DNA from: Gammaproteobacteria bacterium
Lineage (GTDB): Bacteria; Pseudomonadota; Gammaproteobacteria; Xanthomonadales; SZUA-36
Direction of reading: 5' to 3'
DNA: 64,000 nt
NCBI GenBank assembly: GCA_024279945.1
Contig: JAJRRA010000072.1
Coordinates: 62,001-126,000, forward strand
This document shows, piece after piece, positions 1 to 64,000 of the stretch (the first letter of the stretch is position 1; each line of letters starts with the position of its first letter). Below the pieces are notes generated by a model. The model worked only from the letters and a program-made list of their open reading frames with translations, was not told the DNA's origin and did not search any database. The translations under genes and the position numbers were made by a program.

Positions 1-129
1 CGGCGCGAAGAACTGAAGAGGGCGGCAGAGGAAAACAAGCAAGCCGAGACAGTGAGCTACCAACAGGCGATTCAGGCCATGATGGGACGGAAACGCCAGG
101 AAAAATCCAAGAATGAATCAGATAAATAG
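1..129 (+). CDS. C-terminal end of an unidentified protein (partial)
   Basis: The reading frame is open from the first base to a TAG at 127-129 and gives 42 residues, rich in Lys, Glu, Gln and Arg and probably helical (for example EELKRAAEENKQAE). Its end overlaps the longest possible GspD start by 17 nt, so the two are probably co-transcribed. In Xanthomonas the gene before the lipoprotein secretin XpsD is xpsN, so a GspN/XpsN-type T2SS protein is possible, but the visible tail has no diagnostic motif. The identity is left open. Confidence 0.5.
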   Translation, partial: RREELKRAAEENKQAETVSYQQAIQAMMGRKRQEKSKNESDK

Positions 130-2365
130 AAAATGTGTGGGTGAAAAAACGATGTTGTGGGGCATGGGTTCCAGGTTGATGCTGCTGTTGGGGCTTATCC
201 TGGCCGTAGCCAGTTGCGCTTCGACCCAGCATGTTCCCATGCGTCCGCAGAGCACCGGTAAAACAATCAAAAGTGCCACTCCGCCGCCGGCCGATTCCGA
301 TGCGGTCGTTTTCTCAGAAATATCGACCGGGGATACGGGCGTCACCGACATCGAACTCTATGAAGGGACGGGAGAATTTATCAATAAAAAGGCTGCCCGG
401 CGGCGCCCGGATGTGGTATCCGAGGATGGCGAGATCGTGCTGAACTTTGAAGGTGAGTCGATTCAGTCCGTGGTGCACACCATCCTTGGGGAGGTTTTGC
501 AGGAAACCTTCGTTATTGCACCGGGTGTGGGAGGCGAGGTGACCTTTTCTACTTCACGCCCCGTCACGCGTGAGCAACTCATGCCGATACTCGAACTGCT
601 TTTGCAGTGGAATGGTGCCACCATGGTATACAACGAGGGCAGGTATCATATTCTGCCGGTTAGTGAAGCCATCAAGGGTCATCTTGTACCCCAGCTTGGT
701 CCGGCGAAGACCGCCCGTGGATACGAAGTGCGGGCGGTTCCCCTTAAGTATATTTCCGCTATCGAGATGGAGAAAATCCTGCAGCCTTATGTCCGGGATC
801 AGGCCATTGTCCAGGTGGATCAGAACCGCAGCATGATTTTCCTGGCAGGCACCCGGGAAGAGCTGAGCAACTACATGCGGACTGTTGCTATATTCGATGT
901 GGACTGGCTGGCCGGCATGTCGGTGGCTATTTATCCTTTGCGAACCGTTGATGTGGATTCCATCATTACCGAACTGGGAGGGATTTTCAGTGGCGATGGA
1001 GATTCCCCTTTGGCTGGCATGTTTCGTTTCGTACCCCTCGAGCGCCTGGGTTCCGTGATGGTGATCACCTACCAGGAAGACTACCTGCGCAAAGCCCAGG
1101 AGTGGATCGAGATTCTGGACAGGGGCGCAGCGGGCGCCGGTAAACAGCTCTTTGTTTATCGCGTAAAGAACCTCGAAGCACCCGTGCTGGCGGGGTATCT
1201 GACACAGATCTTCGGAGGTGAAGGGGGGCAGTCGAATCAAAATGAGGCGCAGGGTACCCTGGCGCCGGGACTCGATCCGGTGGATATTGGTTCGATTTCA
1301 GATTTCAATGACAGCCGTGTCGGTGAGAAGCCGGGACAAGCCCAACAGGCGAACGGTCAGGGTGGCGGCGAAGGTATGGTGCTGAATGTTGGCGCAGGCG
1401 ACATCCGTATTACATCCGTGGTGGAAACCAACTCCATGCTGATCCAGGCTACCCAGGCGGAATACAATTCAATTCTCGCTGCCATTGAGCGGATTGACAT
1501 TGAGCCTTTGCAGGTCCTGATCGAGTCCCAGGTTCTTGACGTGGAACTAAATGAAGAACTCCAGTTCGGCGTCAACTGGTTTCTGACCAACAACCCCAAC
1601 CTGATCCCCGACGGCATCGCAGGCACTGACCGGTATGTCCAGTCAGTGGCTTTTGGCAGCGGCAGCGCCCAAGCCGGTGGGTTTAACTTCCTGACCACAA
1701 TTGCAACACCCTTGAGCGCTGGCTTGCCGTTTGTGCAGGCGACCATAGCAGCACTCGATGAGGTAACCGATGTTCGTTCCCTGGCTGCTCCGTCCTTGCT
1801 GGTGCGCAATAACGCAACGGCAACCATCACCGTCGGTACGCAGGTGCCGGTCCAGTCGTCCTCGATCTCCACGGGCACCAACAACGTGGTCAGCAATGCG
1901 CAGTATGTATCGACCGGCATCACGCTGACCGTGACACCGCGCATCAATCCGGGTGGCCTGGTCTATATGGATATCACTCAGGACGTCAGTCGCCCTGGTG
2001 CGCGTGACCCGGATATATCGACCAGCGGTAACCCGCCGATCAACAACAAGACGGTGACCACACAGGTGGCTGTACAGTCCGGTCAGACCGTTTTCATCGG
2101 TGGGCTGATTTCAGAGCAGGTTTCAACCGGTCGTAGTGGTGTGCCGTATCTGAGCCGGGTGCCGTTCATCGGAGCGCTGTTCGGTTCCAATAGTAAAGCG
2201 AACGTGCGTAGCGAAACCCTGGTCATGATTACGCCAACGGTGGTGGAAACCTCGGCGGACCTGCAACGGGTGAGTGAAGAAATGGAAGCAGAGTTCTCAC
2301 GGATTCCCCCGCTTAAAATCTCAACCCTCATCAAAACAGATGAAGTTGAAAATGAGCACAGGTAA
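113..2365 (+). CDS. gspD: Type II secretion system secretin GspD (lipoprotein type)
   Basis: Outer-membrane channel of the type II secretion system, through which folded periplasmic proteins leave the cell. A hydrophobic stretch ends in a lipobox (VASC, Cys35 from this start), so it looks like a lipoprotein, as XpsD is. A STN/N0 domain lies at about residues 105-185, the repeated N1-N3 domains at about 200-460, and the secretin core at about 500-725 with VLIESQVLDVELNEE, VPVQSSS and the late GVPYLSRVPFIGALFG motif. The 750-residue length is usual for the family. ATG113 has AGGA 11 nt upstream. ATG152 would give a shorter, more typical signal peptide and is a real alternative. No other T2SS gene follows, so it appears to be the last gene of its operon. 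Confidence 0.93.
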   Translation: MNQINRKCVGEKTMLWGMGSRLMLLLGLILAVASCASTQHVPMRPQSTGKTIKSATPPPADSDAVVFSEISTGDTGVTDIELYEGTGEFINKKAARRRPDVVSEDGEIVLNFEGESIQSVVHTILGEVLQETFVIAPGVGGEVTFSTSRPVTREQLMPILELLLQWNGATMVYNEGRYHILPVSEAIKGHLVPQLGPAKTARGYEVRAVPLKYISAIEMEKILQPYVRDQAIVQVDQNRSMIFLAGTREELSNYMRTVAIFDVDWLAGMSVAIYPLRTVDVDSIITELGGIFSGDGDSPLAGMFRFVPLERLGSVMVITYQEDYLRKAQEWIEILDRGAAGAGKQLFVYRVKNLEAPVLAGYLTQIFGGEGGQSNQNEAQGTLAPGLDPVDIGSISDFNDSRVGEKPGQAQQANGQGGGEGMVLNVGAGDIRITSVVETNSMLIQATQAEYNSILAAIERIDIEPLQVLIESQVLDVELNEELQFGVNWFLTNNPNLIPDGIAGTDRYVQSVAFGSGSAQAGGFNFLTTIATPLSAGLPFVQATIAALDEVTDVRSLAAPSLLVRNNATATITVGTQVPVQSSSISTGTNNVVSNAQYVSTGITLTVTPRINPGGLVYMDITQDVSRPGARDPDISTSGNPPINNKTVTTQVAVQSGQTVFIGGLISEQVSTGRSGVPYLSRVPFIGALFGSNSKANVRSETLVMITPTVVETSADLQRVSEEMEAEFSRIPPLKISTLIKTDEVENEHR

Positions 2366-2453
2366 GCCAATATTAAGGCGCTGCAAACGGTGCATTGGAA
2401 ACAATCGCCGCTCAACGGTAAAAAGCAATTCAAAACGACTGCATTAAACAGGA

Positions 2454-2927
2454 ATGAAAGTGAAAACATACAAGACATACCCTCTGAAAACCGCATCGTG
2501 TCGGCGCCTGGGCCGTTCAGGTCTGTTCCTCGTATTCGTCATGACAGGCTTGTTCCTGGCGGCTTGTGCAAGTGTGACGCCGGAGTCTGAAAATCCCGAT
2601 AACCTCATTGCAGAACGGGCCCAGGCTCGCTGGGATGCCCTGTTGTCCGGTGATTATAGAAAAGCTTATAGCTTCTATTCTCCGGGCTACCGGTCTACCA
2701 CGTCTGCGGAAGACCTGGCATTTGAGATTCGCACGCGGCGGGTACTGTGGACATCGGCTCAATACAAGGAGCACAGTTGTCAGGAGAATAGCTGTACGGT
2801 CTCGTTTGAGGTCGGCTTTACGGTGAACAGGCCGGTGCCGGGTCTGGATAAATGGGACAGCAGTGAAATCATGGAAGAAAAGTGGGTAAAAACCGGTGGA
2901 GAATGGTGGTATGTACCGCATAAATAG
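2454..2927 (+). CDS. Small lipoprotein, function unknown
   Basis: A 157-residue protein with a basic N-terminus, a hydrophobic segment (residues 22-37) and a lipobox LAAC with Cys38, so it is predicted to be lipid-anchored. The mature part begins after a short polar linker and reads RWDALLSGDYRKAYSFYSP, then a Trp/Tyr-rich C-terminus. This layout resembles small NTF2/SnoaL-like folds, but that is only an impression. AGGA at 2450-2453 abuts ATG2454; GTG2460, six bases further on, has better spacing and may be the true start. It follows gspD by 88 bp on the same strand and could be co-transcribed. No function is assigned. Confidence 0.7.
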   Translation: MKVKTYKTYPLKTASCRRLGRSGLFLVFVMTGLFLAACASVTPESENPDNLIAERAQARWDALLSGDYRKAYSFYSPGYRSTTSAEDLAFEIRTRRVLWTSAQYKEHSCQENSCTVSFEVGFTVNRPVPGLDKWDSSEIMEEKWVKTGGEWWYVPHK

Positions 2928-2985
2928 TGGACCTGCAGAGCCTGTAAAGCATACAAAACTATACATTTAACAGAGGCAGATTAAG

Positions 2986-3014
2986 TTGCTTTAGTCGTTT
3001 ACTTATCGTAACAT
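2986..3014 (+). promoter_or_regulatory. Candidate sigma-70 promoter of the 3124 gene
   Basis: TTGCTT at 2986-2991 and TAACAT at 3009-3014 are separated by 17 bp. This predicts a leader of about 100 nt before ATG3124, which contains a small AAAGGC/GCCTTT inverted repeat at 3037-3054. Matches are moderate, and no transcription start data are available. Confidence 0.45.
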
Positions 3015-3123
3015 TGTGCCGCGAATGGCCGTAATAAAGGCGCGAATGCCTTTGGAGTTAGGCGCATCGCATTGTTGCGGTATTGTTCGCAAGCCCTGTG
3101 TACACAAACTTAGGAGTGTTGTA

Positions 3124-4797
3124 ATGAATAGAAAAAATTTGACGGCTGCTGTGCTGGCTGGTCTGGCAGGAATAGCCGGAATCGCAGGCACTGCACAAGC
3201 AGTCAACCTGAATCCGGACGGATTGGGCCAGGTCCTGATCTACCCGTATTACACAACCAACGGTGGAAACCAGACCATTCTTTCAGTGGTTAATACGACC
3301 GATTCTGCCAAGGCAGTGAAGGTTCGTTTCCTCGAAGGTTATAATTCTCGCGAAGTGCTGGATTTCAACCTGTACATGTCCGCGTGGGACGTCTGGGTCG
3401 CAGCCATTGCTGACGATGCCGGTGTGCCGACCTTGTATATCCCGGACAATTCCTGCACCGTTCCTTACCTCTACGGTGATTTTGACGGCAAGCAACCGTT
3501 CCTGAGCCTCGCTTATAACGACAATGCGTTGTTTAGTAACGATGGTGGCCCGACCGGTATCGAGAGAGCGGCAGAAGGTCATTTCGAAATGATCGAAATG
3601 GGTACGCTGGTTGGTGATTCTGCTATTGATGCAACGCACGTTTCCGATGGCGCAGGCGGTTGGGCTCCTGCGGACTGCGCACAGTTGGTGACCAACTGGA
3701 CGCGGGATGCGGACTACAGCCCACTGGGCGACTGGACCCTGGATCCACAGATGGACCTGACGCGCAACAGCGGCGGCCTGTTCGGTGGTGCTGCCATCGT
3801 CAACCCGTTTAATGGCACCATGTACAGCTACAATGCACAAGCCATTCAGGGTTATGACAAAACGGAAGGTGAGCGGCACGAAGAGCCGGGTACCATTCAT
3901 CCGTCATTGAATGATGGTTCCGAGCACACAGCGACTATTTTCTTTGGTGTGCCTTCAAACCGCGCTGTAGACCTGTCGTATAACTTCTCGGTTGAAGCTG
4001 TTTCAGCGGTGTTCATGCATGAAAACATCATGAACGAGTACACACTCTCAGAAGCTCTTTCGGCTTCTACCGAGTGGGTAGTTACCTTCCCGACCAAGAA
4101 CTTCTACGTGGACGAGGATATCATTGATTTCGGTCTCTACTGGGAGCCTGATCCGTCAGACCCCGCTTGCGGTGGCTGGATGCCTGGCGATCTGAATCCG
4201 GCGGCTGGAAGCTCAAGTGATCCAAACGGTAATATCGCTGGATGGGAACAGTGCACCTTCCTGTCATATGAAGTGTTTGACGCTTATCCGCCCTTCACTG
4301 AAACCTTTGACGGCACAGCCTGTGAAGAAGCTGTTCTGAAGACTTGGGATCGTAATGAGCAGACCTTCTCCGAAGAGCGTTCCGGCACACGTCCGCCGGT
4401 GGTTTCACCGTCGCTTCCAGGCGATTGCGATCCTGAGATTCAGTTCTGTGAAGACGTACACTTCCAGCTTTGCTACGAAACCAACGTCATGCGCTTCGGC
4501 GACGGTGTCATCTTCGGTACGCCTGTGATTGAAGGTAACAGTCTGCTGCTCAGCGTTCAGAATGAGTTCGAAAATGGATGGGGCCGGATTGACTTCGATA
4601 CCCAGCATCCCGTCACTGGCGCAAGGCACGTTGATACCGTTGGGCTCGTTGGTTTGCCCGTTACCGGTTTTGCGGCCTTCGAATTCGAGAATAACTTCTT
4701 GGATGGTGGTGTGAAAGCCAACTACGGTGGCCTGTTTATGCATAGAGGCAATGTCCGCCGCGGTGAAGCTATCAGGGACTATGTTGGTGGTAAGTAG
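3124..4797 (+). CDS. Large secreted protein of unknown function
   Basis: The start is placed at ATG3124 because AGGAG lies 7-8 bases upstream and translation opens with a clean Sec signal peptide (MNRKNLTAAVLAGLAGIAG, then AQA, cut near residue 25). The mature protein, about 530 residues, is acidic and rich in Gly, Asn, Asp and aromatics. It starts NPDGLGQVLIYPYYT, continues with beta-rich sequence and has several Cys in the second half, suggesting disulfides. No transmembrane helix, LPXTG, autotransporter or catalytic motif is seen. It is monocistronic, with its own promoter-like sequence and a strong terminator. I recall similar unnamed proteins opening with this IYPYYT motif in other gammaproteobacteria, but know no function. 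The gspD end of a T2SS operon lies just upstream; whether this protein is a T2SS substrate is speculation. Confidence 0.8.
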   Translation: MNRKNLTAAVLAGLAGIAGIAGTAQAVNLNPDGLGQVLIYPYYTTNGGNQTILSVVNTTDSAKAVKVRFLEGYNSREVLDFNLYMSAWDVWVAAIADDAGVPTLYIPDNSCTVPYLYGDFDGKQPFLSLAYNDNALFSNDGGPTGIERAAEGHFEMIEMGTLVGDSAIDATHVSDGAGGWAPADCAQLVTNWTRDADYSPLGDWTLDPQMDLTRNSGGLFGGAAIVNPFNGTMYSYNAQAIQGYDKTEGERHEEPGTIHPSLNDGSEHTATIFFGVPSNRAVDLSYNFSVEAVSAVFMHENIMNEYTLSEALSASTEWVVTFPTKNFYVDEDIIDFGLYWEPDPSDPACGGWMPGDLNPAAGSSSDPNGNIAGWEQCTFLSYEVFDAYPPFTETFDGTACEEAVLKTWDRNEQTFSEERSGTRPPVVSPSLPGDCDPEIQFCEDVHFQLCYETNVMRFGDGVIFGTPVIEGNSLLLSVQNEFENGWGRIDFDTQHPVTGARHVDTVGLVGLPVTGFAAFEFENNFLDGGVKANYGGLFMHRGNVRRGEAIRDYVGGK

Positions 4798-4837
4798 TCT
4801 GCAAGTGTAAGACACTGGGTCTTCGGGCCTGATAAAA

Positions 4838-4870
4838 AACGAGGGGCTGCAATTGCAGCCCCTTCGTTTG
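4838..4870 (+). terminator. Rho-independent terminator after the 3124 gene
   Basis: A near-perfect inverted repeat with arms AACGAGGGGCTGCAA and TTGCAGCCCCTTCGTTT, A-rich on the left and ending in a short T run. It begins about 40 bp after the stop codon. The flanking A and T runs mean it could act in both directions. Confidence 0.8.
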
Positions 4871-5035
4871 TCTGCATTTTGCAAAATATTCAGCAGGAAG
4901 TTTGGGTAAGGCGTAAATTAGGCAGTATGGTGGAACCAGACCACGGCTGAACGGTCCCATAGACGTCAATCATTCCCACTAAACAATCAAATCTGATGCA
5001 GTCATGATTTTGGCAGCGAAATTCCGGAGTAACAC

Positions 5036-5989
5036 ATGAAATTTGAATCCCATTTTTTAGCAGGCGCTTTTTTAATGGTTTTTTTTCTGGCACCGCTAAA
5101 TGCTGAGGAAATGTCCCAGAAGGCAGCCCTGGGTGAATCACAGGAGATTTTCGCCAAACAGGGCAACGTGGTGTTGACCCAGGGTGAACTTGATGCGGCT
5201 TTCAGCCGGATTCCGGCTGAGTACCGCCTGGCGTTTATCCGCAACGGTGAAAGGGTCGACCGCCTGGTTGGGGATCTTCTGCGTATCAAGCTGGCGGCGG
5301 CCGATGCGATCGGTGCACACTATAATGAAGACCCATTGGTGAAAGGCAGGATGTCGCTGGCGGCGGAAAAGGAACTGGCTGAGGGCTGGATGGCCAAAGT
5401 CAAGGAAGATGCCCCTGACGCGGACTATGCAGCACTGGCACATGAATACTATCTGGCCAACCCGGATGAATTCATGACAGATGAAGTTCGCGACGTATCC
5501 CATATCCTGGTGAATAACGAAGACCGCAGCAGCGAGGAAGCGCTGCAACTGGCTACGTCCTTACGGGATCAATTGCTAGAAGACCCTTCCCGCTTCGAAG
5601 AATTCGTCAAACAGTACTCAGACGACCCTTCGAAGGCTGGAAACGGGGGACGGTTTCCGCGCATGATCCGGGGACAAATGGTCAAGCCGTTTGAGGAAGT
5701 GGCTTTCGCACTGCAAAACGTCGGTGACATCAGTGAACCGGTTGAAACCCCTTATGGCTACCATATCATCAGGCTGAATCAACAATATCCTTCCAGGCCT
5801 CAGCCATTCGAAGATGTCAAGGCAGAAGCCATGACGCAGGCCCGTGAAAAGTACCTTGAAAGCTACCGCTCGCGCTACATCCGCAAGCTGGTGGCTGATC
5901 CGATTGAATTGCAGGAGGGCGCGGTGGAACTAATGGCCAAGAGATATTTTGGTGAAGATCTGGAATTGGCGCCTGATTACAAAGAATGA
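5036..5989 (+). CDS. Periplasmic parvulin-type peptidyl-prolyl isomerase (PpiC/SurA-like)
   Basis: A 317-residue protein with a signal peptide cut near Ala23 (APLNA). A helical region follows, with a PpiC/rotamase domain at about residues 150-255: VSHILV at its start, YSDDPSKAGNGGRFPR in the middle, PFEEVAFAL and YGYHIIRL at its end. Parvulins catalyse cis-trans isomerisation of prolyl bonds and often act as chaperones for outer-membrane proteins. This one stands at the head of a polysaccharide export cluster, 21 bp before the ABC permease. Isomerases of this kind occur in some exopolysaccharide loci (EpsD types), so a role in maturing export proteins is plausible but inferred. It is smaller than SurA and carries one parvulin domain rather than two. 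Confidence 0.88.
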   Translation: MKFESHFLAGAFLMVFFLAPLNAEEMSQKAALGESQEIFAKQGNVVLTQGELDAAFSRIPAEYRLAFIRNGERVDRLVGDLLRIKLAAADAIGAHYNEDPLVKGRMSLAAEKELAEGWMAKVKEDAPDADYAALAHEYYLANPDEFMTDEVRDVSHILVNNEDRSSEEALQLATSLRDQLLEDPSRFEEFVKQYSDDPSKAGNGGRFPRMIRGQMVKPFEEVAFALQNVGDISEPVETPYGYHIIRLNQQYPSRPQPFEDVKAEAMTQAREKYLESYRSRYIRKLVADPIELQEGAVELMAKRYFGEDLELAPDYKE

Positions 5990-6010
5990 TTCAGACATTC
6001 AGGTCCGCCG

Positions 6011-6787
6011 GTGAAAGTGCTGCCCAATAACTTTTTCAAACAACTGGTCTCGCGGGCGATCAGGACGGATTACCTGGAAAATCTGACCGGTTTCGCGTGG
6101 CTTATCCTGCAGCCTTTGATGCTGTTGGCGGTTTATGCCTTCGTTTTTACCACCATATTCAAGGCGCGAATACCGGATGCTCCCGGGGTAAGTTTCGTCC
6201 CTTATCTGGCGATTGCGTTTTGGCCCTGGACGGCCTTTTCTGAAAGCATTCTGCGCTCTTCCAATGCCATCTCCGTTAATGCAGAGTTGATTGGCAAGGT
6301 GGCGTTCCCCGGCGAACTGCTTCCTTTATCAACGGTTACCGCTACATTCCTGATGCAAATGGCTGGCTATATCGCAGTATTGCTGGTACTGCAACTGATG
6401 GGAACCGATATCCATTGGCTCGGACTATTTGCAGCGATCCCGGTACTTATATTTTTGTTTATCTTTGCCTGTGGCCTGGCGCTGTTTACCAGTGCCCTGC
6501 AGGTTTTTGTGCGCGACGTATCGCAAATACTCCCGCCATTGATCACCTTCTGGTTTTTTACCACACCGATTCTGTACAGCTCGTCCTTGCTGCCGGATCA
6601 CTGGGCAACCCTGATGAAGTTAAACCCGATGACCTGGTATGTGGAACGGCTGCGGGATTTCCTGCTGCTGGGGAATTACAGTCTGACGATCAGCGACCTT
6701 TTGATTCCTCTGTTCAGCATGGCTGTATTTTGGGCATCACTTGTTTTCTTCCGGCGGTTCAGTGGTCATTTTGAGGATTTTCTGTGA
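6011..6787 (+). CDS. Polysaccharide ABC exporter permease (Wzm-like)
   Basis: A 258-residue ABC-2 type membrane protein with about six hydrophobic segments. It opens with a cytoplasmic stretch (RTDYLENLTGFAWLILQP) typical of the KpsM/Wzm/TagG family and ends with LNPMTWYVERLRDFLL, the conserved C-terminal block. It should form the inner-membrane channel that exports an undecaprenyl-linked O-antigen or capsule chain together with the ATPase encoded next. The start is a GTG at 6011. The gene overlaps the following one by 4 bp (GTGA), which indicates translational coupling. The general family is secure; the exported glycan is unknown. Confidence 0.92.
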   Translation: MKVLPNNFFKQLVSRAIRTDYLENLTGFAWLILQPLMLLAVYAFVFTTIFKARIPDAPGVSFVPYLAIAFWPWTAFSESILRSSNAISVNAELIGKVAFPGELLPLSTVTATFLMQMAGYIAVLLVLQLMGTDIHWLGLFAAIPVLIFLFIFACGLALFTSALQVFVRDVSQILPPLITFWFFTTPILYSSSLLPDHWATLMKLNPMTWYVERLRDFLLLGNYSLTISDLLIPLFSMAVFWASLVFFRRFSGHFEDFL

Positions 6788-7974
6788 TGCGCAGCCTGGT
6801 TCGCGTAAAAGGAGTTTCCAAGTTTTATCCGCGCGTTCATCATCCTGGTGAACGCCTGCGTGCTTTTGCGGCGCTGGTAGCCGGGCGTAGGCCACAGGAC
6901 GGCGCCGAGGTGTTAAGTGACATCAACCTGGAAGTCAGCGAAGGTCAATCGTTTGGCATTATTGGCGAAAATGGCGCCGGGAAATCCACCCTCCTGAAGG
7001 TTTTGACCGGTATCATTACGCCCAGTAAGGGCAGTGTGGAAGTCCATGCCAGGGTAGCGGCTCTGTTGGAACTCGGCGCCGGGTTTCAGCCAGAGTTTTC
7101 CGGCATCGACAACGTCAAAATGAAAGCTTCCCTGCTGGGTATGAGCAAAAAACAACTGGACCGGAGGCTGGATGATATCCTGGCCTTCGCCGATATCGGT
7201 GAGTATGTCCATGAGCCGGTGAAACACTATTCTTCTGGCATGGTAGTGCGGCTTGGTTTTGCCGTGGTGGCAGCGTCTGATCCCGAATTATTGATCACCG
7301 ATGAAGTCCTGGCGGTCGGTGATGAGTCCTTCCAGAAGAAGTGTATCCGCTGGATAGAGACCTTTCTGGCGAAGGGCAATACCTTGCTGATGGTTTCACA
7401 CAGCATGTACCTGGTGCAGAAACTGTGTACCAAAGCACTCTGGATACATGAGGGAAGAGCACGCGAACTGGGTGATGTTTTTCCCGTCACCCAGGCCTAC
7501 CTTGCATACCATGAAGAAAAGAATTCACTGGAAAAACAGCAACGCAGATCACTGGCTGGAGACGGTGGGCTGTACTGCGTTAAAGAATTCATCCTCCCCG
7601 GACATGCCGGCGAGGATGTTCCGGTGATCCGCCATGGTGACAACCTGGAAGCCGAACTCATCCTGTCCTCACCGGATGGCCGACCCCCTGTCGCATTGAT
7701 CGGCGTGATGCGAGCGGATGGAACACCCGTATATGGGGTGGCTTCGGACTTTGATGGTGTTTCGCCTGAACAGATTAATGACTCCCTGTTCCGCTTCCGG
7801 ATTTGCTTCAATTCGTTGCAACTGTTACCCGGAAGCTACAGCATCCGGGGACATGCGATGGATCCCGAAGGTATGCGACTCAGCGACACGGCAGAACATC
7901 GCTTTATTGTTTCCGGGCAGAGCAGAGAAATGGGTTTTGTCCACTTGCCACACCAGTGGAATGGTGGGGATTGA
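6784..7974 (+). CDS. Polysaccharide ABC exporter ATPase (Wzt-like) with C-terminal glycan-binding type domain
   Basis: The ATP-binding subunit partnering the Wzm-like permease. Walker A is GENGAGKST (residues 61-69), a shortened signature YSSGM at 149-153 and Walker B LLITDE at 169-174, typical of the teichoic acid/O-antigen exporters. At 396 residues it is longer than a bare ATPase. Residues about 260-390 form a beta-rich C-terminal extension like the Wzt C-terminal domain, which in O8/O9a systems recognises the modified non-reducing end of the chain. The methyltransferase encoded two genes later could make such a terminal mark, an inference from context. It starts at GTG6784 or ATG6787; the two differ by one residue. 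Confidence 0.92.
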   Translation: MMRSLVRVKGVSKFYPRVHHPGERLRAFAALVAGRRPQDGAEVLSDINLEVSEGQSFGIIGENGAGKSTLLKVLTGIITPSKGSVEVHARVAALLELGAGFQPEFSGIDNVKMKASLLGMSKKQLDRRLDDILAFADIGEYVHEPVKHYSSGMVVRLGFAVVAASDPELLITDEVLAVGDESFQKKCIRWIETFLAKGNTLLMVSHSMYLVQKLCTKALWIHEGRARELGDVFPVTQAYLAYHEEKNSLEKQQRRSLAGDGGLYCVKEFILPGHAGEDVPVIRHGDNLEAELILSSPDGRPPVALIGVMRADGTPVYGVASDFDGVSPEQINDSLFRFRICFNSLQLLPGSYSIRGHAMDPEGMRLSDTAEHRFIVSGQSREMGFVHLPHQWNGGD

Positions 7975-8824
7975 TCTCTTGAGTCCCGGTGCCGTTCTAC
8001 CCTCTGTCATTATCCCGGTTCACAATGCCCCGGCTGAATTGGACCGCTGCCTGGCGACGATGTATGAAACAGTTCCTGTCGATACCGAAGTTGTTGTTAT
8101 TGATGATGCTTCACAGGATGCCGAGGTCAGGCGGGTGCTGGACCGCTGGCAGCAACGGGCCAGTTCATCATGGCAATTTATTTTCCAGAAATATAACCTG
8201 GGTTTCGTCGGAACCGTTAATCGCGGCATGGAGATGACGCAGCATGATGTTGTCTTGCTGAATTCGGATACGGAGACGACTACGGGCTGGCTGGAAGGCC
8301 TGCAACGTTGTCTTGCATCGGATCCATCGATTGCCACGGCTACCCCGTGGACAAACAACGGTGAAATCGCTTCTATCCCTTATTTTTGTGAGAACAATCC
8401 ATCGCCTCGAAACCCGGATGCGGTAGCGCGCGTCATCGCCCGTACCGGTCAGGCAAGCTACCCGGATATTCCGACTGCTGTCGGTTTTTGTATGGCCGTG
8501 TCCCGTCATGCTCTGGATACCCTGGGTTTGTTTGATAAGGAAACATTCGGGCGGGGATATGGTGAGGAGAATGATTTCTCCATGCGGGTGCAGCAGGCCG
8601 GTCTGCGTAATGTTCTTTGCGATGATGTTTACGTGGTCCACCAGGGCGGCCGGTCTTTCGGACCACTGGGCCTCAAACCGGATGAAACCTCCATGCAGAG
8701 ATTGTTATCCCGCCATCCGGGATACCTGAAACTGATCGAAGAGTTCATCCATTCCGATCCGCTGGCGCGGCGGCGCGAAGAACTGATTCATGCTCTGCAT
8801 GAGGCCACCGTTGTGATGGGTTAA
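7961..8824 (+). CDS. Glycosyltransferase family 2
   Basis: The GT-A fold signature is clear: VIIPVHNAPAELDRCLA near the N-terminus, VVVIDDASQD, and an NSDTE motif (residues 101-105) standing where the metal-binding DXD lies. GFCMAVSR and GYGEENDF follow, the usual acceptor-side region of rhamnosyl- and related transferases. It probably adds a sugar to the lipid-linked glycan exported by the neighbouring ABC pair; donor and linkage cannot be read. The start at ATG7961 overlaps the Wzt-like gene by 14 bp. TTG7979 has a better-placed GGGGA and is an alternative. The predicted length is 287 residues. Confidence 0.88.
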   Translation: MVGIDLLSPGAVLPSVIIPVHNAPAELDRCLATMYETVPVDTEVVVIDDASQDAEVRRVLDRWQQRASSSWQFIFQKYNLGFVGTVNRGMEMTQHDVVLLNSDTETTTGWLEGLQRCLASDPSIATATPWTNNGEIASIPYFCENNPSPRNPDAVARVIARTGQASYPDIPTAVGFCMAVSRHALDTLGLFDKETFGRGYGEENDFSMRVQQAGLRNVLCDDVYVVHQGGRSFGPLGLKPDETSMQRLLSRHPGYLKLIEEFIHSDPLARRREELIHALHEATVVMG

Positions 8825-8859
8825 AATCAACGGGATATTTTGGCAGTGGGGAGCACGGC

Positions 8860-9759
8860 TTGTCCAAACCGATGGAATTCACAGGTGAGCGATTTACGCC
8901 TGAATGCGTAAGAGAGATCTGGTATGAGCATTTCCACCGTTATGCTCTGGCGGGTGATTTGGTCGCGGGCAAGCATGTACTGGATGCAGCCTGCGGTGAA
9001 GGATACGGATCGGCTCATCTTGCCAGCATGGCTAAAACGGTGATTGCTGTGGATATTTCGACAGAGGCCATTGATCACGCAAGTGAGCGTTACCAGGCCG
9101 ATAACCTGAAATTCCAGGTAGCGGACGTATGCAAACTACCGTTCCAGGACGATGAGTTTGAATGCATCGTCTCCTTTGAAACCCTGGAGCATCTTGAAGA
9201 CCAGTCCGGTTTGCTGCAGGAGTTCAGGCGGGTACTTGAGCCCGATGGGTTCCTGTTGATTTCCTCACCGGACAAGGCGGTTTACTCGGACCGTGACCAA
9301 AATGAAAACGAATTCCACGTTCGGGAATTGTACCGGGATGAATTGGAGGCTTTACTGGCTGAGCAATTTCCTGCCCGCTGCCTGCTGCGGCAAAAGCTGG
9401 TTTTCAATTCCGTAATCTGGTCCGAGGGAGCCAATTCCCGGCTGGTTTTTCACCAGGCACAAAGCGGCCAGATTTCAGCCACACAAAGCCCCGGTCACGA
9501 AGCGATGTACTACATTGCCATCTGCGCGGCCCGTAAGGATTGCCTGCCGGCACTGGAGCGGGAACTGTGGTTGTTCGATGATGCCGAGGAATCGGTATAT
9601 GAACACTACCACCATGAAATCCGTAAAAATATGGCTGCCGGCGAATTACTAGCCTCAATGCAGTGTCAACTGGAAGAACTCCGGGCCGCGATCAGTGACT
9701 CGTCACCTGTGCCACAAAGTCCCGGATCATGGTGGAAGAGGCTGTTCCGGAGCCAATGA
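8860..9759 (+). CDS. SAM-dependent class I methyltransferase
   Basis: The AdoMet-binding motif I is DAACGEGYG (residues 42-50), followed by an acidic end of strand 2 (VIAVDIS), the D at VADVCKLPF, and SFETLEHLEDQ, all typical of Methyltransf_11-type enzymes. N-terminal EFTGERFTPE is common in methyltransferases of glycan clusters. After the catalytic domain (to about residue 210) there is a charged C-terminal helix ending near SWWKRLFRSQ, which may be a membrane-associating tail. TTG8860 is chosen because GGGGAG lies six bases upstream; ATG8872 is an alternative. It could methylate a sugar or chain end of the exported polysaccharide (inference). Confidence 0.85.
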   Translation: MSKPMEFTGERFTPECVREIWYEHFHRYALAGDLVAGKHVLDAACGEGYGSAHLASMAKTVIAVDISTEAIDHASERYQADNLKFQVADVCKLPFQDDEFECIVSFETLEHLEDQSGLLQEFRRVLEPDGFLLISSPDKAVYSDRDQNENEFHVRELYRDELEALLAEQFPARCLLRQKLVFNSVIWSEGANSRLVFHQAQSGQISATQSPGHEAMYYIAICAARKDCLPALERELWLFDDAEESVYEHYHHEIRKNMAAGELLASMQCQLEELRAAISDSSPVPQSPGSWWKRLFRSQ

Positions 9760-9775
9760 TCTCCGTTGCGCGAAT

Positions 9776-10654
9776 ATGAAACCCGTCATTCAGGTCATCA
9801 TCGTCAACTACAATGCCGGTGAGGTGCTTGGACGCTGTGTTCAGTCGGTACTTTCTGCCGGAGAAAAAACCAATATCACACTGATCGACAATGCTTCTAC
9901 GGATGGCAGCATCGAAGCGGTTCAGAGCATTTTTGGTCAATTGGAGAATGTTGCTATACGCTGCAATGACGAAAATATTGGTTTTTCCAGGGCAGTCAAT
10001 GCTGCAGCCTCAATGGGCGATGAGGAACTCCTGCTGATTCTGAATCCGGACTGTGAGTTGCTGCAAGGGGCGTTGGAGCATTTGAAACAGGCGCTGGATC
10101 TGGACCCGCTTGCCGCATTATCTGGCCCAACAGTTGTTGACCGGACCGGCACAGTGCAAAGAGGCACTTTGCGCCATTTTCCGGACCCGTGGAATTCACT
10201 GATGACTTTGACCGGTTTGTGGCGCCTGGGCCGCTGGTTTCCAGTCTTCAAAGGTGTGAACCGGCATCAAAACGGATTGCCCCACAGCAATACGGCTGCT
10301 GAGGCAGTTTCGGGCGCATGTATGCTGGTACGGCGCAAGGCATTTGAAGATGCTGGCCGTATGGATGAGGCCTATGGCCTGCATTGTGAGGATCTGGACC
10401 TGATGTATCGTCTGCAGCAGCAGGGCAATCATTGCATTTATGTGCCTGCCGCCCGGGTGTTTCACCAGCAGGGACTGTCTTCAAGCAGCCGGCCATTCTG
10501 GGTGCACCGTCAGAAACACCTGGGCATGCAGCGGTTTTTCCTTAAATTCCAGGCTGGGCGCTATCCTTTCCCGTTCCGCTGGCTGATCGTTGCAGGAATC
10601 TGGTTGCGTTACTTCCTGACCCTTCCGCTGGTATTGATTCAACAACGAACGTGA
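9776..10654 (+). CDS. Glycosyltransferase family 2 (rhamnosyltransferase-like)
   Basis: A 292-residue GT-A protein: VIIVNYNAG at the N-terminus, LIDNASTDGS, GFSRAVNAA, and LILNPDCEL as the metal-binding region, then SGACMLVRRKAFEDAG and EDLDLMYRLQQQG. This is the WbbL/rhamnosyltransferase pattern. A hydrophobic C-terminal segment with FRWLIVAGIWLRYFLTLPLVL may tether it to the inner membrane. ATG9776 is the first start that leaves the domain intact and follows the methyltransferase by 16 bp. The next gene overlaps its stop by 4 bp (GTGA), so the cluster is translationally coupled here. Confidence 0.88.
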   Translation: MKPVIQVIIVNYNAGEVLGRCVQSVLSAGEKTNITLIDNASTDGSIEAVQSIFGQLENVAIRCNDENIGFSRAVNAAASMGDEELLLILNPDCELLQGALEHLKQALDLDPLAALSGPTVVDRTGTVQRGTLRHFPDPWNSLMTLTGLWRLGRWFPVFKGVNRHQNGLPHSNTAAEAVSGACMLVRRKAFEDAGRMDEAYGLHCEDLDLMYRLQQQGNHCIYVPAARVFHQQGLSSSSRPFWVHRQKHLGMQRFFLKFQAGRYPFPFRWLIVAGIWLRYFLTLPLVLIQQRT

Positions 10655-11580
10655 ATCCCAAACCGTCCACTGTGCTGTTAACCGGGGCCAGTAGCCAACT
10701 GGGTGTTTTTCTCATTCCCCGTCTGCTTGCGGCAGGTTTCAAAGTGATTGCGCTCAGCCGACAGGCCAGCGGAGTTGCCGCCGGCCCGGATGAGCAACCG
10801 CTGTGGCAACTTCCCGAGGTGTTTGGAATCGGCGGGGCCGTGGAAGAATCCGGCCTGTCGGCACAGGTGACCATGTTGATCTCCTGCGGGCCTGTTGAGC
10901 TTGCCAGGCAAGCAATCGCTGTATGCCCACGACTGGAACGCGTGGTGATCTTCAGCACCAGCAGTGTGTTCAGTAAGGCGGCATCTCCGGACCCGTCAGA
11001 AAACAGGCAGATCGCGGATATTCTTGCCCAGGAAACACAATTGAAATCGCTGTGTTCAGAGCGTGGCCTGGCCCTGGCGGTTTTTCGACCGACTTTGATC
11101 TATGGCTGCGGCCTGGATCAGAATATCAGCCTGTTGGCCGTGTGGATTCGGCGTCTGGGATGGCTGCCTGTTGCCGGTCGGGCTTCAGGTTTGCGGCAAC
11201 CGGTACACGCGGATGACCTGGCGGGGCTTGCTGTTAAGGCATTACTCACCGACCAGGCAGTGAACCTGGACAGCCCGGCCTGCGGTGGCAGTACGCTTAC
11301 TTACCGGCAAATGGTCGAATTGATTTTTGATGCCCTTGATAAGCCAAGGCGAATATTCGGCCTGCCGCCCTACGTGATGATGATCCTGGTGAGCCTGGCA
11401 GGCGTGTTGCCGCCCTTGCGTGGAGTTAACAGGCAGATGGTGCATCGTCAGAATATTGACCTGGTATTTGATGATTCAGCCCTGAAAGACTGCCTGGAAT
11501 ACCGGCCGCGGCCGTTCAGGCCATCGGCAGACGATTTCTCTATTTCGATTGAATTGGAGAAATTCAGGCAGGTTCGTTGA
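10651..11580 (+). CDS. NAD-dependent epimerase/dehydratase family protein
   Basis: An extended short-chain dehydrogenase. The Rossmann glycine motif is TGASSQLG (residues 11-18). FSTSSVFSK follows, in the strand that normally leads to the catalytic Ser, then FRPTLIYGCG, the family's conserved RP..YG block. The usual YxxxK pair is not obvious and may be altered. Nucleotide-sugar epimerases and dehydratases are common in O-antigen loci, which fits its place as the last gene of the glycan cluster, but the substrate is unknown. GTG10651 overlaps the preceding glycosyltransferase. The gene ends 40 bp from the convergent ettA. Confidence 0.82.
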   Translation: MNPKPSTVLLTGASSQLGVFLIPRLLAAGFKVIALSRQASGVAAGPDEQPLWQLPEVFGIGGAVEESGLSAQVTMLISCGPVELARQAIAVCPRLERVVIFSTSSVFSKAASPDPSENRQIADILAQETQLKSLCSERGLALAVFRPTLIYGCGLDQNISLLAVWIRRLGWLPVAGRASGLRQPVHADDLAGLAVKALLTDQAVNLDSPACGGSTLTYRQMVELIFDALDKPRRIFGLPPYVMMILVSLAGVLPPLRGVNRQMVHRQNIDLVFDDSALKDCLEYRPRPFRPSADDFSISIELEKFRQVR

Positions 11581-11583
11581 GCG

Positions 11584-11614
11584 GGGGGCACAGAGTGGCC
11601 GGGTGGGTGCCCCC
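11584..11614. terminator. Hairpin between convergent epimerase and ettA genes
   Basis: GGGGGCAC at 11584-11591 pairs perfectly with GTGCCCCC at 11607-11614 across a 15-nt loop. It fills the 40-bp convergent gap, where a shared terminator is expected. There is no T tract on either side, so intrinsic termination is uncertain. Confidence 0.4.
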
Positions 11615-11620
11615 GAACCT

Positions 11621-13291
11621 CTAACTGAGTCGCCGGTATTTCATGCGGTGGGGTTTGGCGGCTTCGTTGCCCAGGCGGCGTTTCAGGTCGGCTTCGTACT
11701 CGGAGTAGTTGCCTTCGAACCATTCCACGTGGCTGTCGCCCTCGAAGGCCAGCATGTGGGTGGCGATGCGGTCCAGGAACCAGCGGTCATGGGAAATCAC
11801 CACCGCGCAGCCGGGAAATTCGAGCAGCGCCTCTTCCAGGGCTCTGAGCGTTTCAACATCCAGGTCGTTGGTGGGTTCATCCAGTAACAGGACGTTGCCG
11901 CCTGAGCGCAGGAGTTTGGCCAGGTGGACGCGGTTGCGCTCACCGCCGGATAAATTGCCGACTCGTTTTTGCTGGTCCGATCCACGGAAATTGAAGCGGC
12001 CTGCATAGGCCCTTGATGGGGTTTTGAAGGTACCGACCTGGATGAATTCCTGGCTATCTGCAATTTCTTCCCATACGGTTTTGTCGTCATCCAGACTGTC
12101 GCGGCTCTGATCAACACAAGCCAACTCCACGGTAGAACCGATGATGATTTCTCCACTATCCGGTTTTTCTTCACCCGTCAGCATGCGGAACAAGGTGGTT
12201 TTGCCGGCTCCGTTGCCGCCGATCACACCGACAATAGCCCCTGGAGGGATTTTGAAGCTGAGATCATCAATCAGCAAGCGGTCGCTGAAACCTTTGACCA
12301 GGTGGTTGATTTCAATGACCTGGTCACCAAGCCGGGGGCCGGGCGGAATGAAGATTTCATGGGTCTCGTTGCGTTTCTGGTGTTCCTGCGAGTTCAGTTC
12401 CTCAAAGGCCTGTAAACGTGCCTTGCTTTTGGCTCGTCGCCCCTTGGGGTTGGAGCGGACCCATTCCAGTTCGGCGTGTATTGAACGCTGCCGGGCTTTT
12501 TCGCGACTGTCTTCCTGTTGTAATCGTTGTTCCTTCTGCTCCAGCCACGAGGAGTAGTTGCCTTTCCAGGGGATGCCATAGCCCCGGTCCAGTTCAAGAA
12601 TCCACTCGGCAGCGTTATCAAGGAAATAACGGTCATGGGTAATGGCAACCACGGTGCCTGGAAATTCAGTCAGGAACTGTTCGAGCCAGCCTACCGACTC
12701 CGCATCCAGGTGGTTGGTTGGTTCATCGAGCAGCAGCATGTCCGGGTTGGACAGCAGTAAGCGGCAAATGGCAACACGGCGGCGTTCTCCGCCCGAGAGG
12801 TGGGATATGTCGGCATCCCAATCCGGCAGGCGCAGGGCATCGGCCGCCACTTCCAGTGTGCGCTCCAGTTCCCAGCCATTGGCAGCCTCGATACCTTCCT
12901 GCAAATCTGCCTGTTCTGCGAGCAGTTCGTTCATTGTATCGTCATCCATCGGCTCGGCAAATTTCATGCTGACTTCGTCAAAACGGCACAGCAGGTCTTT
13001 GGTCCCGGCAACGCCTTCCTCGACGATATCCCTGACTGTCTTGTTTTCGTCCAGTACCGGTTCTTGTGGCAGGTAGCCGATGCGGACCCCTGGCTGTGGT
13101 CTGGCTTCACCTTCAAAATCCTGATCTTCGCCTGCCATGATCCGCAGTACAGTGGATTTGCCGGCGCCGTTAAGTCCCAGCAAGCCAATCTTGGCGCCGG
13201 GAAAAAACGACAGGGAGATGTCCTTGATGATGGTTCTGTTGGGCGGGACGGTCTTGCTTACCCCGATCATGGTGTAAATATATTGGGCCAT
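11621..13291 (-). CDS. ettA: Energy-dependent translational throttle protein EttA (ABC-F)
   Basis: A soluble ABC-F ATPase of 556 residues that binds the ribosomal E site and gates entry into elongation according to ATP/ADP ratio. It has two nucleotide-binding domains: Walker [10 protein letters not shown] at residues 39-47 and GGNGAGKTT in the second half, signatures LSGGERRR and LSGGERNR, and Walker [12 protein letters not shown] and [11 protein letters not shown]. The charged linker between the domains and the long arm insertion in domain 1 are those of EttA rather than Uup or YheS. No transmembrane segment is present. It is a single gene, divergent from glyA across about 145 bp. Length and start are standard. 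Confidence 0.97.
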
Positions 13292-13437
13292 GGTGTGTTC
13301 CGGAAGAAATGGGCGAATTATGCGCTAGCTGTTGCCGCCGGTCCAGAGCTGACCCGTGTCCGGGTTGCCGGGTTTTATGGACGTTGGCCGGCGCAATAAT
13401 GCTAGAATCGACTGTTACGATTCTGCCAAGGAATGAT

Positions 13438-14706
13438 ATGTTTGACGAGAGTTATTGCATTCGCGGATTTGACGATGAACTGGCCAACGCGATTGATGCT
13501 GAGAAGGTTCGCCAGGAAGACCACATCGAGCTGATTGCATCGGAAAACTATGCCAGCCCACGCGTGCTGGAAGCCCAGGGTTCTGTTTTGACCAACAAAT
13601 ATGCCGAAGGCTACCCGTCGAAGCGTTATTACGGTGGGTGTGAGTATGTGGACCAGGCAGAAGAGTTGGCGCGTAATCGCGTGAAGCAGTTGTTTGGCGC
13701 CACCTACGCAAACGTGCAGCCCCATTCAGGGTCGCAGGCCAATGCTGCAGCCTATTACGCGCTGTTGGAGCCGGGTGATACGATCCTGGGGATGAGCCTG
13801 AACGATGGCGGCCATCTGACGCATGGCAGTCCGGTGAATTTTTCCGGTAAGCTGTTTAATGCCATCCAGTATGGAATCAACCACGAGACCGGGTTGATTG
13901 ATTACGACATCATTGCCGAACTGGTCGAGAAACACCGTCCGAAAATGTTAATCGGTGGTTTTTCCGCTTACTCAAGGGCGATTGACTGGGCCAGGATGCG
14001 CGAAATTGCTGATTCTGTGGATGCGTGGTTTTTGGTCGATATGGCGCATGTCGCTGGTCTGATTGCCGCCGGCCTTTATCCCAATCCGGTGCCGCATGCT
14101 CATGTGACTACATCAACCACGCATAAAACCCTGCGCGGCCCCCGGGGCGGAATTATCCTCGCTCAGGGTGATGAACTGGCCAACGACGGGCTACATAAAA
14201 AACTCAATTCCATCGTATTTCCCGGAACTCAGGGTGGCCCGCTGATGCACGTTATTGCAGCCAAGGCGGTGGCGTTCAAAGAAGCACTGAGTCCCCAGTT
14301 CAAGGCGTATCAGGAAGCCGTGTTGCTTAATGCGCGCGCTATGGCGCAAACCATGATGGACAGGGGATACAAAATCGTTTCCGGTGGCACCGACAACCAC
14401 CTTTTTCTGGTCGATCTGATCGGCAGGGAATTTACCGGAAAAATGGCTGAGGAAGCGCTGAGCCAGGTCAATATCACCGCGAACCAAAATACCGTCCCCG
14501 GCGAACCGCGATCACCTTTCGTGACCAGTGGTTTACGCCTGGGTACACCGGCTGTTACCACCCGTGGTTTCGACCGGGAAGATTGTGTCGAGTTGGCCGG
14601 CTTAATTTGTGATGTGCTGGATAATATCGATGATACCTCGGTGGAAAAGCAGGTAAAACAGTCGGCGCTGGCTTTGTGCCGCAAACATCCGGTGTACGCA
14701 GGCTGA
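13438..14706 (+). CDS. glyA: Serine hydroxymethyltransferase
   Basis: A PLP enzyme converting serine and tetrahydrofolate to glycine and 5,10-methylene-THF, the main source of one-carbon units. The PLP-binding lysine lies in [13 protein letters not shown] (Lys230). [11 protein letters not shown] near the N-terminus and [18 protein letters not shown] are signature blocks. ATG13438 has AAGGA about six bases upstream and gives 422 residues, the usual size. It heads a run of closely spaced genes (nrdR starts 5 bp after its stop), so it probably leads a long operon into the riboflavin genes. The sequence is intact. Confidence 0.97.
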
Positions 14707-14710
14707 AACC

Positions 14711-15217
14711 ATGTGGTGCCCGTTCTGCAATCATGAGAATACACGCGTGGTAGATTCCCGCCTCACCGGGGATGGTATGCAGATTCGCCGGCGGCGCCAG
14801 TGTGAATCCTGCAGTTTGCGTTTTAATACTTACGAGGCGCCTGAGCTTAAAGCACCCCGCATCATCAAGTCCGATGGTACGCGCGAAGCATTCTCAGAAG
14901 CCAAATTACGTGACGGTATGCTGCGCGCGCTCGAGAAACGGCCCGTAGAGACCCGTGATGTCGAACGGACCATTCGTTCGTTGTTACGTGAGATATGCAG
15001 TGTTGAGGATGTAGAGATCCCCAGTTCTCTGCTCGGCGAGTGGGTCATGCGCGAACTAAGCAAGCTCGATCAGGTTGCGTATGTGCGTTTCGCGTCCGTG
15101 TACCGGCGGTTCGACGAAGTGAAACAATTCCTGGATGTGATCGAGCGCCTGGAGCAGGATGCGTTGGGGGATGGCGACCAACGGCAGATTTCCCTGTTGG
15201 GGCCAAAGCACAAGTGA
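14711..15217 (+). CDS. nrdR: Transcriptional repressor NrdR
   Basis: The repressor of ribonucleotide reductase operons. The N-terminal zinc ribbon has CPFC (Cys3, Cys6) and CESC (Cys31, Cys34) with the arginine-rich RRRRQ between. The ATP-cone domain occupies about residues 49-140 (RIIKSDGTREAFSEAKL). It senses ATP/dATP and binds paired NrdR boxes before nrd genes, none of which are in this window. The order glyA-nrdR-ribD is common in gammaproteobacteria. Its stop overlaps the GTG start of ribD by 4 bp. Length 168 residues; the family is about 150-180. Confidence 0.96.
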   Translation: MWCPFCNHENTRVVDSRLTGDGMQIRRRRQCESCSLRFNTYEAPELKAPRIIKSDGTREAFSEAKLRDGMLRALEKRPVETRDVERTIRSLLREICSVEDVEIPSSLLGEWVMRELSKLDQVAYVRFASVYRRFDEVKQFLDVIERLEQDALGDGDQRQISLLGPKHK

Positions 15218-16358
15218 GTTTCTCAGGTTTCGATCACCAGTGTATGGCGTTGGCTTTGAAGTTAGCTGCAAAAAGCCTGCTCAGTCCCCACCCCAATCCC
15301 CGGGTTGCTTGTGTCATTGGCGCCGGGCAGAACATCCTGGGCAGGGGTTGGCATGAATTTGCCGGCGGACCCCACGCAGAAATTGTCGCTCTGCGGGATG
15401 CACACGAGGATGTAAAGGCGCAACGGCTTATATTACGCTGGAACCCTGCAGTCATCATGGCCGGACTCCTCCCTGTACCGATGCGCTGCTGGATGCAGGT
15501 ATTTCCCGTGTCGTAGTGGCCTCGACAGATCCCAATCCGCAAGTGAACGGTCAGGGTCTGGAAAAACTCCGCCATGCCGGTGTAACCGTGGAATCTGGTT
15601 TGATGGCAGATGAGGCGGAAGCCCTGAATTCAGGTTTTTTCATGCGCATGCGGCACGGTCGCCCCTGGGTAAGGGTGAAAACGGCGATCAGCCTGGATGG
15701 AAGGACTGCACTGGCTAATGGTGACAGCAAGTGGATCAGTAGTGAGGCTTCACGCCGTGACGTGCAAAAATGGAGGGCGTGTTCTTCAGCTATTTTGACC
15801 GGTATCGGGACGGTGCTGGCTGATGATCCCCAGATGAATGTCAGGCTGGAAAAGGGTCAGCATGAGCTGGCAGGGCAAGCCCCGCTCAGGCAACCCCTGC
15901 GCATTATTGCCGACAGCCTTTGGCGAATTCCAGCACAAAGCCGGATACTGGATGACCCTGCAACGGCGATCATCGCCGGGACCGGTCGGGCGGCGGTACC
16001 GCCCGAACTGGAAGCAACTGGCGTTCGCTGCATTTCACTGCCGGCAAGATCGGGTAGCCTGGATCTGCCTGCCTTGCTTTCCCGCCTGGCTGAGATGGAA
16101 GTTAATGAAATTCAGGTTGAGGCCGGCGCCCGTTTGTGTGGCAGCCTGTTGCACGACAGGATGGTTGATGAAGTATTGATATATCAGGCTCCGCTCCTGC
16201 TCGGGGAGGGGGGCGCCGGACCTTTTAACTTCGGGCCGCTTGAATCCATGGACCAGCGAACGCATTTAAAGCTGCTGGAAACCAGGCGCCTCGGAAACGA
16301 TTGGAGGCTTCGCCTCAAGCCGGAATACAGGAAGGATGATGTTTACAGGAATAGTTAG
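15214..16358 (+). CDS. ribD: Riboflavin biosynthesis deaminase/reductase RibD, interrupted by a frameshift
   Basis: A bifunctional enzyme of riboflavin synthesis: an N-terminal zinc deaminase and a C-terminal reductase acting on the pyrimidine products of GTP cyclohydrolase II. From GTG15214 (overlapping nrdR by 4 bp) it reads the deaminase with HPNPRVACVI and the zinc ligand motif PHAEIVAL, then loses frame at about 15415-15419. Restoring one G in the GG at 15417-15418 recovers the missing block, with LEPCSHHGRTPPC (the other zinc ligands), TDALLDAGISRVV and then DPNPQVNGQGL. The reductase domain then runs intact to 16358. The repaired protein would be about 381 residues, the family norm. 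The intact second half and the short G run point to a sequence error or a very recent mutation. Confidence 0.9.
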
Positions 16359-16980
16359 CGCAAAGGGTATGGTGAAGGATAAAATCACCATTGAGGGCGA
16401 TAGCCGGCTCAGGATAGAATGCGGCAGCCTGGATATGCATGGCTGCCGGGAAGGTGACAGCATAGCAGTTTCAGGCGTGTGCCTTACTATGCTGGAACCC
16501 GGCGCCTCCGAATTTCTGGCCGATGTTTCGAAAGAAACCCTGGACCTGACTACTCTGGGAAATTTACAGTCAGGTTCGCCCGTGAACCTCGAACTGGCGC
16601 TTTCACTGGAGGATCGTTTGGGTGGGCATATGGTCAGTGGTCACGTGGATGGATTGGGGCGATTATTATCCCGCCGGGAAGACGCCAGGTCGGAGCGATT
16701 CGAATTTGAAGTCCCCGCAGAACTCGCCCGTTACGTGGCTAAAAAGGGATCGATAACCATTGATGGAGTCAGTCTCACGGTCAATGATGTGGTCGGTATG
16801 CGGTTTGGGGTTTGCCTGATACCGCATACGCTGGAAGTGACGACACTGGGAAGGCTGAGTCCTGGTGATGCGGTGAATATTGAAGTCGATCTGATCGCCC
16901 GGTATCTCGAGCGTTTGCTTGATCCGGAATTGCAAACAACAGAACAGTCCGGCCTGACAGGGTCCGGTCAGGAGTGTTAA
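16339..16980 (+). CDS. ribE: Riboflavin synthase (alpha subunit)
   Basis: Joins two 6,7-dimethyl-8-ribityllumazine molecules by dismutation to yield riboflavin. The protein consists of two homologous lumazine-binding barrels: [10 protein letters not shown] starts the first, and [12 protein letters not shown] starts the second near residue 95, with SLTVNDV later. It has 213 residues, as expected. ATG16339 gives the canonical MFTGIV start with AGGAAGG ending three bases upstream; the preceding ATG16336 is too close to that site. It overlaps the end of ribD by 20 bp. Also named ribC in some species. Confidence 0.96.
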
Positions 16981-18111
16981 GTGGCGCTGAATTCAATTAA
17001 CGAATTATTGGAGGACATCAGGGACGGCCGTATGGTCGTTATGATGGACGATGAGGATCGGGAGAATGAAGGCGACCTGGTGATGGCGGCTTCCAAGGTG
17101 CGCCCGGAAGATATCAATTTTATGGCCCGGTTCGGACGCGGATTGATTTGCCTGCCGCTGACCAGAGAGCGTTGCCACCAGTTGCGCCTGCCGTTAATGG
17201 TCAACCAGAACCAGGCCCGTTTCGCAACCAACTTTACGGTTTCGGTCGAAGCGGCAGAAGGCATAACAACGGGTATTTCCGCCTACGACCGGGCGCACAC
17301 GATCCGTACGGCGGTGGCCCCCGATGCAGGTCCGGCAGATATTTCACAACCTGGGCATGTATTTCCCCTGATGGCCCAGCCAGGCGGTGTGCTGGCGCGT
17401 GCCGGCCACACTGAGGCGAGTGTCGATATGGCTTTGCTGGCGGGCCTGGAGCCGGCTGCAGTACTGGTTGAAATACTCAATGAAGACGGCAGCATGGCGC
17501 GCAGGCCTCAGCTGGAGGAATTTGCCCGGAAGCATGAGCTGAAGATCGGTACAATCGCTGACCTGATCCATTACCGGATGGAAAATGAAAAGACCATCCA
17601 ACACGTTTCCCGCCATGATGTGGAGACGGACTTTGGGCCATTCGCCCTGCATACTTATCGCGACACCATTGAAGAACGCCTCCACCTGGTTTTGATGCGC
17701 GGTACAATCAATCCGCAAGAGCCGTTCCTGGTCCGGGTGCACGTGCAGAACCCCCTGAGTGACGTGCTGTCAATCCAACGGGCTGATTTCGGATTGCCGC
17801 TACGCACTGCGATGGCGGAGGTTGCTGCAGAGGATAGCGGCATGGTGTTGGTACTTGGCGGACACCGGGATGACGATGAGTTGTTGCGCCAGATTCAGCA
17901 GGTGCCGGAACCCTCCATAGTGGCCAGCGGCGATGACCGGCGTTCCAGGGAACTGAGAACCTACGGCATTGGCGCACAGATCATAGCGGATATGGGGGTG
18001 CGCAAGATGCGTGTTCTCAGCGCGCCCTGGAAGCTGACCGGCCTGGCAGGTTTCGGCCTGGAGGTAATTGAATACACCGAATCACCGGGCGGAAGCGGGG
18101 ATGCATCATGA
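16981..18111 (+). CDS. ribBX: 3,4-dihydroxy-2-butanone-4-phosphate synthase with degenerate GTP cyclohydrolase II domain (RibBX type)
   Basis: The N-terminal domain (residues 1-205) is a full Rib[16 protein letters not shown] for metal and substrate binding and [14 protein letters not shown] later. It converts ribulose-5-phosphate to the four-carbon unit for lumazine. The C-terminal domain resembles RibA but has lost the zinc site: where RibA has an RCDCG block, this protein has RADFG near residue 270, and the first zinc Cys is also missing in NPLSDVLS. This matches the RibBX variant described in Proteobacteria, whose second domain lacks cyclohydrolase activity. A separate RibA must then be encoded elsewhere. 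GTG16981 starts directly after the ribE stop; its end overlaps ribH by 4 bp. Confidence 0.93.
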
Positions 18112-18629
18112 CTAAAACCCAGGCAAAGTTTGGCCTGGAATTTGGTAACAAATTGGGTGGCACGGACCTGAGCATCGCCATTGTCGCGAGCCGCTTCAAT
18201 GGTTTTATTGTGGATCAATTGGTCGATGGTGCGGCAGATGCCCTTAATCGTCATGGTGTCGCTGAAGATAGCATAGTGCTGGTGTGGGTTCCGGGAGCCT
18301 TCGAATTACCCCTGCTGGCCGATCAGTTAGCCTCATCCGGTCGTTTTGATGCAGTCATTGCGCTGGGAGCGGTAATTCGCGGCGGCACCCCTCATTTTGA
18401 TTACGTCGCTGGAGAGTGCGCGCGCGGTCTCACCCGTGTCTCGCTGGATAACGGCTTGCCGGTCATTTTTGGAGTGCTGACTACCGATACGGTTGAGCAG
18501 GCCCTTGAACGTGCCGGTGCCGGAGAGGGCAACAAGGGCTATGATGTCGCCATGACAGCCATTGAAATGATAGAGACCGTGAAGGCAGTCGAGAATTATT
18601 TACAAGACCCCGGCAGCCCTTCCAGGTGA
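18108..18629 (+). CDS. ribH: 6,7-dimethyl-8-ribityllumazine synthase
   Basis: Condenses the RibB product with 5-amino-6-ribitylaminouracil to make lumazine, the substrate of riboflavin synthase. Family motifs visible are [12 protein letters not shown] near the start, [13 protein letters not shown], and [14 protein letters not shown], which carries the catalytic His. At 173 residues it is slightly longer than the usual 155-160 because of N- and C-terminal tails. ATGA overlap with ribBX indicates coupling, and nusB follows by 3 bp. Confidence 0.97.
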
Positions 18630-18632
18630 GGC

Positions 18633-19082
18633 ATGAGCAGAGCTGACCGTTTCGGACCGCAGAAACGAGCGCGCCGCCGTGCCTTACAGGCCATTTACCA
18701 ATGGCAGCTCACCAACCAGGACGCCAGCGAAATTCTTCGCCAGTTCCGCGTAATTCAGGACCTGAGCCAGGTCGATGAAGTATTTTTTGAACAACTGCTG
18801 CGGGGCGTAACCGAAGAGAATGAACGACTGACTGATGTGCTTGAGCCTTTCCTCGACCGATCCATGGATAAGGTAGACGTGATGGAGCGTGTTGTGCTTT
18901 TGATCGGCGCGTGGGAATTGCTGAATTGCCGTGAGATACCCTACCGTGTGGTACTCGATGAGTCCGTCGACCTGGCCCGCCGTTTCGGTTCAGAACAGGG
19001 ACACTCCTACGTCAACGCAGTACTGGATAAAGTTGCCAGAAAATGGCGTGCGGTTGAAGTAGCTGGAATCGGAAAACTTTAG
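18633..19082 (+). CDS. nusB: Transcription antitermination factor NusB
   Basis: An all-helical RNA-binding protein that, with NusE, binds boxA in rRNA leaders and supports antitermination. Recognisable segments are RRRALQAIYQWQLTN, the basic N-terminal helix, and VVLLIGAWELLNCREIPYRV with DESVDLARRFGSEQGHSYVN, the conserved C-terminal half. The length of 149 residues is normal. The ribH-nusB-thiL-pgpA order is common in gammaproteobacteria. Confidence 0.97.
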   Translation: MSRADRFGPQKRARRRALQAIYQWQLTNQDASEILRQFRVIQDLSQVDEVFFEQLLRGVTEENERLTDVLEPFLDRSMDKVDVMERVVLLIGAWELLNCREIPYRVVLDESVDLARRFGSEQGHSYVNAVLDKVARKWRAVEVAGIGKL

Positions 19083-19085
19083 TTC

Positions 19086-20060
19086 ATGTCAGAGTTTGAC
19101 CTGATCAGGCGCCTGCATGAACGCATCAATGGAGTTGATGCCGCGGTTTCATCTGCCTGCATCGTCGGGATCGGAGACGATGGTGCGGTATTGGACATTC
19201 CATCGGACCGGCAACTTGTTGTGACCGTTGACACCCTGGTGGAGGGTGTCCATTTTCCCAGTACCACAGATGTACAACGTCTGGGCCACAAGGCCCTGGC
19301 TGTTAACCTGAGTGATCTCGCATCAATGGGAGCCCAGCCTGCCTGGTTTTTTCTCGCTCTGACTTTGCCTGCCCCTGATCTTTCCTGGCTTGATTCATTT
19401 ACCCAGGGTATGGGAGACCTGGCCCGGTCGGCAGGTATTGTGCTGGCAGGCGGCGATACCACTGCGGGTCCGCTCAGTGTGACCATCACGGCAATGGGCC
19501 TGGTCGAGCCCGGCATGGCGCTGACCCGTGACGGGGCACGGAACGGGGACCTGGTCGTGGTTTCAGGTCAATTGGGTGATGCTGCTTATGCCCTTGAGTT
19601 GTTGAAAGCCGGTGGCATGCCAGACTACCATAGCCGTGCTGCCCTGGAAAACCCTGAACCCCGGCTGAAACTGGGGCGGCGGCTTCGGGGGCTGGCCACC
19701 TCCTGTATTGATCTCTCGGACGGGCTGGTAGCTGATCTTGGCCATATCCTCAAGGCATCTGCTGTCGGTGCTGAAATCAAGCTTGATCTCCTGCCCGGAT
19801 CCGCTGGCCTGGCCAACTTGCCCGAAGGGCAGCGATGGCAGTTGCAGGCAGCGGGTGGAGATGATTACGAACTGTGTTTTACCATCCCCGCTAATCGGCG
19901 GAATGAGTTGGACAGAGTGGCCACAGAATGTGGCAGCCCGCTGAGCGTGATTGGAGAGATTACCGCTTCGGGTGAGCTGGTTTGTCTCATGGATAACGGG
20001 AATGTGTTTGTGCCCCAGGGACGGGGATACGATCATTTCAATTCAGGCATCAGGCCATAA
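19086..20060 (+). CDS. thiL: Thiamine-monophosphate kinase
   Basis: Phosphorylates thiamine monophosphate with ATP to the cofactor thiamine diphosphate. Typical blocks are SEFDLIRRL at the N-terminus, IGDDGAVL (Mg/ATP binding), TVDTLVEGVHF, AVNLSDLASMGA, LAGGDTT and IDLSDGLVADLGHI. The 324 residues match the PurM-like family size. No clear Shine-Dalgarno sequence precedes ATG19086, but it sits 3 bp after the nusB stop, so translation is probably coupled. Confidence 0.96.
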   Translation: MSEFDLIRRLHERINGVDAAVSSACIVGIGDDGAVLDIPSDRQLVVTVDTLVEGVHFPSTTDVQRLGHKALAVNLSDLASMGAQPAWFFLALTLPAPDLSWLDSFTQGMGDLARSAGIVLAGGDTTAGPLSVTITAMGLVEPGMALTRDGARNGDLVVVSGQLGDAAYALELLKAGGMPDYHSRAALENPEPRLKLGRRLRGLATSCIDLSDGLVADLGHILKASAVGAEIKLDLLPGSAGLANLPEGQRWQLQAAGGDDYELCFTIPANRRNELDRVATECGSPLSVIGEITASGELVCLMDNGNVFVPQGRGYDHFNSGIRP

Positions 20061-20110
20061 AATCGCTGCTGGAACAGGACAGGGAACTCCGCCGGGTCGC
20101 GCTCGGAACG

Positions 20111-20539
20111 GTGGACGGCCTGCTGGCTTTCGGTTTCGGATCCGGCCTTTCGCGTTATGCGCCGGGCACAATGGGTACTCTTGCCGCCGTTCCCTTCGCC
20201 ATCCTGCTTAAATCCCTGCCTTTGATTCTGTTCTGGCCGCTGCTGCTATTTCTGTTCCTGCTTGGAATCTACATTTGTGGCACTGTGGCAGCACGGCTGG
20301 GAAGGCACGATCCGGGCGGTATTGTCTGGGACGAAATGGTTGCTTACTGGCTGACAGTCGCTTTCCTGCCTCTTGAGTGGACCTGGTGGCTGGCCGCTTT
20401 TGTCCTGTTTCGCCTGTTTGATATCCTGAAACCCTGGCCCATCCGCCACTCCGAGAAATTTTTCAAGGGTGGCCTGGGCATCATGATAGATGACATCATC
20501 GCCGCCCTCTACGCCATGGCCGTCCTGGCGCTTCTGTAA
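20111..20539 (+). CDS. pgpA: Phosphatidylglycerophosphatase A
   Basis: An inner-membrane enzyme dephosphorylating phosphatidylglycerophosphate to phosphatidylglycerol. Motifs present are GFGSGLSRYAPGTMGT, IVWDEMVAYW, RLFDILKPWPI and GLGIMIDDIIAAL. GTG20111 is the only standard start after the upstream stop at 19994, but it leaves only three residues before LLAFGFGSG, whereas E. coli PgpA has about twenty, and it has no good Shine-Dalgarno. The frame upstream reads sensibly (LLEQDRELRRVALGTVDG), so a CTG start at 20066 or 20069 should be considered. The stop codon lies inside a REP unit. Confidence 0.92.
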   Translation: MDGLLAFGFGSGLSRYAPGTMGTLAAVPFAILLKSLPLILFWPLLLFLFLLGIYICGTVAARLGRHDPGGIVWDEMVAYWLTVAFLPLEWTWWLAAFVLFRLFDILKPWPIRHSEKFFKGGLGIMIDDIIAALYAMAVLALL

Positions 20540-20593
20540 GAGGCCGCTTGCGGCCGACTGGTTCGCCCGTCGCGCCCAAGGGACGCTCTTACA
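20535..20593. repeat. Inverted pair of REP units (BIME) between pgpA and yraN
   Basis: Unit 1 (20535-20557) reads TGTAAGA then stem GGCCG-CTTG-CGGCC then GA. Unit 2 (20570-20593), on the opposite strand, has TGTAAGA and stem GCG(T)CC-CTTG-GG-CGC. The pair exactly fills the convergent gap and includes the pgpA stop codon. It belongs to the same family as the pairs at 24310 and 49399. Confidence 0.85.
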
Positions 20594-20959
20594 TCACACG
20601 GCGTCGAAAGCATTTTGGATCCAGTTGAACAGCAGTCTTCCTTCCTCATTGCCGATTGAAACGACATCGAAGCGGCAGCCCAGGGAGGCGTAGTGTGGAT
20701 GACACTGAAGGAATCGCTGCGCAGCACGCGTAAGTCGTTTCTGCTTGGTAAAGGTCACGCTTTCCGCTCCGCTGCCATGCGCGCTGTCAGCTCGGTACCG
20801 GACTTCAGTAAAAACCAGTGCCTGCTTGTCCATCATGATCAGGTCAATTTCACCGAAGCGGCTGTGGTAGTTGCGCTCCAGTGTTTTGAGTCCCCGCTTG
20901 TTGAGAAAAGATTCGGCACATTTTTCCCACTTGCCACCTTGTAAACGCCGGTTGTTCAC
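20594..20959 (-). CDS. yraN: YraN family (UPF0102) nuclease-fold protein
   Basis: A 121-residue protein with the UPF0102 pattern: GKWEKCAESFLNKRGLKTLERNY, then FGEIDLIMMDKQALVFTEVRYR, where D of EIDLI and E of TEVR correspond to the PD-(D/E)xK-like core, and TKQKRLTRAAQRFL. The usual KxR of the core is seen as VRYR. Its biochemical role is not established. It lies 3 bp downstream of lpoA on the same strand, the conserved rsmI/lpoA/yraN neighbourhood. Confidence 0.93.
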   Translation of the reverse strand: MNNRRLQGGKWEKCAESFLNKRGLKTLERNYHSRFGEIDLIMMDKQALVFTEVRYRADSAHGSGAESVTFTKQKRLTRAAQRFLQCHPHYASLGCRFDVVSIGNEEGRLLFNWIQNAFDAV

Positions 20960-20962
20960 TCA

Positions 20963-22861
20963 TCAAAACATCGGTTCCACACGATCCTGCGGGGGTGCTG
21001 GTGGGGGTATAAGGACCAGAGGTTTTGGGCGTCCACGGCTGAACACCGCCCAGGCCGGTTCGCGCTGCAGGTTTCCCTTGACTCCTGCACGGTAGATACC
21101 CGACTGTCCCGGGAATTCAAAATCCGGATCCCGCTTGATTATTTCGAGCCAGGGCAGCAACTTCCAGGCGTCATAGCCGATGGAGTAGAGCGAAGCGAAA
21201 TTCCCATCACGGATACTTTCCAGATTCGGTATGTCACCCGGTTCGACATGCTCCAACTGCCAGGGGGTGATGGGGAAACGGATGCCGTTCAGGTCCTGGT
21301 TGCTAACCGGATCGGGCTGACCGGAGTAGATCCTGCTGCTGGCATAAACGGGAATATCACCTGCATCGTAGAAGCGGAGTTGTGGACGAATCAGCTTCGC
21401 CTGTTCGGCGCTGGCTGCCAAGAAGATCACATCAATATCGTTTCTTCTGACTGCTTCAAATTCCAGTGGTATTTGCAGTGTATTCTCCAATCGTTTTTTC
21501 CGGGCCTTGCTCTCATCGATCTTCAGTATTCGCTCCATCACGCGGCTGTGGTCATTATCCGACACTGCGTAACGGGCTGCCGCTATCAATTCCCTGTTTT
21601 CCTGTAGGAAATCTTCCTCAAAAGCGAGAGCCATCCGCTCCCCCCAGGCACTTTCCGGCGCCAGGACAACCGCACGCTCGAAGCCTGACCTGATGGCATG
21701 TTCTGCTACAGCGGCAGCTTCTTTCTCCTGTGAAAGTGAAATGCCGAATATCTGTCCGGACATACCCGGGGGCGCATTGAAAGAAGGTGAAAATTCATTA
21801 AGCGCCAGCATCGGTGTCGCAAGACCAGCCAGTTTGAGTATGGCCGCGATGGATGATTTCTGAAGGGGGCCAATGATCCAGTCAACACCGGCATCCATCG
21901 CGCTGAAATAGGCGGAGATTGCCGATTCCGGCTCATCGCCCGTGGGAAAAAAGAGAATTTCCGTGTTGCCGGGGTTCTCCAGGAATGCACTCATCAGGCC
22001 ATCCCGGACCGCTGCACCGGCCGCGCTGAGCCGGCCCTTCCCGGGCAGCAAGACAGCAAGTTTGTGTGGTGCCTTGAATTGCTGTCGATACCTTAGCCAT
22101 AGGTCCAGTGCTTCATTTTCAGCCAGGGGGTGCGCGGGATGACGTGCTTTCCAGCCGGCTACTGCCCGGCTTACATGGTTGGGAATAACCAGGTTTTGCC
22201 GGATGACCAGGGCAAGATCCAGCCATCCCGACAGGCGCTGCTCTGCCCGGGGTGTGGCTGCCCGGAGTTTCAGTTCTCTTGAGGAAACTTTTTCCAGGGA
22301 TTTGAGAAGTTCGAGCGCCGTGTGAGGGTCATAATGCTCAATCGAACTGCTCAGTTTCGCCGCAACAGAAATATCCCTGGAAACCGGCAGGGACAACAGT
22401 TGTTGCAGCCGGGCAGACAGGCTGTTGTATCGATTCAGTGAACTTGAAGGAAGCCTGGGCTGGGCCTGTTGCAGAAGCAAATCAGCTTCATCAGGGCGCT
22501 CATGCTGTAAAGCTATGTCTGCCAGAATCAGGTCCAGCCGGGCCTGGTCGCGGGAGTCCAGTTCTGCCCGTGAAATCCATTTCAACAGGTCTTCTGCCGA
22601 TTGCAACTGATTTGCCAGCAACCAGGCGTCAGCGGCCCGCACGCGATAACTGGCCGCTTGTGCTGGTGGTGCATTAATGGCGTCCTGTTGCCAGATTCGT
22701 GCTGCCTGCTCGAAGTCTCTCAGCGCAAACGCCCGCTCTGCGCTGCCCTGGTAGTCCCGCTCCGCGGATGGCGCCCGGGGCGATGTGGTGCAACCCGATG
22801 TTGCTGCCAGGAGCAATATACCGAGGATAATAACTGCCGTTTGAAGTGCTTTGCTGCTCAC
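20963..22861 (-). CDS. lpoA: Penicillin-binding protein activator LpoA (LppC family)
   Basis: An outer-membrane lipoprotein that reaches through the periplasm to stimulate PBP1A glycan crosslinking. The signal peptide ends TSGC with Cys24. Residues about 40-260 are helical TPR-like (for example AERAFALRDFEQAARIWQQ), and residues about 270-610 form a periplasmic-binding-protein-like domain (KLAVLLPGKGRLSAAGAAVR, DWIIGPLQKSSIAAIL). The 632 residues and two-domain layout match LpoA. It is divergent from rsmI and in tandem with yraN, as in E. coli (yraM-yraN). Confidence 0.95.
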   Translation of the reverse strand: MSSKALQTAVIILGILLLAATSGCTTSPRAPSAERDYQGSAERAFALRDFEQAARIWQQDAINAPPAQAASYRVRAADAWLLANQLQSAEDLLKWISRAELDSRDQARLDLILADIALQHERPDEADLLLQQAQPRLPSSSLNRYNSLSARLQQLLSLPVSRDISVAAKLSSSIEHYDPHTALELLKSLEKVSSRELKLRAATPRAEQRLSGWLDLALVIRQNLVIPNHVSRAVAGWKARHPAHPLAENEALDLWLRYRQQFKAPHKLAVLLPGKGRLSAAGAAVRDGLMSAFLENPGNTEILFFPTGDEPESAISAYFSAMDAGVDWIIGPLQKSSIAAILKLAGLATPMLALNEFSPSFNAPPGMSGQIFGISLSQEKEAAAVAEHAIRSGFERAVVLAPESAWGERMALAFEEDFLQENRELIAAARYAVSDNDHSRVMERILKIDESKARKKRLENTLQIPLEFEAVRRNDIDVIFLAASAEQAKLIRPQLRFYDAGDIPVYASSRIYSGQPDPVSNQDLNGIRFPITPWQLEHVEPGDIPNLESIRDGNFASLYSIGYDAWKLLPWLEIIKRDPDFEFPGQSGIYRAGVKGNLQREPAWAVFSRGRPKPLVLIPPPAPPQDRVEPMF

Positions 22862-23039
22862 GCGTCAACTCGCCCTGGTGAAATATTCAGGTTAATGGCA
22901 TATTCAGCCATTAGTCGTTTACCCTGCTGTACCAAACGGGTAAACGCCCGGAATCTATGCCGGGACAAAATGATACCTTACTATCATTCATAATAGCCGG
23001 GTCCGGGCGGGATACCGTCCAATCATGCGGGGAAATGGT

Positions 23040-23870
23040 ATGTCTTCCAGCACGCTTTTTGTCGTTGCAACACCGATCGGGAACATGAACGATATCACTC
23101 TGCGCGCGCTGGAAGTGCTCAAAGAGGTGAATGTCATTGCGGCCGAAGATACGCGGCACACACGACTGCTGCTTTCCCGTCACGGGATCGACACACCCAT
23201 GCTCGCATTCCATGAGCATAACGAAGAACGGGTGGCTCCCCGCCTGGTCGATAAAATGCTCGGCGGGCAGTCGATTGCACTGGTGTCGGATGCGGGTACG
23301 CCCTTGCTGTCCGATCCGGGGTACCGCCTGATTCGGCTTGCCGTCCTTGCCCGGATCAAAGTATCGCCACTACCGGGACCCAGTGCCGTAACCGCCGCAC
23401 TTTCTGTCAGCGGTCTGGCGACCGACCGCTTCGCATTCGAAGGCTTTCTTCCATCACGTCGCAGCGCTCGCGTCAAGCATCTGGAATTTCTGCGAAATGA
23501 ACCACGCAGCATGGTGCTGTTTGAGTCCAGTCATCGAATTCTAGCCAGTATTGGGGACATGATAGCTGTGATGGGTGGTGGTCGCCAGGCGGTGATTTGC
23601 AGAGAAATGACCAAGCAGTTTGAAACGATCCTGCGTGGAAGTCTGGCAGAATTACAGCAATGGCTGGCAGGTGATTCGAACCAGCGGAAAGGTGAATTTG
23701 TCATCGTTCTGGCGCCGGGTCATAGCGAGCAGACTGAGGATATGGACCGGGCACAGGAGTTGGGAGTCGCGCTGCAGGAGTATCTGTCGCTGAGTCAGGC
23801 GGCGCGAGTGGCCGCCCGCATCTTCGGTGTATCACGTCGTGAACTCTATGCGCTGATGGAACGGGGATAG
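23040..23870 (+). CDS. rsmI: 16S rRNA (cytidine-1402-2'-O)-methyltransferase RsmI
   Basis: Methylates the ribose of C1402 in the decoding centre of 16S rRNA, using SAM; the partner N4-methylation is by RsmH, encoded about 2 kb downstream. Motifs are LFVVATPIGNMNDITLRAL, AAEDTRHTRLLL, ALVSDAGTPLLSDPGYRL and PLPGPSAVTAALSVSGL, the tetrapyrrole-methylase fold. ATG23040 is preferred to ATG23025 because GGGGA sits seven bases before it. Length 276 residues, typical. Confidence 0.96.
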   Translation: MSSSTLFVVATPIGNMNDITLRALEVLKEVNVIAAEDTRHTRLLLSRHGIDTPMLAFHEHNEERVAPRLVDKMLGGQSIALVSDAGTPLLSDPGYRLIRLAVLARIKVSPLPGPSAVTAALSVSGLATDRFAFEGFLPSRRSARVKHLEFLRNEPRSMVLFESSHRILASIGDMIAVMGGGRQAVICREMTKQFETILRGSLAELQQWLAGDSNQRKGEFVIVLAPGHSEQTEDMDRAQELGVALQEYLSLSQAARVAARIFGVSRRELYALMERG

Positions 23871-23927
23871 CCCGTCCTCCCGAATTCGCGTAGCGATATC
23901 CGGGATCCAGTATGAGACAATAAGCCA

Positions 23928-24282
23928 GGGAGTCGGCCAGGCAATCGCTCCATCTTACGATGGGGAGGAAAGTCCGGGCTCCACAGGGCAAGGTGCCAGG
24001 TAACCCCTGGGGGGCGTGAGCCTACGGAAAGTGCAACAGAAAATATACCGCCTGTTCGGCTTGAAAGAGTTGGATCGGTAAGGGTGAAATGGTGCGGTAA
24101 GAGCGCACCGCGCAGGTGGCAACACGCTGCGGCAAGGTAAACCCCACCTGGAGCAAGACCAAATAGGAAAGCGATGCCGTGGCCCGCGGCGCTTTCGGGT
24201 CGGTCGCACGAGGCCGCCGGTGACGGCGGTCCCAGATGAATGATTGTCCACGACAGAACCCGGCTTATCGGCCGACTCCCAC
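23928..24282 (+). ncRNA. rnpB: RNase P RNA (bacterial type A)
   Basis: The catalytic RNA that removes tRNA 5' leaders. The ends GGGAGTCGGCC (23928-23938) and GGCCGACTCCC (24270-24280) pair to form P1. Conserved regions are present in order: GAGGAAAGTCCGGGC (CR I), a GGTAAGGGTGAAA-type stretch, GCAAGGTAAACCCCACC with GAGCAAGACCAAATAGG (CR IV), and ACAGAACCCGGCTTA (CR V), which pairs with CR I as P4. At about 355 nt it is the expected size. The exact ends are estimated from P1. Confidence 0.96.
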
Positions 24283-24309
24283 TTCATTTTGTAAGATCCC
24301 GCTCAATTA

Positions 24310-24372
24310 TGTAAGAGCCCGCTTGCGGGCGACATCCAAAACGATCCAATCGCCCGCAAGCGGGCTCCTACA
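24310..24372. repeat. Inverted pair of REP units (BIME) between rnpB and mraZ
   Basis: Unit 1 (24310-24332) is TGTAAGA, stem GCCCG-CTTG-CGGGC, GA. Unit 2 (24350-24372), on the opposite strand, is TGTAGGA with the same stem. The units are separated by 17 nt. A degenerate half copy (TGTAAGATCCCGC) lies at 24290-24302. The position after rnpB suggests it could also affect RNA 3' ends. Confidence 0.88.
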
Positions 24373-24483
24373 CATTTCGTCAGGTGGTTGTTTAATCATG
24401 CTTCTGCCCTATTTGTGTCGCATCGGCGCCACAACGGCCTGTTCCAATGCAATCTTTAGCTGTGCGCTAAGTTATTGGCGTGC

Positions 24484-24512
24484 TTGACATTGGACAAGGA
24501 AATCACTATCGT
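24484..24512 (+). promoter_or_regulatory. Candidate mra (dcw) promoter
   Basis: A perfect -35 TTGACA (24484-24489) is followed after 17 bp by a weak -10 TATCGT (24507-24512). Transcription from here would start just before the MraZ repeats, which agrees with the known layout of the mra promoter. Confidence 0.5.
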
Positions 24513-24520
24513 GCACTTTA

Positions 24521-24557
24521 GTGGGAATTTGTGGTAAATAGTGTAAGATCAGTGGGG
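24521..24557 (+). promoter_or_regulatory. MraZ operator repeats
   Basis: G-rich pentamers recur with 10-bp phasing directly before mraZ: GTGGG (24521), GTGGT (24531) and GTGTA (24541), then GTGGGG at 24552, one base out of phase. MraZ is known to bind tandem TGGGN-N5 repeats before its own gene and to repress the dcw cluster. The last repeat also overlaps the ribosome-binding region of mraZ. Confidence 0.7.
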
Positions 24558-24561
24558 AAAC

Positions 24562-25011
24562 ATGTACTTTGGTGAGACTGCCATCAACCTGGACGCAAAA
24601 GGTCGTCTGGCAATACCAATGCGCTACCGGGAGACAATCCAGGATGAGTGCAGCGGGCGCATGGTTCTCACCTACAGTGCTTTTGATTCCGGGGCATTGT
24701 ATCTGTACCCAGAGCGGGAATGGGAGCGGGTTCGCGACGAAGTGACGGGTTTGAGTACTTTCGACCCGGGACACCGCAGCCTGCAAAGGAAACTGGTGGG
24801 GAGTGCCAGCGCAGTTGAACCGGACGGAAATGGCCGGATTCAATTACCGCAGACTTTGCGGCAAGTGGCCGGCCTGGACAAACGGGTCGTTTTACTTGGG
24901 ATGGGTAACCGTTTTGAGATCTGGGATGAAACTATTCTGAATCAGAAACGGGAAGAAGAACGCAGTATTGATGAAACTGCGTCAGAAGAAATGACCCGCC
25001 TCGTTTTATAA
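24562..25011 (+). CDS. mraZ: Transcriptional regulator MraZ
   Basis: The first gene of the dcw cluster, encoding a DNA-binding autorepressor built of two AbrB-like repeats. Each repeat contains the DxKGR-type signature: NLDAKGRLAIP near residue 10 and EPDGNGRIQLP near residue 88. At 149 residues it is normal. Its operator repeats are seen immediately upstream. rsmH follows by 38 bp. Confidence 0.97.
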   Translation: MYFGETAINLDAKGRLAIPMRYRETIQDECSGRMVLTYSAFDSGALYLYPEREWERVRDEVTGLSTFDPGHRSLQRKLVGSASAVEPDGNGRIQLPQTLRQVAGLDKRVVLLGMGNRFEIWDETILNQKREEERSIDETASEEMTRLVL

Positions 25012-25049
25012 GGGCGGATGCACGGAGCCAGAGGTGAAGCACGGATCAA

Positions 25050-25979
25050 ATGGGCGATTACCAGCACCAGCCGGTTTTATTGGAAGAAGTGGTGGAAGCG
25101 CTCAATATCCGGCCAGACGGGAAATACCTTGATGGCACTTTTGGCAGGGGAGGCCACAGCCAGTCGATTCTGGCGGGCCTGTCCGGAAAAGGCTGCTTGT
25201 TTACCCTTGACCGGGACCCGGAGGCGGTAGCCGCCGGGAGGGAATTGCTGGGAAACGATCCGCGATTCTTTATTGTCCAGGGAAACTTTGCAGAGTTGGA
25301 GCGCCACGTCCATGAGTGGGGTATCGAAGAAGGCCTGGATGGCATTTTGTTGGATCTGGGAGTTTCTTCACCACAACTGGACAATCCGGATCGGGGTTTC
25401 TCCTTTATGGGGGATGGTCCACTGGATATGCGTATGAACCCATTACAGGGTGTTGCGGCCGCCGATTGGCTGGCTGTAGCGCCGGAACGGGAATTGGCCC
25501 GGGTGTTTTGGGAGTTCGGAGAGGAGCGCCATGCGCGCAGGATTGCCCGGAGCAGTGTGATGACCCGGCAACAGCAGCGGCTTGAAACAACCGGTCAATT
25601 GGCGAGATTGATCGAAAACACCATCGGCCGCCGGGAAAAGAACAAGCATCCAGCAACACGATGCTTTCAGGCAATCCGGATTTTTATTAATGACGAATTG
25701 GCTCATCTGGCTCAAGGGCTGGAAGCTGCAATAAGCGGATTGCGCCTGGGAGGAAGGCTGGTTGTTATCAGTTTTCACTCCCTTGAGGATCGCCTGGTCA
25801 AACGGACCATAAGAGAAGCCGTGAGACCAGGCCGGGTCCGCAGAAATATCCCGCAGCATCCGGATTTCAAGCCCGTATTGAAACAGATCGGAAAAGTCAT
25901 TCGACCCTCTGCAAAAGAACTCTCCGTCAACCCCCGTGCGAGAAGTGCTGTTATGCGGGTTGCGGAGAAACTTGCTTGA
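25050..25979 (+). CDS. rsmH: 16S rRNA (cytosine-1402-N4)-methyltransferase RsmH
   Basis: Methylates N4 of C1402 in 16S rRNA (formerly MraW). Motifs are HQPVLLEEVVEAL, LDGTFGRGGHS for SAM binding, LDLGVSSPQLDNPDRGFSF, ATRCFQAIRIFIN and FHSLEDRLVKR. At 309 residues it is the family size. The stop overlaps the TTG start of ftsL, so the two are translationally coupled. Confidence 0.97.
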   Translation: MGDYQHQPVLLEEVVEALNIRPDGKYLDGTFGRGGHSQSILAGLSGKGCLFTLDRDPEAVAAGRELLGNDPRFFIVQGNFAELERHVHEWGIEEGLDGILLDLGVSSPQLDNPDRGFSFMGDGPLDMRMNPLQGVAAADWLAVAPERELARVFWEFGEERHARRIARSSVMTRQQQRLETTGQLARLIENTIGRREKNKHPATRCFQAIRIFINDELAHLAQGLEAAISGLRLGGRLVVISFHSLEDRLVKRTIREAVRPGRVRRNIPQHPDFKPVLKQIGKVIRPSAKELSVNPRARSAVMRVAEKLA

Positions 25980-26245
25980 ATGTTCGGCTCATTATAGTTC
26001 TGTTTATTCTCACTCTGGTGATTGGCAGCGCGCTGGGTGTTGTCCATACACGGCATGAGAGCCGGCGCCAGTCTGTTCAGCTTGGACTGCTGGAAGATCA
26101 ACGTGATGCATTCATTGCCGAATGGAGCCGCCTTCAATTGGAACAGGCCTGGTTGGCCGATGCCAGCCAAATTGAGAGCAAGGCGAGGGATCAACTGGGA
26201 ATGCAGTCACCCGACAAAATTCAGATTCTGGTGGTGAAGCCATGA
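25976..26245 (+). CDS. ftsL: Cell division protein FtsL
   Basis: A small bitopic inner-membrane protein of 89 residues: a very short cytoplasmic N-terminus, one transmembrane helix at about residues 3-22 (LIIVLFILTLVIGSALGVV), and a periplasmic coiled coil (residues 28-75) with QLGLLEDQRDAFIAEWSRLQ. It works with FtsQ and FtsB at the septum. It starts at TTG25976, overlapping the rsmH stop by 4 bp, and itself overlaps ftsI by 4 bp. Low sequence conservation is normal for this protein, so position is the main evidence. Confidence 0.93.
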   Translation: MNVRLIIVLFILTLVIGSALGVVHTRHESRRQSVQLGLLEDQRDAFIAEWSRLQLEQAWLADASQIESKARDQLGMQSPDKIQILVVKP

Positions 26246-27951
26246 ATCGGGAGCAGAAAAACATTGCTCCTGTGAGCAGGTTATACGCCTTTTTGCTGCT
26301 CTTTTTGCTGTGTTCGGTAGCGCTGGTCGCAAGGGCCGTGAATCTGCAAGTTATGGACAGTGAGTTCCTGCAGGAGCAGGGTGAGGCGCGGTTCCTGCGT
26401 GAAGTTAAAGTTCCGACACGGCGCGGAAATATCCTTGATCGAAACGGTGAGCCGCTGGCTGTGAGTACCCCGGTGGATTCCGTGTGGGTAAACCCGCGCG
26501 AACTGTTGCAGGCGCCTGAGGACATCATTCCGTTGGCTGCCGCGATCGGCGTGGATGCAGAAGAAGTTGAGCGGCGGTTGACACAGCGTTCAAGCCGGGA
26601 ATTTGTCTGGTTGAGCCGCAGACTGCATCCGGATGTTGCTGCAAAAATCGAGTCGCTGAACTTGCATGGCGTTTTCCTGCAGAAAGAATATCGCCGGTTT
26701 TACCCGGCCGGTGAAGTCACCTCACACGTCATCGGTTTCACCAATATCGATGACGTTGGACAAGAAGGGCTTGAGTTGGCCTATAACGACTGGTTACAGG
26801 GTAAGCCGGGCCTGAAGCGGGTCATCCGTGACCGCCTCGGACGCACCGTCGAAAATGTGGAAATGTTGCGCCAGGCAGTTCCGGGCCAGGATCTGTCACT
26901 GACGATTGATCGCCGCCTGCAGTACCTTGCCTACCGTGAGCTGAAGCGCACCGTGCTCAAACACGGTGCGCGCTCCGGTAGTGTGGTCCTGCTGGACATC
27001 GACAGCGGTGAAGTGCTGGCCATGGTAAACCAGCCTTCCTACAACCCGAATCAACCTGATTTTGATAGTGGCGGTCTGCGCAACCGCGCCGTTACCGACG
27101 TATTCGAGCCGGGCTCGATGATGAAGCCATTTGCGATTGCGGCGGCCCTGGAATCGGGAAAGTTCACGCCGACGACCCCGGTGGATACGACGCCCGGTTG
27201 GATCAGGATTTCCGGGTATACGATCAAGGATCATCGTAACTACGGTCCCATCGATGTCACACGGATCATTACCAAGTCTTCGAATGTCGGTGTTACCAAA
27301 GTTGCCCTCCAGCTTGAACCCGAGCAGATGTGGAGCACCTACGATCGCTTCGGATTTGGTGATGTCACCGGTTCCGGGTTTCCGGGTGAGTCTGCCGGTG
27401 TCCTGCGTAATTACCGCCGCTGGCGTAAAGTGGAGCAGGCGACCCTGGCCTATGGCTATGGGATTTCCGTTACCACGCTGCAACTGGCCGAGGCTTTTGC
27501 AGCACTGGCAGACGATGGTCGCTTGCGGCGCCCCAGCCTGATCCAGGGAGCAACCAATCCGGCGATATCCGTGCTCAATCCGAGGATCGCCAGGCAGGTG
27601 GCGGCGATGCTTGAAACGGTGACCGGGCCTGAGGGCACAGGCAAGGCGGCACGGGTCGAAAACTATCGGGTTTCCGGCAAAACCGGTACTTCGCGCAAGG
27701 CCAGTGCCTCGGGCTATGCTTCTCGCTACATTGCCAGTTTTGCCGGCTTTGCACCTTCCAGCGATCCGCGACTTGTATGCATCGTGATGATCAACGATCC
27801 CACCGGTTCTCAATTCTATGGCGGGCAGGTCGCTGCACCGTTGTTTTCTGCCGTAATGAGTGGTGCCCTGCGCCTGATGAATATTCCGCCGGATAACTAT
27901 GCTGGCCTGTTGGCCCATGCTTCGCGTAAATCTGATGGGAGCGAACCATGA
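26242..27951 (+). CDS. ftsI: Peptidoglycan transpeptidase FtsI (PBP3)
   Basis: Septal transpeptidase working with FtsW. A short cytoplasmic tail precedes a transmembrane helix (residues 13-33). The pedestal domain includes RRGNILDRNGEPLAVS, and the transpeptidase domain carries the catalytic SMMK (Ser292, Lys295), SSN (346-348) and KTGT (480-483). At 569 residues all landmarks are in place and intact. ATGA overlaps link it to ftsL and murE. Confidence 0.97.
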   Translation: MNREQKNIAPVSRLYAFLLLFLLCSVALVARAVNLQVMDSEFLQEQGEARFLREVKVPTRRGNILDRNGEPLAVSTPVDSVWVNPRELLQAPEDIIPLAAAIGVDAEEVERRLTQRSSREFVWLSRRLHPDVAAKIESLNLHGVFLQKEYRRFYPAGEVTSHVIGFTNIDDVGQEGLELAYNDWLQGKPGLKRVIRDRLGRTVENVEMLRQAVPGQDLSLTIDRRLQYLAYRELKRTVLKHGARSGSVVLLDIDSGEVLAMVNQPSYNPNQPDFDSGGLRNRAVTDVFEPGSMMKPFAIAAALESGKFTPTTPVDTTPGWIRISGYTIKDHRNYGPIDVTRIITKSSNVGVTKVALQLEPEQMWSTYDRFGFGDVTGSGFPGESAGVLRNYRRWRKVEQATLAYGYGISVTTLQLAEAFAALADDGRLRRPSLIQGATNPAISVLNPRIARQVAAMLETVTGPEGTGKAARVENYRVSGKTGTSRKASASGYASRYIASFAGFAPSSDPRLVCIVMINDPTGSQFYGGQVAAPLFSAVMSGALRLMNIPPDNYAGLLAHASRKSDGSEP

Positions 27952-29411
27952 GTTGTCCGATGAGTTTGCAAACACTTCTGGAGGGCTGGTGCGAGGCCGC
28001 GTCGGGAGTGCTGATTGAGGGCTTGAGTCTGGATTCCCGTACGGTCAGGCAGGGTCAGGCATTTGTAGCGGTTGCCGGCGAACAGACCCATGGTATGAAA
28101 TATGCCTTCCAGGCTGAGGCACGAGGCGCCACGGTTGTTCTGCACGATGGGCTGGTCGACCTCCCTGCCCTGAATATACCGACAGTCAAAGTTCCTGGTC
28201 TGGGTGAGCGCTTGTCTGCCATCGGAGCACGCTTTTATCGCGCACCCTCGGAACACCTGACGATTGCCGGCGTTACAGGTACCAACGGCAAAACGTCCGT
28301 GGCACATTTTATCGCACAGTCCTGGCAGCGCGATACCAGCAACGCCGGGATCATCGGCACCATTGGTTACGGTCCATTGGACAGGCTGCAAGCGGCTGAA
28401 ATGACAACGCCGGATCCAATCTCGCTGCAAGCCATGCTTGCAGGATGCCTGGACCAGGGGATCGAGAAAGTAGCGATGGAGGTTTCTTCGCATGCGCTTG
28501 ATCAGGGTCGCTGTGATGACGTTGCATTCGATGCCGCTGTATTCACCAACCTGAGCCGGGATCACTTGGATTACCACGGCAGTATGGAGGCCTACGAGCA
28601 GGCAAAGCGCCGCCTTTTCACAGATTGCAAGCCCCGGTTTGTAGTGATTAATCACGATGATCCGGCCGGAAAAGCGCTCAGCAGGCACGTGGCGAAGTCG
28701 ACCCAGGTACTCAGTTACGGCACCAACGGTTCCACCGAATTGCGTGCCTCCATTGTGGATATGGACTCATCGGGCATGACCCTCAGCATTGCCAGCCCCT
28801 GGGGTGGTGGAAAGTTGCACACCGGATTGCTGGGCGCTTTTAATGTCTCAAACCTACTGGCAGCCTCCGGTACGCTGGCCTTGCTGGGCATGCCGTGGAA
28901 CCGCGTAATGCATCAGATCGAAATGATGCAGGCGGTGCCGGGGCGTATGCACTGCCTGGGCGGTGAGTCTTCTCAGCCGGTGGTAGTCGTGGATTATGCA
29001 CACACGCCGGATGCCCTGGAGCAGGCTCTGCTGGCTTTGCGCGCCCATCTGCACGGGCGCCTGATCTGCGTATTTGGTTGTGGTGGCGACCGTGATTCCG
29101 GCAAACGGCCGATGATGGCCAGGGTGGCGGAATCCCTGGCTGACCGGGTTGTTCTGACCAGTGACAACCCAAGAAGTGAGCTACCGGAAGAGATTATCAA
29201 GGATATGATGACCGGGCTGGATGAGCCTGCGCGTGCAGAAGTTGTCATGGATCGCGCTGAAGCGATACGCCGGGCTATACTTGAAAGCCATTCCGGCGAT
29301 ATCGTCTTGATTGCCGGCAAAGGCCATGAGACCTGGCAGGAAACAGGTGGCCGGAAAATCCCCTTCAGTGATGAGGACTCCGTGCGTTCCGCCCTGGAGG
29401 ATGCCGCATGA
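27948..29411 (+). CDS. murE: UDP-MurNAc-tripeptide synthetase MurE
   Basis: Adds the third residue of the peptidoglycan stem peptide. The ATP loop is GVTGTNGKTSVAHF, the central domain has EVSSHALDQGR, and the C-terminal domain carries the DNPR motif (TSDNPRSELPEEII), which marks specificity for meso-diaminopimelate. The 487 residues are normal. It is coupled to ftsI and murF by 4-bp overlaps. Confidence 0.97.
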   Translation: MSCPMSLQTLLEGWCEAASGVLIEGLSLDSRTVRQGQAFVAVAGEQTHGMKYAFQAEARGATVVLHDGLVDLPALNIPTVKVPGLGERLSAIGARFYRAPSEHLTIAGVTGTNGKTSVAHFIAQSWQRDTSNAGIIGTIGYGPLDRLQAAEMTTPDPISLQAMLAGCLDQGIEKVAMEVSSHALDQGRCDDVAFDAAVFTNLSRDHLDYHGSMEAYEQAKRRLFTDCKPRFVVINHDDPAGKALSRHVAKSTQVLSYGTNGSTELRASIVDMDSSGMTLSIASPWGGGKLHTGLLGAFNVSNLLAASGTLALLGMPWNRVMHQIEMMQAVPGRMHCLGGESSQPVVVVDYAHTPDALEQALLALRAHLHGRLICVFGCGGDRDSGKRPMMARVAESLADRVVLTSDNPRSELPEEIIKDMMTGLDEPARAEVVMDRAEAIRRAILESHSGDIVLIAGKGHETWQETGGRKIPFSDEDSVRSALEDAA

Positions 29412-30757
29412 TCCAATTGCATCTCAGCGATCTTGCCAGGGTGCTGAATTGCGCGACTCCCGCTGCTGATGTGCTGGTCGACAGCATTGTCTCGGATAGC
29501 CGCCAGGTACATTACGGCTCTTTGTTCGCTGCCCTTCCGGGCAGCCAGGTGGATGGCCATGATTTTGCCTCCACTGCCGTGGAGATGGGTGCGGTTGCCT
29601 TACTGGTCAGCCGGCGTTTGGATATGGATGTTCCGCAGTTGGTGGTCAAAGATGTGCTGGTCGCGCTGGGCTTGCTGGCCCGGCTGGTTCGCGACCGGAT
29701 TAATCCACGCGTGATTGGTATCACCGGCAGCAACGGCAAGACCACCGTCAAGGAAATGCTGAGCAGTATTCTTCGGTTGCAGGGCAAGGTTCTTGCTACC
29801 CGGGGCAATTTCAACAACGAACTTGGCGTGCCTCTCAGCCTGTTTGAACTTGAACCGGACCACGCTTATGCGGTGCTGGAACTAGGGGCCAGTAAAAGCG
29901 GTGATATTGCCTACCTCGCCGCTATTGCCGGGCCGGAGGTGGCGATGGTCACCAATGTAGGTCCGGCTCACCTGCAGGGTTTTGGTGACGAGCAGGGTGT
30001 CGCTGAAGCCAAGGGTGAGATCTTTGCCGACTTGCCCCCATCCGGCTGGGCGATCATTAACGGGGATGAAGCCTGGTCATCTGCCTGGCAGAAAATCAGT
30101 ACGGCTGATCATAGCCTGACATTCGGAGTACGGGCAGGCAACGATGTGCGCCTTGAGCGGCAGAATGGTCAGGTACAGATCGTGGCGCCACAGGGTAGTT
30201 TTGACCTTGAGTTACCACTGCCGGGTGAACACAACCTGCTCAATGCTGCTGCTGCTGCGGCTGCGGCCATTGCTCTGGATATTCCACTGGACATGATTCA
30301 GCGTGGTCTGGCGGCGGTAAAACCGGTTCCGGGAAGACTCAATCGCTTGCGCTCAGCTTCAGGCTGTATCGTAATCGACGACACCTACAACGCCAATCCG
30401 GCCTCTTTGTATTCCGCTTTACAGGTTTTGGCGAATATGCAGGGTACCGCCTGGCTGGTGCTTGGTGATATGAAGGAACTGGGTTCTGGCAGTCGAAAAT
30501 TGCATGCGGAAGTCGGTGACGCCGCCCGCTCGCTGGGCGTCAGCCGGGTGTTCGCTACCGGCGAAATGTCGCGGTTTACGGTAGATGCCTTTGGGATAGG
30601 CGCCCGCCATTTTCCGGATCGTGAGTCTTTGATCGAAGCCCTGATTCCGGAATTAGGGCCGGGTATCAACTGCCTGGTCAAGGGATCACGCTCAATGGGA
30701 ATGGAGGCCGTTGTCGAAGCAATCGGGCAGGACCATGAAATGCGGGAGGCCAGCTGA
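29408..30757 (+). CDS. murF: UDP-MurNAc-tripeptide--D-Ala-D-Ala ligase MurF
   Basis: Adds D-Ala-D-Ala to complete the UDP-MurNAc-pentapeptide. ATP loop [14 protein letters not shown], then [25 protein letters not shown], and [12 protein letters not shown] with VLGDMKELG in the C-terminal domain. At 449 residues it is typical. The D-Ala-D-Ala substrate is made by Ddl, encoded later in the same cluster. Its stop shares one base with the mraY start. Confidence 0.97.
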
Positions 30758-31839
30758 TGTTGTACTGGCTATTTCAGCAACTGGCGGAGATCAATCCGGG
30801 GTTCAACGTTTTTGCGTACATTACCCTGAGATCCATCCTCGGTGCATTGACAGCCTTGCTGGTTTCTTTGCTGCTGGGCCCCTGGTTTATCCGCCGCCTG
30901 GTGCGCAAGCAGGTGGGACAGCCGATTCGCAAACTGGGTCCTGAAAGCCATTTTTCGAAGGCAGGCACACCAACCATGGGCGGGGCGCTCATTCTATTCT
31001 CCATTGTACTGGCAACACTGCTGTGGGCGGATTTGTCTAACCGCTATGTCTGGGTAGTGTTACTGGTCACTTTGATTTTCGGCTTGATCGGCTGGGTAGA
31101 CGACTACAAGAAGCTGGTGCTTCAGGACTCCGCTGGTTTGCCGGGAAGGTGGAAATACCTGGCCCAGTCTGTTGCCGGACTGGCAGCAGCCTGGTTTCTG
31201 TGGTCCAGCGCTGATGTGCCGGCAGCGACTGAGTTGATCGTTCCTTTCTTCAAGGGGGTCGCGATTCCACTCGGTGTTTTTTACATTGTGACCACCTATT
31301 TCATGATCGTGGGATTTTCCAACGCGGTTAATCTCACCGATGGCCTTGACGGATTGGCGATCATGCCTTCGGTGTTCGTCGCAGCCGCACTGGGGATTTT
31401 TGCTTATGTTGCAGGTAACTCGGTGTTTTCGGATTACCTCGCGATGCCCTACATTCCCGGTGCAGGTGAACTGGCCATTTTTTGCGGCGCACTGGCTGGT
31501 GCAGGATTGGGGTTTCTGTGGTTCAACACCTACCCGGCACAGATTTTTATGGGCGATATTGGGGCACTGGCCGTTGGCGCGGCCCTGGGAGTTATTGCAG
31601 TGATCGTGCGCCAGGAACTGGTTTTTATCCTGATGGCCGGCGTGTTCGTAATGGAAACGGTTTCCGTCATTTTGCAGGTTGCCTCGTTCAAGCTGACCGG
31701 GAAGCGTATTTTCCGCATGGCGCCAATCCATCATCATTTTGAACTCAAAGGCTGGCCTGAACCCAGAGTGATCGTCCGCTTCTGGATTATTTCCGTCATT
31801 CTCGTGCTGGCCGGGCTGGCGACACTGAAAATCAGGTGA
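30757..31839 (+). CDS. mraY: Phospho-MurNAc-pentapeptide transferase MraY
   Basis: A polytopic inner-membrane enzyme with about ten helices that transfers phospho-MurNAc-pentapeptide to undecaprenyl phosphate, giving lipid I. Recognisable are [19 protein letters not shown] with the catalytic Asp pair, [14 protein letters not shown], and [15 protein letters not shown] near the C-terminus. Length 360, identical to E. coli. Unusually, ftsW follows after only 10 bp; murD, which normally stands here, is absent. Confidence 0.97.
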
Positions 31840-31849
31840 GCAGATCAGA

Positions 31850-33064
31850 ATGAAAAAAACCGGGACAACACGGCAGGGGATGACGCGACAGGCGCGGCCT
31901 TCGGGCTCGGTTGAAGTGGCTATCCAGCCGGACTCATGGGTGCTGATACCGGCCTTGCTGTTGCTCTCTATCGGTATTGTTATGGTGGGCTCTGCATCCA
32001 TCGCGATCGCAGAAAGCCAGGGAGTAGGAAGTAGTTATTACCTGTTGCGGCACCTGATCTACATTTTTCTCGGCGTGATGCTGGCGATGTCGTTCCGTGT
32101 CATTCCCATCGCCTTCCTTGAACGTATCAGTCGGCCCATGCTGCTTTTATCAGCGGTTGCTTTGCTGGTGGTCCTGGTTCCGGGCATCGGCTACACCGTC
32201 AATGGCAGTACGCGTTGGATTCGTCTTGGTTTTGTCAACTGCCAGGTTGTTGAGGCGGTCAAGTTGACGGTTATTATTTATCTGGCGGGTTACCTGGCGC
32301 GCAAGGCCGGACGGGTTCAGACACGGTTTTTCGATACTCTCAAGCCACTGATGTTTGCCGGTTTTCTGTCCGTTATCCTGTTGTTGCAACCGGACATGGG
32401 CAGCGCTGCGGTTATCACGGCAATTGTTGTCGGGATGGTTTGGCTGGCCGGCGCCGCCTGGCGCCACATATTCGTTTTGGGCCTCCTGACCCTGCCTGTT
32501 TTCGGTTTTGCAGCGATGGAACCCTATCGCCTGCGGCGGATTGTCAGCTTCATGGACCCGTGGGCGGATCCTTTTGCCAGTGGCTTTCAACTGACCCAGG
32601 CCTTGATTGCAGTGGGTCGTGGCGAGTTATTCGGAGTGGGACTGGGCGCCAGCATCCAGAAATTGTTTTATCTGCCCGAAGCTCACACTGATTTTATTTT
32701 CGCCGTGCTGGCTGAGGAATTCGGCCTGGGTGGGGTCATTGTCGTGCTCGCGCTATTTTTGTTGCTGGTCACACGCATCATGGTGATTGGTGTCATGGCG
32801 CACCGTCTGGGCAAACCATTCTCCGGTTTCCTCGCTTACGGCGTCGGTATCTGGATCGGTTTGCAGGCCATGGTCAGCGTAGGGGTTAATCTCGGCGTGC
32901 TTCCCACCAAGGGTTTGACTCTGCCATTAATCAGTTCCGGTGGCAGCAGTATGCTGATGACATTGCTGGGGCTGGGAATGGTGCTGCGGATCAAGTACGA
33001 ATTGGATCGGAGCAACGGCGTGCAGCACTTGCGCAAAAAAGTAATGCGGGGCGCCAGCACATGA
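31850..33064 (+). CDS. ftsW: Septal peptidoglycan glycosyltransferase FtsW
   Basis: A SEDS-family lipid II polymerase working with FtsI. A 25-residue cytoplasmic tail, then about ten transmembrane segments. SEDS landmarks include GIGYTVNGSTRWI, KPLMFAGF, LQPDMGSAAV, EAHTDFIFAVLAEEFG carrying the essential Asp, and PLISSGGSSM near the end. 404 residues. The 4-bp ATGA overlap with murG indicates coupling. Confidence 0.96.
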   Translation: MKKTGTTRQGMTRQARPSGSVEVAIQPDSWVLIPALLLLSIGIVMVGSASIAIAESQGVGSSYYLLRHLIYIFLGVMLAMSFRVIPIAFLERISRPMLLLSAVALLVVLVPGIGYTVNGSTRWIRLGFVNCQVVEAVKLTVIIYLAGYLARKAGRVQTRFFDTLKPLMFAGFLSVILLLQPDMGSAAVITAIVVGMVWLAGAAWRHIFVLGLLTLPVFGFAAMEPYRLRRIVSFMDPWADPFASGFQLTQALIAVGRGELFGVGLGASIQKLFYLPEAHTDFIFAVLAEEFGLGGVIVVLALFLLLVTRIMVIGVMAHRLGKPFSGFLAYGVGIWIGLQAMVSVGVNLGVLPTKGLTLPLISSGGSSMLMTLLGLGMVLRIKYELDRSNGVQHLRKKVMRGAST

Positions 33065-34149
33065 GAAGATGCAAAAACGGCGTGTTGATCATGGCCGGTG
33101 GAACCGGCGGGCATATTTTTCCCGGCCTTGCAGTTGCCGAGAGTCTGCGTTGCCATGGTGTTGATGTACGTTGGCTGGGCGCCAGTGGCGCCATGGAATG
33201 TCAGCGGGTTCCCGCAGCGGGAATTGAACTCGACACCGTCGATATTACCGGCCTCAGGGGTAAGGGCGCCGGACGCTGGCTGATTATGCCGTGGCGGCTG
33301 GCGCGGGCTGTTTACCAGGCATTTCGCATCCTCGGCACGAAGCGTCCGGCTTGTGCGATCAGCTTCGGCGGTTATGCAGCGGGTCCCGGCGGACTGGCAG
33401 CGAGGCTGCGTGGGGTGCCGCTGTTGGTTCACGAGCAGAATCGGGTTCCGGGGATGACCAATCGTGCACTATCCCGGATGGCAAAAGTTGTGCTGCAGGC
33501 CTTTCCGGGAACTTGGGGAGAAAAACTGCACGCCCACACTTGTGGTAACCCGGTCCGGGCACCGCTTGTCTCATTGGAATCGCCCAGGCAGCGTTTGTCC
33601 GGCAGATCGGGCGCCAAACGCCTGCTGATCACCGGTGGCAGCCAGGGTGCCCGCTTCCTGAATCAGATGATTCCCTCTGCGCTGGCATTATTGCCTCTGA
33701 ATGAGCGGCCTGAAGTGCGCCATCAGGCCGGCAAAGGTGGGGTGGAAGAGACTCGCGAGCGCTATCGTGAAGCAGGAATTGAGGCAGAAGTCTGTGCGTT
33801 TATCGATGATATGGCGGCTGCGTACGGCTGGGCGGATCTGGTGGTCTGCCGTTCAGGCGCATTAACCGTATCTGAACTGGCCGCGGCCGGAGTCGCGGCG
33901 GTTCTGTTGCCATTTCCCTTTGCCGTGGATGATCACCAGTCCCGTAATGCTGAGTTCCTGGTCGAGGCCGGCGCCGCACAGATGTTGCCTGAGGCAGATT
34001 GCAGCCCGGAATCCATGGCCGGTGTTCTGGGACAATTGTTGCGCGACCGGGATCAATTGATGGCGATGGCCTGTGCTGCACGGTCGGTGGCTGTTCCGGA
34101 CTCTGCCGAGCGGGTGGCTGCCCTGTGTATGGAGTTCATGCCGGCATGA
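33061..34149 (+). CDS. murG: Lipid II synthase MurG (GlcNAc transferase)
   Basis: A peripheral GT-B glycosyltransferase adding GlcNAc to lipid I. N-terminal MAGGTGGHIFPGLAVAE, then SFGGYAAGPGGLAA and LVHEQNRVPGMTNR; the C-terminal domain has ITGGSQGARFLNQM and RSGALTVSELAAAG for UDP-GlcNAc binding. At 362 residues it is normal. It overlaps both ftsW and murC by 4 bp. Confidence 0.97.
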   Translation: MRRCKNGVLIMAGGTGGHIFPGLAVAESLRCHGVDVRWLGASGAMECQRVPAAGIELDTVDITGLRGKGAGRWLIMPWRLARAVYQAFRILGTKRPACAISFGGYAAGPGGLAARLRGVPLLVHEQNRVPGMTNRALSRMAKVVLQAFPGTWGEKLHAHTCGNPVRAPLVSLESPRQRLSGRSGAKRLLITGGSQGARFLNQMIPSALALLPLNERPEVRHQAGKGGVEETRERYREAGIEAEVCAFIDDMAAAYGWADLVVCRSGALTVSELAAAGVAAVLLPFPFAVDDHQSRNAEFLVEAGAAQMLPEADCSPESMAGVLGQLLRDRDQLMAMACAARSVAVPDSAERVAALCMEFMPA

Positions 34150-35579
34150 ACAACAGTAGCTCACACATGCATATGATGCACCGCATTCAGCGGGTACATT
34201 TTGTCGGTATCGCAGGCGCAGGTATGAGCGGCATCGCAGAAGTGCTGGTTAACCAGGGCTTTAAAGTCAGTGGTTCCGATATCACCGATAACCGGATCAC
34301 ACGCCGCTTGCGCGAGTTGGGTGCAACGGTCTTTCTGGGTCATGATGCCTCCCAGATTGAAGGTGCAAATGTACTGGTGGTGTCCAGTGCGGTGTCCGCA
34401 GATAACCCTGAATTACGTGCTGCCCGGAAGTTACGAATCCCGGTTGTTCCGCGCGCGGAGATGCTTGCTGAACTGATGCGCTTCCGGCGTGGAATTGCCA
34501 TTGCCGGTACGCACGGTAAGACCACCACCACCAGTTTCACCACCAGTTTGCTGGCCCGGGCCGGCATGGATCCAACCTTCGTGATTGGTGGTCTGCTTAA
34601 TGCATGGGGCAGCAATGCACGTTTGGGCAAGGGTGAGTATCTGATTGCCGAGGCCGATGAGAGCGATGGTTCTTTCCTGCTTCTGCAACCGGTTGTGGCG
34701 CTGGTGACCAACATTGACCGGGATCACCTGGAAGCCTATGACAACAGTTTTGAAAACCTGAAAAAGGCCTTCCTTGAGTTCCTGCACCATCTTCCTTTTT
34801 ACGGTGTCGCTGTATTGTGCGTGGATGATGAACATGTGGCCAGTATGATCCCCGCGGTAAGCCGCGCCATGGTGACCTATGGACTGTCAGAGGAAGCGGA
34901 CGTTCGTGGCAGTGATGTCCGGCAGGAAGGGCGGGTCATGCATTTCAATGTGCACCTTCCCAATGAGACTCATGTACTGCCGGTGAGCCTGAATTTACCC
35001 GGGGTCCACAATGTGCGCAACGCACTGGGTGCGATTGCAATTGCCTGGGAACTGGGTGTGGATATTGCCTCGGTTGTAAACATCCTGACGGCATTTGAGG
35101 GCATTGGCAGGCGTTTTGCAGAGGTCGGACATTTTACCATCGGCAGCGGCGAGGTATCGGTGATCGAAGATTACGGCCACCACCCTTCCGAATTGACTGC
35201 GACCGTTGCTGCGGCACGATCAGGCTGGCCGGGCAAGAGAATCGTCACAGTTTTCCAACCGCATCGCTACAGTCGCACACATGCGTTGTTTGATGAGTTT
35301 TCACAAGCACTGGCGGATTCCGATGTAGTGGTGTTGACAGATATCTATCCCGCGGGTGAAGAAGCGATAGATGGGGTGGACAGTGGCGCCTTGTGCCAGT
35401 CCATCCGGGCCAGGGGGCGGGTGAACCCGGTTCTGATCTCCAACGTGTTTGATCTGCCGCAGGAATTGCCTTCCATGCTGGAAGACGGAGACCTGGTTCT
35501 CTTGCTGGGGGCCGGAAATATTGGCCAGGTGGCGCAGGGGATTCGGGAAAGCGGATTTATTGAAGAGGCTGCAGAATGA
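34146..35579 (+). CDS. murC: UDP-MurNAc--L-alanine ligase MurC
   Basis: First amino-acid ligase of stem-peptide synthesis. ATG34146, overlapping the murG stop in an ATGA, is chosen since it gives the standard start before VHFVGIAGAGMSGIAEVL. ATP loop AGTHGKTTTTSF, then EADESDGSFLLL, TNIDRDHLEAY and EDYGHHPSELTAT follow. 477 residues. It is the only Mur amino-acid ligase downstream of ftsW in this cluster, since murD is missing. Confidence 0.97.
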   Translation: MNNSSSHMHMMHRIQRVHFVGIAGAGMSGIAEVLVNQGFKVSGSDITDNRITRRLRELGATVFLGHDASQIEGANVLVVSSAVSADNPELRAARKLRIPVVPRAEMLAELMRFRRGIAIAGTHGKTTTTSFTTSLLARAGMDPTFVIGGLLNAWGSNARLGKGEYLIAEADESDGSFLLLQPVVALVTNIDRDHLEAYDNSFENLKKAFLEFLHHLPFYGVAVLCVDDEHVASMIPAVSRAMVTYGLSEEADVRGSDVRQEGRVMHFNVHLPNETHVLPVSLNLPGVHNVRNALGAIAIAWELGVDIASVVNILTAFEGIGRRFAEVGHFTIGSGEVSVIEDYGHHPSELTATVAAARSGWPGKRIVTVFQPHRYSRTHALFDEFSQALADSDVVVLTDIYPAGEEAIDGVDSGALCQSIRARGRVNPVLISNVFDLPQELPSMLEDGDLVLLLGAGNIGQVAQGIRESGFIEEAAE

Positions 35580-36517
35580 ACACCATAGCCCCTCGAAAAA
35601 TTCATAAGGCTGCCGATTTCGGCAAAGTCGGCCTGGTTATAGGTGGTGACAGCGCTGAACGGCAGGTCTCTCTGGATGGCGGCAAGGCCGTGGGCGCGGC
35701 GTTGGCTCGAAAGGGTGTGGATTATTCCGTTTACGATGGAACAATCTCTCTGTTCGAGGCTATTGGCCGGGGTGAAGTTGACCGGGTTTTTAACCTGATC
35801 CATGGGCCAGATGGGGAAGACGGTTCACTGCAGGGAGCACTGCAGTTGATGAACGTGCCCATCACGGGTTCTGACCTGCCATCATCTGCTTTAACAATGG
35901 ATAAAATTCGCTCCAAGTGGGTGTGGGAACGCAACGGTATCAACACACCTCCTTTCGTATATTTCGGGCCGGATGATCAGGATTTCGACCGGGCACTGGA
36001 TCGCTTTGATTTGCCCGTGTTTGTGAAGCCTACCGGTTTGGGTTCCAGCATCGGTATTTCCAAAGTGTCGAATTTCGGTGACCTGGAAGACGCCGTCAAC
36101 CTGGCCCGGCGCTACGGCGACACCATCATCATAGAAGCGTCAATCAATGGTGGGGAATACTTTGCCGGCGTGCTGGATCGCATGACGCTGCCCCTGATTC
36201 GGATTGAGACACCCCGTGAATTTTATGACTACGAAGCCAAGTATGAATCAGATGACACCGCGTATTTTTGCCCCTGCGGATTGTCCGGAGCCAGGGAACA
36301 GGAACTGCGTGAGAACTCACTCAAAGCCTTTGAGATTCTCGGTGCTTCCGGTTGGGGCCGCGTGGATTTTCTGCTGGATGAGGCGGGCACTGCCTGGTTT
36401 CTGGAGGTCAACACCACACCGGGTATGACAGACCACAGCCTGGTGCCGCAGGCTGCAGCGCAGTTGGGTATCAGCTTTGATGAGTTGGTCTGGCGCATTT
36501 TGGAGACGAGTCTGTGA
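35576..36517 (+). CDS. ddl: D-alanine--D-alanine ligase
   Basis: An ATP-grasp enzyme forming the D-Ala-D-Ala dipeptide used by MurF. Motifs: GLVIGGDSAERQVSLDGG, NLIHGPDGEDGSLQGAL, FVKPTGLGSSIGISKV and FLEVNTTPGMTDHSLVP (Mg-binding end). 313 residues, as for DdlB. One common Ddl signature, HG.xGEDG, is here HGPDGEDG. Coupled to murC and ftsQ by 4-bp overlaps. Confidence 0.96.
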   Translation: MNTIAPRKIHKAADFGKVGLVIGGDSAERQVSLDGGKAVGAALARKGVDYSVYDGTISLFEAIGRGEVDRVFNLIHGPDGEDGSLQGALQLMNVPITGSDLPSSALTMDKIRSKWVWERNGINTPPFVYFGPDDQDFDRALDRFDLPVFVKPTGLGSSIGISKVSNFGDLEDAVNLARRYGDTIIIEASINGGEYFAGVLDRMTLPLIRIETPREFYDYEAKYESDDTAYFCPCGLSGAREQELRENSLKAFEILGASGWGRVDFLLDEAGTAWFLEVNTTPGMTDHSLVPQAAAQLGISFDELVWRILETSL

Positions 36518-37275
36518 GCCGGATCAGGGCAATTAACCGTCGTCGCAGCTATGGATTCAGTCACGGATTGCTGGGTATCCTGATGCTGTTCACCGTTACC
36601 AGCGCCGGCTTTGTCTGGGTCAGCATGGGTATCGTGGCGCGGGATCGCTGGCCGATTCGCTGGCTTGAAATCAACGGATCATTTCAGCGCGTGAGTGCCG
36701 AACAATTGCGGGCCAGCCTGACGCCCCTGATAGCTTCGAGCTTTTTTACTCTTGATTTGCAGGCCCTGCGTGATGCAGCGAACAAGAATTCCTGGGTATC
36801 GAGCGTGCAGGTTCAAAAACGCTGGCCCGATACCGTGGTGGTCACGGTGGAGGAATTCGTACCCTTTGCACACTGGAACCGGGGGCGACTGATTTCAAGC
36901 AGTGGTGAGGCATTCACTGTACCGGATGCTGATGGGATACAGGGTCTGCCCTGGCTGCACGGCCCTGGGAAACAACTCGAGCAGGTGCTGAAAAACTGGA
37001 CAAAGTTCAATGACGAACTGGTCTTTGCCAACCTGGAGATTCAGCAGATGACACTTGATCAGCGTGGTGCCTGGTCGATGGTTCTGAATAACGGAACCCG
37101 TGTACACCTCGGCCGTGACGCGGCCTGGGAGCGACTTCAGCGCCTGGTGGGTGGCTGGAATGCGCTGTTGCACGGCCGGATGGCTCCGCCGCGTGATGTT
37201 GACTTGAGGTATAGCAATGGGTTTGCGGTTTTGTGGCCACAGGAATCCGGTAAGCAGCCAAGGAAAGATAGCTGA
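36514..37275 (+). CDS. ftsQ: Cell division protein FtsQ
   Basis: A bitopic divisome protein: a basic cytoplasmic tail (RRRSYGF), a transmembrane helix at about residues 20-38, then the POTRA domain (WLEINGSFQRVSAEQLRASL) and the beta domain (VQKRWPDTVVVTVEEFVPFAHWN). At 253 residues it is near the norm. GTG36514 overlaps the ddl stop. It recruits FtsL and FtsB; no ftsB is in this window. Confidence 0.95.
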   Translation: MSRIRAINRRRSYGFSHGLLGILMLFTVTSAGFVWVSMGIVARDRWPIRWLEINGSFQRVSAEQLRASLTPLIASSFFTLDLQALRDAANKNSWVSSVQVQKRWPDTVVVTVEEFVPFAHWNRGRLISSSGEAFTVPDADGIQGLPWLHGPGKQLEQVLKNWTKFNDELVFANLEIQQMTLDQRGAWSMVLNNGTRVHLGRDAAWERLQRLVGGWNALLHGRMAPPRDVDLRYSNGFAVLWPQESGKQPRKDS

Positions 37276-38508
37276 ATGAAGCCAAAAAAATCTGAAAAAT
37301 CACTGCTTGTCGGGTTGGATGTCGGCACCTCCAAGATCGTTGCCATTGTGGGCGAAAGCCAGCCTGACGGTACCGTTGAGGTGATTGGGCTGGGGTCGCA
37401 TCCTTCAAATGGTTTGAAACGCGGTGTTGTAGTCGATATGACTTCAACCGAGCAGGCGATCCAGCGGGCGGTTGAAGAGGCGGAGTTGATGGCCGGTTGC
37501 GAGATCCACTCGGTATTTGCGGGAATCTCCGGCAATCACATCCGCAGCCTTAACTCTGACGGCACGGTGGCCATCAAGGACAAGGAAGTGTCGGAAGGTG
37601 ATGTGGATCGTGTGCTGGAGGCGGCGCGCGCGGTACCGGTGGCCGCTGATCAGAAAATCCTTCATGTGCTTCCCCAGGAATACGTCATTGATAACCAGGA
37701 TGGTATCCGCCAGCCCGTTGGCATGGCCGGAGTCCGGCTGGAAGCGCACGTCCATGTCGTCACGGCGGCATTAAGCGCCACTCAGAATATCAGCAAATGT
37801 ATTGCTCGCTGTGGCTTGTCGGTCGACGAATTAATCATGCAGCCCCTGGCAGCCAGCTATGCAGTGCTGACGGAAGATGAAAAAAATCTTGGCGTTTGTT
37901 TGGTGGATATCGGTGCCGGAACCACGGATATCGCTGTTTTTACCCATGGCGCCATCCGGCACACGGCGTGTATCCCGATTGCCGGTGACCAGGTGACCAA
38001 CGACATAGCGGTCGCTCTGCGCACACCGACCCAACATGCCGAAGACATCAAAATCAAATATGCATGCGCGCTGGAACAACTTGCGCGTAATGACGAGAGC
38101 ATTCAGGTGCCCAGCGTTGGAGACCGCACCACGCGTCATTTGGCGAGGCAGACCCTTGCCCAGGTAGTGGAAGCGCGCTACCGCGAGTTATTTTCACTGG
38201 TGCAGGCGGAATTGAGGCGCAGTGGTTTTGAACATGTTGTGGCTGCAGGCCTGGTCATGACCGGGGGCGCTTCCCGCATTGAAGGTGCCGAAGAACTGGC
38301 GGAGGAAATATTTCATATGCCGGTCCGGTTGGCGACTCCGCAGCACGTGACCGGTCTTCTGGATGTGGTTTCCAATGCAATTCATGCGACCGGTGTTGGC
38401 TTATTGCTGTATGGCAACCAGGCCGACTCCAGTCGTGCCCCGCTGCCCACAGGCGGTGGAGATACATTTTTTGATCGTGTCCGGAGTTGGTTCCGGGGCG
38501 AGTTTTAG
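37276..38508 (+). CDS. ftsA: Cell division protein FtsA
   Basis: An actin-like ATPase that anchors FtsZ filaments to the membrane. GLDVGTSKIVAIVGE is the phosphate-1 motif, VDIGAGTTDIAVF phosphate-2, and VMTGGASRIEGAEELAEE the adenosine motif. The C-terminal FFDRVRSWFRGEF is an amphipathic membrane-targeting helix. 410 residues, intact. ftsZ begins 103 bp downstream. Confidence 0.97.
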   Translation: MKPKKSEKSLLVGLDVGTSKIVAIVGESQPDGTVEVIGLGSHPSNGLKRGVVVDMTSTEQAIQRAVEEAELMAGCEIHSVFAGISGNHIRSLNSDGTVAIKDKEVSEGDVDRVLEAARAVPVAADQKILHVLPQEYVIDNQDGIRQPVGMAGVRLEAHVHVVTAALSATQNISKCIARCGLSVDELIMQPLAASYAVLTEDEKNLGVCLVDIGAGTTDIAVFTHGAIRHTACIPIAGDQVTNDIAVALRTPTQHAEDIKIKYACALEQLARNDESIQVPSVGDRTTRHLARQTLAQVVEARYRELFSLVQAELRRSGFEHVVAAGLVMTGGASRIEGAEELAEEIFHMPVRLATPQHVTGLLDVVSNAIHATGVGLLLYGNQADSSRAPLPTGGGDTFFDRVRSWFRGEF

Positions 38509-38611
38509 TTTCACAGGGAAGGATGGAATAAGTCACAAGAACCGTACAAAGACGGTCAGAATTCCGGATTGCCCGTGATGACATCAACGGTGAGCGAGAG
38601 GAGAAATACCA

Positions 38612-39786
38612 ATGTTTGAATTAGTGGAAAACTACACGCCCAGTGCGAATATCAAAGTGATTGGCGTTGGGGGAGGAGGCGGAAACGCCGTTGCACAAAT
38701 GATTGATGCCAGTATCGAAGGCGTGGAATTTATTGCGGCAAACACGGATGCGCAGGCACTGCGCCAGTTCAAGGGCAAGACGATCCTGCAGATTGGCTCC
38801 AGCGTTACCAAGGGGCTGGGGGCAGGCGCAAATCCGGAAGTGGGTCGACAGGCAGCCCTGGAAGACCGTGATCACGTGATTGAAATGCTGGCGGGTGCGG
38901 ACATGGTGTTCATTACAGCAGGCATGGGTGGCGGTACGGGCACCGGTGCGGCGCCGGTAATAGCACAGGCGGCAAAGGAGCAGGGCATCCTTACCGTGGC
39001 GGTGGTTACCAAACCGTTCCATTTCGAAGCCAGGCGGCGCATGGCGATTGCGGAAAGGGAATCGAAGAACTGGCTGCGCATGTAGATTCCCTGATTACGA
39101 TTCCCAACTCCAGACTGGCGGAAGTCCTCGGTGGTGAGACTCTGCTGTTGAATGCCTTCAAAGCTGCCAATGATGTTCTGCAAGGCGCGGTTCAGGGAAT
39201 TGCAGAGTTAATCACCCGGCCCGGCCTGATCAATGTTGATTTCGCTGATGTCCGTACCGTTATGTCTGAAATGGGAATGGCGATGATGGGCGCTGGCCAG
39301 TCATCCGGTGATGACCGGGCGATCATGGCAGCACAGGCCGCCATCGGCAGTCCCTTGCTCGAAGATGTCAACCTGTCTGGCGCCTGTGGCATTCTGGTGA
39401 ACATTACCGCCGGTACCAACCTGACCATGAAGGAGTTTGAAGAAGTCGGCAGCACCGTTTCCGATCTGGCTTCAGAAGATGCCACCGTTGTCATGGGTAC
39501 CGTGATTGATCCCGATATGGGAGATGACTTGCGTGTAACCGTCGTGGCAACCGGCCTGGGCGAACCGGTATGTAGCAGCAGTTTCCAGGAAAAGCCCATC
39601 CGCCTGGTAGCCAACGGCATATCGGAGCCTGCAGACACAGACTTGTCTGAGCAGGAAGCCGTTGAGGGATTTAATCGGGAGCGCGATCAGCGCATTGCCG
39701 ATGTCGGGAGCAAAGACCTGTTTGAACGGCAGAAAGATATCGATTACCTGGATATTCCGTCGTTTCTGCGCACTCAGGCAGATTGA
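38612..39786 (+). CDS. ftsZ: Cell division GTPase FtsZ, interrupted by a frameshift
   Basis: The tubulin-like ring-forming GTPase. From ATG38612 (GAGAGGAG upstream) it reads [13 protein letters not shown] and the GTP signature [15 protein letters not shown], then runs out of frame after MAIAERE and stops at 39083-39085. Adding one G to the GGG at 39057-39059 restores [18 protein letters not shown] and joins the rest ([35 protein letters not shown]) to the normal end [14 protein letters not shown] at 39786. The repaired protein is 391 residues, normal size. FtsZ is essential, so a sequence error is the most likely cause; two truncated proteins would not function. Confidence 0.95.
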
Positions 39787-39852
39787 ACAGGTGTACAGCT
39801 ATCGTAAGCTTGACCCTGGTGGCAGCGTGATGGAAATGTTAGGTCTTGGTTA

Positions 39853-39876
39853 AAATGTTGTTAAATTGCAACATTT
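39853..39876 (+). repeat. 8-bp inverted repeat between ftsZ and lpxC
   Basis: AAATGTTG (39853-39860) and CAACATTT (39869-39876) are perfect complements around an 8-nt AT-rich centre. No T tract follows, so it is not a standard terminator. It could be an operator upstream of lpxC or part of the ftsZ 3' end; the role is unknown. Confidence 0.4.
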
Positions 39877-39922
39877 GTGGCTTAAATCCCGATTCGGCGG
39901 CTATGAAGCAACCTTTTGTTGT

Positions 39923-39930
39923 GCTAGTAT
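39923..39930 (+). promoter_or_regulatory. Candidate extended -10 promoter for lpxC
   Basis: TGCTAGTAT gives an extended -10 (TAGTAT at 39925-39930 with TG one base before). No good -35 is visible. It lies 35 bp before ATG39965, with GAGGAG near 39950 as the ribosome-binding site. Confidence 0.35.
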
Positions 39931-39964
39931 GCCGCAGGTTTTGAGGGCTTGAGGAGTCCCCATT

Positions 39965-40876
39965 ATGGTTAATCAACGTACCCTCAAGAATGTCATTCGC
40001 ACTACCGGCGTCGGTATTCACTCCGGTGAAAAAGTTTTTATGACGCTACGCCCGGCAGCGGTCAACACCGGTATCATCTTTCGGCGTATAGACCTTGACC
40101 CGGTAGTGGAGGTTCCCGCTTTTGCAACTCATGTTGGCGACACCAGCATGAATACTTCTTTGGAAAAAGAAGGCGTCAGGGTTTCCACCGTGGAACACTT
40201 GATGTCGGCGTTGGCAGGCCTGGGAATCGATAATGCCTATGTAGATCTCAGTAACGCTGAAGTGCCGATTATGGATGGCAGTGCGGGTCCGTTCGTGTTC
40301 CTGATCCAGTCTGCAGGAATTGAAGAGCAGACAGCCGCCAAACGGTTTATTCGTATCCTTGAACGGGTTGAAGCCCGGGTAGAGGACAAGTGGGCCCGCA
40401 TCGATCCCCATGATGGTTTCCGCGTATCCTTCAAGATTGATTTTAACCATCCCATCTTCAAGTCCCATGTTTCGTTTGCATCGGTGGATTTCTCAACCGC
40501 CTCCTATCTGAAGGAAGTTGCCCGCGCACGTACCTTCGGTTTTATGCGCGATATTGAAATGTTGCGCGAGAGAAATCTGGTTTTAGGTGGTGGTATGGAT
40601 AATGCGGTGGTGCTGGATGACTATCGCATCCTGAACGAAGGCGGTTTGCGTTATAAAGATGAATTCGTGAAACACAAGGTTCTGGACGCCATCGGCGATC
40701 TATACTTGCTGGGGCATGGTCTTATCGGTGCGTTTTCGGGGTATAAATCAGGTCACGAACTCAATAATCTACTGCTTCGGAAACTCCTCGACAGGCCATC
40801 AGCCTGGGAAGAAGTCACCTTTGATGACTCGGAAGCTATCCCGGTGTCCTATGCCCGCCCGGCGCACGTCAACTGA
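39965..40876 (+). CDS. lpxC: UDP-3-O-acyl-GlcNAc deacetylase LpxC
   Basis: The zinc deacetylase that commits to lipid A synthesis. [21 protein letters not shown] at the start, [18 protein letters not shown] with the first zinc His, [33 protein letters not shown], and [15 protein letters not shown] with the other His and Asp ligands. 303 residues, as in E. coli. The protein is regulated by proteolysis in enterics; nothing in the sequence tests that here. Confidence 0.97.
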
Positions 40877-40915
40877 CGGTGGTTCAGTAAATATAGCCGC
40901 TCCGCTCGTTCGAAA

Positions 40916-40941
40916 GGGGTCAGGTTCGAGAACCTGACCCC
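40916..40941. repeat. Perfect 12-bp palindromic hairpin between lpxC and dciA
   Basis: GGGGTCAGGTTC (40916-40927) pairs with GAACCTGACCCC (40930-40941) over a 2-nt centre. It lies in the convergent gap but lacks a T tract. GGGGTCAG-type palindromes recur in many gammaproteobacterial genomes as repetitive elements, so this may be a mobile repeat as well as a transcription barrier. Confidence 0.6.
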
Positions 40942-41049
40942 GGTTGGGTGTGGCTTCGGCCCCGGGAGATTATGTTGAGGTCAACGACATTTGGGTGATT
41001 ATTTGCTATTATCCGCCGTCCATGTGATCGGATCGCCTGTCTGGGCCTG

Positions 41050-41469
41050 TCAGTCGCTGCTTTTGTCTCTTAAGTGGGCCATGTGACCGAGGGCCTGTTT
41101 TGCGGCACTGGAGAGCGGTTTCTTTGACCGCATTCCGTCTGGCTGCCGGGCGAGTGGGGCAACCCGGATATCGATGTGCTCGATCTGCCGGATGCCCATG
41201 GCTTGTAATGAACGGATCACGTGAGGTGCCTGCATGCGCAGTCTGGTCGCCCAGGATGCGCTCGGAGAGATCAGGATCAGTCGGTTTTTCCTGGTTGCTG
41301 CAACCTGGAATTGAGCGGCCAGGTCAGAGTCAAGCAGGCCTGAGAGCAAATTCTCGAGTTGCATCAGGTAACTGGCTCGCTCGAGTAAATTACCGAGGCT
41401 GGAGTCGGGGTCATTGAGTACCTCGGAAACGGCTTGTGTCGTTCTACCGGACTGTGGAATACGAGTCAT
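41050..41469 (-). CDS. dciA: DciA family protein (DUF721)
   Basis: A small basic protein (139 residues from ATG41469). DUF721 features: LLERASYLMQLENLLSGLL, then FQVAATRKNRLILISPSASWATRLRMQAPHVIRSL, the KH-like domain. DciA loads the replicative helicase DnaB in bacteria lacking DnaC. Position next to lpxC and secA is conserved in many gammaproteobacteria. Another in-frame start at 41493 would overlap the divergent peptidase gene, so the shorter start is preferred, though neither has a strong ribosome site. Confidence 0.88.
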   Translation of the reverse strand: MTRIPQSGRTTQAVSEVLNDPDSSLGNLLERASYLMQLENLLSGLLDSDLAAQFQVAATRKNRLILISPSASWATRLRMQAPHVIRSLQAMGIRQIEHIDIRVAPLARQPDGMRSKKPLSSAAKQALGHMAHLRDKSSD

Positions 41470-41471
41470 AG

Positions 41472-42401
41472 ATGAAGCGTACTTCAGATACATCGCCCAG
41501 TGCTACTTTTAACCGGCCGAACCCCTTATCGAGGCGCAGTCGGATAAAGAGCAGATTATTGTTCGCAGCAGTGGCATGTGGCGTTGTTCTGGTATTCCTG
41601 GCGGGTAGAAGTTCGGTAGGTCTGCATGGACCATTGAAAAATGAATTTGTCGCCCTCCAGTCGGATATCCAATTGCAACAGCGGGAAATCGACCGCTTGT
41701 CACGGGATAACGAGCAAAACATCAATGCCCTGGCCGTACGCCTGGCGGAACTTCAGGCCGCTTCGACCCGTATAGACGCGCTGGGTGAACGGCTGATACA
41801 AATGGGTCAATTGACACTTGATGAGTTCGATTTTAAGGAACCCGCACCGATTGGTGGCCCGACTGAGTGGGAGTCCAGGGGTGCGGCCAGTGAGCCTGAA
41901 TTGCGGTTTGCGATTGACTCACTGGCGACCCGGTTACGCCGGCAGTCAAGTCAGTTGGACGCCTTGCAGTTCCTGGTAATGAACCGGCAGATTGAGAATG
42001 ATCTGACGCCCACGGGCTGGCCGGTCCGCAAAGGCTGGATATCTTCCCGTCATGGTGAGCGCAATGATCCTTTTACCGGTGAGAGAGTGCAGCACCGCGG
42101 ACTGGACTTCGCCGGCACAAGGGGAAGTGAAGTACTGAGTGTGGCCAGTGGTGTAGTGATCTGGGCGGCCAATCGGAGTGGCTATGGCCGGATCGTGGAG
42201 ATCGACCACGGTAATGGCTACCAGACCCGTTATGCACACAATGAAAAACTCATTGTGAAAGCCGGTGACCACGTCACTGCGGGCCAGGTCATCGCCCTGA
42301 TGGGTGATTCGGGAAGAGCATCGGCGCCGCATGTGCATTTCGAGGTCCTCCAGAACGGTATTCGCATCAATCCAGCGAAATTCGTCGGGCAGCTTCGTTA
42401 G
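41472..42401 (+). CDS. M23 family metallopeptidase, membrane anchored
   Basis: A 309-residue protein with a basic N-terminus and one transmembrane helix at about residues 29-45, then a coiled coil (about 55-95: QSDIQLQQREIDRLSRD) and a C-terminal LytM domain. Zinc-binding residues appear intact: HRGLDF (His208, Asp212) and HVHFEV (His287, His289), so it may be an active peptidoglycan endopeptidase. M23 proteins with coiled coils are often divisome-linked regulators. It lies between dciA and secA, a conserved place in this group. Substrate and regulation are not visible. Confidence 0.9.
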   Translation: MKRTSDTSPSATFNRPNPLSRRSRIKSRLLFAAVACGVVLVFLAGRSSVGLHGPLKNEFVALQSDIQLQQREIDRLSRDNEQNINALAVRLAELQAASTRIDALGERLIQMGQLTLDEFDFKEPAPIGGPTEWESRGAASEPELRFAIDSLATRLRRQSSQLDALQFLVMNRQIENDLTPTGWPVRKGWISSRHGERNDPFTGERVQHRGLDFAGTRGSEVLSVASGVVIWAANRSGYGRIVEIDHGNGYQTRYAHNEKLIVKAGDHVTAGQVIALMGDSGRASAPHVHFEVLQNGIRINPAKFVGQLR

Positions 42402-42516
42402 GCTTTCTCAACAGGTGCTGGCCAGTGACCAAAGCCCATTTTTCGTCACTTTTGGCTTGCATGAACCCTGCTCAGACCCCAAATACTTTCCAGCAACTTA
42501 CTAGAATAAAATTCCC

Positions 42517-45240
42517 ATGCTGAACAAGCTGATCACAAAACTCATCGGCAGTCGTAACGAAAGACTGGTCAAGAAGATGTCCAGGGCCATTACCACGATT
42601 AATGACCTTGAGCCCGCTATCCAGAGCTTTTCTGACGAAGAACTCAAAGCAAAGACTGCTGAATTACGTAAACGGCATCAGGAAGGTGACAGCCTGGATG
42701 CCTTGCTGCCCGAGGCATTTGCGTTAGTACGTGAAGCTTCGCAGCGCACACTGGGCCTTCGCCATTACGATGTGCAGATGATCGGCGGCATGGTGCTGCA
42801 TCGTGGATTGATCGCAGAGATGAAAACGGGTGAGGGCAAGACCCTGATGTCGACTCTGGCGGTCTACCTGAACGCCCTTACCGGCCGCGGTGTGCACGTG
42901 GTGACTGTCAATGACTATCTGGCGCGAAGGGATGCGGACTGGATGCGTCCCATCTACGAGGCGCTGGATTTGACCGTTGGTGTTGTTGTTCCGGGGATGG
43001 AGCCAGCCGACAAGCAGGCTGCTTACGCCTGCGATGTTGCCTATGCCACCAACAATGAACTGGGTTTTGACTACCTGCGCGACAATATGGCGTTTTCATC
43101 TGATCAGCGGGCGCAGCGGGATCTCTATTTCGCCATTGTCGATGAAGTGGATTCTATCCTGATCGATGAAGCACGCACCCCGCTGATTATTTCAGGCCCG
43201 GCGGATGACAACCCGCAACTCTATATACAGATCAACAAGATGATCCCCAGCCTGGAACAGGCTGAGGTCATTTCCGAACTAGAGGGCGAATATGGCCCGG
43301 GTGATTTCACCATCGATGAAAAGCAGAAACAGGTGTTCCTGACCGAAGACGGTATGGCGCATGTTGAAGAATTGATGGCCAAATCCGGTCTGTTGAAAGA
43401 CCAGGGCAGCCTCTACGATGCAAATAATCTGAACCTCGTTCACCACCTGAATGCAGCCCTGCGCGCACACCACCTGTTCTCAAAAGACGTGGATTACATC
43501 GTCAAAGACGGTGAAGTCATCATCGTTGATGAATTTACCGGACGGACCCTGGCGGGCCGCCGCTGGTCTGAAGGCTTGCACCAGGCCGTCGAAGCCAAAG
43601 AAGGCGTGCCGATCCAGAAAGAAAATCAGACCCTGGCTTCTATCACCTTCCAGAATTATTTCCGTCTGTACGACAAATTGGCCGGCATGACCGGTACGGC
43701 CGATACCGAAGCATACGAATTCCAGTCCATCTATGGCCTTGAAGTGGTTGTTATTCCCACTGCGAAACCGATGATTCGCGATGACAAGGATGACCTGGTA
43801 TTCCTGAAGATAGATGCCAAGTACCGGGCTATTATCGACGACATCAGGGATTGCACTGAGCGCAGACAGCCGGTACTGGTAGGTACCACATCAATTGAAA
43901 CTTCCGAACTTCTGTCCGGTTTACTCAAGCAAGACAAAATCGAGCACGAAGTACTCAACGCCAAGCAGCACGAACGTGAAGCAGCCATTGTTGCCCACGC
44001 AGGCGCACCGGGCGCGGTAACCATCGCCACCAACATGGCTGGCAGGGGCACTGATATTGTTCTTGGCGGCAGCCTGGCAGCAGAGTTGGAGCAATTGCCC
44101 CAGGACACGCCTGAGGAACTCAAAGAGCAGATTCGCAAGGACTGGCAGGATCGTCATGAACAGGTGATCGAGGCCGGTGGCCTGCATATTATTGGTACGG
44201 AGCGTCACGAGTCACGCCGTATAGATAACCAGTTACGTGGTCGTTCAGGCAGGCAGGGCGACCCCGGGTCTTCCAGGTTCTATCTGTCACTGGAAGATAA
44301 TCTGATGCGCATTTTTGCATCGGACCGGATGTCATCAATGATGCAGCGTTTTGGTATGAAAGATGACGAGGCCATCGAGGCTGGCATGCTGAACCGCGCC
44401 ATAGAGAATGCCCAGCGCAAAGTCGAAGCACACAACTTTGATGTGCGGAAACATTTGCTGGACTACGATGATGTGGCCAACGACCAGCGCCGGGTTGTTT
44501 ACGCTCAGCGCAACGAATTAATGGAAGCCGAGGAAATTGGCGAGACCATCGTTGAGATGCGGCACGATGTATTCCATGAAGTTATCGACCAGTTCATCCC
44601 CCCCGGAAGTATTGATGAGCAATGGGAGATCGCCGCCCTTGAAAAAGCACTGGAGGGCGAATTTGGGATCCAGATTCCGGTGAGCCAGTGGCTGTCCGAA
44701 GACGAGCAGATTCATGAGGAAGTATTACGTCAGCGAATCATCGAAGCGGTGGATTCACATTTCCAGGCCAAGGAAGAACAGACTGGCGCAGCCGTCATGC
44801 GGCATTTCGAAAAAGCACTGATGCTGAATGTCCTCGACCAGCACTGGAAAGACCACCTGGCCAGCATGGACTACCTGCGTCAGGGCATCGGCCTGCGTGG
44901 TTATGCGCAAAAACAGCCGATGCAGGAATACAAGCGTGAATCCTATGAAATGTTCACCGAACTATTGGGTAACATCAAGCAGGAAGTTATCCGGATTCTG
45001 GCAAGGGTTCAGGTCAAGGCCGAAGAAGATGTCGAAGCGGTAGAAGAACAGCGCCGGCAGGAAACACCGATGGAATTCCGTCACGACCAGGCCGGGCCGG
45101 CCGGTGCACCACCTCCAGCCCCTAACCCCGAAGCGGGCCATGAAACTTTTGTTCGCGAAGGACGCAAGATCGGCAGGAACGAGCCGTGTCCCTGTGGCTC
45201 AGGCAATAAATACAAGCACTGCCATGGTAAGTTGACCTAG
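42517..45240 (+). CDS. secA: Preprotein translocase ATPase SecA
   Basis: The motor of Sec-dependent secretion. N-terminal [18 protein letters not shown], Walker [11 protein letters not shown] (residues 102-111), [37 protein letters not shown], and [13 protein letters not shown] as [18 protein letters not shown] in the second helicase domain. The C-terminus has the zinc/SecB-binding motif [14 protein letters not shown] (Cys891, Cys893, Cys902, His903). 907 residues. ATG42517 has no visible Shine-Dalgarno (AATTCCC precedes it), and no SecM-like arrest leader is found in the 115 bp upstream. Confidence 0.97.
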
Positions 45241-45377
45241 TTAAGCCGCATAATACAGGGCACAACGTTAGTTCCTCTGCTTGTACACTGTGCCTTGCCG
45301 GGCTGGATCAGCCTTGAGATGCTGATATTTTTGCACCAGAAAGCTGAAGAAGCAGATCAGTTGCACCTGGGGTTGCT

Positions 45378-46142
45378 GTGAAACTTAGCATCATAACAGT
45401 ACACTTGAATGACATCCCCGGCTGCAAAACGACTCTTGCATCGCTGCGCCAATATTTGCCGGACAAACGAATTGAATGGATTGTTGTCGACGGCAAAAGT
45501 GAGTTGCATGGTGTCGATGTTGGTGTGTTTGAAGAAATAGCGACGCTGGCGGATCATTTTGTCTCAGAGCCTGATAATGGCATTTACGATGCCATGAACA
45601 AGGGTACCCGCCTGGCCACCGGTGCATACGTTTTGTTTTTGAACGCCGGTGATGAATTACACCCTGATTTTACTCTCCAGCGTCTGACTCAACTGCTTGA
45701 TGCGACAGCTCCTGCTATGATCTGGGGTAATTGTCTGGTGCACTATAAGAGCGGCTCGATCATTCAGATTAAAACCCGAACACCCGCATGGGCATGGTAT
45801 GGAATGCCGGCCTGTCACCAGGCAATGTTTTTTCGCCGCGATATTTTGGGTGAAAAACCATATGACACGCGTTACGTTATTGGTGCTGATTATGATCTGG
45901 TTTGCCGCTTGATCAGCCAGGAAGAACAAGTAGTACATCTTGATTCACTGGTTTCAATTTTCCACCGTGGTGGCTTGAGTGACGTCAGTCGTGCTGCATC
46001 ACTTGATGAAGAAAATGAGATTCGCCTGAAGTACTTCCGGGTTCCGGCTATTGCAGGTGGCATCGTAAAAAGATTCAAAAGTTTGAATGCCCAAATATCC
46101 CGGCTTGCATGGTTGCGCCGATTGTGGCGAAGATGGATATAG
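45378..46142 (+). CDS. Glycosyltransferase family 2 (WcaE/PglI-like)
   Basis: A 254-residue GT-A enzyme. LSIITVHLNDIPGCKTTLASL, IEWIVVDGKS, then SEPDNGIYDAMNKGTRLATG and LFLNAGDEL, where the aspartate region binds metal and donor; ACHQAMFFRRDIL and GADYDLVCRLI follow. The SEPDNGIYDAMNKG block is typical of the colanic-acid WcaE group. GTG45378 with GGGGT just upstream is the start. It is the first gene of a glycan island between secA and coaE. The donor sugar is unknown. Confidence 0.87.
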   Translation: MKLSIITVHLNDIPGCKTTLASLRQYLPDKRIEWIVVDGKSELHGVDVGVFEEIATLADHFVSEPDNGIYDAMNKGTRLATGAYVLFLNAGDELHPDFTLQRLTQLLDATAPAMIWGNCLVHYKSGSIIQIKTRTPAWAWYGMPACHQAMFFRRDILGEKPYDTRYVIGADYDLVCRLISQEEQVVHLDSLVSIFHRGGLSDVSRAASLDEENEIRLKYFRVPAIAGGIVKRFKSLNAQISRLAWLRRLWRRWI

Positions 46143-46173
46143 TAAGGCATTGACGTAATCAACAGAAACGGTA

Positions 46174-47082
46174 TCAGCTACTACCTTTTAGGAGAGTTTG
46201 GATATTCCGGCGTATGGTTGTTAGCGGGGACTCGTAGCGCAATTCCTGAACGGGGTTAATTACCAGGCGAAATTTCATGTTTGAATCGGCCATTGACCTG
46301 TGGAGCGCAACATGCTCGCACAAGACCGGAACTTCTGGGTCGCTATTTGTCAATACCTTATATCGCTGATTTATTAACGATCGATACTTGTAAATAGCGA
46401 GTCCTCCAAAAGCCGACGAGGCTGAAATAAGCACATTATCCCGGATTTGTTTCCGTAATTTTTTCTGGTTTGAACGAATATACCGCAGACTTTGGATGCC
46501 CCCGGGAAACCCCTCCTCAGGCTCATATGCAAAGGCATCCCAGTAAACAGTCGGGCTGAACGGGGCTCTTAATGTGTACCGGAGTCCGGAAGAAGTTGCA
46601 CAGTCCCATTTGTTACACCAGCCGAAGCTGTTGGCGATACCCGGGATACTGAAATTCATAATGTCCAGGTCAACGATAATGACAAAATCAGCCGGCTGCT
46701 GTTGTTGGAGTTCCTTCAGGTATATGTTGCGGGCAAATGCAATACGTGAAATACGCGAATGGTCGAAATCACCAGGGAAGTCGCCTTCAATGCGTTGATG
46801 TTCCGGATCTGGGCGGCTGAATATGATGGGGATGACATTGCAGTTGCTGGCTGCCCAGGATGAAATAATTCTAGCCGTATGGTCCCGGCTGTTATTTTCG
46901 ACTACGATAATTTTGTAACTCCTGAACTTTGCAGCCAGGTCTTCGAGCCTGGGGATCAGCCTGCTCAACTGCGGGGCACAGTCCCTTGCGATACCGCACA
47001 GAATGACCGAACTCTCTGAAATCAGATCAAAACCCTGCTGGGTTCGTTCGTTCGCCTTAGCCTGATTCACGTGCATTCTCAT
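46174..47082 (-). CDS. Glycosyltransferase-like protein (GT69/CAP59-type appearance)
   Basis: Features seen: SSVILCGIARDCAPQLSRL, YKIIVVENNSRDHTARII, FARNIYLKEL, then VIIVDLDIMNFSIPGIANS as probable metal-binding motif, and SAFGGLAIYKYRSL later. The VENNSxD plus VDLD pattern recalls cryptococcal CAP59-type mannosyltransferases, a tentative match without any search. It is transcribed opposite to its neighbours and has visibly lower GC than core genes (estimated by eye). The start is uncertain: ATG47082 is used here, though TTG47151 and ATG47076 are in frame and none has a clear ribosome site. Confidence 0.7.
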   Translation of the reverse strand: MRMHVNQAKANERTQQGFDLISESSVILCGIARDCAPQLSRLIPRLEDLAAKFRSYKIIVVENNSRDHTARIISSWAASNCNVIPIIFSRPDPEHQRIEGDFPGDFDHSRISRIAFARNIYLKELQQQQPADFVIIVDLDIMNFSIPGIANSFGWCNKWDCATSSGLRYTLRAPFSPTVYWDAFAYEPEEGFPGGIQSLRYIRSNQKKLRKQIRDNVLISASSAFGGLAIYKYRSLINQRYKVLTNSDPEVPVLCEHVALHRSMADSNMKFRLVINPVQELRYESPLTTIRRNIQTLLKGSS

Positions 47083-47276
47083 TTGTATATTCAAAAACCG
47101 GCAATTTTTGCTTTGGAAAAACCTGGAGTTCCGTGCATCATATATCCACAAAACCCATAAAGGGTACTATGAATCAGAGGTTCCTTAAGTAACACGCTGT
47201 GATCCAGCGACCTTCACTTGCCCGGCATGACGCAAACAAGATTGGACATTCTTGAGAAATTGACGCAGAACATATA

Positions 47277-48062
47277 ATGACCAGCTGCTTGAAAACTACT
47301 CGAATTTTTGCTGCCAATATCAATGTGGGTCAACGACGGGAATTGCGCACGCAGTTGATGAATGTTGTAAGAGAGGGTACAAAATCCATATTTTTTTGCA
47401 ATGTTCACATGCTGATGCTGGCGCAGAAAGATGATGATCTGGTTGCTGCGATGAAGGCTGCGGATTTCATTGTTCCGGATGGCGTTCCGATAGCATGGCT
47501 GCAACGACGTCTGGGCACTGGCGGCGCCGCTGTGCTCAGAGGGTATGAGGCGGTGAATATCCTTTGCGCCCAGGCGGCGGCAACCGGGAAGCCGGTAGGG
47601 TTCCTGGGTTCGACAGAAGCAGTATTGGAGGCACTGTCGGAAAATCTCAGACAACAGCATCAAGGTCTGGAAGTGGGTTATTTACATGCGCCTCCGCTGA
47701 TGAGTGACCAATTTGAAGTCGATTCATATCTGGTGAAGGAGATTAATTCACAGGACTTACATTGCCTGTTCATTGGACTGGGTTGTCCCAAACAGGAAAA
47801 ATGGATTGCCTGTTACAGTCCAAGACTGAACTGCAGTGTTCTGGCAGTGGGCGCTGCGTTTGATTGGATGTCAGGAGCGACTAAAAAACCACCCCGTTGG
47901 GTAGAACATATCGGTGGCGCCTGGTTTTTCCGGCTGCTGCAAGACCCGCGCAGGATGTGGCACAGATATCTGATTTACAATAGTTTGTTTGTGATTAAAA
48001 CGGTTAAACTATTACTTTGGGAGCGGCCACTTGCGTCGTGGCTTGGCGGAAAAACCAAATGA
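47277..48062 (+). CDS. WecG/TagA/CpsF family glycosyltransferase
   Basis: A 261-residue GT26 enzyme. Diagnostic blocks are FFCNVHMLMLAQKDD, AADFIVPDGVPIAWL, GKPVGFLGSTEAVLE, LFIGLGCPKQEKWI and AVGAAFDWMSGATKKPPRWV with ARWFFRLLQDPRR-type end (here GAWFFRLLQDPRRMW). Members transfer ManNAc(A), GlcNAc or similar sugars to an undecaprenyl-linked acceptor, the second step of a repeat unit. The ATG lies inside a CATATAATG string and has no clear Shine-Dalgarno. The 4-bp overlap with the next gene, which adds the first sugar, fits that pairing. Confidence 0.93.
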   Translation: MTSCLKTTRIFAANINVGQRRELRTQLMNVVREGTKSIFFCNVHMLMLAQKDDDLVAAMKAADFIVPDGVPIAWLQRRLGTGGAAVLRGYEAVNILCAQAAATGKPVGFLGSTEAVLEALSENLRQQHQGLEVGYLHAPPLMSDQFEVDSYLVKEINSQDLHCLFIGLGCPKQEKWIACYSPRLNCSVLAVGAAFDWMSGATKKPPRWVEHIGGAWFFRLLQDPRRMWHRYLIYNSLFVIKTVKLLLWERPLASWLGGKTK

Positions 48063-49396
48063 CTCGCCAGGCTAATGTACTACTGATTATCCTGGTAAGC
48101 TTCCTGCTGGCTGCCCTGTTGCGTTTCGGCTACACCCCACTGCCCCAGCACTACCTGATTGCCCTCTTGCTAACCCTGGTCCTGTCCTCGATTATCCTGC
48201 CGGCTACAGGCGCGTACCGAAGCGAGTTTGAATGGGCCGTAATGCGGCGCTTGCGTCGTTTGATCGCTGGTTGGGCGGTGGTTGTGCTGGTGCTGATCAG
48301 CATTGCAGCAATGTTGAAGGCCACGGACTACTACTCCCGCATCTGGTTTGGTCTGTGGATATTGCTTGCCAGCTTTGGTTTGATGCTGGTGACGCTGGTT
48401 TCTCACGCGGCCGCGATTCGCGAGCGAAACAAGAACCGGCGAAGCCGGAAAGTTGTGCTGATTGGTTCGGGACAGGCTGCGGCTCGAGTCGAAGAACGTA
48501 TTGAGTCTGACCCCTCCTCTGACATGGAACTGGTGGCGCGGTTTGGCGAACCGTGGTCGGAAGCAGTTGTTTTTCCGGTCTCAGAACTAGCTGAGTTTGT
48601 ACAGGAAAATCATATCCATGAAGTCTGGATCGCTGCGCCCTGGGAAGATAAAACCCTGCTCGAAAATAGCCTTGAAGAACTCAAAGAGTTAGTGGTTGAC
48701 GTCAATGTGGTGCCGGATTTGCACCAGTATCGCCTGCTCAATCAGGGCATCAGCGAATGGAGTGGTTTGCCGGTGATTAACCTGGCCGGCACACCGATGA
48801 CTGACGCTGAGAGGCGCTTGAAAGACTTGTTTGATCGCCTCGGAGCCTTTTTCTTGATCGTATTACTTTTGCCGCTGTTGCTGCTTCTGGCGGCGTTGAT
48901 CCGTCTGACCAGCAAGGGGCCTGCACTGTTTCGCCAGAAACGGCACGGTGTGGGTGGGGAGTTTATCGAGATTCTGAAATTTCGCAGCATGACTTTGCAC
49001 GCAGAGCCTGAAGGGCAGGTCACGCAGGCTACCAGCACCGATGCCCGGATAACGACCATGGGTCGTTTTCTGCGTAAAACCAGCCTGGATGAATTGCCGC
49101 AGTTATTCAATGTCCTGAAAGGTGAGATGTCCCTGGTCGGACCAAGACCTCATGCGATCGAGCATAATGAGTTGTATAAATCACGCATTCCCCGGTACAT
49201 GCTGAGGCACAAGGTAAAGCCTGGAATTACCGGTTGGGCTCAGGTCAATGGTTTTCGGGGTCTGACGGACACCCCGGAAAAAATGGCCATGCGCATTGAG
49301 TATGACCTGTGGTACATAAAAAACTGGTCACTTTGGCTGGATTTGAAGATATTGTTGATGACTCCGTTTGTGATGATTCACCGTAATGCTTTATAA
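48059..49396 (+). CDS. Undecaprenyl-phosphate sugar-1-phosphate transferase (WcaJ/WbaP-like)
   Basis: A polyprenyl glycosylphosphotransferase of 445 residues starting at ATG48059 (overlap with the WecG-type gene). About four transmembrane helices in the first 120 residues, then a Rossmann-like CoA-binding type domain (KVVLIGSGQAAARVEERI), another hydrophobic segment at about residues 260-285, and the catalytic bacterial sugar transferase domain: KGPALFRQKRHGVGG, ILKFRSMT, RKTSLDELPQLFNVL, MSLVGPRPH and KPGITGWAQVNGFRG. It starts glycan assembly by loading the first sugar on undecaprenyl phosphate. No flippase or polymerase accompanies it here. Confidence 0.95.
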   Translation: MTRQANVLLIILVSFLLAALLRFGYTPLPQHYLIALLLTLVLSSIILPATGAYRSEFEWAVMRRLRRLIAGWAVVVLVLISIAAMLKATDYYSRIWFGLWILLASFGLMLVTLVSHAAAIRERNKNRRSRKVVLIGSGQAAARVEERIESDPSSDMELVARFGEPWSEAVVFPVSELAEFVQENHIHEVWIAAPWEDKTLLENSLEELKELVVDVNVVPDLHQYRLLNQGISEWSGLPVINLAGTPMTDAERRLKDLFDRLGAFFLIVLLLPLLLLLAALIRLTSKGPALFRQKRHGVGGEFIEILKFRSMTLHAEPEGQVTQATSTDARITTMGRFLRKTSLDELPQLFNVLKGEMSLVGPRPHAIEHNELYKSRIPRYMLRHKVKPGITGWAQVNGFRGLTDTPEKMAMRIEYDLWYIKNWSLWLDLKILLMTPFVMIHRNAL

Positions 49397-49398
49397 AC

Positions 49399-49472
49399 TG
49401 TAAGAGGCCCCTTGGGGCCGATGGGTGGTTTGGTGTCAATAGTGGTTTGTCAGCCGCAAGCGGCCTCTTACG
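49399..49472. repeat. Inverted pair of REP units (BIME) after the sugar transferase gene
   Basis: Unit 1 (49399-49421) is TGTAAGA, stem GGCCC-CTTG-GGGCC, GA. Unit 2 (about 49450-49472), on the opposite strand, is GTAAGA with stem GGCCG-CTTG-CGGCT. It begins 3 bp after the stop codon at 49396 and fills the convergent gap to coaE. Same family as at 20535 and 24310. Confidence 0.85.
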
Positions 49473-49491
49473 GGAACGGGCTCGGCAGGCT

Positions 49492-50118
49492 TTAAATTTT
49501 TTGCTGGAGTTTTCGGGCCAGGGCACTGTACTTGCGGTACAGTTTGTCTACCTGTGCCTCGAGCTGCTCCAGGCTGCCGCTGTTGTCCAGGGTGTCATCT
49601 GCCAGCATCAAGCGTTGCTGACGGTTGATCTGGGCATCCAGAATGGTCTGCGCCTGTGTGTGAGTGATGTTATCCCGAGCCATGACCCTTTCTATCTGAA
49701 CAGACTCTTCAACATCTACCACCAGTACCCGGTTGATCCATGAAAACAGCGATGTCTCGGCTAAAAGCGGAACGACCAGGATACACCAGGGCTGTTTGAT
49801 CTGCGCGATACGCTGATCGACTTCAGCAGCGATTGCCGGATGCAGGATGCCCTCCAGGCGGGTTTTCAGTTGCGGATCCTGGAAGATGGCGTCGCGCATT
49901 TTTCTGCGCTGCAGGCGCCCCTCTGCGTCAAGATACTCCGGCCCGAAGATTTTGGCGATTCGCTACAGCGCGGGGCAGCCCGGTTCCACGATTTCATGCG
50001 CAATCCGGTCGGTATCAATGATGGCTACCCCCCGTTGTGCAAACAGGTCCGATACGGCTGTTTTGCCGGAAGCAATGCCGCCGGAGAGAACGACGACAAA
50101 GGGTTCAGAATCTGCCAT
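49492..50118 (-). CDS. coaE: Dephospho-CoA kinase, interrupted by an in-frame stop
   Basis: Final enzyme of coenzyme A synthesis. From ATG at 50118 it reads the P-loop [15 protein letters not shown], then [19 protein letters not shown], meets TAG at codon 52 (bases 49965-49963), and continues in the same frame with [38 protein letters not shown] and the normal end. Full length would be 208 residues, as in E. coli (206). A single C-to-T change (CAG to TAG) would explain it. Met at 49899 could start only a P-loop-less fragment. TAG ends other genes here, so recoding is unlikely. It is the last gene of the pilB-pilC-pilD-coaE operon. Confidence 0.9.
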
Positions 50119-50145
50119 GGCCCGGGCCGGAGACAAGAGTGCGAC

Positions 50146-51012
50146 TCAGCCGAACACGCCGGAGCGAGCGTACTGGTCAATGATTTGCTCACCCCAGATC
50201 AGCGCAATCCACCCGGCCGCCGCAATGAAGGGACCAAAGGGCATGGGAATGTCGCGTTTCATTTTTCCCATGCCCATGAGAATCAGGCCAAACAGTGCGC
50301 CAACCACGGAAGAAAGGAGAATGGTCAGCGGTAACATCTGCCAGCCCATCCAGGCGCCCAGTGCGGCCAGCAGCTTGAAATCACCGTAGCCCATACCTTC
50401 CTTGCCGGTCAGCAGGCGAAACAGGTGATAGATAGACCACAAGGCCAGGTAACCCACAATGGCGCCCATGACGCTGGAGGCCAGGTCTGTATGCACAGAC
50501 CAGAGATTCAGCGCGATACCGGCCCACAGCAGTGGCAGGGTCATATTATCCGGCAATAGCTGGTGGTCTGTATCGATCCCTGCCAGCGCGATCAGGAATG
50601 CAGTCAGGAGCAGGGCCGACAAGCCTTGCAACGTGGGTCCGAAATGCCAGATCGTTAGTGCAAATAAAATGGCCGTGGTGAGTTCAATCAGTGGGTAGCG
50701 CAGTGATATCGGAGCCTTGCAGGCAGAGCACTTGCCTCGCAACGCCAGGTAGCTGAGCACCGGGATGTTTTCAATTGCGCGAATGTGGTGGCCACATTTG
50801 GGGCACTTTGACCGTGCCAGGACGATACCGGGAGGCCGTTCCTTTTCATCCGGTTCGGTCTGCAGTAACTCGTGGCACTGGCAGCGCCAGTCATATTCCA
50901 GCAGGAGCGGCACCCTGAGGATCACGACATTCAGAAAACTGCCGATAATCAGACCGAAAATAAACACCCCTGCCAGGAGCAGGGGTGTGGATTCAAACAA
51001 GGTTTGTATCAT
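50146..51012 (-). CDS. pilD: Type IV prepilin peptidase/N-methyltransferase PilD
   Basis: An A24 aspartic peptidase of the inner membrane that cuts prepilin leaders and methylates the new N-terminal Phe. The N-terminal cytoplasmic domain has the zinc tetracysteine CPKCGHH plus CSACKAP. The catalytic Asp residues lie in LAGIDTDHQLLPD and GYGDFKLLAALGAW. About eight hydrophobic segments. 288 residues. It would process both pilins of this locus and also T2SS pseudopilins. In an operon after pilC. Confidence 0.96.
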   Translation of the reverse strand: MIQTLFESTPLLLAGVFIFGLIIGSFLNVVILRVPLLLEYDWRCQCHELLQTEPDEKERPPGIVLARSKCPKCGHHIRAIENIPVLSYLALRGKCSACKAPISLRYPLIELTTAILFALTIWHFGPTLQGLSALLLTAFLIALAGIDTDHQLLPDNMTLPLLWAGIALNLWSVHTDLASSVMGAIVGYLALWSIYHLFRLLTGKEGMGYGDFKLLAALGAWMGWQMLPLTILLSSVVGALFGLILMGMGKMKRDIPMPFGPFIAAAGWIALIWGEQIIDQYARSGVFG

Positions 51013-51033
51013 ATTGAATGCCTGTTGTAGTGA

Positions 51034-52254
51034 TTACATGACAGCAGCCATCTTGAAGATGGGCAGGTACATCGCGATCACCATAGTTCCGACGATAATA
51101 CCCACGAATACGATGATCAGAGGCTCGAGCAGGCTGCTGAGTGCGTCAACTGCATTGCTGACTTCTTCCTCGTAAGCTTCAGCGACCTTGATCAGCATTT
51201 CATCCAGTGATCCAGCCTCCTCACCAATGGCGGCCATCTGGATGACCATGTTGGGGAAAACACTGGTCTGCTGCATGGCCAGTTGCAGTTGGTGGCCAAC
51301 CGCGACATCTGCCCGTATCTTGGTGGCGGCATCATCGTAGACCCGGTTACCGGTTGCGCCGGCAACGATTTTCAGTGCGTCGACCAGCGGGACGCCCGCT
51401 GCAAAGGTAATAGCCAGTGTGCGGGAAAAGCGCGCTATAGCCGCCTGTTCCAAAATACTGCCGACAATTGGAATGCGCAGGGATGCACGGTCAAGAAAAT
51501 GTGCAAACTTGACGGACCGTTTCTTGGCCATGATAAATGCAGTAGCGGTGGCAGCCAGGAGAAACAAGATGTAGATGCCGTTGGATCGGAGGAAGCGCGA
51601 TGCCCCGACAATCATCTTAGTAAATGCCGGCAAGTCTGCGCCAAAACTCTGGAAAATGGCTTCAAACTGCGGAATCACGAAGATCAACAGGATAGAAGAC
51701 ACGATAATGGCAACGGTGATTACTGCTGCGGGGTAATACAGGGCTTTTTTAATCTTGCCCTTGATGCTTTCGATTCGTTCCTTATGGGTTGCAATATCAT
51801 CCAGGATGGTATCGAGCACACCGGCACTTTCACCCGCCTTGATCAGGTTGATATACAGTTCATCGAACTGGACCGGGAATTCGCTCAGTGCCTCGTACAG
51901 ACTGCTGCCCGATTCCACATCAGACCGGATCTTGTCTATCATGGTTTGCAGACGTGGATTTTTCTGTCCGCTGGATATGATCTGGAAAGCAGTCACCAGT
52001 GGAACACCCGATTTCAGCATGGTCGCAAGCTGGCGGCTGAACACCGCTATGTCCTTGGAGGTGACACGGCTGCCTGCGCCTCCGAAAAGCGGTTTGGGCT
52101 TTTTCTTGACGGTGATGGGATTAATGCCCTGGCGTCTCAACTCAGCCCGAACGAGATTCGGAGTCGTGGCGACTTGCTGCCCTTTGAGCTTGGTGCCGCG
52201 TTTATCGCGGCCCTGCCATAAAAATACGGATTGTTCTGCCTGTGTTGTTGCCAT
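51034..52254 (-). CDS. pilC: Type IV pilus inner-membrane platform protein PilC
   Basis: Polytopic assembly platform that couples PilB to pilin polymerisation. Two GspF/PilC repeats (DIAVFSRQLATMLKSGVPLV near residue 70; AAIARFSRTLAITFAAGVPL near 275), each followed by transmembrane helices, and the conserved C-terminal LLEPLIIVFVGIIVGTMVIAM. 406 residues. The pilB stop lies only 3 bp upstream. Intact. Confidence 0.96.
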   Translation of the reverse strand: MATTQAEQSVFLWQGRDKRGTKLKGQQVATTPNLVRAELRRQGINPITVKKKPKPLFGGAGSRVTSKDIAVFSRQLATMLKSGVPLVTAFQIISSGQKNPRLQTMIDKIRSDVESGSSLYEALSEFPVQFDELYINLIKAGESAGVLDTILDDIATHKERIESIKGKIKKALYYPAAVITVAIIVSSILLIFVIPQFEAIFQSFGADLPAFTKMIVGASRFLRSNGIYILFLLAATATAFIMAKKRSVKFAHFLDRASLRIPIVGSILEQAAIARFSRTLAITFAAGVPLVDALKIVAGATGNRVYDDAATKIRADVAVGHQLQLAMQQTSVFPNMVIQMAAIGEEAGSLDEMLIKVAEAYEEEVSNAVDALSSLLEPLIIVFVGIIVGTMVIAMYLPIFKMAAVM

Positions 52255-52257
52255 AAC

Positions 52258-53976
52258 CTAGTCCTTGGTTACACGGTTGATTTCAATCAGGTCGGTTTCG
52301 CCTGCCGCTACTTTCCTCAATGCGGATTGTCGCAAGTCCAGGATTCCTTCCCTCTTTGCCTGTTCGGTGATGAGTAGTGCGCTTCCTTCCTTCAGGATGA
52401 TTTTGGCAATTTCATCGGAAATCGGCATCACCTGGAATACGCCTGACCGCCCCCGGTAACCTTCGTTACATTCGGGGCAGCCGCCGGGTTTGAAAATTTT
52501 CAGATCGTCCAGCTCCTCGCGGGCAAAACCGGCCCGCACCAGTGCTTTGGGCGGAAGATCATGCCGCTGTTTGCAGAGATGTAACTTCCTGACCAGTCGC
52601 TGGGCCACTATCAGGTTAACGGCCGAGGTGATGTTATAAGTGGGTACACCCATATTCATCAGGCGCGTTACGGATTGCGGTGCATCATTGGTATGCAGGG
52701 TTGACAGTACCAGATGACCCGTTTGTGCGGCCTTGATTGCGATTTCAGCGGTTTCCAGATCACGAATTTCTCCGACCATGATCACATCCGGGTCCTGCCG
52801 GAGGAAGGCCCTGAGCGCCCGGGCAAAAGTCATGCCCTGCTTGGCATTTTGCTGGACCTGATTTATGCCTTCGACGCGAATTTCCACCGGATCTTCTACC
52901 GTGGAAATATTTCTGCCCTCATCGTTGAGTATATTCAAGGCGGTATAAAGGGTTACGGTTTTACCACTGCCCGTCGGGCCGGTTACGAGGATCATACCGT
53001 AAGGCTTAACCACCATATCGTTAAATTGTTCCCGTTGCTGCTCTTCAAAACCCAGTTGCTCGATACCCATTTTGGTTACCGAAGAATCCAGGATACGCAG
53101 CACGACTTTCTCTCCGAAAAGAGTGGGGCAGGTGCTGGCGCGGAAATCGATGCTCTTGGTACGGGACAGGTTCATCTTGATGCGCCCGTCCTGCGGGACG
53201 CGTTTCTCGGCAATATCCAGCCCGGCCATGACCTTTAATCGGGATGAAAGGCGCCGGGACATCTGGATCGGTGGCGTGGCGACATTCTTGAGGACGCCGT
53301 CCAGACGGTAGCGGATGCGATAGCGGGCTTCATAAGGCTCAAAATGTATATCGGAAGCACCTTTTCGAATGGCGTCCAGCAAGACCTTGTTAATGAACCG
53401 CACGACCGGGGTTTCATCTACGGACGGGTCTGCATTCGGGTCCTCATCGGCTTCTGTTACCAGATGAAAACCCAGGTCATCCAGGCCGTCTTCGTCTTCA
53501 TCGAATTCGTCAAATGCCGGGCTGGTTGCATCCATGGCCCGTTTGATGGCGTCTGACAGTTGACTGGTTGAGACTAGGATGGGCTCGACATGGAACCCCG
53601 AACTGAAGGCAATCTCGTCGATGACTTCATGGTCCGTAGGATCTTTCAAACCGATGAACAACTGGTTTCCACGAAGATGGAGCGGCAGCGCTTCATGCTT
53701 TTCGATCAGGGCTTCGTTGACCAGACTGAGCGGAGCCAGACTCAAGTCAAATGCGCTGATGTCGATTAAGGGGACGCCGAATTCTTCAGCCGCTGCAGCG
53801 GCCAGTGCGGTCGGGTCCGCTGAATTGTTCTTGATCAGCCAGGCCAGCAGGGTTTTGTTCTTTTTGTTGGATTCCGTACAGGCATGCGCAGCCGATACCT
53901 CGTCCAGGATATTGTCTTCCACCAAGCGGCGGGCAAGTCCATTCAAATTGCTGGTGACCTTCAATTCGGTGTTCAT
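52258..53976 (-). CDS. pilB: Type IV pilus assembly ATPase PilB
   Basis: Hexameric extension motor. N-terminal MshEN-type domain (about residues 1-150), then the ATPase: GPTGSGKTVTLYTAL (Walker A), Asp box ISTVEDPVEI, FLRQDPDVIMVGEIRD (Walker B) and TGHLVLSTLHTNDAP (His box). The zinc-binding Cys set appears in CKQRHDL and GGCPECNEGYRGR. Start ATG53976 has GGAGAAA about ten bases upstream, giving 572 residues; a longer reading frame upstream lacks family similarity. It heads the pilB-pilC-pilD-coaE operon. Confidence 0.96.
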   Translation of the reverse strand: MNTELKVTSNLNGLARRLVEDNILDEVSAAHACTESNKKNKTLLAWLIKNNSADPTALAAAAAEEFGVPLIDISAFDLSLAPLSLVNEALIEKHEALPLHLRGNQLFIGLKDPTDHEVIDEIAFSSGFHVEPILVSTSQLSDAIKRAMDATSPAFDEFDEDEDGLDDLGFHLVTEADEDPNADPSVDETPVVRFINKVLLDAIRKGASDIHFEPYEARYRIRYRLDGVLKNVATPPIQMSRRLSSRLKVMAGLDIAEKRVPQDGRIKMNLSRTKSIDFRASTCPTLFGEKVVLRILDSSVTKMGIEQLGFEEQQREQFNDMVVKPYGMILVTGPTGSGKTVTLYTALNILNDEGRNISTVEDPVEIRVEGINQVQQNAKQGMTFARALRAFLRQDPDVIMVGEIRDLETAEIAIKAAQTGHLVLSTLHTNDAPQSVTRLMNMGVPTYNITSAVNLIVAQRLVRKLHLCKQRHDLPPKALVRAGFAREELDDLKIFKPGGCPECNEGYRGRSGVFQVMPISDEIAKIILKEGSALLITEQAKREGILDLRQSALRKVAAGETDLIEINRVTKD

Positions 53977-54006
53977 CCGCGGGTTTCTCCTTTTACCCGG
54001 AAAGCT

Positions 54007-54037
54007 ATTATACCTGTTTATCACATGCCTATTGCAA
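54007..54037 (-). promoter_or_regulatory. Candidate sigma-70 promoter of pilBCD-coaE
   Basis: On the minus strand TATAAT (54012-54007) is perfect, with TTGCAA (54037-54032) 19 bp upstream as the likely -35. The predicted start near 54000 leaves a leader of about 24 nt that holds the GGAG ribosome site of pilB. The -35 lies inside the inverted repeat at 54031-54068. Confidence 0.55.
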
Positions 54038-54068
54038 GGTATTGTCAATAAAGACAAAACCTTGCAAT
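54031..54068. repeat. Two-step inverted repeat over the pilB -35 region
   Basis: Outer arms ATTGCAAGGT and ACCTTGCAAT (10 bp, perfect), one unpaired A on each side, inner arms TTGTC and GACAA, and a 6-nt centre AATAAA. There is no T tract on either strand, so it is not a terminator. Overlap with the candidate -35 suggests an operator. Confidence 0.6.
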
Positions 54069-54194
54069 GACCAAGAGGCTTGATCAACGGTAGGTAAGCC
54101 CGTTAGTTATTGCTTAATATTGGATCAGTTTCCAATAAAAATGCGCATCATGCAAGAACTGCGGGAAGGATTACGTGACCATTTGGCGGGATTC

Positions 54195-54677
54195 TCAGCT
54201 ACGGCAGGTCTTCGGCACATGTTTATTTGGCCCGGAACTTACGCACACAAACCGCATGTGTCCATTTTCCAGTGTGCCGGTAATGGTCAGAATTGGATCC
54301 GGGCTGGCTCCGGTAGATTGTGTGACGACCGTGATGACCGACCGTGTGCAGGGACCGCTGAGATTGATATTGGCGATGTATTGAGTCGGTGTAGTGAGAG
54401 AATAGCCTGAATTCTGGGGCGTCAGTGCACTGATCAGGGGGTCTGCCTGGCAGGTTGTGCTGACGGCTGTTTTTGCCGCATTGGATACATTCAGGGCTTC
54501 ACTGACCTTTGAGCGGATCATGTAATCGCCCCAGACTGGCAGAGCAAGGGTTAGAATGATGGCGATAACGGCTACCACGATCATCAGTTCAATCAGCGTG
54601 AAGCCGTTCCCTTTGGAAAGTATCTTGTGCTTGTGTGTCAGTTTATGTGAACGGTAAAACCAAGTAGATAGAGCCAT
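54195..54677 (-). CDS. Type IV pilin, second copy, with long leader
   Basis: A 160-residue class IV pilin. After an unusually long 25-residue leader (ending KGNG) comes [24 protein letters not shown], with Glu5 of the mature protein present. The mature part has a C-terminal Cys pair (FVCVSSGPNKHVPKTC), as in the D-region loop of PilA types. It lies immediately downstream of the major pilin on the same strand, beyond that gene's terminator. No other ATG, GTG or TTG start in frame would shorten the leader. Tandem pilins at this site also occur in Xanthomonas, as I recall. Confidence 0.92.
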   Translation of the reverse strand: MALSTWFYRSHKLTHKHKILSKGNGFTLIELMIVVAVIAIILTLALPVWGDYMIRSKVSEALNVSNAAKTAVSTTCQADPLISALTPQNSGYSLTTPTQYIANINLSGPCTRSVITVVTQSTGASPDPILTITGTLENGHMRFVCVSSGPNKHVPKTCRS

Positions 54678-54891
54678 TTGTTGTCATTCCTGATCCCGCC
54701 CTCTTCCGAATAAACAAACCCATTCAGAATAAAGTGACCCACCCCCGTTCTGGGATCAGTCACAACGCTCCATGTTTGAGGCGGAAATTTGTTTCCCCTA
54801 CGTTGATTATGTTAAATCTTTCTACTGCTGTTGTCAGTGACGCTGATCGTGCGGTTCAAGCCATTCATCGGATCGGCGTTCAAATGTTGTG

Positions 54892-54927
54892 CCGAAAAAA
54901 AACCCCCGCAGTCAATACGGGGGTTTT
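54892..54927 (-). terminator. Intrinsic terminator of pilA
   Basis: On the minus strand AAAACCCCC and GGGGGTTTT form a 9-bp stem over an 11-nt loop, followed by an eight-T run (54901-54894). It sits 35 bp after the pilA stop. Strong pilin expression with termination before the second pilin is implied. Confidence 0.85.
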
Positions 54928-54961
54928 CATTACAACTGGTAAGCTGTTTCGAACAGCAAAA

Positions 54962-55402
54962 CTACGTGCCGCGGCAAGAAGCCGGAAGGTAACGCGCTTC
55001 ACTGGAACTTGTGCAGTCCCAACCGATGCGACCATCGTTTGCAGAAAAGTCACCCGTTAGTGTCATAGTTACAGCACTGGCTGCACCTGTATTCTGAGTA
55101 GTAATGAGAACGGTTGGAGCGGAGCAAGTACCACCTACTGCCACAGAGGCAACGTAGTTGCTTGCGGTAAAGTTGTATCCAACGGTCGTGTTGGTCGGTG
55201 TAATCGTAGGATCGGACTGGCAGCTTTCGGAAACTGCGAGCTTGGCGGCGGCAGCAACACTGAGACCTTCACCCACCTTGGTGCGAATGGTGTAGTCCTG
55301 GTAGGCCGGCAAAGCCAGAGCCACCAGAATAGCGATGATCGCGATAACGATCATCAGTTCGATTAATGTAAAACCTTTTGAAACGCGCTTCATGTTCTTC
55401 AT
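54962..55402 (-). CDS. pilA: Major type IV pilin PilA
   Basis: A 146-residue prepilin with a 10-residue leader ([10 protein letters not shown]) cut before Phe11; mature N-terminus [27 protein letters not shown] with Glu5. A globular domain with an internal Cys (SESC at about residue 62 and GGTC) and a C-terminal disulfide loop [17 protein letters not shown] sigma-54 promoter lies about 80 bp upstream and PilR/PilS are encoded next to it, matching PilRS control of pilA in Pseudomonas. Short leader, strong promoter and terminator argue that this one is the main subunit. Confidence 0.95.
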
Positions 55403-55482
55403 AAGTTATACCCTCCTGGTATGTCATGGACCTTTATGATCCAGTCTAAATGTCCCTATCGAATCGGGATGCATGATTATAA

Positions 55483-55498
55483 TGCAAATATGATGCCA
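55483..55498 (-). promoter_or_regulatory. Sigma-54 (RpoN) promoter of pilA
   Basis: On the minus strand TGGCATCATATTTGCA matches the -24/-12 consensus TGGCAC-N5-TTGC with exact spacing; one base of the -24 box differs (T for C). The start is predicted near 55472, giving a leader of about 70 nt. Confidence 0.8.
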
Positions 55499-55571
55499 CA
55501 TTATAATAACGTTAAATAACAACAATATATAATATTGTTACAGTCTTAAGAGATATTATTCTGCCAAGTAG

Positions 55572-55597
55572 TGTCACTAAGTGACAAAAACTGTCAC
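55572..55597. promoter_or_regulatory. Candidate PilR binding sites upstream of pilA
   Basis: TGTCAC occurs at 55572-55577 and 55592-55597, and its complement GTGACA at 55581-55586. These sit 100-125 bp upstream of the predicted pilA start. Pseudomonas PilR sites contain TGTC-type cores, so this cluster is a good candidate enhancer for the PilR encoded nearby. Confidence 0.55.
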
Positions 55598-55690
55598 TTC
55601 GACTGTGCGGTTTTTGCAACACAGTGGCAGTTTTTTACGCTTGAAAGCTGTTGTTTGAATTTGCTGCTGACATTTGCTGCCCGACCCTGC

Positions 55691-57247
55691 CTACAGGGAA
55701 CAAACTTTGGCGGTCTGCCAGAACCGGGGGCGGGCAGACTCGATGGATGGCAGTTGTTTTTGATAGACCTGCATGTTTTTCAGTTCATGGATTGCGAATG
55801 GCGTTAGCAACAGGGTGGCGACAAGCGACAGGATCAGGGTTGCCGTGCCCGCTTGACTCATCCGGAGTTCGGGGCGAGTACCTGCCAGGGCGGGTTTCGA
55901 TTGACTGCCTGCACTAAACGTTCCGAGCAGCCAACCACAGACCAGCACCGCCGTCATCTGGCTGGCCGGCATGATTAACAAACCGCTCAAGCCGGTGTGC
56001 AGGGCAGCCGACAGGACACTGATCGACAAAACGGCCTGGAGTTGACGCTTTGATGACAGGACATTGCCGTCGTCCAGGCGGAGAGCCTTGAACAGCACCA
56101 CCAATACTCCAAGCAACAGGCCGATGGCCAGAAGCACAGCCGGAATTCCCCACTCATTCAGCAGTTGTACGGCAAAATTGTGCGGATGTCCTTCGCGGCC
56201 AGTGGGTCCTTTACAGGCATAGTTCATTGGGCCGATTCCGAGTAGAGGATGTTGCGGGACCGGTTTCCATGCATCCCTCCACAGGGTGAACCGCCCGGAA
56301 GTGTTGAGCATGGGTCTGCCCAGTGACAGATCGTAGAAAGGACTGGCGGCTGAATCGCTGGCCGCAATCGATTGACGCGCAAATGTGGGGGTGGTCACCG
56401 GCTTAAATCCACTTTCTGGACCCAGGAACATGGAAGCGTAAATAATCACACCCAGCATAATTCCGGCAGATTGCCACTTGATAATCAGGCGGCGGGAGTC
56501 TGGAATAAAAATCAGGGCAAAGGTAAAAGCGAAGAGCAAGCTGAGCGCACTGCCGCGCGCACCGGTCATGAGAATGATGTACCAGTGCAAGCCGAGCACG
56601 GTCACACAGATGAATATGGCCAACCGGCTACGCGGAAAGAGCAGCGGCAGCGCCGCCAGCAAGGGTACCGTCCAGGTCTGCAATTGGTTGAAGAAGCGAG
56701 GATGTGCAAAATGAGCAAGCGCGAAGTCGTAACTGAATTGATAACCGGCGTTCCACGCCACGGCTACTCCAATTAACTCCTGCATACCGACGGACAAGCC
56801 GAGCAGGGCGAGAAGCGAGATTGCGAACTGATCGAAGCGTGTGCCGGTAAGTGAACGGCATGCTGCGACCAGCAGGGTCAGTACGAAGATCATTGCCAGT
56901 AAGTAAACATCGGCCAGTGAATAGGCCAGGGCGCGCCAAGAGTTTGCGTTGTACAGCGAAGAGATCACACCAAGCCCGAGGAAACCGACCACAGCCAGGC
57001 TGACCCAGCGTGGCAGTCGTCCGAGTTGGTTAAAAAAGGATTTTCTCAGATCCTGATCGAGCAGGCTGAGGATGAGTATGACCCCGAATATCAGGATTTC
57101 CAGAATGCGTTTTGCATCAAGGATGCTTTGTCCGGGAATCAGGTAACGGGTCGATGTCAGGATAAGGTAGATACCCAGAAGCAGGACAATCGCCAGGGCG
57201 CTATAGTTACTGCCCCGGTATTCGGGTGTGGTTGCTTTGTCAGTCAA
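55691..57247 (-). CDS. O-antigen ligase family membrane protein, candidate pilin glycosyltransferase
   Basis: A 518-residue protein with about twelve hydrophobic segments. The large periplasmic loop has the Wzy_C/WaaL pattern: GRFTLWRDAWKPVPQHPLLGIGP, then GHPHNFAVQLLNEWG containing the conserved His and Asn. This family includes WaaL ligases, Wzy polymerases, and pilin O-oligosaccharyltransferases (PglL, TfpO/PilO). Location between pilA and pilR, the place of tfpO-like genes in some pseudomonads, supports a pilin glycosylation role, an inference. Eight bp overlap with pilR. It begins 289 bp downstream of nothing else than pilR in transcription order. Confidence 0.8.
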   Translation of the reverse strand: MTDKATTPEYRGSNYSALAIVLLLGIYLILTSTRYLIPGQSILDAKRILEILIFGVILILSLLDQDLRKSFFNQLGRLPRWVSLAVVGFLGLGVISSLYNANSWRALAYSLADVYLLAMIFVLTLLVAACRSLTGTRFDQFAISLLALLGLSVGMQELIGVAVAWNAGYQFSYDFALAHFAHPRFFNQLQTWTVPLLAALPLLFPRSRLAIFICVTVLGLHWYIILMTGARGSALSLLFAFTFALIFIPDSRRLIIKWQSAGIMLGVIIYASMFLGPESGFKPVTTPTFARQSIAASDSAASPFYDLSLGRPMLNTSGRFTLWRDAWKPVPQHPLLGIGPMNYACKGPTGREGHPHNFAVQLLNEWGIPAVLLAIGLLLGVLVVLFKALRLDDGNVLSSKRQLQAVLSISVLSAALHTGLSGLLIMPASQMTAVLVCGWLLGTFSAGSQSKPALAGTRPELRMSQAGTATLILSLVATLLLTPFAIHELKNMQVYQKQLPSIESARPRFWQTAKVCSL

Positions 57248-58625
57248 TCCCGAACTTCTTCAATTTGTAGCGGAATGAGCGGAAACTGATGCCAAGCTGC
57301 TCGGCGGCGCGGGTTTTGTTATATCGTGCTTTTTGCAGGGCATCTTCCAGCATTCTTTTCTCGATGTCTTCTATATAGGAGTCCAGTGACTGGTCGTCCG
57401 ACTTCGACTGGGCATCTGTTTGCGAATCGTGCACATCGACCTGTTCCAGCAGCAGGTCATCTTCCTCAATAACATCCCCCTCGCACAGAGTCACCGCCCG
57501 TTGAAGGATATTGATCAGTTCCCGAACGTTACCGGTATAGCGGTGCCGTTGCAGCGCCGCCATGGCTGCTGCTGAAATCCGGGGGGTTGATTGCCCCTCC
57601 CATTGTGCAGCGACTTCCTCAAGGAAACGTTCCGCCAGCGAGGGAATATCCTCCCGGAGTTCACTTAAGCTCGGCATATGTAGTTCGATGACGTTCAGGC
57701 GGAAATAAAGGTCATTACGGAATTTCCCACTTTCCACTAGTGGCTTCAGCGGTTTGTGAGTGGCGCTGAGGACACGCACATCCACGGCTACTTCCTGGCG
57801 TGCCCCGATCGGCATTACAGCCTTTTCCTGAATAACACGCAGTAACTTTACCTGCATGTGCAGAGGCAGGTCAGCCACTTCGTCCAGCATCAGCGTGCCG
57901 CCGTCTGCTGCCTGAAACAGGCCTTCCTTATCCGTAGCAGCACCGGTAAAACTGCCTTTCTTGTGACCGAAAAATTCACTCTCCATTAATTCGGTGGGTA
58001 TGGCGCCGCAGTTCACCGGTATGAAAGGCCCATCGGCCCGGGGTCCCAGTTCATGGATCAGCTTGGCCGCCAGTTCCTTACCCGCGCCGGAATCACCACT
58101 CACCAGGACGGGCGCCTGGCTGCGTGCCAGCTTGGCAATCATGGCTTTACATTGCTTGATGGCCGGAGAGTTACCGCTTAGCCTGTCGAGTATGGAATCC
58201 GGTGCCTTGCCGGGTTCTTTACCCTGCGGGGCCGGTTCGCTGGCTTCGTCACTGCGCAGCTTGAGCGCCGTATTCACCAGTTTGCGTAGCACCGCCAGAT
58301 CAACCGGTTTGGAGACAAAATCAAATGCACCCATCTTCAGAGCGTGGACGGCATCTTCAATTTTTCCATGCGCAGTGATCACCGCTGTTGGGAGGTTGGG
58401 AAACTGACTGGAAATCTCTTCCACCAGATCGAGGCCGTTGCCATCCGGTAAACGCATGTCGGTAAGACAAAAGCTGAAACTCTGATCCCGCAGGGCCTGC
58501 CTGGCCGCGGTGAGGTCTTCAGCGGTGGTGACGTCCAGCCCCATCCGACTGAGTGTCAGGTCGAGCAGTTCACGGATATCGGGCTCATCATCGATAACCA
58601 ATACTCGCTGAGTGTTCTGAATCAT
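57240..58625 (-). CDS. pilR: Sigma-54-dependent response regulator PilR
   Basis: An NtrC-family activator of 461 residues. Receiver domain (residues 5-120) with VIDDEPDIRELLDL and the phospho-acceptor Asp in LTDMRLPDG; AAA+ domain (about 155-385) with GDSGAGKELAAKLIH and the sigma-54 contact loop GSFTGA (Ser in place of the usual Ala); a Fis-type helix-turn-helix at the C-terminus (KTRAAEQLGISFRSFRYKL). It should activate pilA through the sigma-54 promoter found 1.8 kb downstream. PilS, its kinase, is encoded 83 bp upstream. Confidence 0.94.
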   Translation of the reverse strand: MIQNTQRVLVIDDEPDIRELLDLTLSRMGLDVTTAEDLTAARQALRDQSFSFCLTDMRLPDGNGLDLVEEISSQFPNLPTAVITAHGKIEDAVHALKMGAFDFVSKPVDLAVLRKLVNTALKLRSDEASEPAPQGKEPGKAPDSILDRLSGNSPAIKQCKAMIAKLARSQAPVLVSGDSGAGKELAAKLIHELGPRADGPFIPVNCGAIPTELMESEFFGHKKGSFTGAATDKEGLFQAADGGTLMLDEVADLPLHMQVKLLRVIQEKAVMPIGARQEVAVDVRVLSATHKPLKPLVESGKFRNDLYFRLNVIELHMPSLSELREDIPSLAERFLEEVAAQWEGQSTPRISAAAMAALQRHRYTGNVRELINILQRAVTLCEGDVIEEDDLLLEQVDVHDSQTDAQSKSDDQSLDSYIEDIEKRMLEDALQKARYNKTRAAEQLGISFRSFRYKLKKFGID

Positions 58626-58708
58626 GTTGATTCCTGTGCCGTTTGTCGATACATCTGTTTGTTTTAATCAGAGCTGGTCAATACTTATCAGACCCCAGGA
58701 TATTATGA

Positions 58709-60349
58709 CTATCCCACGGGTGCCTTAGCTGTTGTATTTGGGCTCCCTCGCGCCAAAGCCAGACGGATATGAAATCGAGCACCCTGCCCGGGTTCAGAGT
58801 CTACCGTAAGTTCGGCCTGGTTTGCTTCACAAAGTTGACGGGCAATGTACAATCCAAGGCCTGATCCCTCTTTCCTGGTGGTGAAAAAAGGCTCAAAAAT
58901 TTTATCCAGTTGCACTTGACTGATACCCGGACCATTATCGGCAATGGTGATGATGCAAAATCCGGATTCTTCATCCCGGGTCAGGATTAACTGGACTTCG
59001 GGGATGGATTTGTCCTTGCTGGCATGATCCACGGCATTGTCCAACAGCTTCCACAGGCACTGGTTCAGTTGGCTCTTATCGTACAGGATCAGGGTTTCCG
59101 CAGGATCGATCTGCGCTCTGAAATCAAGCTCATGGTTGACCTGGGAGGCCCGGAATTCATTGGCAAATTCAAGCAGGAACGTTTGTAGCGGCACCAGTTC
59201 CGGGCGGGAATGTTCTCGGCGGGACAACTGGAGAATGTTCTCTACAATGCCGTTCATGCGCTTTGCATGGTTTTGAATAATATTTACCAGTCGCATTTCC
59301 GACAGGCGGATCTGGGGTGATTCTTCCAGTAACTGGGCAGCATGGTTGAGCGCAGCCAGCGGATTGCGGATTTCATGGGCAATACTGCCGGATAGCTTTG
59401 CCAGGGTGTTGACGGACAATTCCACCGCCCTTCTGGCAACCACGTTATTGTCGCTGAGAAAAATCAGGGCGCCAAATTCGGGATCACCAGGCAAGGCAAC
59501 AAAACTCGGCAGTACCTGGGCCTGGCTGGGTTCCAGCAGTACCGGTTTCTGATCGGCGTAAAGATCTTTTTTCCAGTGGATGAGCGCCTGATCCAGCCTC
59601 GGCGACAGTGTATCCAATTGACGCTGACGAACCGATGGACTGCCCATCAGGAACCAGGCTGCTTCATTCATCACACGGATCATGTGATCGTGATCTACCG
59701 CGATCACGCCGGTTCGCATTCGCCGGATAATCAATTCGTTGACCTGTTCCAGTTCGGAAAGTGTCGCCCGGTGTTTCTGTGCGATCAGTCGGTAGTCCCT
59801 GCCCCAGTAGGCCAGTTGATTGGCCATGACCGCCGATACCATGGCGGTGACGCCGTACAGGCTAGCTTGCAGCATGGACTCCGTTATCGTGTTGTCAGGG
59901 TAGTAATTCCATAAGGCGCCAAAGATCATGGTGAGACTGGCGATTGAAGCCAGCAGCAGGGCAATTCTCAGGGGCAGTAAGACGGCAGCAACCGCGCTGG
60001 TAAATACCAGCAAGATGCCGATACCACCCTCTAAAGAACCAAAAGCCAGAGCCAGAGCAGAAAGGACAAAGATGTCAGTCGTCAGCGAGTATGTGGCCAG
60101 CTTGAAAAAATTGGTATTCCTGCGCCGGGCACTGAAAAGATGGTAGGCGGCGAACAACATATAGAAAATCAGCACGGCGCTGGCGGCCGACTGCCGACTG
60201 CCTGATTCACTGTTGTCCATTAACTGGGCAAAGTGAGCGAAGCCCAGCAGCATCGCAATGATCATGCGATAAATATTCAGATAGTTAACTACCCTGCTCG
60301 TCAGTGATGACGACAATGGGTATGCAGTGAAATCATCCGGTCTTTTCAT
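58709..60349 (-). CDS. pilS: Sensor histidine kinase PilS
   Basis: The partner kinase of PilR. About six transmembrane helices in the first 200 residues (for example NIYRMIIAMLLGFAHFAQL), a PAS-like segment, a His box SIAHEIRNPLAALNHAAQLL, and the ATPase domain with NAVDHASK (N box), ADNGPGISQ (G1), FEPFFTTR (F) and GSGLGLYIA (G2). ATG60349 gives 546 residues, near the size of Pseudomonas PilS (about 530). A longer frame upstream lacks family features. In P. aeruginosa PilS senses pilin in the membrane. Divergent from sucC. Confidence 0.93.
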   Translation of the reverse strand: MKRPDDFTAYPLSSSLTSRVVNYLNIYRMIIAMLLGFAHFAQLMDNSESGSRQSAASAVLIFYMLFAAYHLFSARRRNTNFFKLATYSLTTDIFVLSALALAFGSLEGGIGILLVFTSAVAAVLLPLRIALLLASIASLTMIFGALWNYYPDNTITESMLQASLYGVTAMVSAVMANQLAYWGRDYRLIAQKHRATLSELEQVNELIIRRMRTGVIAVDHDHMIRVMNEAAWFLMGSPSVRQRQLDTLSPRLDQALIHWKKDLYADQKPVLLEPSQAQVLPSFVALPGDPEFGALIFLSDNNVVARRAVELSVNTLAKLSGSIAHEIRNPLAALNHAAQLLEESPQIRLSEMRLVNIIQNHAKRMNGIVENILQLSRREHSRPELVPLQTFLLEFANEFRASQVNHELDFRAQIDPAETLILYDKSQLNQCLWKLLDNAVDHASKDKSIPEVQLILTRDEESGFCIITIADNGPGISQVQLDKIFEPFFTTRKEGSGLGLYIARQLCEANQAELTVDSEPGQGARFHIRLALARGSPNTTAKAPVG

Positions 60350-60549
60350 TGAAAAATAACTTGCCAGAGCCCGCAAACAGACCCTGGGAAGCAAACCCTT
60401 TCCCTGTGCTGTCTGACATGGATTAGATACCTTGCAGCAGTATAGCATCCAGTGAAGGTGTCTCATTAAGTAAACACCGAAATGTCTTTGATTTTGTCAC
60501 GGATTCGGGAGAAAATACGCCTTGTTACCAGAATCCCGATACCCGTCCC

Positions 60550-60575
60550 GGCTCAGGTGTAAAAACCCCTGAGCC
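60550..60575 (+). promoter_or_regulatory. Hairpin in the sucC leader
   Basis: GGCTCAGG (60550-60557) and CCTGAGCC (60568-60575) form an 8-bp perfect stem over a 10-nt A-rich loop. It ends 7 nt before the GAGGA ribosome site of sucC. It could be the end of an upstream transcript or a structure that modulates sucC translation. Confidence 0.45.
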
Positions 60576-60592
60576 CACAGTGAGGAACAAAC

Positions 60593-61753
60593 ATGAATTT
60601 TCATGAATACCAGGCGAAGGAACTGTTCGCTGAATACGGAATACCGGTACCTGCCGGCATCGTTGCAAATACACCCCTGGCTGCAGTCGAAGCCGCGCGT
60701 GAGTTGGGCGGGAACATGTGGGTAGTCAAGGCCCAGGTTCACGCCGGAGGACGTGGCAAGGCGGGCGGTGTGAAACTGGTACATAGCCTGGATGAGGTCC
60801 GGGCAGAGACTGAACGCATGCTTGAGCTGAAAATCAGTACCTACCAGACCGCTGGGTTGGAGTTGCCCGTCGACAACGTGCTGATTGCTGAGGCATCGGA
60901 TATTGAGAGCGAATTGTACCTGTCTGCCCTGGTGGATCGAGTCAACCGTTGTATCACGTTCATGGGCTCGGCAGCAGGAGGCGTTGATATCGAGCAAGTG
61001 GCGGCAACAACACCTGAAAAAATCTTCACCATCAAAGTTGATAACACGGCCGGCCTGCAGCCGTTCCAGTCGCGTCAAATGGGTTTCGGCATGGGGCTTT
61101 CCGCGATCCAGGTTCGTCAGTTGGGCACCATCATGTCCGGTATGTACCGACTCTTTTGCGACAAGGATCTGAGTATCATCGAGATCAACCCGCTGATCAT
61201 CGACAAGCAGCAAAACCTGCTGGCGCTGGACGCCAAAATCAACGCGGATGATAACGCCCTGTTCCGGCACAAGGATCTGGCGGCCATGCGTGATGAAGCC
61301 CAGGAGGATCCGACCGAGGTGGCGGCCAGCAAGCATGACCTCAATTACATCACACTGGACGGCAACATTGCCTGCATGGTGAATGGTGCAGGCCTGGCCA
61401 TGGCGACCATGGATGTGATCAAGCTGAACGGTGGCGATCCCGCCAATTTTCTGGATGTGGGCGGTGGTTCAGACGCCGAGCGGGTCAGCGAAGCATTCAA
61501 GCTGATCCTTGCCAGCGACCAGGTGGAGGCCATACTGGTCAATATATTTGGGGGTATCGTACGTTGCGATGAAATTGCCCAGGGTATTATCCAGGCCGTC
61601 CGTGAAGTGAGCGTGGACGTTCCCGTGGTGGTTCGGCTGGAAGGCACCAACGTTGAGAAAGGCAGGCAGTTGTTGGGCGAAAGTGGCCTGTCCATTATCT
61701 CTGCGACTGATTTGAATGATGCGGCCAAGAAAGTCGTTGCAGCAGCGGCATAG
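60593..61753 (+). CDS. sucC: Succinyl-CoA synthetase beta subunit
   Basis: ADP-forming TCA-cycle enzyme making succinate and ATP (or GTP) from succinyl-CoA. The ATP-grasp domain is clear: [48 protein letters not shown]-terminal [19 protein letters not shown] and [17 protein letters not shown]-type block (here [14 protein letters not shown]). 386 residues. GAGGA six bases before ATG60593. It is coupled to sucD 16 bp later. It is separated from sucAB, which are not in the window. Confidence 0.97.
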
Positions 61754-61769
61754 GGAACGGAGAAAAATA

Positions 61770-62642
61770 ATGAGTGTATTGATTGATAGCAACACGAAAG
61801 TCATTTGCCAGGGGTTCACTGGAAACCAGGGTACTTTTCATTCCCGCCAGGCGCTGGAATATGGCACCCGCATGGTGGGTGGCGTCACTCCCGGAAAAGG
61901 TGGCCAGGAGCACCTTGGTCTGCCGGTATTTAACACGGTGGTTGACGCCGTGGCTGAGACCGGTGCCGCGGCGAGTGTTATTTATGTACCGCCGGCCTAT
62001 GCTGCGGATGCGATTCTGGAAGCAGTGGACGCGGGTATAAAGGTGATCGTCGCCATCACCGAAGGTGTTCCTGTTCAGGACATGATCACGGTGAAGGCAG
62101 TGGTGGATGACAGACCGGACACCTGGCTGATTGGCCCCAATTGCCCGGGCATTATCACCCCTGAAGAATGCAAGATCGGTATCATGCCCGGTCAGATTCA
62201 CAGTAAGGGCCGTGTGGGTGTGGTATCACGATCGGGCACTCTGACTTACGAGGCAGTTTACCAGACAACTCTGGCCGGGCTTGGCCAGTCGAGTTGTATC
62301 GGTATTGGTGGTGACCCGATTCAGGGCATGAATTTTGTCGATTGCCTGCGCCTGTTCCAGGATGACCCTGAAACGGAAGGCATCATCATGGTGGGTGAAA
62401 TTGGTGGTTCCGCGGAGGAAGATGCCGCTGAATTCATTGCCGACCATGTGACCAAACCCGTGGCGGCCTACATCGCCGGTGTCACGGCACCTGCGGGCAA
62501 GCGGATGGGCCATGCGGGCGCTATTATCGCCGGTGGGAAGGGTACTGCTGAGGCCAAATTCACGGCGCTGGAAGCGGCGGGAGTCACTACCGTACGTTCA
62601 CCGGCAGACCTGGGCAGTGCGATCTTCGAGCGTTTGCAGTAA
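61770..62642 (+). CDS. sucD: Succinyl-CoA synthetase alpha subunit
   Basis: Partner of SucC, carrying the CoA-binding domain and the phosphohistidine. [49 protein letters not shown], and [20 protein letters not shown], in which GHAGAI holds the active-site His. ATG61770 gives 290 residues, the standard length. A GGAGAAAAA stretch precedes the start. Confidence 0.97.
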
Positions 62643-62696
62643 TAGGATCCGGGCCTGTCAGCACGCGCCAGGCCCGGATAGTGTCCTGATTCCCCC

Positions 62697-64000
62697 ATGA
62701 TTACCATCGCGCTGGCACAATATAATTTTCTGGTTGGTGGTATCCGGGAAAACTTGTCTGCAGCACAGGCTCTGATAGAGCGGGCCCGTTGCGCAAAGGC
62801 AGATCTTGTGCTATTCCCCGAGATGGCGCTCACGGGTTATCCACCGGAGGATCTGTTATTGCGCCCCAGCTTTCTGCGGGCTGCGCATCGTGCCGTGGAT
62901 GAACTGATTGAGAGTGTGCAGGGCATCGATGTTGTCATCGGTCATCCCTGGGAGGAACAGGGGCAGCGCTATAATGCAGTCAGTTGGATTCGCACCACTC
63001 AACTGATCGGCCGTTACTTCAAGCAGGTATTACCCAATTACCGGGTGTTCGATGAACAGCGTTACTTTGCGCCTGGGTCTGAGCCCCTGGTGCGTGATTT
63101 GAAAGGCAGCCGAATCGCCGTCCTGATCTGCGAAGATAGCTGGGAATCCCGGCCCGCATTCCAGGCAAAAAATCTGGGTGCTGAATTATTGTTGGTGCCG
63201 AATGCATCGCCCTATCGCGACAGCAAGTTGGCTGACCGTAAAAGTATGTTTGCCAGTCGTCATGAAGATACCGGCCTGCCAATGGTGTACTGCAACCTCG
63301 TAGGCGGGCAGGATGAACTGGTGTTTGACGGTCGCAGTATGCTGATGGATCGGCAGGGCAACTGCTGTGAACCCGGGCCGCTGTGTGAAGAATTACTGTT
63401 GCTGGCGGATTTTCATCCTGATACCGGCTTTCTGGAGGCACGTGACTGGCCGGTAGCGCCGGAAGATCCGGTAGAAGAAATTTATAAGGTGCTGGTTTGT
63501 GGCCTGCGCGACTATGTTGGCAAGAATGGGTTCAGCGACGTGGTGTTCGGTCTGTCCGGTGGGATTGATTCGGCGCTGACATTTGCGATTGCGGTGGATG
63601 CTGTGGGCGTCGAACGAGTACACACCATCATGATGCCGTCACGGCATACTTCGGGTATGAGCCTGGATCTTGCACAGGAGCAGGCGGTCCTGCTGGGTGT
63701 AGACCATCGGTGTATCTCCATCGAGCCGGCTTATGAGAAATTTCTCCAGTTGTTGGAGCCTTCCTTTGCGGGCCGCGCTGCCGATCTCAGCGAGGAAAAT
63801 TTGCAGGCAAGGATACGGGGCGACATAGTGATGGCCCTGTCCAACAAATTTGGCTGGCTGCCGCTGGCGACCAGCAACAAGAGTGAGTTGGCAGTCGGTT
63901 ACTGCACGATTTACGGGGACATGTGCGGTGGTTTTGGACCGTTGCTGGATTGTCTGAAGACCCGGGTCTATGATCTTGCCCGGTATCGCAACAGCGTTTC
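62697..64000 (+). CDS. nadE: NAD+ synthase, glutamine-hydrolysing (partial, runs off the window)
   Basis: The frame is open from ATG62697 to the last base (434 full codons of an expected about 540). The N-terminal nitrilase-type glutaminase has a Glu-Lys-Cys triad: LFPEMALTGY (Glu42), FKQVLPNY (Lys109) and LICEDSW (Cys145). The synthetase domain begins near residue 270 with the PP-loop GLSGGIDSALT (from Ser287) and continues with ENLQARIRGD, MALSNKFGW and SNKSELAVGY (Ser where TGNKSE is usual), then GDMCGGFGP. It converts deamido-NAD to NAD with glutamine and ATP. It starts 54 bp after sucD. Confidence 0.93.
   Translation, partial: MITIALAQYNFLVGGIRENLSAAQALIERARCAKADLVLFPEMALTGYPPEDLLLRPSFLRAAHRAVDELIESVQGIDVVIGHPWEEQGQRYNAVSWIRTTQLIGRYFKQVLPNYRVFDEQRYFAPGSEPLVRDLKGSRIAVLICEDSWESRPAFQAKNLGAELLLVPNASPYRDSKLADRKSMFASRHEDTGLPMVYCNLVGGQDELVFDGRSMLMDRQGNCCEPGPLCEELLLLADFHPDTGFLEARDWPVAPEDPVEEIYKVLVCGLRDYVGKNGFSDVVFGLSGGIDSALTFAIAVDAVGVERVHTIMMPSRHTSGMSLDLAQEQAVLLGVDHRCISIEPAYEKFLQLLEPSFAGRAADLSEENLQARIRGDIVMALSNKFGWLPLATSNKSELAVGYCTIYGDMCGGFGPLLDCLKTRVYDLARYRNSV

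Follow-up and report, generated by a model that had tools for sequence, protein, structure and literature searches.

Where a stop codon interrupts the gene for an essential bacterial enzyme, it has to be asked whether the stop belongs to the organism or to the sequence record. CoaE, the dephospho-CoA kinase, is such an essential enzyme, and its gene is interrupted by one TAG in the 64,000-nucleotide stretch of gammaproteobacterial DNA analysed here (the window). The genome to which the window belongs comprises 3.92 Mb in 91 contigs, a number suggesting that it was probably metagenome-assembled, and is rated 97% complete with 0.25% contamination. Single-base consensus errors occur in draft or metagenome-assembled genomes. 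We therefore consider the gene itself, its relatives, the possible routes by which its function might be rescued, and the state of other genes in the window and beyond.

The coaE frame and its neighbourhood

The frame opens with an ATG at 50118 and closes with a TAA at 49494-49492 on the minus strand, and its only internal stop is the TAG at 49965-49963, a single interruption of an otherwise clean frame, as the original prediction had it. By this one stop, at codon 52, the window sequence differs from CoaE dephospho-CoA kinases (PF01121, TIGR00152), whose frames are uninterrupted and which it resembles in possessing the full domain, the P-loop and the DTD motif. When the TAG is read through, the 208-residue product matches the Pfam CoaE family with 207.4 bits over residues 8-184 and the NCBIfam model with 184.8 bits, the whole domain scoring above the curated cut-off (65.55 for TIGR00152). 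At the 53 columns conserved in at least 90% of sequences the window protein deviates twice, and the 29 other sequences deviate 0-8 times; its best solved relative is 1vhl_A (E = 3e-51), which we take to be the E. coli enzyme. These family matches, together with 29 relatives that align through the codon, bear out the earlier assignment of both sides of the TAG to dephospho-CoA kinase. Since the coding signal runs on across it, the TAG is internal to one gene and is no boundary between two genes.

Both the P-loop (GGIASGKT) and the DTD, which we presume to play their usual roles as CoaE motifs, precede the TAG, and the first start codon beyond it is the ATG at 49899, codon 74 of the frame. The view that a protein restarted there cannot be a normal kinase, the Walker A motif lying ahead of the stop, is thus supported.

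Table 1 Coordinates of coaE, its internal stop, its upstream neighbour and the other split genes (window positions unless a contig is named).
Feature	Coordinates	Strand	Basis
coaE frame (dephospho-CoA kinase), one interruption	49492..50118	-	Sequence, Pfam/NCBIfam profiles, alignment of relatives
In-frame TAG, codon 52	49963..49965	-	Sequence; coding continuity on both sides
Longest start-to-stop ORF remaining after TAG, 135 aa, without P-loop	49492..49899	-	ORF list, Pfam
pilD, intact, upstream neighbour of coaE	50146..51012	-	Pfam/NCBIfam, relatives
ftsZ, sole copy found, split over two frames near 39055	38612..39786	+	Profiles, relatives, frame-switch scan
ribD, sole full copy found, split over two frames near 15410-15425	15214..16358	+	tblastn, family profile, frame-switch scan
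Phage portal gene, split over two frames, with matches to parts 2-153 and 153-321 of the profile	L127 10533-11731 (contig C46)	+	Pfam

Farther upstream of pilD lie pilC and pilB, and the order pilC-pilD-coaE was the same in all 8 relative stretches examined (in L101 coaE is cut by the contig end, and in L107 pilC is partial). On the other side, four exopolysaccharide-type genes at 45378-49396 (a GT2 gene, one with a weak CAP59-like match below the cut-off, a WecG-type and a WcaJ-type gene) lie between secA and coaE, which are tail-to-tail neighbours in relatives G007, G013, G003 and G015. In the sister genome, secA is followed by a second copy of its own tail, which is interrupted (L147 5330-5860, G001 contig C12). 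Elsewhere in the window (30757-33064) murD is absent between mraY and ftsW, an intact murD being present on contig C86, and in relative G007 the spacing suggests that it is likewise absent from this position.

Codon 52 among relatives and constraint on the frame

A search of 61 genomes returned coaE matches in 51, including the genome under study; of the 50 relatives, the 29 for which loci were available entered the alignment. All 29 align on either side of codon 52, with no gaps nearby. Ten different residues occupy the position (K 6, E 5, A 5, R 4, T 2, N 2, L 2, G 1, V 1, Q 1), which has entropy rank 16 of 198, so that position 52 of coaE is permissive. In the nearest relative, a sister genome whose protein is 77% identical, the codon is AAG (lysine), and the codons found in relatives at one step from TAG are AAG (4) and GAG (3). 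The original prediction had derived the TAG from CAG by one transition, an origin for which we find no support, CAG being absent at this position from all 29 aligned relatives and the sister having AAG.

Stops were flagged in only two members of the 61-genome set, the genome under study (TAG) and G043 (TAA). The latter was rejected as an internal stop, being the natural end of that gene, and none of the 50 other matches contains one. In a wider search of the order, coaE was matched in 272 of 299 genomes, and among the 150 matches listed (by hand count) none of the 149 from other genomes has an internal stop. Three distant loci with 29-38% identity, returned by a scan of the genome contigs for coaE, were left unused. 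Judged by titles and abstract openings, none of the papers brought up by a literature search concerns an internal stop in coaE.

We then consider whether the part of the gene beyond the TAG has decayed. Against the sister genome, dN/dS is 0.115 before the TAG and 0.204 after it, values that span the whole split between the two genomes and would be the same had the stop arisen yesterday. In a relative-rate test with six outgroups, one of little power, 5 changes after the TAG were assigned to the window and 6 to the sister (p = 1.0); the corresponding counts were 3 and 1 before the TAG, and 22 and 20 for pilC and pilD together. Unique residues after the TAG numbered 12 in the window and 6 in the sister (p = 0.24). 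The window branch of the coaE tree is the longer one (0.266 vs 0.128 with 30 sequences; 0.180 vs 0.133 with 8), which we rejected as a sign of decay because it is also the longer one for pilC (0.074 vs 0.043) and pilD (0.092 vs 0.073). Thus, within the low power of the relative-rate and unique-residue comparisons, no decay was detected after the TAG; coaE has no further lesion, and neither the relaxed constraint nor the additional damage typical of a pseudogene is seen. A very young lesion, a sequence error and a gene expressed by readthrough would all give this same picture.

The original prediction proposed searching the genome for another coaE and for an amber-suppressor tRNA, and both searches came back empty. 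The genome search found no second coaE and no archaeal-type dephospho-CoA kinase (PF04019), with about 3% of the genome possibly missing, so that coaE also lacks the second copy or analogue that could replace the function of a pseudogene. Since this is the sole coaE found, no PF04019 kinase accompanies it and coaD is intact, the coenzyme A pathway appears, from gene content, to be in use. No tRNA with a CTA (CUA) anticodon is present among the 42 found, a set that is incomplete, as Ile-GAT and Ala-TGC are also missing; the window itself has no tRNA gene, and its one Rfam match is RNase P. Release factor RF1 is intact (537.9 bits, no internal stop), and TAG terminates 144 of 737 coding-like ORFs. 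With no TAG-reading tRNA among the 42 either, the genetic code is standard and TAG is an ordinary stop in this genome. A reassignment of TAG to an amino acid, which would be marked by a rarity of terminal TAG and a lost or altered RF1, has nothing in its favour besides codon 52 of coaE itself, and we give it practically no credence.

Other broken genes in the window and scans for stops and frame breaks

Two further single-copy vital genes are broken in the same window, ftsZ and ribD. Residues ~1-149 of FtsZ are encoded in the frame of 38612 and the remainder in another, and blastn shows the window to be one base short at the break by comparison with each of 4 relatives (two of these alignments have further gaps elsewhere). 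The genome search found no other ftsZ, and 10.9 kb separate the break from the TAG in coaE. The change of frame sits at a short run of G. For ribD, each half of the family profile finds its match in a different frame, and tblastn gives two pieces offset by one base relative to the one relative that covers the break; a blastn comparison with one relative began past the break and is uninformative on this point. No other full ribD was found in the genome, where the only further family match is weak and partial and lies on another contig.

Nearly all bacteria have FtsZ as an essential protein, which cannot be supplied from outside, and RibD is essential in riboflavin makers; a cell alive with coaE, ftsZ and ribD all broken is not expected. 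Thus, while the original observation on coaE holds, it had missed the two broken genes in the same window, and these alter its meaning.

We extended the analysis by scanning for false stops and frame breaks. The stop scan collected stops flanked on each side by 40 or more open codons and retained those that had coding signal before and after the stop and lacked an early restart. Of 3,203 stops in 864 kb of this genome, 39 passed, four of them TAG, and the coaE TAG ranked second; in the first 464 kb it ranked first among the 19 that passed of 1,703. The position of this TAG within a continuous coding signal is more than chance. The scan recovered 741 of 2000 planted stops, a sensitivity of 37%. 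Eleven of the 38 other candidates were compared with Pfam: three were rejected as natural (FtsH/FolP neighbours, PurB/JmjC neighbours and the end of a DUF4426 gene), and eight matched no family, including the candidate ranked above coaE. This last one (L116 10101-11171, plus strand, contig C83) is a 357-codon frame of continuous coding signal with one TGA, and its matches in relatives are weak and mostly have stops of their own.

A frame-switch scan, made without relatives, yielded 205 switches, 14 of which lack a start codon near the switch in the new frame; the ftsZ and ribD breaks were recovered among these 14. On planted one-base deletions it recovered 62 of 300 by the no-start criterion and 218 of 300 by the switch alone. 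Pfam comparison of 5 of the other 12 switches revealed one split gene, encoding a phage portal protein; L079 and L121 were rejected as natural junctions, and L084 and L117 matched no family.

Gene integrity was compared with relatives at 48 distinct places in the window, of which 6 were flagged and three (ftsZ, ribD and coaE) have such lesions. The remaining flags, at 32488-34140, 16420-17607 and 10399-11544, were set aside, by coordinates only, as antisense or upstream-extended ORFs. The 24 places compared outside the window (29,061 bases) were free of frame splits and of verified stops; the two flags raised among them concern L112, which runs antisense over purB, and L113 5296-5634, a weak case. 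A stricter first version of this comparison missed ribD.

These results allow a rough expectation. Two indels were counted over the 50,371 window bases compared, or 4 in 100,000, and a random substitution creates a stop in 3.3% of cases; if substitutions are as frequent as indels, about 1 false stop is expected per 0.86 Mb, or about 0.7 when the 29,061 clean outside bases are pooled. One convincing case was observed in 0.864 Mb (at a scan sensitivity of 37%, with 11 of the 38 others compared with Pfam), matching the expectation of ~1 as far as the equal-rate assumption holds.

Weighing the explanations

Since ftsZ and ribD are also broken in the window, we consider the coaE TAG most likely to be a single wrong base in the draft consensus or assembly, and not new biology, with a probability of roughly 0.8. 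A wrong consensus base would have turned codon 52 into TAG, and the real coaE of the organism is probably an ordinary, intact kinase. The lesion resembles the single-base errors that enter the consensus of draft or metagenome-assembled genomes in being isolated, in showing no decay and in sharing the window with other broken single-copy vital genes. FtsZ being essential and not replaceable from outside, the break in the only ftsZ suggests that there the record is at fault, not the cell, and the same cause is thereby likely for coaE. From the assembled sequence we infer that sequence error is most likely the common cause of the three lesions. Against this, the coaE lesion is a substitution, unlike the frame changes of ftsZ and ribD, so that the type of error differs; the 24 places free of frame splits outside the window indicate that the error rate may be lower elsewhere, and the completeness and contamination values argue for an assembly of fair quality.

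That the only coaE contains a real amber codon, read at a low level by near-cognate tRNAs, is a less likely reading than sequence error, and an unlikely one overall. Enough full-length kinase might then be made, as codon 52 tolerates many residues, and the dN/dS values indicate a frame constrained on both sides of the stop, as far as values that a stop from yesterday would share can do so. PMC7918605 reports that in-frame stops in bacterial genes are widespread and many are under constraint or purifying selection. The coaE stop is like those cases in lying inside a constrained frame and unlike them in being seen in one genome only, that study having guarded against sequencing error by admitting only stops common to two or more genomes. 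Readthrough is reported in E. coli reporters in the order TGA > TAG > TAA, but at low levels for TAG, with means of 0.49, 0.80, 0.03 and 0.01% at 18, 25, 37 and 42 C (PMC11126739). No suppressor tRNA was found and RF1 is intact, and the breaks in ftsZ and ribD again point to error. Equally improbable is the bolder picture of a free-living bacterium with a true amber in its only coaE, living on low-level readthrough or on a suppressor tRNA from the unassembled part of the genome, with coenzyme A synthesis throttled by translation termination.

The absence of detectable decay would also be expected of a very young lesion, and a draft genome can mix strains; a real nonsense mutation in part of the population may have been caught in the consensus, its carriers being unfit or fed coenzyme A precursors by neighbours. 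We hold this to be improbable as well, as ftsZ and ribD would need a separate cause and the loss of FtsZ could not be made good from outside. Far less probable is a split CoaE, in which a P-loop peptide of 51 residues would assemble with a reinitiated C-terminal part into an active enzyme. The family is matched on both sides of the TAG, but codons 53-73 would go untranslated although relatives match there, the sole purine-rich stretch before the ATG at 49899 (AGAGGGG, found by eye) lies ~18 bases upstream, farther than usual, and no split coaE occurs among the relatives' matches listed.

Taken as sequence error, the finding means that the record shows three vital genes as broken within a single window, in a genome with a completeness rating of 97%, which calls for caution: without the reads, a lone stop in such a genome should not be taken for biology. 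Were the TAG real, coaE would offer a natural example of an essential enzyme whose production depends entirely on stop-codon readthrough.
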